IMG/VR virus record: IMGVR_UViG_3300048592_000328
Span: 1 to 39,189 of that record
Source: a virus
Strand: one strand, 5' to 3'
Length of the DNA stretch: 39,189 nt
The notes beneath the pieces were generated by a model, which was not told the origin of the DNA, did no database searches, and was given only the letters and a program-made list of their open reading frames with translations. The translations under genes were made by a program, and so were the position numbers. This document shows positions 1 through 39,189 of this stretch, piece by piece (position 1 is the stretch's first letter; each line of letters begins with the position of its first letter).

Positions 1-222
1 GAGATATCTACTCTTTTAACAACTGGTTTGCCGTTCCCAGAGTTTAGAGCAATCGCAACATTTATAAATCAAACGAGGGATACTTATTCAAACGTAGTTA
101 AATCAAGAATTGTTTCAGTTGATACAGGTGTTGAATATATAGATTGGAGAACAACAAAGCTTAATCCTGTAGCTGGAACATCAGCATCAAATCATAACAG
201 TCTTGCAGGTATTCAGGGCGGC
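1..222. repeat. Left copy of 222-bp end repeat
   Basis: This stretch recurs at 38968-39189. I aligned the two copies by eye and found one difference: T at 95 here, C at 39062 there. The repeat lies wholly inside the tail-fibre reading frame, and the frame leaving the right end continues in phase at base 1. This is best explained as assembly overlap of a circular or circularly permuted genome. A true direct terminal repeat is less likely because it would cut a structural gene. Confidence 0.9.
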
Positions 223-2694
223 CAAGCTGGAGAGTACTATCATATTACCGCCTCTGATTATAATAATATCATAAATAAGATTTATCCCGGTGGTGCTGCT
301 GCTGACACAGGCGCAAAGGTGATATTGCCTACCAAAGCAGATACAATTGGATTAACACCGACAGCAGGAAATGTCATATTCGACACGACGAAAAAGAAGC
401 TGCAAGCTGGTGACGGTGCGCAGTGGAAAGTTGTTGGCGGTGGTTTAGTAGTAACACCGATAACAGTAAGCGGAACGACTCCAAGCATATCATCATTAGA
501 AAGTGGAAAGCATTATATTGTCGATATGTCAACGGCAACTGGCGACGTTAATCTTGATGCGCCTGCAGGAGAATCCGAAGCAAATTTCAAAGTAACAGCA
601 ACTAGAAATTACACAAACTCTTATCGCGTTACTGTTACTGCTGACGGTTCAGACAAGTTTTATTATGTTGGTGATAGCTTGAATTATGACGCCGTTCGTC
701 TTTACAATCCTGACCAGTGGATTGAATTTTGTTACTTAACAACCAACGTTTGGATAATGAACACCGATGAAAATTCAGGAAGCGGTGGAAGTAGCGGTAC
801 AGGCCGCAAAAACTACATCAAGAATCCAAGTGCATTTACAAGTTTTACAGATTACTGGACAGCTACAAACTTTACTGTAAGCAGGGATACATCAACTAGC
901 ATTCCAAGGGAAACAACCACAGGAACGGCATTCAAATTAGTTTCAACAGCGGGATCAAGCACAGCTACTTTTTTGAGTGACGCAATACTTTTAGATGACG
1001 CCGATCTGAGCAAGAAGCTAGGAATTGAGATTGCTATAAATATTGCAGATAGCAGCAATTGGTCGATTGATATTCTTGCCTCTGCAACATCAGGCGGAAC
1101 ATATGCAAGGCTTCCTTTGAGTACAGACTCAAGTAGTATTACATATCTTCCTGCTACGACCGGCACGTTTAAAACAACAGTGGACATGGTTGCGGCCACG
1201 CCATACATTAAGTTTAGAATCACTTCTGTTGCCACAAGTAAGACAGCATATTTCAGCGACATTATTGTCACGCCGGATAGTAATTCGATTCAAGGCGCGG
1301 TTGTTGGTCCTGCTACAAAATTATCTGCATCCGTCTCCAGCAACTCCCAACAAGCAAACGCAATAGCGATAGGCGGTTCAACTACTGCACCTGCCATTGC
1401 TACAAGCGTGGTTTGGAATGATGCCTATTACTATAGAGACGGTCAGTATTTAGTACTGAATTTTAACTACTGCCACACCAACAATACCGGAGCAACCGCC
1501 GGTTCAGGTACGTACTACTTCAGAATACCTTCTGGTCTGACCATCGATTCGTCCATACTGTCAATAGGAGATAATACCTCAAGGAACATCGTCGGATCAG
1601 CACAGGCAGAAGATAACAGTAAGATGTACACAGGAACCGTACAGGTGGTGAACACTACTTCATTGGCTCTTGTTGTAGGCAATGAGACAACCACACCGTC
1701 TTTAGTGTCTAGTGTTTTTCTGCCATTTAATACGGCGTCTAACTACCGTATAAGTTTTCAGGCGCGCATCCCAATCGCCGAATGGGCCGGAAGCGGCACT
1801 GTCAACTTAGCGAGCAATGATGTTGAGTATGCGTATAACTTCAGTACAACTACAACAGACGATACGACGAGTTTCGGCTATGGACCTACTGGTGCCTTGA
1901 TAAAGGATTTTGCTCCATCTGGGACCAATGTAATCGTTAAAGGTGTGCAATTCCAAACACCAATTCAAAATAGCGATGTGCTAATGTTTGAAGTAGACAA
2001 TGGTTCTGGGAAGTGGCAGTCATTTGTAGAAAGGATTGGTAACTTCTCTGAGAATGACGCGGGGTCTACGGCGTACGGGTATAGAATCGAGATAACCGGA
2101 ACTACTACTGCAAGTGTACAGTTTTTCTCGAAGGCGACAGTCGGAGCTGCTTGGTCTGCTATTAACACTTGGCGCTGGCGCGTCCGCAAGTCATCCGCAG
2201 GTGCAGCCGTTGGGTTTGGCATCGTACAACCGGGTGTATCTGCCGGTCTTGTGTCGGCATCCGGCCTTCCGGGAAGGACAGATGGGCAAGCGATTGCCGC
2301 TGGGTATGTGGGGGAAAATCTCCTTACTGCAGGAGGTTCAATAACCTCCATCGGAGCGTCAACTATTACGACACTTGACACAGTCGAGCTACCATCAACT
2401 GGAGGCGTGTTTTTAGTGACCGCGACATTCTCAAACATAAAGGTCACGGCAAACGGTGGGCTTATTTACGGCAATATTTCCCTCAATTCAGGGGGGTATG
2501 TTATACAAAGAGAGGAGCGGTTTACGAACGACTCAGGAGACTTGATTACAAGCGGGCTGACTTCGTTTCCGGCGGTTATCAATATTGCAAGTGGGTTGAC
2601 GGCAGCGCAGCGGACGGTTGCTGCAAGAGTGCAGGCGACAAGTACAGTGACTGGGGAAGCACAAGGTAGGCTGATGTATGTCCGCATCGCCTAA
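1..2694 (+). CDS. Large tail-fibre protein, C-terminal part (5' end is at the right edge of the window)
   Basis: The frame is open from base 1 to TAA at 2694 and continues the gene that starts at 37534; the joined product is about 1375 residues. The junction region carries the pattern INQTRDxYxNxVKxR, then SNHNSLAGIQGG, which I know from many phage fibre and structural proteins where it leads into a shaft. Further on are beta-rich, Thr/Ser/Gly-rich segments with almost no Cys, typical of trimeric fibres, and a motif near 1760-1800 (ARIPIAEWAG) common in receptor-binding tips. From roughly 1750 onward the codons become visibly more GC-rich than in the N-terminal part, which suggests a swapped distal module. 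It is followed by the collar-domain gene. It probably recognises the host surface. Confidence 0.8.
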   Translation, partial: EISTLLTTGLPFPEFRAIATFINQTRDTYSNVVKSRIVSVDTGVEYIDWRTTKLNPVAGTSASNHNSLAGIQGGQAGEYYHITASDYNNIINKIYPGGAAADTGAKVILPTKADTIGLTPTAGNVIFDTTKKKLQAGDGAQWKVVGGGLVVTPITVSGTTPSISSLESGKHYIVDMSTATGDVNLDAPAGESEANFKVTATRNYTNSYRVTVTADGSDKFYYVGDSLNYDAVRLYNPDQWIEFCYLTTNVWIMNTDENSGSGGSSGTGRKNYIKNPSAFTSFTDYWTATNFTVSRDTSTSIPRETTTGTAFKLVSTAGSSTATFLSDAILLDDADLSKKLGIEIAINIADSSNWSIDILASATSGGTYARLPLSTDSSSITYLPATTGTFKTTVDMVAATPYIKFRITSVATSKTAYFSDIIVTPDSNSIQGAVVGPATKLSASVSSNSQQANAIAIGGSTTAPAIATSVVWNDAYYYRDGQYLVLNFNYCHTNNTGATAGSGTYYFRIPSGLTIDSSILSIGDNTSRNIVGSAQAEDNSKMYTGTVQVVNTTSLALVVGNETTTPSLVSSVFLPFNTASNYRISFQARIPIAEWAGSGTVNLASNDVEYAYNFSTTTTDDTTSFGYGPTGALIKDFAPSGTNVIVKGVQFQTPIQNSDVLMFEVDNGSGKWQSFVERIGNFSENDAGSTAYGYRIEITGTTTASVQFFSKATVGAAWSAINTWRWRVRKSSAGAAVGFGIVQPGVSAGLVSASGLPGRTDGQAIAAGYVGENLLTAGGSITSIGASTITTLDTVELPSTGGVFLVTATFSNIKVTANGGLIYGNISLNSGGYVIQREERFTNDSGDLITSGLTSFPAVINIASGLTAAQRTVAARVQATSTVTGEAQGRLMYVRIA

Positions 2695-2739
2695 AGTCGG
2701 ATATCTTCGGGCAGGACGGGCTAACTCTTAATTAACAGC

Positions 2740-2764
2740 GAAAAAGTCGTTTACGAACTTTTTC
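2740..2764 (+). other. Hairpin between the two fibre genes
   Basis: GAAAAAGT (2740-2747) pairs perfectly with ACTTTTTC (2757-2764) around a 9-base loop. There is no T-run after it, so it is at best a weak terminator. It may be an mRNA processing or pausing element just upstream of the strong ribosome-binding site AAGGAGG at about 2773-2779. Confidence 0.4.
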
Positions 2765-2787
2765 AAGATACTAAGGAGGAAACATAA

Positions 2788-3954
2788 ATGACAACAGCAA
2801 GCGTAGGAATAAATCCGGGGCTGGCAGTTTTGCCTTATAATCCACAGAGCCAAATGCCAGCAGGAACTATAATAGCGTATTCTGGAAGCATTGCATCATT
2901 CACAAGTACAACAAGCGATAGCACAACAATAATTCATAAAGATGGCTGGGCAGTATGTAACGGAGCAAGTCTTAGTGAAACGACATATGCACAACTATAT
3001 GCAAGAATCAGCACAACTTGGAATACTTCTACAAACCCATTAACTGGATCGGCGCAATCTGCACCAAGTAGCGGATATTTTAGAATTCCAAATTTACAGG
3101 GCGTTTTCTTAAGGGCTGTAGGCGATTATGCTGGAGCAGATGCATATAGCACTGACAATGATGTTGCACTAGCTGCTTTTAAAGTAGATCAAATGCAAGG
3201 ACATCAACATTTAATTGAAGATGTTTCAGGGACAACGAAATGGTTTGCTTATTACGGTACTTCTAGAGGTGGAGCATATTCAGGTAGAGGATATTTAAAT
3301 GGAGAAGTTGATTATTCTGCAGCGGAATCAACACTAGGGGCAGGAAGTTTATCATCAGATCCAACAAATGGAACACCAAGAACAGGTAAAGAAACTAATC
3401 CAAAACAAATTGGCGTCTATTACTTAATCAAACTGTACGACAACGTAGCAGCAATTGACGTCTACATTCCTTCGGCTTCGGCAAGTGAGCCGGGGCTGGT
3501 TAATACTGGAACGCAAATCATTGGTGGCGTTAAAGATTTTTCAAATGGAATAAAACTTTCTAGCGGTTCTGATGTTTTGAGTGTTTATGATGAGGGTACA
3601 TTTAATATTACCGTATCTGGTCCTTTTACAAGCTCACAAACATGTACTATAAAATATACACAAATTGGAAAGTTAGTTACTGTTTATATAGGTCAAGTAG
3701 TCGAGGCTTGTAATTCAGCAAATACTGTCACTGTTATAGCTGGTCAATGGCCAGCGGCATTGCGTCCTACGTCTAGTGATGTTGCTTGGATGTTTCCCGC
3801 ATATGATAACGGAGGATATCCTGCTTTGCCTACTGGTTTATGGCGTGTTCTAAGTGACGGTTCTTGTATTATTACTAAAGATATTGCAGGTAATGCATGG
3901 ACAGGGGCAAGCAATGGTGGTTGGATAAGACATACTGCTAGTTATGTAATATAA
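2788..3954 (+). CDS. Tail-collar domain fibre / receptor-binding protein
   Basis: 388 residues, ATG start preceded by AAGGAGGAAACATAA, the best Shine-Dalgarno in the window. Residues about 24-115 match the phage tail collar domain: PAGTIIAYSG, then GWAVCNGASLS, YAQLYARI and FRIPNLQGVFLRA. A GHQH metal-type motif follows, and the ending KETNPKQIGVYYLIKL at about residues 199-214 is the usual close of that domain. A linker with SEPGLVNTGTQIIGG leads to a C-terminal domain beginning LSVYDEGTFNITVSG, a form often found as a small beta-sandwich receptor-binding tip. The gene sits directly after the large fibre and probably forms part of the adsorption apparatus. Domain identification is confident; exact role in the virion is inferred. 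Confidence 0.85.
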   Translation: MTTASVGINPGLAVLPYNPQSQMPAGTIIAYSGSIASFTSTTSDSTTIIHKDGWAVCNGASLSETTYAQLYARISTTWNTSTNPLTGSAQSAPSSGYFRIPNLQGVFLRAVGDYAGADAYSTDNDVALAAFKVDQMQGHQHLIEDVSGTTKWFAYYGTSRGGAYSGRGYLNGEVDYSAAESTLGAGSLSSDPTNGTPRTGKETNPKQIGVYYLIKLYDNVAAIDVYIPSASASEPGLVNTGTQIIGGVKDFSNGIKLSSGSDVLSVYDEGTFNITVSGPFTSSQTCTIKYTQIGKLVTVYIGQVVEACNSANTVTVIAGQWPAALRPTSSDVAWMFPAYDNGGYPALPTGLWRVLSDGSCIITKDIAGNAWTGASNGGWIRHTASYVI

Positions 3955-3972
3955 AACAAAAGGATATAATAT

Positions 3973-4122
3973 ATGATTAAGAAAAAAGGCAGCAAGTACG
4001 TTGTCACAAGCAAAGAAGGCAAGGAGCTTTCAAAGCCAATGACTGCAAAGAATGCTAAAGAGATGTTAGCAGCAATCGAAGCAAGCAAAGCAGAGAAGGA
4101 AAAAAAGAAAAAGAAGAAATAA
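3973..4122 (+). CDS. Small lysine-rich phage protein, 49 aa
   Basis: ATG at 3973 with AAAAGGATATAATAT upstream; stop TAA at 4120-4122. The N-terminal half (SKYVVTSKEGKELSKPMTAKNAKEML) resembles the short phage proteins that read YxVxSKxGKxLxxxxTxxxAxKxLxxIE, found in many phages next to fibre or lysis genes. The last nine residues are EKEKKKKKK, a strongly basic tail. Function unknown. Confidence 0.65.
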   Translation: MIKKKGSKYVVTSKEGKELSKPMTAKNAKEMLAAIEASKAEKEKKKKKK

Positions 4123-4138
4123 AAAAGAAAGGGTTTCT

Positions 4139-4537
4139 ATGGACTGGATACCTGCACAAATCATCGGTTTTTGCAATCGATTATCTAAGGAAGGTTATCG
4201 ATGCAAAAAATGCGGGAAGCAAATCATTAACGGAATAGGGCCGGACAATTTTCCTGTTGTTGCGACTATTCTTAATTCTCTTCCAAGCTCTCATGTACTC
4301 AAGTGGGCAGCGAACTATCATGACTATCTTTATCATAAAGGCGGTGACGAAGACGCAAGATCATACGCCGATGTCATGTTTTACAAGCTCGGCGAATGGA
4401 TTATCAAAAAGAAAGTTGTGTGGTATAAACGCTGGTGCTATAGTGCGATGAATAAGCGCAATTATCTTTTTGTAAGGATGTTTGGTAAAAAGTACTTTGG
4501 TGATGATGGGTGTAGTGTTGAAAAAAAAGCTGGTTAA
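4139..4537 (+). CDS. Conserved phage protein with HDxxYxxGG motif (phospholipase A2-like pattern)
   Basis: 132 residues with AAGAAAGGG upstream of the ATG. An N-terminal CKKCGK pair is followed by GPDNFPVV and then NYHDYLYHKGGDEDARSYAD at about residues 60-79. The HDxxY...GG...AD arrangement occurs in a family of small phage proteins I recognise by pattern, and it resembles the His-Asp core of phospholipase A2-like proteins. The C-terminal part is rich in Trp, Tyr and Lys (about residues 80-125). It lies in a cluster with the next two small genes. Catalytic activity is not shown by the sequence; an envelope-directed role at lysis or entry is possible. Confidence 0.65.
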   Translation: MDWIPAQIIGFCNRLSKEGYRCKKCGKQIINGIGPDNFPVVATILNSLPSSHVLKWAANYHDYLYHKGGDEDARSYADVMFYKLGEWIIKKKVVWYKRWCYSAMNKRNYLFVRMFGKKYFGDDGCSVEKKAG

Positions 4538-4718
4538 ATTCAATTGTCATTTTTGTAAATTTGATAGATGGTTTACTGCAGAAACAGCTAGAAGGATAGC
4601 TAGGGCTACGGCTTATTATCCTTTTGTTTGTGAAAAATGCGGGGATGATATAAGCGCAAATTTCAAAAAGATGAGAGAAGAAGGCCCAAAGTGGGAAGGT
4701 ATAACCATTAAATGTTGA
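4503..4718 (+). CDS. Small zinc-ribbon-like protein
   Basis: The product has two CxxC pairs (CHFC and CEKC) about 25 residues apart, the arrangement of a four-cysteine zinc ribbon. The start is uncertain: ATG codons at 4482, 4503 and 4506, GTG at 4515 and TTG at 4518 are all in frame. The GGG at 4508-4510 slightly favours TTG 4518. It overlaps the end of the preceding gene and is followed after 13 bp by the Acb2-like gene, so the three are probably cotranscribed. Function unknown. Confidence 0.6.
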   Translation: MMGVVLKKKLVKFNCHFCKFDRWFTAETARRIARATAYYPFVCEKCGDDISANFKKMREEGPKWEGITIKC

Positions 4719-4731
4719 AAGGAAGAATATA

Positions 4732-4971
4732 ATGAATAGATTTGATTATGTGAAGTATGATGAACATGCACAAATTATTCAGAACGGTTTTAAAGTAATG
4801 TTCATGGAATTAGAAAAAAAAGTAGATACTCTCTTGACTTCATCAAGGGCGAAGGCATTAGCTTTGACGAGTCTTGAAGAAACCTATATGTGGATAGGTA
4901 AAGCAATTCGAGACGACCAACTTGCTAGAAACGGAATGGTTGAATTGCAGGAACAAAGAAATAATTCGTAA
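4732..4971 (+). CDS. Acb2/Tad1 hairpin-domain protein, candidate cyclic-nucleotide sponge (anti-CBASS)
   Basis: 79 residues; ATG preceded by GAAAGGAAG. The core SSRAKALALTSLEETYMW (residues about 36-53) matches the signature I know from the Acb2 family, SRExSLALTKLEExxxWxxxxI, and FDYxxYDE at residues 4-11 sits where that family has FTYHxP. The distance from the first Phe to the LEE motif equals that in family members as I remember them (47 residues). Known Acb2 proteins from Pseudomonas phages form hexamers that bind cyclic di- and trinucleotides and block CBASS immunity; related Tad1 proteins bind the Thoeris signal. Binding specificity here cannot be read from the sequence. The gene is the last of a small rightward cluster next to the fibre genes. 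Confidence 0.75.
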   Translation: MNRFDYVKYDEHAQIIQNGFKVMFMELEKKVDTLLTSSRAKALALTSLEETYMWIGKAIRDDQLARNGMVELQEQRNNS

Positions 4972-4975
4972 ATAT

Positions 4976-5872
4976 TTAATTCAAACCAGCAAACCAGCAC
5001 CGTGGGCGAGTAGTACAAGAATTCCTCATAAAGTCATCTTGCGTCTTAGGTATGATTCTATCGTTCCAGCTTTTAAGGCATGCTGTACCAGCTTTGTAAG
5101 TATCAAGGCGGCACTGGGCGGCAGGATGACTATGCTGGGTTTCTCTTACCACTGTCCTGTCTGGTGTTTCATATGACGGTTCATTTTCATTTCCAAGCGA
5201 AGCAAGGAGCTTTCCTAGAGATAATCCACCAGCAAGTGACCTCTCGCATACTGTCTTGTCGTTTGCAGTCATAAACCTTCTTTCACCGCATGCTGTACCG
5301 CTAATGTTTTCAGCTTCATTTGGTGTTATGAAACCACAAGGCCCGGTTTGATCTGTATCATCATTGTCATCTTGAGTTATGGCGAATACTTTTCTAGCGC
5401 AAGATGCTGTTGAATAAAAGTCGCTGTTTCCTTCATTCGAGGCCCAACTTGAATCGGGATACTCAGGGACTCCTGCGACATGGTGTCCTAGTTCATGGCA
5501 AACTACAAGTGCAAACCCTTCCGGGGTTACTTCTTCATGTCTCGCTAATCCGCCGTAAAAAGATATTATCCAATTCTTGCCAGTTTGTTGAGCATAGGCG
5601 TTAACTGTGTTTGATTTCCAGTTTCTTTCTACCTTTAGATTAGCTCCAAAACTTGCGATGATTGGACGGTAGATTCTCTCGACTCGATCAAGCACAGCAT
5701 GAAATTCTTGTTCTGTTATCCCGCCATATCCTCTCGGATTCGGATCAATCAGATGATAATCGTTTTCAGGCAAAAAAGACTTGTAAGGTCTTTTAAGCTC
5801 TATTCCTTCGGAGTCAGATTGTGAACACCCGAACGCCAATAAACCAATGCAAAAAAATATAGCTTTTAGCAT
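4976..5872 (-). CDS. Secreted/lipoprotein zinc metallopeptidase (HELGH)
   Basis: 298 residues; ATG at 5872 preceded on its strand by GGAGAG. Residues 1-16 form a lipoprotein-type signal ending LAFGC, so Cys16 is probably lipidated. HELGHH at 126-131 is the zinc-binding HExxH site, and the EGNSDFYS stretch at 147-154 carries the likely third ligand Glu147. The middle and C-terminal parts are rich in cysteine and contain CERSL, HPAAQCRLDTY (249-259) and a final RCW, a layout I associate with secreted metallopeptidases of predatory bacteria (recollection only). It is alone on this strand, facing the Acb2-like gene, with a divergent inverted repeat upstream. It could act in envelope remodelling of the host, in lysis, or as a lysogenic-conversion gene. 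Confidence 0.75.
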   Translation of the reverse strand: MLKAIFFCIGLLAFGCSQSDSEGIELKRPYKSFLPENDYHLIDPNPRGYGGITEQEFHAVLDRVERIYRPIIASFGANLKVERNWKSNTVNAYAQQTGKNWIISFYGGLARHEEVTPEGFALVVCHELGHHVAGVPEYPDSSWASNEGNSDFYSTASCARKVFAITQDDNDDTDQTGPCGFITPNEAENISGTACGERRFMTANDKTVCERSLAGGLSLGKLLASLGNENEPSYETPDRTVVRETQHSHPAAQCRLDTYKAGTACLKSWNDRIIPKTQDDFMRNSCTTRPRCWFAGLN

Positions 5873-5909
5873 ATTCCCAACTCTCCTATTTTTTGTTGCT
5901 ATTTATCAA

Positions 5910-5943
5910 ATGATACCATGCATAATAAAAATCATGGTATGAT
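5910..5943. promoter_or_regulatory. Inverted repeat in a divergent intergenic region (operator candidate)
   Basis: ATACCATG (5913-5920) and CATGGTAT (5933-5940) are perfect inverted copies 12 bases apart; extending to 5910-5920 and 5933-5943 adds three pairs with one mismatch. It lies between the leftward metallopeptidase and the rightward membrane-protein gene, where a shared operator would be expected. I could not assign convincing -35/-10 boxes for either direction. Confidence 0.5.
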
Positions 5944-5972
5944 TTTCTTATCTCTAAAAAATGGGGTGTTTT

Positions 5973-6236
5973 GTGATAAGTGACGAAACTATAGTAGCGT
6001 TAGTTTTGGGGCTTGGCGGTTTTGTGATCGGCCTAGTCTATTATCTCAATTCAGCAACGCGCAAAATTGTGGACAATGTTGGCCAAAAAATTGAACATCT
6101 CGCCGTTGTGATAGGAGCTTTTAAAGAGGCGTTCGCTGCCCGGTCTGTTGAAATAGATTGGATCAAAGCAGAGCTTGACACAGTTAAAAAAAGATGTTGG
6201 GATTGTGAACAGTTTCGAAAAAAAATACAAAAGTAA
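5973..6236 (+). CDS. Small membrane protein with coiled coil, holin-like candidate
   Basis: I prefer the GTG at 5973, since GGGG at 5963-5966 is a suitable Shine-Dalgarno; an in-frame ATG at 5961 would add four residues but has no such site. The product has one hydrophobic segment near its N-terminus (IVALVLGLGGFVIGLVYYL) followed by about 60 charged, helical residues and a CWDC pair. One membrane span plus a soluble helix next to fibre genes fits a holin or related lysis protein. Nothing in the sequence proves this. Confidence 0.65.
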   Translation: MISDETIVALVLGLGGFVIGLVYYLNSATRKIVDNVGQKIEHLAVVIGAFKEAFAARSVEIDWIKAELDTVKKRCWDCEQFRKKIQK

Positions 6237-6248
6237 GAGGTATCTACT

Positions 6249-7646
6249 ATGTTTATCAAAGAACAAACTGATTTTGGCGGTAGCTATACCGGTGAGCAAA
6301 TCGGCACAGCTTTGGATGTTTTGCATATGACAGGAGCATCATGTCATTTTGTCTATACTAATGGAACGCCGAGCGCGGGAGAAGATGCTGCTACCGGTAA
6401 GGTAGAGGTTCAAACTTTAACTTTCCCTTCTGGTGCCGATGCTGTCAGCGGTGATTATTTTGCATTGACCGATACAACCGGGCTAAAATGGGCTGTGTCG
6501 CTGCAAAAGAAGAATATCGAAACCTTGACATTTCCGGCTAAAGCTGACGCAACTGCAGGCGATACTATCATTGTATATGATACAGCAGGAACTGCATGGG
6601 GAATCGCTCTCGATAAAACTGGAAGTGATGATGAGCCAACTTCAGCACAGTGGCTTGCAATACCTGCAGCTAAAAAAACATTTGTCGATATTTCCGCAAC
6701 GACAGACGCGGCTAGTGTTGCTGCAGCTGTGGAGCTTGCGGTTGATGCATTGACAGGATTTTCTGCTGTTATAACGACAGATGACGGCGCAGCAAACGGC
6801 ACTATGACTTTTGCGCAGGCATCAATCGGTTTGATTACTCCTGCAATCCCATTAAATGCAGCTGGTGACGATGTTGGATCAATTACTGCGACTACAACTG
6901 TACTCGGATCAAATGCCCCAACAGGAGCAATATGGGCATCAATCCCTGCAGCTAGAAAAGCACAGTGTACAATAACAGCATTGCAAACTAACGCGCAGGT
7001 GGCATCCGCAGTAGAGGCTGTTTTTGATGGATTGACGGATGTTCCTTTTTCAACCACGGCATCAACAAACACTCTGATTTGCACAAACACAGTAAGAGGA
7101 AACACAGCAGACGGCGCAGTTAAGAATAAGGGTGATACAGGCGCAGGAACAATCACGGTAGCAAACACAACGCAAGGTGTTAACCCAGCTGTTAACGTTT
7201 CTGCAAATACGATTACACTTTCGGACCATGGATACACTACTGGACTTAAGGGACAATTGACAATTTCAGGCGGCGGAACACTGCCTGATGGACTTACCAC
7301 AGCAACTGATTATTATGTCATTGTTGTTGACAGTAATACTGTCAAGCTTGCATCAAGTTTAGTAAATGCACTGGCAGGAACGGCTATTGACATAATCGAC
7401 CAAGGGACTGCTGATAAAACGATGACGTTTACTCCTACCTCTCTCGCTGGTGCGGTTGCAAAGCTGCAGTATTCAAATGATGGGACAAATTGGGATGATG
7501 TTGCCAGCGGCTCTGTAAACATTAGCGCGACAGGTAACAAAATGTTTAATTTGTCTGGCATCAATTACAGGTACCTTAGAAGTCATTTCATTTGTACTGC
7601 AGGTCAGGTCACTATCACATCAAATATGATTGCCAAGGGCGAATAA
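6249..7646 (+). CDS. Repetitive beta-rich virion-associated protein, 465 aa
   Basis: ATG preceded by AAGAGG. The protein is rich in Ala, Thr, Gly and Asp. Two internal duplications are visible: TLTFPSGADAVSGD and TLTFPAKADATAGD near residues 55 and 91, and then WLAIPAAKK and WASIPAARK near residues 136 and 230, each followed by an AAAVE/ASAVE helix. Residues about 310-395 (TITLSDHGYTTG, then YYVIVVDSNTVKLA) match a small module found in many phage tail and appendage proteins. The C-terminus has LQYSNDGTNWDD and a final YRYLRSHF, also typical of virion accessory proteins. It is probably a tail appendage or decoration protein. The antisense frame is open but is a shadow. Confidence 0.7.
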   Translation: MFIKEQTDFGGSYTGEQIGTALDVLHMTGASCHFVYTNGTPSAGEDAATGKVEVQTLTFPSGADAVSGDYFALTDTTGLKWAVSLQKKNIETLTFPAKADATAGDTIIVYDTAGTAWGIALDKTGSDDEPTSAQWLAIPAAKKTFVDISATTDAASVAAAVELAVDALTGFSAVITTDDGAANGTMTFAQASIGLITPAIPLNAAGDDVGSITATTTVLGSNAPTGAIWASIPAARKAQCTITALQTNAQVASAVEAVFDGLTDVPFSTTASTNTLICTNTVRGNTADGAVKNKGDTGAGTITVANTTQGVNPAVNVSANTITLSDHGYTTGLKGQLTISGGGTLPDGLTTATDYYVIVVDSNTVKLASSLVNALAGTAIDIIDQGTADKTMTFTPTSLAGAVAKLQYSNDGTNWDDVASGSVNISATGNKMFNLSGINYRYLRSHFICTAGQVTITSNMIAKGE

Positions 7647-7656
7647 ACACGCCAAG

Positions 7657-7684
7657 GCCCGCTTGGTAAGCCTAGCAAGCGGGC
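7657..7684. terminator. Strong hairpin between convergent operons
   Basis: GCCCGCTTG (7657-7665) pairs perfectly with CAAGCGGGC (7676-7684) around a 10-base loop. It sits 11 bases after the stop of the 465-residue gene and about 57 bases beyond the leftward operon's last stop, so it could stop transcription in both directions. There is no T-run on either side, so classification as an intrinsic terminator is tentative. Confidence 0.5.
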
Positions 7685-7740
7685 TGGTAAGGATAGACTT
7701 GATGGGATGAGTGAAGAGGCTTGTGAGTTAAAAGGTAGGG

Positions 7741-8322
7741 TTAAAAAGCTACTTCGGCGCTAAGGCCGATTGTTTTATTTATTCCGCCAAGCATGCCAAA
7801 AACACCGAGGCCAAAAGAGTCAGTCAAGAATCGAGTATAACCGGCCCCGCCTATTATGCTCTCATATGTGTACGCATCAACTGCGTATGCATCATTCGGG
7901 CTTGATGATGTCTCGATACCATCCTGAGAATATGCACCAAGTACACGAAAAATATTCTTTGGCATAATAGTTTTTTCAACCAATTTCTCAACTGGCTTTT
8001 CGACTACTCTGTCAACCGGGACTTTGACCTCTTTCGTTTTGATAATTGTTCTTGGCGCGGGACACTCGTTTTCTGGACTGTCGGCATCGGCTAGCGTTTT
8101 GCGAAGGTCTGCATTGTCTTTACGCAAATCCGCAATTTCTTTTTTAGCTTTTTCTAATTCTTTTTTGATATCGCTGCAGGGATCGGGATCAGTACATTCG
8201 GCATCCTTTTTGACTAGCTTATATCCTGCAGGCACTTCGTTAGCTTTTGTCATTCCTTCATTGGGACCGCCACCGGCTATGGCTGTTGATGATATGATTA
8301 GTGATATGAGTATTCCTTTCAT
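7741..8322 (-). CDS. Secreted coiled-coil envelope protein with outer-membrane-like C-terminus
   Basis: 193 residues; ATG at 8322 preceded by GAGGAACACCC on its strand. Residues 1-16 are a signal peptide (cleavage near AIA-GG). Residues about 50-80 form a coiled coil (KKELEKAKKEIADLRKDNAD), then a Pro/Val/Lys linker with repeated VEKPVEKLVEK. The last 70 residues look like short beta strands, and the protein ends in aromatic Phe (GLSAEVAF), the usual ending of outer-membrane proteins. It is the last gene of the leftward operon, overlapping the preceding gene by 4 bp. It could be a periplasm-spanning lysis protein or a surface-altering protein. Confidence 0.7.
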   Translation of the reverse strand: MKGILISLIISSTAIAGGGPNEGMTKANEVPAGYKLVKKDAECTDPDPCSDIKKELEKAKKEIADLRKDNADLRKTLADADSPENECPAPRTIIKTKEVKVPVDRVVEKPVEKLVEKTIMPKNIFRVLGAYSQDGIETSSSPNDAYAVDAYTYESIIGGAGYTRFLTDSFGLGVFGMLGGINKTIGLSAEVAF

Positions 8323-8579
8323 GGGTGTTCCTCTTTTGTTTCGGCACGAATTTCAATTTTTTCAATTTGTTCTTTTATGTATTCTTTGCTGAAAAGTTGT
8401 TTGAAAATTTCCTCTAATTCGTCATCAATTTCAATTTCTCCAACCTTAAGAACACAATAAATTGACTTTGTTAAAACATCTAAAGCATGTTGTGGACCTT
8501 TTGTATTATTAACAAGCAATGTTACTATTGATTCGCAAATTTCAGACGAACTCTCCATTTGTTTTTTAGCTTCTTCCAT
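8319..8579 (-). CDS. Small acidic hypothetical protein, 86 aa
   Basis: The start at 8579 is chosen because GAGGG, which overlaps the previous gene's stop, lies about 9 bases upstream; an ATG at 8597 would sit before that site. The product is helical and acidic (MEEAKKQMESSSEICES..., ending RAETKEEHP). No motif recognised. It is tightly packed between the collagen-like lipoprotein and the coiled-coil protein, so it is part of the same operon. Confidence 0.6.
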   Translation of the reverse strand: MEEAKKQMESSSEICESIVTLLVNNTKGPQHALDVLTKSIYCVLKVGEIEIDDELEEIFKQLFSKEYIKEQIEKIEIRAETKEEHP

Positions 8580-8590
8580 TGTATTAACCC

Positions 8591-9205
8591 TCAACATTGG
8601 TCTGGTTTAGGAATGGGCGGCACCGGTACAGGAATCGGTGTTGCCGTGACTGTTACTGTCGGCATAGGTACAGGTTCGGGCTGCACTGTAACCGTAACCG
8701 TTGGCACTGGCACCGGCTCTGGTTGTGGCTTTTGTTGTGTTGGCTTCGGCCATAGGATGCAGTCATCTTGTTGCTGTAATGTCTCATACCATTGTTGTTC
8801 AGTTTGACATGGCCCATAATGTTTGATTCGGAGCTTCTTTATATCATTGATATGAGTTGTAATAGTCTGCCATTTTGTGTCAATACAAGCACACACAACA
8901 AGATATGATTGTGTCGGGCATCGCGGATCTTTCCCGCAATGAGGCCATGGCGGCTGCAGGATGACAATGGGCGGATAAGGAGTGGTGGGCGGGTAAGGGC
9001 TTGGGCTGACCGTTCCCTGCTCTCCTTTGTCGCCTTTGTCTCCCTTCTCTCCCTTATCGCCTGGCAGACCTCTTTCACCTTGTGGACCTTGAAGGCCGGG
9101 ATCGCCTTTGTCACCTTGCTGACCTTTTATTGTTTTGACTTCATCTGTTTTACCGCACGATAGCGCGGCAATGCTTAAAGCAGCGATTGCAATTTTTCTA
9201 ACCAT
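8591..9205 (-). CDS. Collagen-like lipoprotein
   Basis: 204 residues. The N-terminus MVRKIAIAALSIAALSC is a lipoprotein-type signal with Cys17 as the likely lipid site. Residues 28-64 are a Gly-X-Y run of 12 triplets rich in DKG, EKG and ERG, as in bacterial collagen-like proteins that form trimeric stalks. A Pro-rich linker (65-88), a cysteine-containing globular part (Cys90, 96, 105, 107, 133, 149) and a C-terminal Pro/Val/Thr repeat (QPEPVPVPTVTVT at 161, QPEPVPMPTVTVT at 175) follow. It is probably anchored in the host outer membrane and exposed or periplasmic. As a phage accessory gene it may block superinfection or alter the cell surface. Confidence 0.8.
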   Translation of the reverse strand: MVRKIAIAALSIAALSCGKTDEVKTIKGQQGDKGDPGLQGPQGERGLPGDKGEKGDKGDKGEQGTVSPSPYPPTTPYPPIVILQPPWPHCGKDPRCPTQSYLVVCACIDTKWQTITTHINDIKKLRIKHYGPCQTEQQWYETLQQQDDCILWPKPTQQKPQPEPVPVPTVTVTVQPEPVPMPTVTVTATPIPVPVPPIPKPDQC

Positions 9206-9465
9206 TCTTTTGTCATCCTATTTTGACCGTCAAACCATCGATATAGCTGTGAAATATGGCAATCAACATGAAAACTTAGTTGCCTAAGATTACCGTATTT
9301 TGCTATTAATTTCTTGAGGATAGCTGTCGATTCTTTTACATCGACATATCTATCAAATTTATCTTTAAATTGTTTCGCTATCCCTGACTTTGCATAATAT
9401 TTCGAGTCTTTTATCGCTGGATGCTTAAATCGTGTATACGACTTTTCTTTTGATTTCAAGCTCAT
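9175..9465 (-). CDS. Helix-turn-helix DNA-binding protein
   Basis: 96 residues, basic N-terminus. The C-terminal part GNLRQLSFHVDCHISQLYRWFDGQ (about residues 59-82) reads as a Cro/XRE-like helix-turn-helix: a start-of-helix LRQL, a turn near HVDC, and a recognition helix SQLYRWF. The annotated ATG at 9465 has AAGGGG only one base upstream; the in-frame TTG at 9459 has better spacing and may be the true start. It overlaps both neighbours (41 bp with the gene before, 31 bp with the lipoprotein after), so the operon is tightly coupled. It may regulate this leftward operon. Confidence 0.65.
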   Translation of the reverse strand: MSLKSKEKSYTRFKHPAIKDSKYYAKSGIAKQFKDKFDRYVDVKESTAILKKLIAKYGNLRQLSFHVDCHISQLYRWFDGQNRMTKEWLEKLQSLL

Positions 9466-9685
9466 GCCCCTTTATAACAAGTTTATCTCGGTTTATCTCA
9501 TCGTGATTTTCAAGGTACTCTCTAAGTTCTTTCACAGAGTTAAGACATTTAATCACATCAACAACATAAAATTTTGCTCGTTTCCTTGATTCACCTTCAT
9601 CTTCTGCAGCTTTTTCCTCTACAGCTTGTTCTACATTTGCAATCGATTCCCCGAATTCACCGAAAACATCATCTACCTGATTCAT
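9425..9685 (-). CDS. Small acidic protein, first gene of the leftward operon
   Basis: The start at 9685 is supported by AAGGGA about 8 bases upstream; a longer frame from 9793 would overlap the opposite gene and adds a hydrophobic stretch with no ribosome site. The 86-residue product is acidic in its N-terminal half (VEEKAAEDEGES) and basic and helical after that. No family recognised. It diverges from the replication-type gene at 9764, so 9686-9763 must hold promoters for both directions. Confidence 0.6.
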   Translation of the reverse strand: MNQVDDVFGEFGESIANVEQAVEEKAAEDEGESRKRAKFYVVDVIKCLNSVKELREYLENHDEINRDKLVIKGHELEIKRKVVYTI

Positions 9686-9763
9686 TATTTTTTCCCTTGC
9701 AACGTGTTTAAAAAATGAGTAATACATTGCATATACTAATTCGAAAGAAAGGGCAAGAAAAAA

Positions 9764-10081
9764 ATGGGCGATGAAAGCTATTGGCTTCGACATTTTCCGC
9801 TTTATGTTAAATGTGTGATAGAGGATGACAGGCTAAAACCTAGCGACAAAATCATACTAACTTCTCTATACATAAATTCATGTGAGATTAATGCAGAGTT
9901 TATTGCAACAGTTTCTCTATGTGAGCTTTCTATGCAGACTCGAGTATCAGACAGACACATGAGAAAATGCATTAGGTTTCTTGATGAGAATTCCTATATA
10001 GAAAAACGCATGAGAATATCACGCGAGTATGGTTGTGAGTCTAATAGTTACGTTATCAATCTTAAAAAGTATTTTATATGA
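9764..10081 (+). CDS. Replication-type helix-turn-helix protein
   Basis: 105 residues; ATG preceded by AAGAAAGGGC. The order LSMQTRVSDRHMRKCIRFLDENSYI (about residues 56-80) followed by a basic beta-wing (EKRMRISREYGCESNSYVIN) is the winged-helix pattern of phage replication organisers and related helix_turn_helix proteins. N-terminal segment RLKPSDKIILTSLYINS is the usual first helix. At this length it would be a DNA-binding domain without an obvious helicase-loading part. It overlaps the next gene by ATGA. Origin binding or transcriptional control are both possible. Confidence 0.6.
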   Translation: MGDESYWLRHFPLYVKCVIEDDRLKPSDKIILTSLYINSCEINAEFIATVSLCELSMQTRVSDRHMRKCIRFLDENSYIEKRMRISREYGCESNSYVINLKKYFI

Positions 10082-10269
10082 ATCTGCAGGAGTTAATAAA
10101 AAGATATCCCGAATTGGTGCAGTGTCCTAAATTTGGACAGAAGTGGACCTATAAATTTTATTGTGGCAAATGCTTAAAAAAGCACCATAAATGCAAATTT
10201 TCGGATTCTGAATATTTTGAATTGCGAAAATTTTTTGGTGGGATAATAGTGGATAGTCTTAAGGCGTAG
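10078..10269 (+). CDS. Small cysteine-rich protein, 63 aa
   Basis: Starts in an ATGA overlap with the gene before, so it is probably translationally coupled. It has Cys16, a CGKC pair (29-32) and Cys39 next to basic residues (KKHHKCK), which suggests a small zinc site. No family recognised. Confidence 0.6.
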   Translation: MNLQELIKRYPELVQCPKFGQKWTYKFYCGKCLKKHHKCKFSDSEYFELRKFFGGIIVDSLKA

Positions 10270-10378
10270 GGTGGATATCTTGGAAAAAAGATATCTGTAA
10301 AAAAAACAATCCCCCGTTCGTTTGCAGCGATACAGGGGCTAATGCGTTACCGCATGATTTTCGCAAGGAGAATATCTC
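10270..10378 (+). promoter_or_regulatory. Structured leader before the 296-residue gene
   Basis: Two perfect hairpins are visible. GATATCTT (10274-10281) pairs with AAGATATC (10288-10295), and ATGCG (10342-10346) pairs with CGCAT (10351-10355) around a TTAC loop. Between them are CCCCC (10311-10315) and GGGG (10335-10338). AAGGAG follows at about 10365-10370, in the right place for the ATG at 10379. This may be a structured 5' leader, an operator or part of an origin. I see no convincing promoter boxes. Confidence 0.4.
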
Positions 10379-11269
10379 ATGATAGTTGGTATTTTTTCAA
10401 CTCTAAATTTGAAAAACTTCACAAAACATCTTCGTTTTTTCCAACATCGTGAAATTGAACTATTAAATGTTTTGCTTCTCGACTCTCGGTTAAAGTCTGG
10501 TGGGCATGACCTCAGTATCCCGGTCTTTTACGCCAATGGTTCATTAGCATATTCAATGCACCGCTGCATAGAGACGGCTAGACACGCAAAAGAGGGGCTG
10601 CACGCTCGCGGAATCATAACAGTTGATGGTTGTCATTACGATGAATACACGCGATTAGACGCTGCAGGCAACACTGTCAGAGCACGCACGCCGTACACCC
10701 AGAAAATAGAGTTTACCCAGCAGTTCCTTTCGTTCATTCATGATTCAATCAAAAACAAAAAAATAGATACAATGTCAGAACGTCAATTTGGTTATTGTGA
10801 CTCTTACATTGTTAAGCGCGAGAGATTTAGAATTATGGCCCGCCTCAATACGCTCAAACACAAGGCTGGTACGGGATACGAGATGTTAGTAAAAATGGGG
10901 ATAAACCTGTGTAATTCCTGTGATTCAGTACCAGATAAATTGGTATCCCCCCTTACCAATTTCGTTGGCTCATTTATGAATACTCGAAACTCAAATTCCT
11001 TATCTAATAAAAATAAGAACCATGAATTCAGCGACGGCTATCACACTCCCATAAAAGAGAATTTTAAAATCAATTCTCTTCTCACAAGCATAGCTTCGTA
11101 CGCACACAAGACAGTAAAACAATGGACAAAATCGGTTGATGATGTTTGCCACAAAATGCTTGTATCCGGCATGAGTAAAACGGAAGTCGGAAGAGTTATG
11201 ATAAAACAGGGATACGTCAACACGATTGACGAATTCTTGGCGAAGTACTCACCGCCTCAACTCTGTTAG
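10379..11269 (+). CDS. Unrecognised 296-residue early protein, possible replication role
   Basis: ATG preceded by AAGGAG 8 bases away. I recognise no family. The N-terminal 60 residues look like a DNA-binding helical domain (REIELLNVLLLDSRL, then SMHRCIETARHAKEGLHARGIITVDG), resembling a winged helix where a helix leads into ARGIITVDG. The middle has many Lys/Arg and a Cys pair (CNSC, near 178-181); the C-terminal 60 residues include GMSKTEVGRVMIKQGY, which could be a second helix-turn-helix. Position between a replication-type HTH gene and recT makes a replication initiator the first guess, as no other candidate is present in the genome. Confidence 0.6.
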   Translation: MIVGIFSTLNLKNFTKHLRFFQHREIELLNVLLLDSRLKSGGHDLSIPVFYANGSLAYSMHRCIETARHAKEGLHARGIITVDGCHYDEYTRLDAAGNTVRARTPYTQKIEFTQQFLSFIHDSIKNKKIDTMSERQFGYCDSYIVKRERFRIMARLNTLKHKAGTGYEMLVKMGINLCNSCDSVPDKLVSPLTNFVGSFMNTRNSNSLSNKNKNHEFSDGYHTPIKENFKINSLLTSIASYAHKTVKQWTKSVDDVCHKMLVSGMSKTEVGRVMIKQGYVNTIDEFLAKYSPPQLC

Positions 11270-11470
11270 CTTAATTTTTGAGCACTGCAGCATAAATCAG
11301 AAAAAGTGGAATGCCAAATATGCACCGCTATGCCTAAATTTTTGGCATGATGATAAAATCAAGGATCTTGTTCGGGAAAAAAAATCATCGAACTTGCTCC
11401 TTGACGTTGACAATCACGCGAAATAGTGTTAAATACTTTACACAATGAATTTAACACGAAAGGAAAGAAA
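11270..11470 (+). promoter_or_regulatory. Promoter with overlapping 9-bp inverted repeat upstream of recT
   Basis: TTGACA (11407-11412) is followed after 17 bases by TAAATA (11430-11435), a good match to a housekeeping promoter. GTGTTAAAT (11426-11434) and ATTTAACAC (11449-11457) are perfect inverted copies 14 bases apart, the first covering the -10 box, so this is a likely repressor site. The sequence AATAGTGTTA here also occurs upstream of the gene at 13657. Earlier in this gap, ATGCC and GGCAT at about 11330-11350 form a small hairpin. I see no credible gene in 11270-11470. Confidence 0.65.
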
Positions 11471-12331
11471 ATGTCTAACGCTCTAGCTATTTATCAGGAT
11501 TTTAATTCGTTAAAAAACATTGCAACAACACTTGCGCAATCCGACCTTATTCCACCACAATTTTACAAAAAGCCTAGCAACGTGATAATTGCGCTTGAAT
11601 TTGCACACCGTAATGACATAGCACCGTTCCAAGCGATGCAAAGCCTGTTTGTTGTGCATGGGCGCGTGGGCATGACTGCAGCTATGGCAATATCACTCGC
11701 TAATAAGGCAGGCGTGTTTAAGCATCTCAGATACAGGGAGTCAGGAGAAGGTGAAAACCTATCAGTCACGGCAGTAGCTACGCTGCATGATGGCACTGAA
11801 GTTACAAGCACCGTATCTCTACAGACAGCCAAAAAGGCAGGATGGACAAAGAACGCAGTTTACAATTCGATCCCGGAGCAAATGCTTAGATATCGGGCAG
11901 CAGTGTTTCTGATTCGCGCTCATTGGCCCGAAGTACTTTTTGGCATGAGCACGAAAGAGGAGCTTGAGGACGTAGTTGCAGCAAAGACAAACCCCGAAGT
12001 CATCGCAAAACCCGACATCAAAATAATCGAGGCAACGATTGAACCTGAACAGCCACAGCCACAATCTGAACCTCAGAGGCATGTCGAAGTCGAAATATCA
12101 GACAGCGGGGAAGTTGAGTCAGTTGGAAGTGAAAACGATTTTGAACGAGACATAGAAGATTATCGATCCGAAGTTTTGGGCTTTCTCGAATCATGTCCTA
12201 TTGAGTGGTTTCAAAAAATTGGTAAAGACAAGACATCAATGCTATCGGCTATCGAGGCAGAGAAGGATTTGGAGAAGATGAAAGTTATGTATGAGAGAGT
12301 ACAGAAGTACGATAAATTAGCTAATATGTGA
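11471..12331 (+). CDS. recT: RecT-family single-strand annealing protein
   Basis: 286 residues from the ATG at 11471, which has AAAGGAAAG upstream; an earlier in-frame ATG at 11426 lies inside the promoter and is unlikely. The order of conserved blocks is that of RecT-type phage recombinases: LIPPQFYKKPSNVIIALEFA, then PFQAMQSLFVVHGRVGM, KAGVFKHLRY, GWTKNAVYNSIPEQMLRYRA and a final AHWPEVLFGMSTKEELEDV. The C-terminal third is acidic and Pro/Glu rich and probably recruits partners. RecT proteins anneal complementary strands during recombination and concatemer formation. No RecE-type exonuclease gene is visible next to it, so the phage may use a host nuclease. Confidence 0.85.
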   Translation: MSNALAIYQDFNSLKNIATTLAQSDLIPPQFYKKPSNVIIALEFAHRNDIAPFQAMQSLFVVHGRVGMTAAMAISLANKAGVFKHLRYRESGEGENLSVTAVATLHDGTEVTSTVSLQTAKKAGWTKNAVYNSIPEQMLRYRAAVFLIRAHWPEVLFGMSTKEELEDVVAAKTNPEVIAKPDIKIIEATIEPEQPQPQSEPQRHVEVEISDSGEVESVGSENDFERDIEDYRSEVLGFLESCPIEWFQKIGKDKTSMLSAIEAEKDLEKMKVMYERVQKYDKLANM

Positions 12332-12337
12332 GGCGGA

Positions 12338-12523
12338 ATGAAAAAAAACTTTGAAGATACAGATATATCAAGACAGCTTAAAGAATGTTTTGCGCCGTAT
12401 TCTGCATATTTGTATGTTGAAAATTTATGGTATTCAAACAATGAAATAAGAGAAAAACTTGAACAGATTAGGACTGAAGTTGCTTCACATGCAATTTTGA
12501 TTCGTTCAATAATGGAGGAATAA
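12338..12523 (+). CDS. Small hypothetical protein, 61 aa
   Basis: ATG seven bases after the recT stop, with GAGGCGGA upstream. The product is charged and helical (NNEIREKLEQIRTEVASHA), probably one long helix, with a Tyr-rich middle (YSAYLYVENLWY). Cotranscribed with recT. No family recognised. Confidence 0.55.
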   Translation: MKKNFEDTDISRQLKECFAPYSAYLYVENLWYSNNEIREKLEQIRTEVASHAILIRSIMEE

Positions 12524-12529
12524 AAAATA

Positions 12530-12706
12530 ATGGATATTTCAGACAAATCATGCAGCTTTTGCTTATCAAAAGCAGAAAAAAGAGCAGTATTTTTTGGACC
12601 GGGAATAAATGGCAATGAATTTATATGTGAAATATGCATAGCAGAATGCCTAAAAAAAATGTCAGAACATATTGTCAAAAATTTTAAGGTTAAAGAAGAA
12701 AAATAG
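12530..12706 (+). CDS. Stand-alone ClpX-type zinc-binding domain, 58 aa
   Basis: ATG at 12530 preceded by GGAGG 11 bases away; stop TAG at 12704-12706. The sequence SCSFCLSKAEKR...GPGIN...FICEICIAEC matches the N-terminal zinc domain of ClpX (CSFCGKSxxEVxxLIxGPxxxICDECIxLC). The four ligands would be Cys8, 11, 33 and 36. The AAA+ ATPase part that follows in ClpX is absent; the protein ends after a short basic tail. In ClpX this domain dimerises and recruits substrates and adaptors, so a phage copy could compete for them or bind ClpX itself. That role is inferred. Confidence 0.7.
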   Translation: MDISDKSCSFCLSKAEKRAVFFGPGINGNEFICEICIAECLKKMSEHIVKNFKVKEEK

Positions 12707-12713
12707 GAAACAA

Positions 12714-12896
12714 ATGGAATACCGTGAATCAAGATATTTTAACCGCACTGAATGCGATGTCTGCGGAAATCGCGGACCATGTCACTGGTGTGGCAGGGAT
12801 GGACATAAACGCAGCAATGAAAATGCAGAAAAAAGCGATACAAAAATAATTTTTGACTTTTCAAAAAATCCTTTCACTGTTACAGTCTGTGAGTAA
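12714..12896 (+). CDS. Small zinc-finger protein, 60 aa
   Basis: Starts at ATG 12714 with AGGAAA upstream; an earlier in-frame TTG start would overlap the gene before. Residues CDVCGNRGPCHWCGRDGH hold three or four closely spaced Cys/His pairs, a compact zinc knuckle. The rest is polar. It is the last gene before the terminator at 12934. Function unknown. Confidence 0.6.
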   Translation: MEYRESRYFNRTECDVCGNRGPCHWCGRDGHKRSNENAEKSDTKIIFDFSKNPFTVTVCE

Positions 12897-12933
12897 AGAG
12901 CGAGATATTTCTAAAGCAGAAAATCTTTCCGTT

Positions 12934-12968
12934 AAATCCCATGTTGCACAGCGTGGGATTTTTTATTA
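12934..12968 (+). terminator. Intrinsic terminator of the recT operon
   Basis: AAATCCCATG (12934-12943) pairs with CGTGGGATTT (12952-12961), ten pairs with one G-T, around an 8-base loop. The run TTTTTT starts within the stem end and continues as TTTTATTATT. This is a textbook Rho-independent terminator for the rightward early operon. Confidence 0.85.
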
Positions 12969-13033
12969 TGATTGGCATGTGCTTCTATTGGGCAGATTAT
13001 TGATCGACAACGCAATGCAATGACCCATTCGTT

Positions 13034-13068
13034 AAAGGCTATTTCTCCGATAGCCTTTTTTATTTTTG
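13034..13068 (+). terminator. Second intrinsic terminator, overlapping the end of the leftward gene
   Basis: AAAGGCTAT (13034-13042) pairs perfectly with ATAGCCTTT (13050-13058) around a 7-base loop, followed by TTTATTTTT. It is oriented for rightward transcription and overlaps the stop codon region of the leftward gene that ends at 13060. It may end a short transcript that begins after the first terminator, or back up the first terminator. The 65 bases between the two hold no convincing gene. Confidence 0.75.
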
Positions 13069-13578
13069 ACGCTTCTCGGCAAGCCATGCTCTTAACTCTT
13101 CAACGCTCTTTATTGTCCTACTTCCATTATCAAAATTTATGTATTCGCCTCTATTTAACATCGCAATAGCTTCTTCCATGCTCTGTGGTATCGAAGGATT
13201 GTTGAGAAGCTGGACGGCTTTGCTACACTCCGGGCAAAGCTCAAAACGAGATGTAGCAGCATAGTTTGTGGAAAAAATACGCTCGGCCAATATCTGTATC
13301 GGCATACCTGTGTCTATGTCGTAAATGACATAATCACCCGGCTCTAGCTCGGCAACTTTGTCGCCTATCCTGACCTTGCCGCCGATGACCATTAACTTCT
13401 TATCTCTCGGCGGTTGATACGGCGATGTTGGATCATACGAGACACCCATATAAGTTTGAGCAGATGCTTGCACGACTTCTCCCAAAATCTCTTCAACATA
13501 GTTTAGTTTTTTGGAAGGAAACCATTGAACGGCGGTAACTTTTTTCGGAATTCGTATAAATGTATTGATAACATCCAT
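13060..13578 (-). CDS. Conserved phage protein of the 'KPVxxxAxQW ... PGDYIIxG' type, 172 aa
   Basis: ATG at 13578. Residues 10-20 read IPKKVTAVQWF, and residues 60-90 hold GKVRIGDKVAELEPGDYVIYD, followed by ERIFSTNYAAT. This is the layout of a widespread short phage protein family (xKPVxVEAxQW..., then T.EG..xxxPGDYIIKGVxGExYxxxPDIFxxTY), here in a diverged form. A CPEC pair near residue 114 and a C-terminal 60-residue extension (QSMEEAIAMLNRGEYINF) are extra. Family function is unknown. Its promoter must lie in 13579-13656, shared with the rightward paralog. Confidence 0.7.
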   Translation of the reverse strand: MDVINTFIRIPKKVTAVQWFPSKKLNYVEEILGEVVQASAQTYMGVSYDPTSPYQPPRDKKLMVIGGKVRIGDKVAELEPGDYVIYDIDTGMPIQILAERIFSTNYAATSRFELCPECSKAVQLLNNPSIPQSMEEAIAMLNRGEYINFDNGSRTIKSVEELRAWLAEKRQK

Positions 13579-13604
13579 TTTTTACCCCAATATTAGCTTT
13601 AAAC

Positions 13605-13626
13605 TTACATGTAAATAGTGTTACAC
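13605..13626. promoter_or_regulatory. Palindromic operator TTACATGTAA and promoter before the first paralog
   Basis: TTACATGTAA at 13605-13614 is a perfect palindrome in the 78-bp gap between divergent genes. It is followed at 13618 by GTGTTACAC. A candidate promoter for the rightward gene is TTAAAC (about 13599-13604), 17 bases, then TACACT (about 13622-13627), which would put the palindrome between the two boxes. The AATAGTGTTA string is shared with the recT promoter. Confidence 0.55.
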
Positions 13627-13656
13627 TTATCACACACACAACGAAAGGTAAATATT

Positions 13657-13962
13657 ATGGCGGGAAGTATGGGCGATTTTGCCGAACATATTACTAAGCA
13701 ATTGATGTCTGATTTAAACGTGATGGCACGCGCACAGAATCACGATTTTATCGCTCTGACATCACAAAACAGGAGCTTTTCGAGTCGCTGTAGTCAGCAA
13801 ATGGAAAAGCAAGTTGTGGAATTCGATTATCAAGAGTCAATGGCTTTAAGGCCGTTCGATCCAATGGCTTCAAATTTCATGCTGCAGAGTGAACGGCAAA
13901 AAAATAATTCAATTTTGGTGAACGAAGAATTTCTTCTAAAGATTCTATCCCAAAGAAAATGA
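13657..13962 (+). CDS. Unrecognised protein, first of two tandem paralogs, 101 aa
   Basis: Starts at ATG 13657, with GAAAGGT upstream. The product shares about 60 percent of residues with the next gene by eye: HDFIALTSQNRS, QQMEKQVVEFDYQESM, RPFDPMASNFMLQSER and VNEEFLLKIL in the same order. I recognise no family. The protein is polar, without membrane segments, and probably compact and helical at both ends. It has its own palindromic operator site. Candidate roles include host take-over or anti-defence; nothing visible decides this. Confidence 0.65.
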   Translation: MAGSMGDFAEHITKQLMSDLNVMARAQNHDFIALTSQNRSFSSRCSQQMEKQVVEFDYQESMALRPFDPMASNFMLQSERQKNNSILVNEEFLLKILSQRK

Positions 13963-13981
13963 GGTAGAATAGCCATAGGTT

Positions 13982-13995
13982 TTACATGCATGTAA
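13982..13995. promoter_or_regulatory. 14-bp palindrome TTACATGCATGTAA before the second paralog
   Basis: A perfect 14-base palindrome at 13982-13995, 26 bases before the ATG at 14021. It contains the same half-site (TTACATG) as the palindrome before the first paralog. The same regulator probably controls both genes. No clear -35/-10 pair is visible around it. Confidence 0.55.
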
Positions 13996-14020
13996 CATTA
14001 TTTTTTAAAGGGAGATTACT

Positions 14021-14320
14021 ATGAGCTTGGAGCAACAAATTTCTGACCAAATGCTTTCGGACAATTCGATTCTGTTTCGCGTTCAACAACATGACTTCGT
14101 AGCACTGACTAGCCAAAGTCGTTCAGTATCGGCACGCTTTGGCCAGCAAATGGAAAAAAAGGCTGTTGAGTTTGATTACGAGGAAAGCATGGGATATCGT
14201 CCATTCGATCCCGTTTCCGGTGCTTTCATGCTGCAATCGGAAAGAGTCAAAAACAACGGCATCACCGTTAATGAGTCGTTTTTGCTCTCTCTTCTGCAGC
14301 AAAACGGAAACACGAAATAA
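14021..14320 (+). CDS. Unrecognised protein, second tandem paralog, 99 aa
   Basis: ATG preceded by AAAGGGAG. It has the same blocks as the gene before (HDFVALTSQSRS, QQMEKKAVEFDYEESM, RPFDPVSGAFMLQSER, VNESFLLSLL), so the pair arose by duplication. The duplicates have diverged at the N-terminus and in the GYRPFDP neighbourhood while the central block is conserved, which suggests that central block binds the partner or substrate. It ends one base before the stop of the leftward gene. Confidence 0.65.
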   Translation: MSLEQQISDQMLSDNSILFRVQQHDFVALTSQSRSVSARFGQQMEKKAVEFDYEESMGYRPFDPVSGAFMLQSERVKNNGITVNESFLLSLLQQNGNTK

Positions 14321-14794
14321 TCAGAGCTTTCTGAGAAAATCGTGTAGCTCTGTCTGAATTTTATACAGCTTCATTTCAAGCTCATACTGCTGGTCATCCG
14401 GCAGTGTTGAGCTTTCTATTTCTTTTCTGATATCCGTTACACTGTTCAATGTACGCTCAACAAGCTGCTTTGCATCATTCCAATCGATCAAACGCAAGTC
14501 TTGTTCTATCGGATCAAGATACTTTTTTCTGGGAGCTTTTGGTGGCTCAAAATTTAACATTTTACTTCCTTCCTTCATGACTGTTTTTATAACACTACCG
14601 GCAACAGGACCGGCAACGGTATCAATGGCTTTTCCGGCTATCGTTTCAACTGCAGAAACAATAGGACTTGTCGGCACAGGATTGCATCCTGCGACTTTAT
14701 TTATAAATGCGATAACCTTCTCGGCACCGTTTAACACTGTGTCAAGACAGGCTTCATAATCCTTGCGTATTTTTTCATTAAGCTCAAAAGACAT
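14321..14794 (-). CDS. Hypothetical protein with central hydrophobic segment, 157 aa
   Basis: The start at 14794 (MSFELNEKIRK) has AAAGG ten bases upstream; upstream ATGs at 14818 and 14851 have none. Residues about 42-75 (SPIVSAVETIAGKAIDTVAGPVAGSVIKTV) are a hydrophobic Gly/Ala segment that could be a membrane or amphipathic helix. The C-terminal 60 residues are helical and charged. No family recognised. It is convergent and almost touching the end of the second paralog. Its role is unknown. Confidence 0.55.
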   Translation of the reverse strand: MSFELNEKIRKDYEACLDTVLNGAEKVIAFINKVAGCNPVPTSPIVSAVETIAGKAIDTVAGPVAGSVIKTVMKEGSKMLNFEPPKAPRKKYLDPIEQDLRLIDWNDAKQLVERTLNSVTDIRKEIESSTLPDDQQYELEMKLYKIQTELHDFLRKL

Positions 14795-14873
14795 ATGTGT
14801 AAAACCTTTGGCTTGCATTGTTGATAAAGGGCTGTTAAAAGGGTAACACAATCATGAGAGGGGGGCAAACGAA

Positions 14874-15053
14874 ATGATCGAAATAGATGTGTGGAGCTTT
14901 GCCGCCGGAAGCATAACTGGGATATCATGGGGTATTATATGTTGTTTGCTGTTTATGTGCTTTTTGGCGAGACGAAAAAAAAGGGGGGAAAATGATGTTA
15001 GATTGGAATCAGGACGCAGCGAAAATCAAAGCAGAAATTATAGAAGTCGTTAA
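14874..15053 (+). CDS. Single-span membrane protein, 59 aa
   Basis: ATG at 14874 preceded by GAGAGGGGGG. A hydrophobic stretch (ITGISWGIICCLLFMCFL) spans residues 14-31, followed by a basic cluster (RRKKRG), so it is a type I or II single-span protein with the tail inside. The C-terminal 20 residues overlap the next gene in another frame. It could be a holin-like or small regulatory membrane protein. Confidence 0.55.
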   Translation: MIEIDVWSFAAGSITGISWGIICCLLFMCFLARRKKRGENDVRLESGRSENQSRNYRSR

Positions 15054-15207
15054 TTACTATCGCTCTGTCACTCGTACAGCGAAAGAGCTTGGCGTATCAC
15101 GCGAGTCAGTTTCAGGCTGGGTAGCAGGGCGGCATCTTCCTTCGGTAGCAAAATATTTGGTGATTGAACAACATTTGAAAAAAGCTCGGAGAAAAAGAAA
15201 TGTTTGA
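14992..15207 (+). CDS. Helix-turn-helix DNA-binding protein, 71 aa
   Basis: ATG 14992 (or 14995) preceded by AAGGGGGG. Residues YRSVTRTAKELGVSRESVSGWV (about 22-43) form a clear helix-turn-helix: TAKELGVS turn, then recognition helix RESVSGWVAGRHLP. A basic tail (KKARRKRNV) follows. It overlaps the membrane-protein gene by 62 bp. It is a candidate for the regulator of the palindromic operators at 13605 and 13982, though this is only proximity. Confidence 0.7.
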   Translation: MMLDWNQDAAKIKAEIIEVVNYYRSVTRTAKELGVSRESVSGWVAGRHLPSVAKYLVIEQHLKKARRKRNV

Positions 15208-15379
15208 AACCATATTTAAACAACTAAGACAGACTTTTTGCACCCACCGTTTTGCATACAATAAGAGCGAAACAATAGGCGGCGACAGGGTAGCTATCCA
15301 AATTTGCATGGACTGCAGAAAAAAGAGGTATCTCTCTTATTCGCGTGATGTAGAAAGCTGGTATTACACGACAGAATAA
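15200..15379 (+). CDS. Small zinc-binding protein, 59 aa
   Basis: ATG at 15200 inside the end of the HTH gene, with GGAGAAAAAG upstream. Cys14-x-His16 and Cys36-x-x-Cys39 (CMDC) could hold one zinc ion. Otherwise basic and Tyr-rich. No family recognised. The next 95 bases are non-coding. Confidence 0.55.
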   Translation: MFETIFKQLRQTFCTHRFAYNKSETIGGDRVAIQICMDCRKKRYLSYSRDVESWYYTTE

Positions 15380-15475
15380 TGGTACCGGTGGCCCTCTCAG
15401 ACACAATATAATAGTTTGCTTGACTCATATATTCACCGGCAAGCAATTATTAATTGAACAAGAGGGGATTTGCAA
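15380..15475 (+). promoter_or_regulatory. Promoter region with TATAAT and a 13-bp palindrome before the MazG-like gene
   Basis: TATAAT at 15407-15412 is a perfect -10 box, but the -35 region (about 15384-15389) is poor. CAATTATTAATTG at 15444-15456 is a perfect palindrome around a central T. GCTTG and CAAGC (15418-15422 and 15440-15444) also form inverted copies. GAGGGG at 15462-15467 is the ribosome site for the GTG start at 15476. Confidence 0.5.
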
Positions 15476-15748
15476 GTGAGTTTATTGAGGCATGACACAA
15501 TCATGAAACTAGCTAGCGGCGATCAATGGCGTCAATTTAATCAACTACAAGAAGAATGCGGAGAATTAATCGCAGCTGTTAACCAGTATCGCAGGAACAA
15601 AAGCATTGAACACTTGTATGATGAGATAGCTGACGTCGCAATAATGATCGCACAAATGAGAGTTATTTTGGATAACTCAAAAATCAACGCGAAGATTGAA
15701 GAAAAATTAAGCAGGGCAGCTGGGCGCCTGTCAGAAGGTAAGCTATGA
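15476..15748 (+). CDS. MazG-like nucleotide pyrophosphohydrolase
   Basis: 90 residues from GTG 15476, chosen because GAGGGG ends 8 bases upstream; the TTG at 15470 is too close. The signature pair is clear: FNQLQEECGELIAAV (ExxE of the first helix) and LYDEIADVAIMIAQM (ExxD of the second), the metal-binding helices of the all-alpha NTP pyrophosphatase superfamily. Phage MazG-like enzymes hydrolyse nucleoside triphosphates or alarmone-type nucleotides during infection. It is the first gene of the overlapping chain that runs to the glycoside-hydrolase-like gene. Confidence 0.8.
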   Translation: MSLLRHDTIMKLASGDQWRQFNQLQEECGELIAAVNQYRRNKSIEHLYDEIADVAIMIAQMRVILDNSKINAKIEEKLSRAAGRLSEGKL

Positions 15749-15945
15749 ATTTAGGCGATGTAGACAACATATGGATTGCGATATCAATAAACTTCGTTGT
15801 CGTTTTTGTAACTGCAATTCGTCAACTCTCGGCATCAAGTAGGCAAAGCGACACAGAAAGAGTACTCGAAAGAATCGCGTCAATGAACATGGAGCAACGA
15901 GTAAAAATAGAAGTGCTTGAAAGGTTATTCGGTGAGCGCAAATGA
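15745..15945 (+). CDS. Small single-span membrane protein, 66 aa
   Basis: Starts in an ATGA overlap with the MazG-like gene. A hydrophobic segment (IWIAISINFVVVFVTAI) at residues 9-25 is followed by a charged helix (SDTERVLERIASMNMEQRVKIEVLERL). It looks like a one-span protein with a cytoplasmic or periplasmic coiled coil, a possible holin or spanin component. Confidence 0.6.
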   Translation: MNLGDVDNIWIAISINFVVVFVTAIRQLSASSRQSDTERVLERIASMNMEQRVKIEVLERLFGERK

Positions 15946-16156
15946 TTTAATAATGATTAGTCTATCATGTTTTCTTGCATATGCAATTAGCGCGATTACA
16001 TGCAAAATTATCATATCAAGAAGTAAAAAAGACAGATTCAAACCATACAATGAAAAAACAGATAAGTTTTACTGCCCACATTGCGGCAAGAATTTAAGCA
16101 TTAAGGAGACTTTTTTTGAATACTGTACGCATTGCCAGCAAAAATTTGAAAACTGA
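15932..16156 (+). CDS. Membrane-anchored zinc-ribbon protein, 74 aa
   Basis: GTG start at 15932 with AAAGG seven bases upstream, overlapping the gene before by 14 bp. An N-terminal hydrophobic helix (LIMISLSCFLAYAISAITC) leads into a basic linker and then a zinc ribbon made of CPHC (about residues 48-51) and CTHC (64-67). A ribbon on a membrane anchor is an unusual small protein. No function known. Confidence 0.6.
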   Translation: MSANDLIMISLSCFLAYAISAITCKIIISRSKKDRFKPYNEKTDKFYCPHCGKNLSIKETFFEYCTHCQQKFEN

Positions 16157-16286
16157 TAAAGATAGGCTAGATGGTAAAATTTGGCTAGTAACCTATATAT
16201 TTATTTGCTTTCTCGTAACTGCAGGTTTTATAGTTGGATGGATAGCGAACGAATGGATTTTTGGAGGAAAAAATCAGTGTATGTAA
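16116..16286 (+). CDS. Small single-span membrane protein, 56 aa, TTG start
   Basis: An open frame from TTG 16116, with AAGGAG at 16103-16108 seven bases upstream, to TAA at 16284-16286. Residues 21-48 (KIWLVTYIFICFLVTAGFIVG...) are a long hydrophobic segment; the N-terminus is basic. It overlaps the previous gene by 41 bp and the next by 10 bp. A holin-like role before the secreted hydrolase is a reasonable guess. Confidence 0.55.
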   Translation: MNTVRIASKNLKTDKDRLDGKIWLVTYIFICFLVTAGFIVGWIANEWIFGGKNQCM

Positions 16287-16537
16287 AATCAAAACCAATC
16301 CCTTTTGATGTAGATGAGGCGCAAAGGCAGCAAGATGAAGTTGAGAAACTGGCCGAAAGACTAGACACAGACGCAATGATTGTATTTTTCGCAAAAAAAA
16401 GTAAAATGGGTGATATAGGCGGAATTGTTATACACGGCGAAGACGGCGAAAAATTAACTGCACTGCTAGTAGGCGGACTGCAGCAAATTGGTCATATAAT
16501 GGAGTCAGAAAATGAAAATCAGGAGTATGATAGCTAA
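16277..16537 (+). CDS. Small hypothetical protein, 86 aa
   Basis: Starts at GTG 16277, with GGAGG nine bases upstream; the longer frame from 16181 has no ribosome site and overlaps two genes. The middle has KLAERLDTDAMIVFFAKK and the end IGGIVIHGEDGEKLTALLVGGL, an alpha-beta pattern reminiscent of small phage proteins with a hydrophobic strand core. No family recognised. Confidence 0.6.
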   Translation: MYVKSKPIPFDVDEAQRQQDEVEKLAERLDTDAMIVFFAKKSKMGDIGGIVIHGEDGEKLTALLVGGLQQIGHIMESENENQEYDS

Positions 16538-17621
16538 TGCTGTAATAGTAACCGCACCAATTTCATTCTCTCAGACAAAGCAAATTGAGCTTGTCAAACA
16601 TCTCACAACACAAAACCAAATCCTCATAGGCACTGGCGGAGTAGATGCACACAAAGCAGAGATATCGCCACAAATACATTATCAATACCTTTGCTGTGGA
16701 TATGGGCAAGGTGGTTGGCGCGGGTGGAATCAACCGGATGGTGAATATGCAAAGATGGTCATCAGGACGGCTAAATCAATAGGCGCGATTCCAATGTTCA
16801 CTTATTATCGAATGGCTTTTGAATTTGAACAAAAAAACTTTGGTATTTTGACAAGCGCGAACATGGCCCAATATCTTCTCGATATAAAGATGATGGCCCA
16901 AAAGATCGCGGAAGTTGACACACCTGCACTTGTCCATTTTGAACCGGACTGGACTGGTTACATGCAAAGGATGGTCAGGGAAGGCGGGAAACCATTAACC
17001 GCTATCCCGGCAAGAATCAGGCACCCCGGACTGCCTGAATGCAATGGGCATGGCGAACATCTTGCCGGTGTAATGGGGTGTATGATTGACATAGTTCGCA
17101 AGAATGCACCAAAGGCCCGAATCGGCTTCCATGCTTCGTCTTGGGCTGACTGGTGGCCGGGGGATGCTTCAGAGGCTACGATTAAAGAAAAGGCGGCATC
17201 GGTGGCAAATTTCCTCAAAAGTTGTGGATCAGATAAAACTGACTTCGTGGTTGTGGAGACTTCAGACCGGGACGCCGGTTTTCTGGAAGCTACTCAGAAC
17301 GCGAAGGGAGCTTACTGGACACAACGAGACTTCGATAATCATATGATCTGGGCGCGGCAGATATCGCAGGTAAGCGGAAAGCCTTTGCTCTGGTGGCAAA
17401 TGCCCTTCGGCGTTCCTTCAGATAAACCCGGTGGATCTGATTATGCGTACAGAGATAACAGGGTACAATTCTTTTTTACCAACATTCAGCGGGTAAAAGA
17501 GGCAGGAGGATTCGCAATTGTATTCGGCGCGGGCGCGGATAAGCAAACATCACCGACAACAGACGGCGGGCAGTTTAAGCGGTATCTTGACCAATATCTC
17601 ATGTATCCTGCAAAGTTTTAG
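16512..17621 (+). CDS. Secreted glycoside-hydrolase-like TIM-barrel protein, endolysin candidate
   Basis: 369 residues; ATG preceded by GGAG. The first 20 residues are a signal peptide (MKIRSMIANAVIVTAPISFS). Repeated strand-helix patterns with acidic residues at strand ends suggest a TIM barrel: HYQYLCCG (56-63), FTYYR (96-100), VHFEPDW (141-147, Glu144), GFHASSW (205-211), VVVETSD (246-252, Glu249), LLWWQMPFGVP (292-302) and YRDNRVQFFF (313-322), then GGFAIVFGAGADKQT. I recall secreted bacterial proteins with the same WWQ-PxGVP...RDNRV...GAG-xxQT order whose function I do not know. It closes the overlapping chain after several small membrane proteins, so it may be the cell-wall hydrolase of this phage. 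Confidence 0.65.
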   Translation: MKIRSMIANAVIVTAPISFSQTKQIELVKHLTTQNQILIGTGGVDAHKAEISPQIHYQYLCCGYGQGGWRGWNQPDGEYAKMVIRTAKSIGAIPMFTYYRMAFEFEQKNFGILTSANMAQYLLDIKMMAQKIAEVDTPALVHFEPDWTGYMQRMVREGGKPLTAIPARIRHPGLPECNGHGEHLAGVMGCMIDIVRKNAPKARIGFHASSWADWWPGDASEATIKEKAASVANFLKSCGSDKTDFVVVETSDRDAGFLEATQNAKGAYWTQRDFDNHMIWARQISQVSGKPLLWWQMPFGVPSDKPGGSDYAYRDNRVQFFFTNIQRVKEAGGFAIVFGAGADKQTSPTTDGGQFKRYLDQYLMYPAKF

Positions 17622-18136
17622 TACTCGCCGTCAATCCAATCAAACCTGAAATTATTAGGCATAACCACGTTATTTTTTAACCCGGTATAATAAGCAATGC
17701 AGAATGCATCATACACGGCAGCTTTATTTGCAGCGTTCATATGCTTATACTCAAAATTAGGATTCATCTTCTTGAAAGCGGATGCCGTTCTAGCCTTTGC
17801 TTCAACTGTTGATTTTTTGCAGTATCTAACACCATGGATTTTTTTCTGCCAAGCACCGGGAGCGAAAGAGTCATAAGGATAATTGACAAGCAGATGAAAA
17901 CAGGCTGAAACATTCCATCCCCATGGAAAATTTTTGGTGCCAAAACTCGGCATAGCATTGTTTTTTTCAATCCCAATGTAATGAGCTTCGCCAAGATCGA
18001 TATTGTCTAAAATGGTGTTATGACATAGCAGACCGTCTTCACGCCACGGCATGAACATAAAGCGGCAAAGCCTTTCCTCAAGGTCTAACTCTACGATACA
18101 ACCGGCTTTACCCGGATCAATGCCAACAATTTTCAT
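17618..18136 (-). CDS. RuvC-like Holliday junction resolvase
   Basis: 172 residues from ATG 18136, which has AAAGGGA upstream; the in-frame start at 18151 lies before that site. GIDPGKAG (Asp7), YIGIEKNNAMP (Glu57), then FAPGAWQKKIHG, KHMNAANKAAVYDAF (Asp143) reproduce the phage RuvC-type layout, including the AMP...W.P..W.K segment. It probably resolves branched DNA before packaging. It is convergent with the hydrolase gene (4-bp overlap) and is the only leftward gene in its neighbourhood. The 187-bp gap before the next gene contains its promoter and the first regulatory unit. Confidence 0.8.
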   Translation of the reverse strand: MKIVGIDPGKAGCIVELDLEERLCRFMFMPWREDGLLCHNTILDNIDLGEAHYIGIEKNNAMPSFGTKNFPWGWNVSACFHLLVNYPYDSFAPGAWQKKIHGVRYCKKSTVEAKARTASAFKKMNPNFEYKHMNAANKAAVYDAFCIAYYTGLKNNVVMPNNFRFDWIDGEY

Positions 18137-18250
18137 TATATTCCCTTTCATGTTTGTGGAGTTTTCAAATAAGAGAGTACTTTTTTACGGCTATTTTGCC
18201 AACAAAAAACAGCTATTTGCGAAAAAAGAGAAATGAAGAGAAATTATTTA

Positions 18251-18312
18251 TTGACACAAATGTCATGTTGTGAGATAACCCGGTTGTGGAAATGATTCCA
18301 CACTAAAACGGA
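18251..18312 (+). promoter_or_regulatory. Promoter/operator/hairpin unit 1
   Basis: TTGACA (18251-18256) is a consensus -35 box. TGACA-CAAA-TGTCA (18252-18265) is an inverted repeat over it. About 20 bases on, TGTGGAA (18285-18291) and TTCCACA (18296-18302) form a perfect 7-bp hairpin with an ATGA loop in the 5' leader. The ribosome site AAACGGAAAG follows at 18306-18315. The -10 box is weak (GATAAC at about 18274). The same arrangement occurs at 19396, which argues that it is functional. Confidence 0.65.
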
Positions 18313-18323
18313 AAGGCTTTGAC

Positions 18324-18536
18324 ATGAAAAAAGATATAAACAACATAATTGAATTGGCTAAAAAATTTGGTTGTTCAGTAAGCAAGATTGGTGATGATTA
18401 TATTCATGTTATTGGTACCTTTAATCAGTATTATTTGATGAGTAAAGAAGCAGAAAAACAAAAGATAATGACAAGAACAATCAGCGGTTTTGATAGTGAA
18501 TCATTGATATTAATGTACTACAGCAAATTTGCATAA
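18324..18536 (+). CDS. Small hypothetical protein, 70 aa, behind unit 1
   Basis: ATG with ACGGAAAGG upstream. Polar, alpha-beta in pattern: IIELAKKFGCSVSKIGDDYIHVIG, then IMTRTISGFDSESLILMYYSK. The order resembles the gene at 19469 (SRIEKIGIKVENYGDRTFVARG, then DIYHRK), so the two are probably distant paralogs driven by matching promoters. Function unknown. Confidence 0.6.
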   Translation: MKKDINNIIELAKKFGCSVSKIGDDYIHVIGTFNQYYLMSKEAEKQKIMTRTISGFDSESLILMYYSKFA

Positions 18537-18565
18537 TAACACTTTAAACGGAAAGGAACGCTAAA

Positions 18566-18754
18566 ATGAAAAAACTGCAAATTAGAAAAAACCATTGTGA
18601 AGAGACGAATGAATGGATTTGGGCTGTAAGCAGAATAGATGGAAAATCATTCCACGACGGAGTGGTAAGCTACAACTTCACTTACTCAGAAGAAGGCGGA
18701 TTGCTCGCCATAGATTGCGCTAAAAAACTTGAACAGGAATTCGCCGGGGAATAA
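18566..18754 (+). CDS. Small hypothetical protein, 62 aa
   Basis: ATG with AAACGGAAAGGA upstream, the same ribosome-site string as the two unit-driven genes. Product has EWIWAVSRIDGKSFHDGVVSY and LAIDCAKKLEQEF, an alpha-beta fold by pattern. No family recognised. Probably cotranscribed with the gene at 18324. Confidence 0.6.
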   Translation: MKKLQIRKNHCEETNEWIWAVSRIDGKSFHDGVVSYNFTYSEEGGLLAIDCAKKLEQEFAGE

Positions 18755-18775
18755 CCCAGGAAGGAAGGTTAATAG

Positions 18776-19054
18776 ATGGATGATTTTATAAAGCACTTTA
18801 TTTATATGGGATGTTTGTTGTCAACAATATCATATTGGTTACTGAAACGTAAAAAACAAAAGCTAGAACAAGAAAATCAATTTCATATCAACTGTATTGT
18901 TGATTTATTGACAGGTCTAAATATACAAAACATAGGATTATTTATGAATGAATTAACGCCAGAAAACTGCTTTAAGCTAGGAAATGCTTATAGAATAGCA
19001 GCAATAAACAAAATAAATGAGAATAAAAATGAACCTAGTAATCATAAGGTGTAA
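18776..19054 (+). CDS. Small membrane-anchored protein, 92 aa
   Basis: ATG preceded by AGGAAGG. A hydrophobic N-terminal helix (FIYMGCLLSTISYWLL) is followed by a strongly basic stretch (KRKKQK) and a charged soluble domain (INCIVDLLTGLNIQNIG, LTPENCFKLGNAYRIAAINKI). It is probably an inner-membrane protein with a cytoplasmic domain. Function unknown. Confidence 0.6.
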   Translation: MDDFIKHFIYMGCLLSTISYWLLKRKKQKLEQENQFHINCIVDLLTGLNIQNIGLFMNELTPENCFKLGNAYRIAAINKINENKNEPSNHKV

Positions 19055-19169
19055 AAACTGCAAAGTATCCGTAGCAGTTTCACCCGATCAATTCCGAAAG
19101 CTCAAAGAAAAGAAAATGGAAAATAGGTTTTTATGTGTGGCGTGTATGCCTAAAAATGGAAGGAAGTGA
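19029..19169 (+). CDS. Small zinc-ribbon protein, 46 aa
   Basis: ATG at 19029 to TGA at 19167-19169, too short for ordinary gene callers. Two CxxC pairs (CKNC at residues 8-11 and CVAC at 36-39) form a typical zinc ribbon. The ribosome site is weak (GAGAAT). It overlaps the genes on both sides. Confidence 0.5.
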   Translation: MNLVIIRCKNCKVSVAVSPDQFRKLKEKKMENRFLCVACMPKNGRK

Positions 19170-19170
19170 A

Positions 19171-19368
19171 ATGAACGTTAATGTCAAAAAACTGGTAGAA
19201 ACATGCGTAGAAATCATGGGAACAAAAAGGGCTTTGGCTGATTACCTTGGAGTCGATCAAAGGTCAGTATACCGCTGGATTGCGAGGCAGGTTAGACCTT
19301 CTGGGTTACTCATGCTTAGGATGTATGATTTAAGCATAAAAGAAGCGGATAAAATCAGGCAGATATAA
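19171..19368 (+). CDS. Helix-turn-helix (Cro-like) regulator, 65 aa
   Basis: Starts at ATG 19171, with GGAAGGAAG upstream. Residues TKRALADYLGVDQRSVYRWIAR (about 18-39) form a helix-turn-helix of the Cro/Cox type, ending RQVRPSGL and a helical tail. It is placed between the two matched regulatory units, so it is a natural candidate for binding the TGACA-N4-TGTCA repeats. This assignment is inference. Confidence 0.7.
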   Translation: MNVNVKKLVETCVEIMGTKRALADYLGVDQRSVYRWIARQVRPSGLLMLRMYDLSIKEADKIRQI

Positions 19369-19395
19369 AAAAGAGAAATCATGCGAAATATATTA

Positions 19396-19458
19396 TTGAC
19401 AACTTTGTCATGCTGTAATAGAAGTACTTCATGGCACTGATGCCACACAAAAACGGAA
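19396..19458 (+). promoter_or_regulatory. Promoter/operator/hairpin unit 2
   Basis: TTGACA (19396-19401) carries the inverted repeat TGACA-ACTT-TGTCA (19397-19410), with the same ATG context after it as in unit 1. TGGCA (19432-19436) and TGCCA (19441-19445) form a 5-bp hairpin with a 4-base loop (CTGA), placed as in unit 1. The following CCACACAAAAACGGAAAG matches unit 1's CCACACTAAAACGGAAAG with one change. The hairpin stem sequences differ between units but both pair, so the structure is kept. Confidence 0.65.
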
Positions 19459-19468
19459 AGAGAAAAAA

Positions 19469-19705
19469 ATGAAACACAAAACACTTATCAGCAGAATCGA
19501 AAAAATCGGAATCAAAGTTGAAAATTATGGTGATAGAACATTCGTAGCCAGAGGGAAAAACGTCGTAACATGGTATAAGCAAGATGATTTAGCTATTTGC
19601 GTTAGAACACCAAGTAAGCACACAGATATCGATACAGATTGCTTTTGTGATATCTACCATAGAAAAGTAAAATCAGTGTTATCTTGGCTGGCATATTCTC
19701 TTTAA
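19469..19705 (+). CDS. Small hypothetical protein, 78 aa, behind unit 2
   Basis: ATG with ACGGAAAGAG upstream. Mixed charged and aromatic, with a Cys pair (CFC) near residue 57. It follows the same leader design as the gene at 18324, and parts of its sequence can be lined up with it, so it may be a diverged copy. It overlaps the end of the HNH gene by 4 bp. Confidence 0.6.
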   Translation: MKHKTLISRIEKIGIKVENYGDRTFVARGKNVVTWYKQDDLAICVRTPSKHTDIDTDCFCDIYHRKVKSVLSWLAYSL

Positions 19706-20022
19706 ATAATCTTCTTTTTAGTCGCTAACCGCTTAATCCGATACCATCTGCAATCATCCACAACCATGGGATTGTAAGCTCTGTAATCCGCAAAATGACC
19801 AAATATGAAGTGACACTGACTGCACAGCGTCAATAAATTGTCAGCGGAAAGCTCTAAATCTGGCCGTAGATCGAACGGAATTATATGGTGGACTTCTAAC
19901 CCCCGCTTTCTATCACAAGCTGCACAACGTCTATTATCAGCATCAGACAGGAAGGCTTTCCGGCAAGCTCTCCATTTCTGACTTCTGCCTGTTAGTTTCG
20001 AGTAGGCCCAATCAATCACCAC
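19702..20022 (-). CDS. HNH endonuclease
   Basis: 106 residues from a GTG at 20022. The order is CAAC (33-36), LEVHHIIPF (42-50, the HH of the first beta-strand), then SADNLLTLCSQCH (59-71) with the Asn and the second Cys pair plus His, a standard zinc-stabilised HNH motif. Genes of this type next to terminase genes often assist DNA cleavage during packaging in phages. It is leftward, overlapping the zinc-ribbon gene before it by 11 bp and lying just upstream of the terminase operon on the opposite strand. Confidence 0.85.
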   Translation of the reverse strand: MVIDWAYSKLTGRSQKWRACRKAFLSDADNRRCAACDRKRGLEVHHIIPFDLRPDLELSADNLLTLCSQCHFIFGHFADYRAYNPMVVDDCRWYRIKRLATKKKII

Positions 20023-20242
20023 AGCACCCCCGGTTGAGCTTCGCTATGACACCAATAGTCTGAACAGGAAGGCCCCTTTCGACAATTATCGTACCGTTAT
20101 CATTAGTAATAACTGATAATCCTCTGTTACAACCGGAACACCGTTGCATATATGCAAGAGGGATCGCATTGACGATATTTTCAAAGGCGTTCGAGCAGTA
20201 AGGGCAAATCCCGGTTAGCATCCATTCATCATATTTGTACAT
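20012..20242 (-). CDS. Small zinc-ribbon protein, 76 aa
   Basis: CPYC (14-17) and CSGC (about 36-39) form a ribbon. ATG at 20242 has no obvious Shine-Dalgarno, so a start further in is possible. It overlaps the HNH gene, and the pair probably acts together. Function unknown. Confidence 0.6.
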   Translation of the reverse strand: MYKYDEWMLTGICPYCSNAFENIVNAIPLAYMQRCSGCNRGLSVITNDNGTIIVERGLPVQTIGVIAKLNRGCCGD

Positions 20243-20259
20243 TTTGGCAGACCATTAAG

Positions 20260-20300
20260 TTGTTTATAATTTAAGCATCATGATATAATGATATTATAAT
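20260..20300 (+). promoter_or_regulatory. Candidate promoter of the structural operon
   Basis: TTGTTT (20260-20265), 18 bases, then TATAAT (20284-20289); a second TATAAT lies at 20295-20300. The region is very AT-rich and lies between the leftward zinc-ribbon gene and the terminase genes. Only the -10 boxes are consensus. Confidence 0.55.
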
Positions 20301-20323
20301 GTAAACATGAAAGGGATAAAAAT

Positions 20324-20791
20324 TTGAAAAAGAAAACATCAAACAAGAAAGTTGAAAGGGATAAACCGAAGAATGGTCACGGCGGAAAGCGTGAAGGCGC
20401 AGGACGCAATCCAATTCCGTTCAATGAGGAATGGTGGGAAATAGCAGAGAATTTAGCTCATATTCAATGCACAAGAGACGAAATAGCGGGCGTTCTTAAA
20501 ATAGATGCAGACACTTTAATAACAAAAATAAAACAGCGTTATAACCTTGATTTTTCGGCTTGGTTTTTAAAACACAGCGCAAATGGAAAAGCATCTTTAA
20601 GGCGAAGATTGTTCGATATGGCGATGAATGAAAAGTGGGATAATACACAAGCTGCGATATGGTTATCAAAGAATTATCTCGGTATGAAAGAGCCTGAATC
20701 TACAAATCAAGCACAAGTCAACCAATCATTTTCTCTCTCATACTCCAAAGATGATTTAACTAATGCAAAAAAACGAACTAAAAACGATTGA
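20324..20791 (+). CDS. Terminase small subunit
   Basis: 155 residues from TTG 20324, with AAAGGGA 7-13 bases upstream. It begins with a lysine-rich arm and the GGKREGAGR motif (about residues 24-32) seen at the start of many phage small terminases. A DNA-binding helical part follows (EIAGVLKIDADTLITKI). Its TTG start overlaps the stop of a 6-codon frame (ATGAAAGGG at 20307), a small leader that might set translation. It ends 29 bp inside the large subunit gene, a usual overlap. It recognises phage DNA for packaging. Confidence 0.75.
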   Translation: MKKKTSNKKVERDKPKNGHGGKREGAGRNPIPFNEEWWEIAENLAHIQCTRDEIAGVLKIDADTLITKIKQRYNLDFSAWFLKHSANGKASLRRRLFDMAMNEKWDNTQAAIWLSKNYLGMKEPESTNQAQVNQSFSLSYSKDDLTNAKKRTKND

Positions 20792-22226
20792 TTTTGATTA
20801 CTACTGGAAGCGCAGGGAAGGGATTTCAACAGATTCTGGGACTACTGTTGATACATTCCGGCCAGTAATTCCATGGCAAGCAGAAGTCTTACACGATATC
20901 CGATTTGGGTTTGACTATTCAATCGGTGTGCATGATGTACTTCTTTCCGGCTCTGTCGGCTCTGCCAAATCTCTTTTTATGGCTCACATTGCTGTGACTC
21001 ATTGCATGATGTTCGACCGAGCTTGTGTCGGTATTTTCAGGCTATCGTTTCCTGATTTGAGAGATACTATATTCAAAGACATTGTCGATCATCTTGTGTG
21101 TGATGGTCTTGAGGAAGGGCGCGATTATTTCATCAATAACACGCGATGTCAAATCATGTTTAAAAATGGTTCGTCAATCGTATCTCGTTCGTTCTCGGAT
21201 GGACGCTATACAAAGGTGCGTTCACTTCGCTTGTCTCTCGCTATCATAGAGGAGTTAACAGAATTCAGGGGAAAGCATGAGCAGGCGTATAAGGAAATTA
21301 AAAATCGAGTAGGTCGCTGCCCTTGGGTACCGGAACAATTGATATTGTGTGCCACAAACCCGGATGACCCTTCCATGTGGGTATACCAGTATTTTATCGA
21401 GAATGAAAAAAATGACCCTACCCGTCATGTATATTACTCTCTCACTTTTGATAATCCATTTTTGAGAGAAAATTATATCCGGTCTATCATCTCAACACTA
21501 GACGAAAAGCAAGTACTCCGCATGGTGTTTGGAAGATGGTTAGAGCTTAAATCTGATGTAATCTATTACAACTTTGGTGAATACAACATAATTAAGCGAT
21601 TGTACCAAGTCTATGACAATCAACCAATTCACATATCATGGGACTTCAATATCGGAAACGGTAAGCCTATGTCTTGCTGCATGTTCCAAGTTTATCGTGA
21701 CGCTAAAGGATATGGCTATCATGTGTTTGATGAAGTAGTTATCGAGGGAATGCGAACGCTCGATAGCTGCGAAGAAATTGCAGCAAAAGGAATACTTGAC
21801 AATTACGGAACAACCATAATCGTTCACGGTGACGCTGCAGGAGCACATAACGACACAAGAAGCAAGAAAACAGACTATGACATTATCATGGGATTCCTGC
21901 AAAACTACGTTAGAAGAGACGGCAGGCATCTCGAAGTGATTAGAAAGGTACCACTGGCTAACCCGCCGATCAGAACAAGACACAATAAAATAAACGGACT
22001 TTGTAAAAATGCTCTCGGAGAAACATTCCTTTTTGTCTATCAAAACTGTAAAACTATGATTAGAGGATTGAAACTTACAAAGTTAAAAGACAATGGTAAT
22101 CTTATAGAAGATGACAGCTTTGACGCGCAGCATATCACCACGGCTCTAGGATACGGCGTAATAGCTGCAGAAAAGTTTTATCTATATCAACAGGAATCAG
22201 AAAGACTACTAGCAGAAAGGAATTAA
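20763..22226 (+). CDS. Terminase large subunit
   Basis: 487 residues. Walker A is GSVGSAKS (63-70), a variant of the usual GxxGxGKS; Walker B is LSLAIIEE (157-164). A motif SDGRYTKVRSLRLS precedes it. The nuclease half begins near ISWDFNIGNGKP, with a further acid in HGDAAGAHND and DDSFDAQH near the C-terminus, as in the RNase-H-like terminase nuclease. It is the ATP-driven DNA packaging motor and cutter. Overlaps the small subunit and sits 4 bp before the portal gene. Confidence 0.9.
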   Translation: MQKNELKTIDFDYYWKRREGISTDSGTTVDTFRPVIPWQAEVLHDIRFGFDYSIGVHDVLLSGSVGSAKSLFMAHIAVTHCMMFDRACVGIFRLSFPDLRDTIFKDIVDHLVCDGLEEGRDYFINNTRCQIMFKNGSSIVSRSFSDGRYTKVRSLRLSLAIIEELTEFRGKHEQAYKEIKNRVGRCPWVPEQLILCATNPDDPSMWVYQYFIENEKNDPTRHVYYSLTFDNPFLRENYIRSIISTLDEKQVLRMVFGRWLELKSDVIYYNFGEYNIIKRLYQVYDNQPIHISWDFNIGNGKPMSCCMFQVYRDAKGYGYHVFDEVVIEGMRTLDSCEEIAAKGILDNYGTTIIVHGDAAGAHNDTRSKKTDYDIIMGFLQNYVRRDGRHLEVIRKVPLANPPIRTRHNKINGLCKNALGETFLFVYQNCKTMIRGLKLTKLKDNGNLIEDDSFDAQHITTALGYGVIAAEKFYLYQQESERLLAERN

Positions 22227-22230
22227 TAGC

Positions 22231-23652
22231 ATGGCAACCGAAGCATTACGCAAAAAGATAGGGCAGACATGGAATGATGATCCAAACGAAAGACGCAAAA
22301 ACTGCAAAGCACTATCTGATTTATATGAAGGTGCGGTAAGGAAGTACGTTGAAGAAAGAATCAAGCGAGAGATTAAAGACGCTAACGAACGATGGGAAAT
22401 GAGTCGCAGGATTCTCGAAATAGACATGGTCAAGAGGATAGTTGACAAGCTCTCTCGCGCATACATGAATAACCCGATCAGAAGGCTAATGGACGGTACA
22501 CCAAAAGATCAAGAGGCTTTCGATTGGTATCTAAAGAACATCAACTTTGATGAAATTGGCCAGACCATTGACAAGAACTATAACAACTATAAAGAGTCAC
22601 TTGTCCAGTGTTACTTTCACGAACTAACTGCAAAACCAAAGTTGAAACTGTTAGAACCAAGCACTTATATTGCCGTATCATCTGATCCGCAAGACGATAC
22701 TAATGCAACGGTGTTTGTCATCTATTTCGGCAAAGATGATAAAAAGCAAGATATGCTGCTTTGTGTTTCAGAGGGTGAGGTTTGGATACAAAACACAAAG
22801 GGAGAAATACTTAAGGGGCAGATGGATAACATCGGCAACGTTGATGGCCTAAACATGTATGGAGCTATGCCTTACATTTATGCAAAGAAAACTAAAACCG
22901 ATGTCATGCCATACCCTGATGAGTCGATGATATCCATTGCGACATTGATTCCAATGCTGTGTGGAGATATCAACTACGCAATTAAATATATGTCCTACGC
23001 TATCATCTACGGCGTAAACGTAAAGCAGGAGCTTATTAAGCGCGGGCCTAATGCTTTTTTTAACCTGCTACCGTTTGACGAGACATCGCCGAACAAACCA
23101 GAGGTAGGAGTATTAAAACCTGACATCGATATCAAGGAAGTTTTTGACGGCATCATGATGCAACTTCAGCTTTGGCTGAATGCCAGAGGCATATCGGCGT
23201 CTATCATGGGCTATAACTCTTCTGGGCTTTCATCTGGTATCAGTAAGATGATTGACGAGGCTGACGTTTCTGGCATCATTCAGCAGAACCAAGAAATCTA
23301 CAGAAAGATGGAAAAAGACATATTCAATTTCATCTTTCATCATGGGCATGATATTTGGCGTAACAATAACCCTGCTATGCCACAATATTCGTTTTCGCCT
23401 AACTGCTATGTTGACGTAATATTTCCGCAAGTGGAAGTTATCAAGACACGCGAGGATATCATCAGGGAAGTGAAAGAGGAGCTAGGGCTACGTCTCATTT
23501 CTAAGAAGATGGCAGTTAAGAGGCTTAATCCAAATATGACAGATGAGGAGCTTGACGAACATATGGAAGAAATCAAAGAAGATAATACAGATAATTCAGA
23601 GCAACCAGATATGAATGAAACTGCAGAAGGCGAGGCGGACAATGGGGGCTGA
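22231..23652 (+). CDS. Portal protein
   Basis: 473 residues, directly after the large terminase and before a virion morphogenesis-type gene, the standard place of the portal. The segment IMGYNSSGLSSGISKMIDEADVSGIIQQNQEIYRKME (near 330-366) looks like the portal crown and wing helices, and there are many acid and aromatic residues through the length. The last 50 residues are acidic (EEIKEDNTDNSEQPDMNETAEGEADNGG), which is common for portal tails. Identity rests on position and length more than on any single motif. Confidence 0.75.
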   Translation: MATEALRKKIGQTWNDDPNERRKNCKALSDLYEGAVRKYVEERIKREIKDANERWEMSRRILEIDMVKRIVDKLSRAYMNNPIRRLMDGTPKDQEAFDWYLKNINFDEIGQTIDKNYNNYKESLVQCYFHELTAKPKLKLLEPSTYIAVSSDPQDDTNATVFVIYFGKDDKKQDMLLCVSEGEVWIQNTKGEILKGQMDNIGNVDGLNMYGAMPYIYAKKTKTDVMPYPDESMISIATLIPMLCGDINYAIKYMSYAIIYGVNVKQELIKRGPNAFFNLLPFDETSPNKPEVGVLKPDIDIKEVFDGIMMQLQLWLNARGISASIMGYNSSGLSSGISKMIDEADVSGIIQQNQEIYRKMEKDIFNFIFHHGHDIWRNNNPAMPQYSFSPNCYVDVIFPQVEVIKTREDIIREVKEELGLRLISKKMAVKRLNPNMTDEELDEHMEEIKEDNTDNSEQPDMNETAEGEADNGG

Positions 23653-24151
23653 TTGGCAGCGGTTTGAAGTCGAGATACCAAGCGGGCTTTCTGAAACAGA
23701 ACGCCTTGCTTTGGGCGAGGATATTATAGAGTACATGCGGAAACGGACAGAAGGTGGAAAGGATTCCGAAGGCAAACCGTTCCCGAAGTACTCCAAGGAA
23801 TATATCAAATCGCTTGATTTTAAAATCGCTGGCAAGTCTCCCGGCAAGATCAACTTAACTCAGACTGGAGAAATGCTTGCCGATATCCAAGTTTTAGATA
23901 TTAAGAAAGATAAACTTGTCATTGGCTTTGAAAAAGGTTCATTATCTAATGACAAGGCCGATGGTCATATTACAGGCTGGCAAGGGCGTTCGGATGTAAA
24001 GAGGGACTTCCTTGGTTTTGATAGTTCAAGCGAAAAGGAAAAGCTGAAGTCGATCATACGCAAGCACGAAAAGTCAATAGACCGTGATAGTCTTGCTCTC
24101 AAAGCATTAACCTGGCTATCGATGAGGGATATCAAACGTGGAAAGAAATAA
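23642..24151 (+). CDS. Phage virion morphogenesis-type protein, 169 aa
   Basis: Start at ATG 23642 (MGADWQRFEVEIPSGLS), which overlaps the portal end; an in-frame ATG at 23615 has no ribosome site. It has GKPFPKYSKEYIKSL and LTQTGEMLADIQVL, the layout of proteins like head morphogenesis or gp10-type neck proteins (EG.PF..YS..Y, then L..TG.M...I). A C-terminal basic helix follows. It is probably a minor head or connector protein. Confidence 0.65.
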   Translation: MGADWQRFEVEIPSGLSETERLALGEDIIEYMRKRTEGGKDSEGKPFPKYSKEYIKSLDFKIAGKSPGKINLTQTGEMLADIQVLDIKKDKLVIGFEKGSLSNDKADGHITGWQGRSDVKRDFLGFDSSSEKEKLKSIIRKHEKSIDRDSLALKALTWLSMRDIKRGKK

Positions 24152-24638
24152 AAAGAACATAGAGGATTTTGTTAAAAGACTAAATACTCTAATCGAGTCA
24201 TCAACAGGTCAAGCTCAAATGGGAAAGATTGGGCGCTTCTTGATTGATAAGATCACGGTAAGAACAAGGCTAGGCTACGGCGTAAAAGACAATTTAGAGC
24301 AAAAGTATCCTTTGCGCAGCGTTCCGCGTTCACCAGCTTATGAGAAGTTTAGAAAAACATTTACAGGGCTTTCACCACAAACAACACCGAGAAGGCATAA
24401 CCTTACATTGACAGGTTCAATGATTGATAGCCTAAAGATCAAGGCTATGAGTCGAAACAAGATCACAATCGGGCCAACTGGCTTCGATCAATTCGGTAGA
24501 TCAAATGAGATGAAGGCATACTGGCAAGAACAACTGGGCAGAGTCTTCTTGCGTCTCTCAGAGCAGGAAGTTAAGCAGGTAAGAATTTTTTGGATTAGAC
24601 AATTTTCTGACTTGCTAAAAGGTAAAAATATAGTTTAA
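24138..24638 (+). CDS. Phage head-tail connector-type protein, 166 aa
   Basis: Overlaps the gene before by 14 bp. RHNLTLTGSMIDSLKIKAMS resembles the L..TG.M..S......S segment of phage neck proteins (HK97 gp10-like and virion morphogenesis). KITVRTRLGYGVKDN and KTFTGLSPQT show a basic N-terminal half. Two adjacent genes of this type may be the connector and the tail-side neck protein. Confidence 0.6.
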   Translation: MERNKKNIEDFVKRLNTLIESSTGQAQMGKIGRFLIDKITVRTRLGYGVKDNLEQKYPLRSVPRSPAYEKFRKTFTGLSPQTTPRRHNLTLTGSMIDSLKIKAMSRNKITIGPTGFDQFGRSNEMKAYWQEQLGRVFLRLSEQEVKQVRIFWIRQFSDLLKGKNIV

Positions 24639-24654
24639 CATGAAAGGGAAGGCT

Positions 24655-25284
24655 ATGACTACAGACAACGAAAGCACTTCAAACAATTCTAGCTCCGGTG
24701 GAGCAAATACTGACCCCGGCGGGGAAGGTAAAAATCAGCAAAAAAATAGCGTTTCTTATGAAACTTACACAAAGGTTTTAGATGAGGCAAAAGCTGCCAA
24801 AGCAAAACTTCGTGAGTTTGAAGAAAACTTTAATAAGACACGCGAGGAAAAACTGAAAGCTGATGGGGATTGGAAAGGGCTTCTTGAAACAAGAGAATCG
24901 CGGATAAAAGAGCTTGAAACAGAGCTTTCAAAAACATCCGAGAAATTTAGTAGTCTGCACGACAGAATTACAAATAGCCAAAAGCTGGCAAAGGTTCTGT
25001 CAAAAGTTGGCGGGCACGTTGACGAAAAGTACTATGGTCTGATTGATATCAGTGACGTGAAAACAAACCCGGAAACGGGCGAAATAGATGACATGTCAGC
25101 AGCAAAAGTAGCGGAAAGTTTCCGTACTACTTATTCGGACGTAGTAAAGAAGGGATTTAATCCCGCTTCAATGGGTGAAACCAAGGGGGCTGGTAATCAA
25201 CCAGCGGCAACAATTCCTTACGAGGAATGGAGTCGCTTGCCTTATAATGAAAAAAAGAAGTGGCGAACGAGTCAAATCAAATAA
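24655..25284 (+). CDS. Capsid scaffold protein
   Basis: Start at ATG 24655, with AAGGGAAGG upstream; the ATG at 24640 precedes that site. 209 residues: low-complexity acidic N-terminus (NESTSNNSSSGGAN), a long coiled coil (KLREFEENFNKTREEKLK, then ESRIKELETELSKTSEKF), and a C-terminal PYEEWSRLPYNEKKKW that likely docks to the capsid protein. The gene immediately precedes the major capsid protein, as usual for a scaffold. Confidence 0.85.
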   Translation: MTTDNESTSNNSSSGGANTDPGGEGKNQQKNSVSYETYTKVLDEAKAAKAKLREFEENFNKTREEKLKADGDWKGLLETRESRIKELETELSKTSEKFSSLHDRITNSQKLAKVLSKVGGHVDEKYYGLIDISDVKTNPETGEIDDMSAAKVAESFRTTYSDVVKKGFNPASMGETKGAGNQPAATIPYEEWSRLPYNEKKKWRTSQIK

Positions 25285-25299
25285 AAGGGGGAACTAAAT

Positions 25300-26193
25300 A
25301 TGGTATTGGGGCCAACTAACATTGGTGACGTTTCGGAACAAATCCAAAAGTTTTGGGCACCGCTTGGTGCATCACAGCTTGTTCAAAACAATCCCATGCT
25401 CAACATTGTAAACAGAAACTATGAAGGAAACCTGCAAGCAAAAGGTGATACCGTTTATGTTTCTGTTCTTAGGCCGATGACTGGTCAAACACAAACCGTA
25501 GGCGTTGACGCTGATACTTTCGCGCCAAGCAAAGTATCTATGGTAAGAACAGCTATCACTGCCAACAGAGTTTTCTCCATGTCTGTTGAGCTTGAAAGTC
25601 TTGTTCAACTGCAATCGCTTCTTGACTCCAACGATGCACAGCTTCGTGAGATGATGATGCAAGCGGTTTCTGATCAAATCAACAAGCACATCTATTCTTT
25701 TGTCAAAGCTTCTGTAACCGATGGCTCAACGGGTGACTATAACGTCTCTACTTTGAGCAAGACAGAGCTTCGCGGCGCAAGGGTTTATGCTGGCAAGAAC
25801 AAGTGGCCAAAGGACGGCAACTGGTTTGGTCTGCTCGACCCTGCTTACTGGGGAGACATCACCGTTGATTCTACGCTGGCAAGTATAGATTTCGTCGGTG
25901 AAACACCAATCGCTGGCACCACAACTTTCCGCAAGCTTCTTGATTTCAACATTGCGGAAGATAACTGCCTGGGTACTTCCCAAGGTCTATTCTTCCACCG
26001 TGATTGGATGTACTTTGTAATGCAGCAAATGCCTACTTGGAAGGTTTCCGACCTTCACAGCAATTACAAGCGCGGCATCCTTCTTAGTGTTGACGTAGTC
26101 GGCGGCGCGGCTCTGAATGCATACGCAGGTAATGAGCTTCACTATCCTGTCTATGCAACCAATAGCTCTACTGGCTGGGTAGATCCGAGCTAA
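25300..26193 (+). CDS. Major capsid protein
   Basis: 297 residues, ATG with AAAAGGGGGA upstream, a strong ribosome site. Position right after scaffold and the segment QLVQNNPMLNIVNRNYEGNLQ, with ADTFAPSKVSMVRTAITANRVFSMSVE, are typical of P22-like capsid proteins in the HK97 fold. The C-terminal part (FHRDWMYFVMQQMPTW, SNYKRGILLSVDVVGGAALN) also fits. No protease-type gene is visible next to it, so the scaffold may leave uncut. Confidence 0.8.
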   Translation: MVLGPTNIGDVSEQIQKFWAPLGASQLVQNNPMLNIVNRNYEGNLQAKGDTVYVSVLRPMTGQTQTVGVDADTFAPSKVSMVRTAITANRVFSMSVELESLVQLQSLLDSNDAQLREMMMQAVSDQINKHIYSFVKASVTDGSTGDYNVSTLSKTELRGARVYAGKNKWPKDGNWFGLLDPAYWGDITVDSTLASIDFVGETPIAGTTTFRKLLDFNIAEDNCLGTSQGLFFHRDWMYFVMQQMPTWKVSDLHSNYKRGILLSVDVVGGAALNAYAGNELHYPVYATNSSTGWVDPS

Positions 26194-26396
26194 TGAGCAA
26201 GTACGCTGGTAGCAAAATGAAGCTGTTTCCCTCTGAAAAAGAGGTAAACAGTTTCTTTCAAAGCGGCGAAGTTGAGCAGGTGATTGGTCTTTATATGAAG
26301 CGAAACGAATCTTTCGTTTTGTTTTATATTGAGACTTCACCGATAAAAGAAGAAACTGAAGAATTAAAAATATCAAAGAAAGGTAAAAAGCCATGA
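26193..26396 (+). CDS. Small protein after the capsid gene, 67 aa
   Basis: TAATG overlap with the capsid stop. Residues EVNSFFQSGEVEQVIGLY and FVLFYIETSPI are followed by a lysine-rich tail. It may be a capsid-associated or head-completion protein. No family recognised. Confidence 0.6.
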   Translation: MSKYAGSKMKLFPSEKEVNSFFQSGEVEQVIGLYMKRNESFVLFYIETSPIKEETEELKISKKGKKP

Positions 26397-26818
26397 CTGA
26401 TATCGTAGTAAAAGGACATAAAACCCTTGCTGCTGGTTTCACTGGTGAAACTAAAAGAGTTGGATTGATTTATGACTTCGCACAAGACGGCGGAGCTTAT
26501 AACGGCAACGTCTATATTCTTGGTGAAATCGAGGGAACGGTTCTTATTGAAAGAGTGATTGTAAGAACGCTGACGACTGTAGTTGGAAACAACTCAACTG
26601 TCATTGTTGGACACACAGATAACGATGACGCTTTTGTTGATGCTACTGCAGGAGCAGAGGCGAACTTGGTAGAAAACACTGTAGCGGCAGCTGCTACAAC
26701 TTCTATACCTATGATTCTTGTTGATGGTAAAAAGATCATCATGAAGATTGGCACCGCAAACCTTACCGCTGGTAAGATTATTGCAGAAGTTTGGTACAAG
26801 GACGTTAGGGCTGGTTAA
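26393..26818 (+). CDS. Head decoration or accessory protein, 141 aa
   Basis: Overlaps the gene before by 4 bp. All-beta, Thr/Val/Ala-rich sequence (ILGEIEGTVLIERVIVRTLTTVVGNNSTVIVGHTD, ending KIGTANLTAGKIIAEVWY) is typical of small capsid-decorating proteins. A strong terminator follows, so this gene and the capsid genes are at the most highly expressed end of the operon. Confidence 0.65.
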   Translation: MTDIVVKGHKTLAAGFTGETKRVGLIYDFAQDGGAYNGNVYILGEIEGTVLIERVIVRTLTTVVGNNSTVIVGHTDNDDAFVDATAGAEANLVENTVAAAATTSIPMILVDGKKIIMKIGTANLTAGKIIAEVWYKDVRAG

Positions 26819-26850
26819 TTGGCAGCTTTCGTTATACTTCCTTTCATGGG

Positions 26851-26881
26851 TGTATTCCCTTTTTCAAGGGAATACATTTTT
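26851..26881 (+). terminator. Intrinsic terminator inside the structural operon
   Basis: TGTATTCCC (26851-26859) pairs perfectly with GGGAATACA (26868-26876) around an 8-base loop, followed by TTTTTAT. No strong promoter is visible between it and the next gene at 26896. It probably ends most capsid-gene transcripts and lowers the tail-gene message. Confidence 0.85.
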
Positions 26882-26895
26882 ATTCGGAGCGAAAC

Positions 26896-27732
26896 ATGAA
26901 TAACCAGAATATTGTGCTGACAAAAATATCTGGTACTGTTTCAGATATAACGAATCTAGTCACTGATATAGATCATTCTGGGAAGTCAATTACTTTGACT
27001 AACACTGATGCAATCTATATCGGATCTGTATTTCCTTTTAATTCGCTCTACTTGAGGTTTTCAGGCACGTTGAACAACAATGCTAGCGTGCTTTCTGCAG
27101 CTTTCTGGGATGCTACCCAGTTTAGAGACTTTTACAAAGTTATCGATGGTACTGATACCAGCGGGGCAACATTTGCTAAAAGTGGTGTTTTAAATCTCAT
27201 TGCTACCGATCAATATGCACCAGCTTGTTATGACTCAAAGCATCTTGATGAGCTTGGTAATATCGATGGGTACTACTCACTTTATTGGACACGTTTAAAA
27301 GTATCAGCAACACTTGATGCTGTGACACTTCTTTACATTGGGCAGCTATTCGTTGAATCGGACGCAGCTATTTACAAGCTGTATCCTGATTTGCAGGCTA
27401 CCCAGTATAAGAGGGTTTTTGATGCACAAAAAAGTGATTGGCTCGATCAGCGTTTAATCGCGTCTGATATCCTCATATCTGATTTGATAACTATGAATCA
27501 AATCAAATTTGGTGAGCAGTTTTTAGACTGGAGACTTTTAAAATCACCGGCTCTGCATAAAACAGCAGAGCTTATTTACAAAGCGCAGGGAATGAAATAC
27601 AGAGATGATTCTGTCAATGCTCAAAAGGCATATGCAGCATCATTAGAGCCTAGAAAATTCGGTATATCACACGGAAATATTATCAAGACACAAAGCACAT
27701 ATGAAAGCGCACCGACGAGGTTCTATAGATGA
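26896..27732 (+). CDS. Head-tail joining or tail protein, 278 aa
   Basis: ATG preceded by CGGAGCG. N-terminal half is beta-rich with VSDITNLVTDIDHSGKSITLTNTDAIYIG; C-terminal half is helical with DWLDQRLIASDILISDLITMNQIKFGEQFLDW. The layout and place, between decoration and tube genes, fit a head-tail connector or adaptor. The last 4 bases overlap the next gene. No family recognised. Confidence 0.55.
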   Translation: MNNQNIVLTKISGTVSDITNLVTDIDHSGKSITLTNTDAIYIGSVFPFNSLYLRFSGTLNNNASVLSAAFWDATQFRDFYKVIDGTDTSGATFAKSGVLNLIATDQYAPACYDSKHLDELGNIDGYYSLYWTRLKVSATLDAVTLLYIGQLFVESDAAIYKLYPDLQATQYKRVFDAQKSDWLDQRLIASDILISDLITMNQIKFGEQFLDWRLLKSPALHKTAELIYKAQGMKYRDDSVNAQKAYAASLEPRKFGISHGNIIKTQSTYESAPTRFYR

Positions 27733-28193
27733 CGATTATTACAACTTCATATGATGCTTTGATTACCTTGATTGGTAATACTCTAACTTCTGCTAATGGC
27801 TGGGTGAGGCTCACCAATCCCGATGAGATTTTAGAAAACTTCGATTCATTCTTAAGGCAAGGCTGGTGTCTTGTCGCGGGTGACTCTGTCAACACAAACA
27901 GGGAGCTTTGCAAAATTTCAAGCTGGAATCGTAATTTCAGCTTAATTATGGCCGTAGAATATTACGGCAATAATGCAAACTACTCAATTCAAGATGATGC
28001 TATCAAGGTACTTCTTGAAGCATCAACGGCTATGGCCGTAGCAATTGAAAACGATCAAACACTAGGCATAGGAACGGGTAACGTTATCGCTAGAGTATCA
28101 AATGATAGCGGTATTGTTCCTGTTGAATATGAGACTAGAAAATTTATAACGTGTTCTTTATCAGTAAGTATCGAAACATTTATAGGTTATTAA
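27729..28193 (+). CDS. Tail terminator or completion-type protein, 154 aa
   Basis: Starts in an ATGA overlap with the gene before and lies just before the tail tube gene, the usual place of the tail terminator. The first part reads YDALITLIGNTLTSANGWVRL; the C-terminal part has VPVEYETRKFITCSLSVSIETFI, ending in a beta strand as tail terminators do. Identity is from position and size. Confidence 0.6.
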   Translation: MTIITTSYDALITLIGNTLTSANGWVRLTNPDEILENFDSFLRQGWCLVAGDSVNTNRELCKISSWNRNFSLIMAVEYYGNNANYSIQDDAIKVLLEASTAMAVAIENDQTLGIGTGNVIARVSNDSGIVPVEYETRKFITCSLSVSIETFIGY

Positions 28194-28205
28194 AAGGGGG
28201 AAACT

Positions 28206-29711
28206 ATGCCTATTAGCCACAAGTCAACTATATTTGCGATTAAAAAAGAAGCAACTGAGGGTACTATTACCGCACCAACGGCAACAACTAGCTTTATTCC
28301 TATTCAGCCTGATTTGGAAATGGTTCCAGAAGTTGAAAAGCTCGATAACGAGGAAATGAAAAATTCTCTCGGAATGGCTAAGAAGATTACAGGCGCAGAG
28401 AATCCAACAGCTACCCTATCTCATTATATGAAGCATAGCGGCGTAGAAGGTCAAGCACCCGCGTGGGGGACGCTAATTGAGTCAATCATGGGAAACGTCA
28501 AGACAGCTTCAACTGAATATGCTGTTGTAGCAGGTTCAACAACTTCGGCTTTAAAAGTTGCGGACGCTTCTGTTTTCATGGTCGGTGAGATGGTTCTTAT
28601 TAAAGATCCTACTAACGGCTACTCTCTAAACTTCATTCACAGCTATGAAACAGTAACCGACACCATGCAAATGGCTTTTAAACTTGCTGCAGCACCGGGA
28701 GACACTGTTAAACTCGGTAAGGCTATTACTTATTACCCATCTAATAGCTCTCATCCTTCATTGACTCTGTGGCGCTACATCTCAGGTTCGGGCGCAACTG
28801 ATATGATTCGCGGCGCAAAGGTAACCGAGATGACTATCACGGCGGAAGCTGGGCAGCTTATCAACGCCAATATGTCGCTTGAAGGGCTTGAGTATTACTG
28901 GAATCCAATCGAGATTACAGCGTCAAATGATACTCTTGACTTGACAGACGATCAAGGCACGATTGCACCGCGTGTAGCTTCTGGCTGGTATAAGACACCA
29001 CAGGAGCTTGCAACGGCTCTACAAGACGCGATTGACGCTCTCACAACCGAGACTATCACCGTTACTTATTCAAACAGCACCGGGAAGTTTACGATTGCAA
29101 CAAGTACTTCGTCTGTTCTTTCGCTGCTGTGGAATAGCGGAACAAACACAGCTAGAACTATTGGAACAAAGCTTGGTTTTGCTGTTGCTGCTGATGATAC
29201 ACTTGCAACAACTTATACCAGTGATAACCCACAAACATATGCAGCGGCTTACACACCAGCTTTTGACGATAGTGATCCGCTGGCAGCAAAGGGGCATATT
29301 GTCAACTTTGGTGATCAAGTTGACAACGTATGTTTTAACCCTTCTACTGTCGAGATTACTATCAGCAATGAGCGGAAGGTTATCGAATCGATTTGCGCGG
29401 CTTCTGGCCGTAGCGGATCGGTGATTGTAGGTAGGACCGTCACGGCAAACATCACGGCACTTCTGGAGAAGTATGACGCTGACAAGATTGATAGGCTTCT
29501 TCAGAACAAGGATTCTCGGCTCATGTACTGTGGTGGAATCAAGGCTGGCGGTAACTGGGTAGCTGGTAAATGCTTTGGTGTGTATCTGCCCTATTGTACT
29601 GTTGATAGTTACAACGTAGGCGATGACGAGTCGCTGGTTACAGTGGAATTCGAGGTTTCGGCTTTCGTTCCTGATGATGGATCAAACGAGGTTTTCATCG
29701 GCTTTGTATAA
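28206..29711 (+). CDS. Major tail tube protein with an inserted beta domain
   Basis: 501 residues, ATG preceded by AAAAGGGGGA. The N-terminal 230 residues (STIFAIKKEATEGTITAPT, EKLDNEEMKNSLG, ENPTATLSHYM) and the C-terminal part (NPSTVEITISNERKVIES, KYDADKIDRLLQ, KCFGVYLPYCTVDSYNVGDDE) look like a phage tail tube protein. Residues about 235-350 are an extra module (TPQELATALQDAIDALTTETITVTYSNSTGKFTI, then LLW, then LGFAVAADDT) of a type found in other phage tail proteins. The same module type appears in the gene at 33564. Confidence 0.75.
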   Translation: MPISHKSTIFAIKKEATEGTITAPTATTSFIPIQPDLEMVPEVEKLDNEEMKNSLGMAKKITGAENPTATLSHYMKHSGVEGQAPAWGTLIESIMGNVKTASTEYAVVAGSTTSALKVADASVFMVGEMVLIKDPTNGYSLNFIHSYETVTDTMQMAFKLAAAPGDTVKLGKAITYYPSNSSHPSLTLWRYISGSGATDMIRGAKVTEMTITAEAGQLINANMSLEGLEYYWNPIEITASNDTLDLTDDQGTIAPRVASGWYKTPQELATALQDAIDALTTETITVTYSNSTGKFTIATSTSSVLSLLWNSGTNTARTIGTKLGFAVAADDTLATTYTSDNPQTYAAAYTPAFDDSDPLAAKGHIVNFGDQVDNVCFNPSTVEITISNERKVIESICAASGRSGSVIVGRTVTANITALLEKYDADKIDRLLQNKDSRLMYCGGIKAGGNWVAGKCFGVYLPYCTVDSYNVGDDESLVTVEFEVSAFVPDDGSNEVFIGFV

Positions 29712-29754
29712 ACCACAAAGCCTTTTTTTGTTTTCATGAAAGGGAGTTTAAAAA

Positions 29755-30084
29755 ATGCTAAAAAAGTTTTATGTAAAGGACTTTATAAACATCGAAGAAT
29801 TCGGGATTGATGAGGCAAGCTATGTTTGCATCAATCTTCCCGACTATAAAGCTAAGGGTATTTTTGCTCGGCGGGCAGCGGCAGCAAAAGAGCAATTAGA
29901 CTTTTATGATGTTTTCGTTAACACAGCAGAGGAGCTTGTTACCGAAGTTAACATCATCTTTGTAGATTCTAATGAACCTATGCTTACGAGCTTTTCTGAG
30001 CTTGGTTCAAGCGCGATTGCTGATGAGTTTATGAAGTTTTTTATGGAGCTTGTTAAAAACGGTTTTGTACCAAAAAAGAAATAG
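29755..30084 (+). CDS. Tail assembly chaperone (G-type protein)
   Basis: 109 residues, ATG with GAAAGGGAG upstream. It sits between the tail tube and the tape measure, and its end carries the slippery sequence CCAAAAAAG. Helical, acidic in its C-terminal half. It is the G-type chaperone of the G/GT pair. Confidence 0.85.
   Translation: MLKKFYVKDFINIEEFGIDEASYVCINLPDYKAKGIFARRAAAAKEQLDFYDVFVNTAEELVTEVNIIFVDSNEPMLTSFSELGSSAIADEFMKFFMELVKNGFVPKKK
30072..30078 (+). promoter_or_regulatory. Programmed -1 frameshift site A AAA AAG
   Basis: The heptamer A AAA AAG lies at 30072-30078, in the zero frame as CCA AAA AAG, followed by AAA and then the TAG stop at 30082-30084. A shift of -1 joins the zero frame to the frame of 30150-30332. 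This is the efficient slippery type used by many phages at the G/GT junction. Confidence 0.85.
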
Positions 30085-30332
30085 ACCAGCTGAGATTTTC
30101 AACAAAATGTTGGTACAAGGGCATTAATGATGGGATACACCCGGAGTCAATGCCTTTTTTATCATTGTACTCAGAGCGAAAAATTTTGGCTGGTCTGGGT
30201 TTTACCTCTGATTTAAATGAGCTTGATTGCTATACTGTAAACATGCTTGTAAATATAGAGGCAGAGATAAGAAAGCAGGAAGCTGAGGAACGCAAGAAGG
30301 CTTCAAAAGGAAGGGGGAGGCGTGGCAAATAA
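30078..30332 (+). CDS. GT extension of the tail assembly chaperone (made by -1 frameshift)
   Basis: From the slippery site the -1 frame reads EIDQLRFSTKCWYKGINDG... with no stop until 30332, giving a fused product of about 192 residues (108 from G plus 84). The ATG at 30150 that starts a separate frame has no ribosome site, so the fusion is the likely product. It ends in a basic tail (KKASKGRGRRGK) and overlaps the tape-measure start by 11 bp. Confidence 0.8.
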   Translation, partial: EIDQLRFSTKCWYKGINDGIHPESMPFLSLYSERKILAGLGFTSDLNELDCYTVNMLVNIEAEIRKQEAEERKKASKGRGRRGK

Positions 30333-33300
30333 TATAGATTTGACCGCTACGTTTGACACTACAGACGCAATCAAATCAGTAAATAAATTTGGGACGGAAG
30401 CGAGTAAGTCAATTGACGGTGTTAATAAGTCGGTTGATACTTTACAAAAAAACGTTGATGAAACTTCCAAAAGAAAATTCAACATTGATACAAGCTCGGC
30501 AAAGGATGCACTTGAAGGGCTTAAAAAGACAATCGTAGGATTTGGCGCGGCCTATCTTTCTTTCAATGCTATCTCTGGTTTTGTCGGAAAGATCGTATCG
30601 GAGTCAATTGAGGCAGAAAATAGCCTTAATCAGCTTAATGCGGCACTGGCAAGAAATGGTCAGCTAACGGCGCAGACATCAAAGTCAATGGAACAGTTTG
30701 CTTCGGCTATGATGCAAGCATCAACTGTCGATGATGATGTTATCACAGGGCAGCTTGCCATTGCGCTTAACTTCACAAAGTCGGCTACGCAAGCACAGCA
30801 GCTTGTACAGGCTGCCATGAATCTATCGGCAGCAATGAAAATTGATCTTGGCACTGCTGTTGAATATTTGGGCAAAAGTTTGGACGGTACGGCTGGGCGT
30901 CTTGTCGAAATGGTGCCAAGTCTTCGCGGCATGTCTGCAGAGGCTTTAAAAGCTGGTGGAGCTATCCAAGGAGTTAACCAGCAATTTGCAGGAGCGGCAG
31001 CGGCGGAAATCAACACTTTCAAGGGTGCTATAGATCAATTGACTAACGCCTATGGTAATTATGCAGCGGCACTTGGTGACGCGATAACTCAAAACCCTGT
31101 CCTGATACAATCTATAAAAGAGATATCTAGGTATTATGGTCTTGCTACGGATCAAGTGAAAGACGGAACAAGCGCAATGATTGACTTTGTCAATCGTGGT
31201 CTTTTGGTTGTTCTGCAGGGTGTTAGGGATATGATTCCTTCTCTCAATATTCTTTCAACTTTTCTTCGTTCTATATTCTTCATTGTTGAAACTTTAGTTG
31301 ATGGATTTAAAAGTTTTGGTGATGTTCTTAGACTTGTCGGGAATTCGTGGTTATGGCTTGTTGGTACACTTGACGGTAAAAAATCTGCCCTTGATGCTAT
31401 CGATGATTCTTTAAATTCTATCAATAATCGCGCTAAGGATATTGAGAAGAATTGGAAAAATCTTTTTAAAGATAGCTTTGATACAAAATCTCTCAAGGAA
31501 ATAGATGACGCTCTCAATAGGATTCAAAAGAGCGCGAAAGATGGCGTCAAAGTAGACGTTAAACCAAATGTTGAATTACCAAAAGATTTAAAGACAACTA
31601 TCGGCGCAGATATTAAGGCTGGAGATATAAAAGCTCCTGACCTTGAAAAAATAAATGGCGGTAATATATCGAAGGAATTCCAAGACTATCTCGATTTCAT
31701 GGCACCATTCTCCGAGGCTGGTGACAAGCTCGCTAACTTCATTGATAGTGATAAAAATTGGAATGAATTTTTTGGTGAGTTTGAAGAAACACCAAAAACA
31801 TTGGGTGAAAAATTAAAATCAATTGCAAAGGGTGCAATCAACCAACTTCCTACAAATGTAAAAGCAAGCCTAGCTGATATGGCTTCCAATATGCTTATTG
31901 GTATAGGAGAGGTTTTTTATTATCTCAAGAAAAACGCAGAGCCATTGGTTAAAAGCTCATTTGCTGCAATTAGTGGAGCAATATCTGCAGTAGCACAGGG
32001 CGCAGAAGGTGCTAAAAAGTATGTTCCTGAGATGTTATCAAACATCATGCAAGGAGTAGGCGGCGCGGTAGGTTCAATATGGGGTCCAGTAGGTTCTGCG
32101 ATTGGCACAGGAATCGGTGGAATATTCGGCGAACAAATCAAACTGGCATCTCTACCAAGGGAAGAAATTGAAAAGAAGATAACAGAATTCTTTGACGAGA
32201 TACCAAAGGTTCTTAACCGTATCCTTGATAACCTTCCTATGATTGCCGAGAAAATGGGTGATAACCTTCCCGGTATGTTCCTTAAGATTTTCGAGGCTAT
32301 CCCTTATATCCTTGAGGCTTCAGTTAAAGTCATGGAAGGGATAGGAGAATCTGCAGCTTTAGATAATCAGGCATGGGCTGCCATACTTCCTGAGATATTT
32401 GTTGCAATATGGACTAGCGCGGCACTTGGCATCAAATACTTTGTGCAAGGATTTGCAAGAGGGGCAGAACGCTACTTCTCAGAAAAAGGCGCAGAGATAG
32501 TAAGAATTACAAGTGAGAAGCTTAACGCTATCGGAAAAGTATGGACTGAAAAGCTTGAAGGTATCCGTAAAGCCTTTAAACAGATTAGCTTTGAAAATGC
32601 TTTCAAGGGCTTTGGTTCACTCTTAAGTGGAATTCTTAATTCATGGGTAAACTTCTTAACTGGTGTTGAGAAGCTCGGCGGCTTTCTGTCAGCAGGATTC
32701 AAGGGGCTTCTTGACCTAGTATCAACTACGTTTGGAGATTTGGGCACACAGATAAATGATGCTGTGTCAAATTTCTTTGGTCAATTCGGTATATCGATTG
32801 ATTCTATTGCAGGCGGTTTTGAATATTACAAAAAAGCAATTGGTGAAAAGATAAATCAACTTGGCAGGGATATCAACAACGCAGTTACAAATGGCCTTAA
32901 AGGACTGTGGGATGGAATCATCAATTTCTTCAATTCAATCTCAAACGCGGTTTATGAGGCTGGAAAGAATCTACTTGAGGGGTTGATACCCGGTCTTAAA
33001 GATAACCTCTCACAATTCGGTTTAAGCCTATCTAATGGGCTTTCGGACTTTGGGGGGAAAGTGGTTAGTACTCTCAAGGATTCGGTAGGGCAGTTTTTTA
33101 GTGGTGACCGGCTCAAAGAGATGTTTGACGCAATCAAGAATGGTCTAACTGACATATTTAAGAAGCTCGATCCGAGCAAACTTCTTGAAGAAATATCCAT
33201 TGGCGGTGGCGGCGGTGGACAGGGACTTATCCCAAATAGTGTACCCATACTTGGAGCACTGGCAACCGGTGGCATAGTACCTTCCGGTTATCCTGATGAC

Positions 33301-33564
33301 TCCTATCCTGCCCTTCTCACTTCAGGCGAAGTTGTCGTACCCGCTGCAACAACGCCAAACCTCTTTAGCTTGATCGATAGGCTATCGAAGGGGGCAGCAA
33401 CGGGCGCAGCTGACAACACAGCTACAAATCAAACTAATGAGCTTTTGAGGCAACTCATAAACATGATGGCTAGTCAGCAACAAGTTGTTGAGGTTAAACT
33501 TGACAGAGACACATTAGCCAGAGCAATCATCGCACTAAATAAAGACAATAGGAGGCTTGCATAA
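30322..33564 (+). CDS. Tape measure protein
   Basis: 1080 residues from GTG 30322, with GGGGGAGGC upstream, the longest gene in the window. The first 250 residues are helical and Ala/Ser/Lys rich (IDLTATFDTTDAIKSVNKFG, NSLNQLNAALARNGQLT, AAMKIDLGTAVEYLGKSLDG). A central part is hydrophobic and Gly-rich (GGVGSAIGTGIGGIFG). The C-terminus has the conserved TMP motif ATGGIVPSGYPDDSYPALL, then SGEVVVP. The length predicts a tail of about 160 nm at 1.5 angstrom per residue. It fixes tail length and may aid DNA entry. Confidence 0.9.
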   Translation: MANNIDLTATFDTTDAIKSVNKFGTEASKSIDGVNKSVDTLQKNVDETSKRKFNIDTSSAKDALEGLKKTIVGFGAAYLSFNAISGFVGKIVSESIEAENSLNQLNAALARNGQLTAQTSKSMEQFASAMMQASTVDDDVITGQLAIALNFTKSATQAQQLVQAAMNLSAAMKIDLGTAVEYLGKSLDGTAGRLVEMVPSLRGMSAEALKAGGAIQGVNQQFAGAAAAEINTFKGAIDQLTNAYGNYAAALGDAITQNPVLIQSIKEISRYYGLATDQVKDGTSAMIDFVNRGLLVVLQGVRDMIPSLNILSTFLRSIFFIVETLVDGFKSFGDVLRLVGNSWLWLVGTLDGKKSALDAIDDSLNSINNRAKDIEKNWKNLFKDSFDTKSLKEIDDALNRIQKSAKDGVKVDVKPNVELPKDLKTTIGADIKAGDIKAPDLEKINGGNISKEFQDYLDFMAPFSEAGDKLANFIDSDKNWNEFFGEFEETPKTLGEKLKSIAKGAINQLPTNVKASLADMASNMLIGIGEVFYYLKKNAEPLVKSSFAAISGAISAVAQGAEGAKKYVPEMLSNIMQGVGGAVGSIWGPVGSAIGTGIGGIFGEQIKLASLPREEIEKKITEFFDEIPKVLNRILDNLPMIAEKMGDNLPGMFLKIFEAIPYILEASVKVMEGIGESAALDNQAWAAILPEIFVAIWTSAALGIKYFVQGFARGAERYFSEKGAEIVRITSEKLNAIGKVWTEKLEGIRKAFKQISFENAFKGFGSLLSGILNSWVNFLTGVEKLGGFLSAGFKGLLDLVSTTFGDLGTQINDAVSNFFGQFGISIDSIAGGFEYYKKAIGEKINQLGRDINNAVTNGLKGLWDGIINFFNSISNAVYEAGKNLLEGLIPGLKDNLSQFGLSLSNGLSDFGGKVVSTLKDSVGQFFSGDRLKEMFDAIKNGLTDIFKKLDPSKLLEEISIGGGGGGQGLIPNSVPILGALATGGIVPSGYPDDSYPALLTSGEVVVPAATTPNLFSLIDRLSKGAATGAADNTATNQTNELLRQLINMMASQQQVVEVKLDRDTLARAIIALNKDNRRLA

Positions 33565-34694
33565 TGGCCGGAGAAGGTTCAGCTTGCGAGACAAGGTTCA
33601 TGTATATCAATAGCCTACTTTACGGCTCTATCACTTCCTATTCAAGCTACATGACAGGCTTTCCGGCTTCCAATGTTGTGATGATGAATAGAGCCAATCT
33701 GTGGGTTACTAATGGAAACTTTACGATTAACTCACTTAACAACAAGCTCTATATCAACATAGCTTTAGTTGGAAATTACACCATAACGCTAACAAGCGCA
33801 AAATATACAGGTACAACTTTAGCGGCTCATATTACTGCAGCAATTCTTTCTGCTACAGGAAGGAATATAACTTGCGCATACACTACCGATTATAAATTTG
33901 CTTGGGAGTCGGTAGCAGAAAACTTTACATTGCGCGGTACGCAGACAAGCGCGGCTGTGTGGTACGATATCGGACTTATCGGAGGTACTGACGTTTATAT
34001 ACCGACAACTTCGGAGTTTGAGGGAGAAGTAAGAATACACACAAGCGAGTATATTTACTTTGACCTCGGCTATTCCATGGATATCTCTTTCTTTGCTCTT
34101 ATGCCTCAACGAAACTATGCGAACATGCTAACGGCAGGCGCAACGATAAACGTCAAGGCATCGAATCTAAACGATATCACAACTGCACCTTTTAGCGTTA
34201 ATGTCCCGGCAGGAGCGGAAGGAAGCTACTATTTCTTTGAAACTGGTACGCCAATCACTTATCGTTATGTCTGGTTTACAATTATAGATCCCGCTAATCC
34301 TTTTGGGCCAAACCTTGTATTTAGCCAGCTTTTCATGGGCGGATATATCGCGCTACCTAACCGCACTGTTGATTCTGGGTTTACAATTCAGGACGTTGAC
34401 AGGGCGTTACGGACAGAGTCACAGGCGGGCGGGCTTTATTTTGAACGCTATGGACGGCATAAGAGATATTCAGGTCTTAAGTTTTCAAATATGACAAGGG
34501 CAGAAACTGCAGCGGTACAACAGCTTTACTATGATATCGGAAAGTCAAACAACTTCTATCTATCAATCGATAGCGGAAACTTCAATAATGACATAGAGGC
34601 TTTCACAAATATAGGCGTTTTTGAGAATGATCCAACGATAACAGCAAAACCTGCAAATTTCTTTGACGCCAACTTTGAATTTAGGACAAACTAA
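33564..34694 (+). CDS. Distal tail-type protein, 376 aa
   Basis: Starts at the stop of the tape measure (TAATG). The N-terminal part, MAGEGSACETRFMYINSLLYGSI, leads into a beta module (NNKLYINIALVGNYTITLTSAKYTGTTLAAHITAAILSATGRNITCAYTTDYKFA, then WYDIGLIGGTDVYIPTTSEFEG) of the type inserted in the tail tube protein. The remainder is beta-rich (YIYFDLGYSMDISFFALMP; GLKFSNMTRAETAAVQQLY), which fits a distal tail or adaptor protein at the tail tip. Identity is inferred from position and pattern. Confidence 0.65.
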   Translation: MAGEGSACETRFMYINSLLYGSITSYSSYMTGFPASNVVMMNRANLWVTNGNFTINSLNNKLYINIALVGNYTITLTSAKYTGTTLAAHITAAILSATGRNITCAYTTDYKFAWESVAENFTLRGTQTSAAVWYDIGLIGGTDVYIPTTSEFEGEVRIHTSEYIYFDLGYSMDISFFALMPQRNYANMLTAGATINVKASNLNDITTAPFSVNVPAGAEGSYYFFETGTPITYRYVWFTIIDPANPFGPNLVFSQLFMGGYIALPNRTVDSGFTIQDVDRALRTESQAGGLYFERYGRHKRYSGLKFSNMTRAETAAVQQLYYDIGKSNNFYLSIDSGNFNNDIEAFTNIGVFENDPTITAKPANFFDANFEFRTN

Positions 34695-34695
34695 A

Positions 34696-35199
34696 ATGAC
34701 TTTCGGAACATATGCACAGCGTCAACTGTTCTTTGAGCCAGAGCTTAATACTCCATTCGTTGTGGCATATTCACAGCCAGATGAAAGCGGAGTTTTGAGG
34801 CATATCAGGGTGAGATATATCATCACAGATAATTTCACAGATGATTGCACCATCTATCTTCGCGTAGTTGATTATTACGATACAACAGAAGTGATAGAGA
34901 CATCTTCTCCCATTGTTCTTTCTGATTTCACGCTACCAACAGGCAAGCAGTTTAGGCAAGGGTGGATTAGATTTGATTTTTCTGGCACCAAGACAATTGC
35001 AAAGGAAAATACATATCGAATCGAGATGCTTTACAATTGCACTGACTACGATAGCGCAGATGATCGCTTTTTGATGTTTGCTGTTGATTATCCGTTCAGG
35101 ACATATGACACAAGCGGAAGTACTGACCCATTTACCAATTGTTATATTGAACATCAAATATTCACCGAAAGGCTTTACGATGACTTTGTTGTACGTTGA
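34696..35199 (+). CDS. Small tail-tip protein, 167 aa
   Basis: Starts at ATG 34696, one base after the stop before, rather than the earlier in-frame ATG at 34663. All-beta, rich in Asp, Thr and Phe (RHIRVRYIITDNFTDDCTIYLRVVDYYD, then GWIRFDFSGTKT). It overlaps the hub gene by 20 bp. Probably a tail-tip component. Confidence 0.6.
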   Translation: MTFGTYAQRQLFFEPELNTPFVVAYSQPDESGVLRHIRVRYIITDNFTDDCTIYLRVVDYYDTTEVIETSSPIVLSDFTLPTGKQFRQGWIRFDFSGTKTIAKENTYRIEMLYNCTDYDSADDRFLMFAVDYPFRTYDTSGSTDPFTNCYIEHQIFTERLYDDFVVR

Positions 35200-37522
35200 C
35201 GAATCGAGTATTGATAAAGCTCTTTTCGCTAAAATATCGCCAAGGCTATTAACAACATTAGTAGCGCACTCTGGAAACATAAAAAAATTCACAGTAAGTG
35301 ATTTTGTTGACAGCATAGAAATCCCTGGCCTACATGATAAAAACATTGTCCAAGTTTTTGATTATGATGATTTGAATACAGTTGGTGAATGGTTTTGGGA
35401 TCGAGACAATGAAACTGTTTATGTCTATTATACTAGCGCAGTCCCTAAAAAAATTGTGGTGTTTGTATCTTTGTTTGTAACGACTAGCTTTGATGTTTTA
35501 GCCATATGTGATCCGGATAATACTAACAACCAAAATAGAATTATATGGCGTAATAGACTGCAGGAGACATCATTTAGTCAATCTGTAGAGGATCAACTAA
35601 ATGGGAAGCTTGGTATAACCACAACTTCAATATCACTCATCAACAATGATTCATTTTATAACTATCTTGCTTCTGATAACTACTCGCTAAAAAATGCCCC
35701 GGTTAAGGTTTGGGTAGTTATCAATCAGTTTTCAAACAGAACTTTGATTTTCAAAGGAATGTGTCAAAATGCTTCTTTTAGCGATAGCAATCTGAATTTA
35801 GAGATAATTGAGCAGACGAAGCTATTGCAACAAGACGCAACTTATGGCGATGATATCCTGTGGACTAACATCAACAAAACAACATGGCCTAATTCAAGGG
35901 ATGAAGATCAAAATAAATTTATACCCTACCATCTTTCACTATCATCCATCAAAACAGCTAAGGAGACAAAGGGCGTTTTTTATAGCGGTTTTGTGACGAC
36001 ATATTTTTCTGAATTTAATTTTTTTGATGTAGATCCAAGAACAGACTACAAAGGTATTTATGTTGGTACTCAACCACAAGGTGATGTTGGTTATTCACCC
36101 GGCAAAAAATATGCTGTTTGCCGTGGCATAATCATCACAAATGACCATAGAACCAACAAAACAACAGCGCCGGTATTGTTTCAATATTTTCTTGGTAGTG
36201 ATATTTTAGATTATAAAATAACTGTGTCAGGTACGGATTATTTTGCAGAATGGATCATCGATGTTTCAAACGCCACAACTTTAAACCTAATCAAAGAAGT
36301 TTATCCGGGCATGAGAACGTGGCTTTACAATAAGACCACAAATACATATTTAGCAGATGAAACAATTATAACCAGAGTTGACACAGTAAACAAGATTATC
36401 GGTCTAAGAAAACATATCTACATGACTGACACTAACAATATTCATTCTACTGGTACTGATGAATTTTCCTTGAAATATGCTGGTCCAACAGTTTATACGA
36501 TGAAAGATGGAATACCGGTTTATTTACCAAAGGCAAATTATTATTTTACAGATGAAAATACTTCAAATTCATCTGGTCTTAGCTCTCCAATTTCTTATCT
36601 TGTTGTGACATATGATTATAATGCTGGCTCTAAATATACCTACTATTTTGACAATACTATTCAGCAATGGGATTTATATCCAGCTTCGTTTGCTGGAACG
36701 AGTACTGATGATGTTCCAGAATTAGAATATTATGTAAGGTTTTATAGCGCGATTAGTCCCAATTCAACGCGAGGAGAGATAGCTTCAGCATTATCAAGAA
36801 CATATTACTCTACCAAAGGAATAAAAGCGGATAATTTTTTTAACACAACAATATCTGGTGAGATATCTAACACAGATTTAACATCATCATTTTATAATTA
36901 TAGATTAAGGCTTGGATCTACTGCTTACAACGATGTTGTAGTGTCAGACGTGATACAGAATTCAGCTAAAACCTATGTTGATGTATTAGAGCAACTTCTA
37001 TATTCATCATTTGGTTTCATGGTCACGAACAAAAATGGATATATTGAGATAAGGCTTTTTGAGAATGAACCATTCGGCACTACTCTTTTAGAATTAACGG
37101 AAGATGATGTAAAAGATAGGTCCATTACTTCTGACAACGATTTTTCAGATTTTTCGTCAATTGTTAATTCGAAAAATATACACGATACTGTGGAAGCTAA
37201 TATCGAAGGCAGTGATAGTGATATGAAAATCCTTGTTGGTGATATCCGCTATAATTATACACACTACTCAAAGACAATGGGTTTTTATAACGACTATGTT
37301 AAAGATAGATTGCAAGCTTATAAATTCAGGTCATTAAAAAAATATACGTTCACGATAATCAACAAAGGGTATGAATTAACACCCGGTGATAGAATCAACA
37401 TATCTTTCAGCAATTCAGGCAAGTGGTTGGGTAGCGACACAACTAAAAATTTGTTTATAATAAGAGTAAATAAGGCACTATCTGGAGTTGTGGTAACCTG
37501 TATTGAAAACATTTTTCCATAA
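35180..37522 (+). CDS. Tail hub / central fibre-type protein, 780 aa
   Basis: Starts at ATG 35180, with GAAAGGC upstream. The N-terminal part (SSIDKALFAKISPRLLTTLVAHSG, DYDDLNTVGEWFWDRDNE) and a hub-like middle (IIEQTKLLQQD, ISLINNDSF) followed by a long beta-rich region with YINPGDRIN-like ends are of the tail-tip hub kind. It is followed by the large fibre gene at 37534, as hub genes usually are. Confidence 0.7.
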   Translation: MTLLYVDESSIDKALFAKISPRLLTTLVAHSGNIKKFTVSDFVDSIEIPGLHDKNIVQVFDYDDLNTVGEWFWDRDNETVYVYYTSAVPKKIVVFVSLFVTTSFDVLAICDPDNTNNQNRIIWRNRLQETSFSQSVEDQLNGKLGITTTSISLINNDSFYNYLASDNYSLKNAPVKVWVVINQFSNRTLIFKGMCQNASFSDSNLNLEIIEQTKLLQQDATYGDDILWTNINKTTWPNSRDEDQNKFIPYHLSLSSIKTAKETKGVFYSGFVTTYFSEFNFFDVDPRTDYKGIYVGTQPQGDVGYSPGKKYAVCRGIIITNDHRTNKTTAPVLFQYFLGSDILDYKITVSGTDYFAEWIIDVSNATTLNLIKEVYPGMRTWLYNKTTNTYLADETIITRVDTVNKIIGLRKHIYMTDTNNIHSTGTDEFSLKYAGPTVYTMKDGIPVYLPKANYYFTDENTSNSSGLSSPISYLVVTYDYNAGSKYTYYFDNTIQQWDLYPASFAGTSTDDVPELEYYVRFYSAISPNSTRGEIASALSRTYYSTKGIKADNFFNTTISGEISNTDLTSSFYNYRLRLGSTAYNDVVVSDVIQNSAKTYVDVLEQLLYSSFGFMVTNKNGYIEIRLFENEPFGTTLLELTEDDVKDRSITSDNDFSDFSSIVNSKNIHDTVEANIEGSDSDMKILVGDIRYNYTHYSKTMGFYNDYVKDRLQAYKFRSLKKYTFTIINKGYELTPGDRINISFSNSGKWLGSDTTKNLFIIRVNKALSGVVVTCIENIFP

Positions 37523-37533
37523 AGGAAATTAAA

Positions 37534-39189
37534 ATGGTCGGCAGAATACGCGAAATAGTTTTTGAGGATGGAATTGACGTTGACGGTACGGTTACCGAGG
37601 CAGCTTCAAAGGATTATGTTGATGGTTTATTTGATCCAATCACAGCAAATGAAAAAGGGATATATTTAGATAATACAAGCGGTCTTCCTGCACTTTCGCC
37701 ATGGCGTGCTGGTGTACTCGCATGGGATACCGAACATGATTGCCTTGCTGTTTCGACTATCTATGAAGATTCTTGGTTGCAGGTAGGAAGCGAGGAGCAA
37801 GAAACAGTAAGGAATAAAACTGGCTCAGATCTTTTAAATGGTCAAGTTGTTTATATTGATGGAGCTACAGGACATATTCCAAACGTGAAACTTGCAACAT
37901 GTACTGATGAAACAATAGCAAAAAGAACTATAGGGGTTGTAACATCAGAGTCAAATATTGCTAATAATGATACTGGTCCTATTTGTTTATCGGGACATGT
38001 TCATGGCATCAATACAAATTCCTTTACTGTTGGCGATGTTCTTTGGTTAGATACCGTAGCCGGTGGTTTTACAGCCACAAGGCCGAGCTATCAATATGAA
38101 CATATCATGATTGGTATTGTGCTAGAAAAATCACCTACAGATGGTGTTATTTATGTTGAGGTTAGGGATTTAACCGACCAAATTGCAAAAATGGGTTTTC
38201 ATACGGTAGACCCCCATGGCTTCACTGAATACGATAACACTTACATGACAAGAAGCTGGGTAGGTAATACCTTCACATTAACCCAAGTAGGAACAAGCAC
38301 GCCATATTATCATAAAGGCAAATTAAAGTATTTAACTGGAAACAAATCGATAACTGTCACACCAACAGCGGGCGCGCATTTCATCGGTTTAAATTGCACA
38401 ACAGAAGTTCTTGAAGATTTAGGCGGGACTATCCCGGCGGCTTCAGTTGTTTCAACTCATGTGATTTGTGAGTTTTGTTATGCAAATGGGACTGATGTCA
38501 TTTATTACGCAAATGAGAGACACTCAACGAAGTTTCCTAAAAAGATATGGTTTTTTAATCACCTTTATTTATCTACACAATACAAAAGCGGTTTAACAAC
38601 AAGCATAACCTCAATTGACGGCAATGGTAGCAGTTTGGATCATGCAAGGTTTTCTGTTACGGCTGGTGTGATACAAGATGAAGATATTGAAATCAGCGTC
38701 GCATCTATAGCAAGCGCAGCGACAAAAAACATTTGGTATTATAACGGCACTGTTTGGGTTAGTGTTTCAGAAACAAACGGCACTGGTGTTATTGTTTCAG
38801 GCACTGGCAGAGCTTCATACAATAATTATACAACTGGTCTTGTTGAAGCTACAAATAATTATCATGTCCTTACTCATCTATTTGCTGCTAATAACGGCAC
38901 TGTAATTGCAATCATTGGTAACGCTGAGTATCAATTATTGGCTCAGGCTAGGGTGGCAGCTAGCGAAGAGATATCTACTCTTTTAACAACTGGTTTGCCG
39001 TTCCCAGAGTTTAGAGCAATCGCAACATTTATAAATCAAACGAGGGATACTTATTCAAACGCAGTTAAATCAAGAATTGTTTCAGTTGATACAGGTGTTG
39101 AATATATAGATTGGAGAACAACAAAGCTTAATCCTGTAGCTGGAACATCAGCATCAAATCATAACAGTCTTGCAGGTATTCAGGGCGGC
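37534..39189 (+). CDS. Large tail-fibre protein, N-terminal part (continues at base 1)
   Basis: ATG with AAAGGAAA upstream, open to the end of the window. The first 60 residues (MVGRIREIVFEDGIDVDGTV) attach to the tail tip. Residues about 95-210 carry a structural module I know from many phage virion proteins: EETVRNKTGSDLLNGQVVYIDGATG, then RTIGVVTSESN, FTVGDVLWLD and IMIGIVLEKSP. The region near 38970 has the FINQTRDTYSN pattern. Joined to 1-2694 the protein is about 1375 residues, with residue 510 Val or Ala depending on the copy. Confidence 0.85.
   Translation, partial: MVGRIREIVFEDGIDVDGTVTEAASKDYVDGLFDPITANEKGIYLDNTSGLPALSPWRAGVLAWDTEHDCLAVSTIYEDSWLQVGSEEQETVRNKTGSDLLNGQVVYIDGATGHIPNVKLATCTDETIAKRTIGVVTSESNIANNDTGPICLSGHVHGINTNSFTVGDVLWLDTVAGGFTATRPSYQYEHIMIGIVLEKSPTDGVIYVEVRDLTDQIAKMGFHTVDPHGFTEYDNTYMTRSWVGNTFTLTQVGTSTPYYHKGKLKYLTGNKSITVTPTAGAHFIGLNCTTEVLEDLGGTIPAASVVSTHVICEFCYANGTDVIYYANERHSTKFPKKIWFFNHLYLSTQYKSGLTTSITSIDGNGSSLDHARFSVTAGVIQDEDIEISVASIASAATKNIWYYNGTVWVSVSETNGTGVIVSGTGRASYNNYTTGLVEATNNYHVLTHLFAANNGTVIAIIGNAEYQLLAQARVAASEEISTLLTTGLPFPEFRAIATFINQTRDTYSNAVKSRIVSVDTGVEYIDWRTTKLNPVAGTSASNHNSLAGIQGG
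38968..39189. repeat. Right copy of 222-bp end repeat
   Basis: Identical to bases 1-222 except C39062 in place of T95. Joining the copies gives a circle of about 38,967 bp with one uninterrupted fibre gene. The single difference changes a valine codon (GTA) to an alanine codon (GCA), residue 510 of the joined protein, so it is either a population variant or a sequencing error. Confidence 0.9.

Follow-up and report, generated by a model that had tools for sequence, protein, structure and literature searches.

The window, by which we mean the whole stretch of viral DNA analysed here (39,189 nucleotides), begins and ends with a direct terminal repeat of 222 bases (1-222 and 38968-39189, with one mismatch, T95/C39062), which makes it probable that the window represents an entire phage genome, with a length of about 38,967 bases. 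GC content is 41%. Its terminase has distant matches only, the best being at 27-29% to Pelagibacter phages. The short gene considered here, a candidate nucleotide sponge gene, comes after the tail-fibre genes and some small open reading frames and is followed by a gene for a metallopeptidase-like lipoprotein on the opposite strand. The short gene is a real open reading frame of 79 codons with an ATG start, separated by 13 bases from the stop of the preceding frame.

4732-4971, plus strand: candidate Acb2-type hairpin sponge gene, 79 amino acids, stop included in the coordinates; recognised by PF24729, phrog_1454, relatives in IMG/VR and a predicted helical hairpin
4720-4725, plus strand: Shine-Dalgarno sequence AGGAAG, read from the sequence, 6 bases 5' of the sponge-gene ATG

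Several other genes in the window were noted. The lipoprotein gene (4976-5872, minus strand) adjoins the candidate sponge gene, and its product carries an HELGHH motif, has weak similarity to M48/M6 peptidases and is kept at 44% identity in L001, the contig with the closest relative of the sponge protein. It may resemble lipoproteins of Bdellovibrionota; the search against phages returned nothing, elsewhere there was only a distant Streptomyces plasmid match, and a scan by short peptide patterns across 84,980 genomes of bacteria and archaea confirmed no relative. A 132-residue frame at 4139-4537 (plus) with the motif GPDNFP...NYHDYLYH has a homologue (36%) in L001 directly upstream of the sponge gene there. 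A collagen-repeat lipoprotein (PF01391; 8591-9205, minus) is another possible host-surface gene, and two tandem paralogous frames lie at 13618-13962 and 14021-14320 (plus). A preliminary description of this DNA had seen no other anti-defence gene. It is true that the window has no Tad2-like gene; the wider statement is doubtful, as a MazG-like frame of 92 residues at 15470-15748 (plus), with an EExxE...ExxD motif, matches PF03819 just below threshold (E = 7.8e-4), and PMC10419184 reports counter-defence for Atd1, a MazG-like phage protein.

The 79-residue protein matches PF24729 (Acb2_Tad1_hairpin) at E = 1e-7 and 32.5 bits, above the curated Pfam cut-off of 27 bits, which is also passed by 31 of 35 records, relatives included. 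It is likewise matched by phrog_1454 (E = 6.6e-9); the same family recognises T4 Vs.4, which is itself in PF24729. Relatives with identities of up to 64% are encoded on more than 50 phage contigs in IMG/VR (37 by single-sequence scan and 64 by profile scan, the two sets overlapping). Comparison with the closest of them, in L001 (64%), gave a dN/dS of about 0.27, which indicates that the gene is under purifying selection. An alignment of 33 sequences yielded the consensus RFDYVKYDExAxxxQxxFK...GRAKxLALTKLEExYMWIGKAIRDDQIxR...LQEER. When the single sequence was searched against the PDB essentially only Tad1 hairpins appeared, at E of about 0.08 and below significance; the profile of the 33 sequences found Tad1 hairpins at 4.3e-5 to 0.002 and Acb2 homolog 43 (9PTQ) at 0.002, and after the profile was widened with actinophage members, 9PTQ became the best match (E = 1.4e-8), gapless end to end over profile positions 5-64, with Tad1 hairpins at about 3e-5. 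HMM-HMM comparison (hhalign) with 12 canonical Acb2 proteins gave 86% probability and E = 5e-6 for a local match confined to helix 2, and comparison with five actinophage members, one of them annotated as a cyclic nucleotide sequestering protein, gave 99.3% and E = 2e-20 over residues 2-62.

AlphaFold2 modelled the protein as a hairpin of two helices (11-34 and 38-67; pLDDT 85.6) with termini of low confidence and without a beta strand. A Foldseek search of this model against BFVD placed proteins named as Acb2/Tad1 hairpins in the first seven and in most of the top 11 positions; those 11 matches had probabilities near 1 and E-values of 0.015 to 0.34, individually below significance. Against the PDB the first-ranked chain was T4 Vs.4 with cGAMP, not significant at E = 1.3. 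Single structural matches fall short of significance because hairpins are common; the best viral matches of the predicted hairpin are nevertheless Acb2/Tad1 proteins.

Curated HMM, profile and fold searches thus support membership of the Acb2/Tad1 hairpin family, and the preliminary description was right in its assignment. The motifs on which it relied are present with the spacing it gave, with FDYVKYDE spanning residues 4-11 and SSRAKALALTSLEETYMW spanning residues 37-54, and the PF24729 and phrog_1454 matches, the IMG/VR relatives and the dN/dS make them more than chance. From F to R there are 35 residues here; GD43A and Lebo14, actinophage members with FTYH/FNYH, have 35-36. Its choice of FTYHxP as the family pattern suits these actinophage members, whose consensus it is; canonical Acb2 (T4 Vs.4, PaP2 p26) has GY[RK] at that site. 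Extension of the family to a host other than Pseudomonas, offered there as a novelty, was not new: members are already annotated in Mycobacterium, Microbacterium and Curtobacterium phages, and BFVD also lists members from Arthrobacter, Lactococcus and Streptomyces phages. The protein truly belongs, as an Acb2-type member, to a known and widely distributed family. Genes of this sort have been recorded from many phages already, so this one is unremarkable apart from a single conserved position that is unusual.

Within the family the Acb2 type, made up of the hairpin only, is a better fit than Tad1. At 79 residues the protein lies in the range of about 70-115 amino acids used here to define Acb2 and has no beta domain; an in-frame stop 9 codons upstream limits the open frame to 88 codons and so leaves no room for one. 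The Tad1 arrangement, an N-terminal beta domain with a C-terminal hairpin, was not found, and the domain search gave no Tad1-like match for the gene upstream, which encodes a cysteine-rich, zinc-ribbon-like product. Tad1 proper was therefore ruled out on the 88-codon frame and the strandless model. The loops that line the gcADPR pocket of Tad1 presumably sit in that N-terminal beta domain.

Positions that may contact the ligand were sought by comparison with Acb2 of T4 and PaP2. PMC12657218 reports that the Y8A change in T4 Acb2 disrupts cyclic-dinucleotide binding and that Phe82 stacks on the bound ligand, and PMC12657230 that T68M lowers binding. The putative equivalents are as follows, with conservation among the 33 aligned sequences.

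4747-4749, plus strand: Tyr6 codon, likely equivalent of T4 Acb2 Tyr8 (cyclic-dinucleotide binding); Y in 30/33
4792-4794, plus strand: Lys21 codon, equivalent of Lys23 (T4) and Lys26 (PaP2); K in 31/33
4846-4848, plus strand: Arg39 codon, start of helix 2, paired by hhalign with PaP2 Acb2 Arg67; invariant, 33/33
4867-4869, plus strand: Thr46 codon, equivalent of T4 Acb2 Thr68 in the hhalign register; T in 31/33
4909-4911, plus strand: Arg60 codon, at the base-stacking Phe82 of T4 Acb2 in the hhalign register; invariant, 33/33

Of the T4 contact set Y8, T68 and F82, then, T46 matches T68, Y6 or Y9 would stand for Y8, and R60 replaces F82. Y6 is probably the match of T4 Y8: it lies 15 residues from Lys21, the Tyr-to-Lys spacing of all 12 canonical Acb2 proteins checked, and Lys21 is in register with the Acb2 lysine in both the HMM and the MAFFT alignments. 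The global HMM alignment pairs Y6 with Y8 at low probability and MAFFT shifts the tyrosine towards Y9, which is also highly conserved and is a possible alternative. Lys26 and Arg67 of PaP2 Acb2 are, we assume, contact residues of its dinucleotide and trinucleotide pockets. The invariant R60 and the conserved C-terminal tail set the RFDYVKYDE group apart from canonical Acb2. A different ligand was proposed in the preliminary description from divergence of the first loop; to our mind the main ground to suspect one is the invariant R60 at the site of T4 F82.

A conserved gene neighbourhood was considered and rejected, as almost no neighbouring family is common to the window and 33 related loci. 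Because neighbours differ among relatives, the gene behaves as expected of an accessory gene. Two relatives carry a Tad2-like gene (PF11195) overlapping the sponge gene: in L019 the Tad2-like gene (1788-2018) precedes the sponge gene (2005-2244), and in L015 the sponge gene (1666-1905) precedes the Tad2-like gene (about 1898-2128). These opposite gene orders suggest that the pairing arose independently, twice. A Tad2 partner as a general rule was rejected, with 2/35 and 0/25 related records having one. A family profile scan of the 84,980 bacterial and archaeal genomes, which relied on short peptide patterns, confirmed no relative, and although such absence is not proof, it points to carriers that are phages not common as prophages.

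Taken together, we consider it likely that the 79-residue product works on its own as an Acb2-type sponge for the cyclic oligonucleotides of CBASS. We favour this reading because PF24729, phrog_1454, the profile match to 9PTQ, the HMM-HMM match to canonical Acb2 and the predicted hairpin agree, because Y6, K21, R39 and T46 are conserved at positions matching Acb2, T4 Y8 and T68 among them, because the neighbours vary from relative to relative, and because a Tad2-like gene overlaps the sponge gene in two relatives. Counting against it are the lack of significance of the structural matches taken singly, the restriction of the canonical Acb2 match to helix 2, the ambiguous register of Y6 and Y9, and the loss of F82 to R60. 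By analogy with Acb2, the protein would most likely be made during infection, and its two antiparallel helices would probably assemble into an Acb2-like hexamer that could bind cyclic di- and/or trinucleotides from a host CBASS cyclase. Rings held in this way, uncut, would keep the CBASS effector off, and the infected cell may then survive long enough to produce phage.

Other readings draw on the same data. A Tad1-like sponge would chiefly bind the signal of Thoeris (gcADPR or a related molecule) and would block Thoeris and not CBASS. The single-sequence PDB search and the good profile scores of Tad1 speak for it, and the conserved C-terminal tail could close a pocket as a tail does in Tad1 according to the review PMC12043709, which also describes a gcADPR pocket using conserved loops; however, an Acb2 homolog heads the profile matches, and with the beta domain absent, the frame short and a zinc-ribbon-like gene upstream, we think this unlikely. 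It is also improbable that the protein, while keeping the sponge fold, has switched to a different cyclic signal, such as a type III CRISPR cyclic oligoadenylate or a Panoptes product, and that R60 and the LQEER tail set its specificity. R60 is indeed invariant where T4 Acb2 has its base-stacking F82, and canonical Acb2 lacks the conserved tail IRDDQIxRNGxAxLQEER, but PaP2 Acb2, a proven sponge, has Ala for this Phe, so that the position varies without a change of class.

A protein whose hairpin serves some other role in the phage (lysis, regulation or morphogenesis), its domain common by descent or convergence, would be consistent with how generic small helical hairpins are and with the position of the gene where the tail-fibre region ends. 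Relatives conserve the ligand-contact positions but not the gene order, though, and in two of them the gene is paired with a Tad2-like one, which makes this reading very improbable. We put forward tentatively, and with considerable doubt, that the RFDYVKYDE/GKAIRDDQ group forms a sponge subfamily of its own, known to date from phages alone, in which an invariant Arg in place of the base-stacking T4 Acb2 Phe together with a conserved, pocket-closing C-terminal tail confers a ring-nucleotide specificity unlike that of known Acb2 and Tad1.

As an Acb2-type sponge the gene opens no new kind of system, R60 and the tail being its one point of note. What it brings is a distinct, well-populated environmental branch of the Acb2 family, in which Y6, R39, T46 and R60 are the residues to test. 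That two relatives have a Tad2-like gene in the same operon lends support to the view that phages combine sponges to counter several nucleotide-signalling defences.

Among known systems, Tad1 (PDB 7UAV/8KBB families) shares the C-terminal hairpin with its SRENA.ALT.vEEalMW motif and differs in the extra N-terminal beta domain that helps to form the gcADPR pocket. Canonical Acb2 (T4 Vs.4, PDB 7UQ2; Pseudomonas phage PaP2 p26, PDB 8H2J) is likewise a small, hairpin-only phage protein, with a helix-2 motif of the R...L..T.L...MW..RA[VI] type in common and an N-terminal Tyr and Lys at the same 15-residue separation. The present protein differs from it in its short inter-helix loop, in RF[DE]YVKYDE where Acb2 has IKGYR, in Arg60 against Phe82 (T4) or Ala (PaP2), and in the conserved LQEER tail of its family, with low similarity beyond helix 2. 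The actinophage proteins annotated as cyclic nucleotide sequestering, a function known from annotation only (Curtobacterium phage JoyLin gp61, Mycobacterium phage Lebo14 gp5 and those of Microbacterium phages), are closely similar by HMM-HMM comparison, although they have FTYH/FNYH or no such N-terminal motif, read 'AIF' or 'AIA' in place of 'AIR' and are without the LQEER tail. Acb2 homolog 43 (PDB 9PTQ, 76 residues) reads MFFATKAAAS where our family has MWIGKAIRDD, but it is of similar length, consists of the hairpin only and is co-linear with the present protein over 60 gapless residues.
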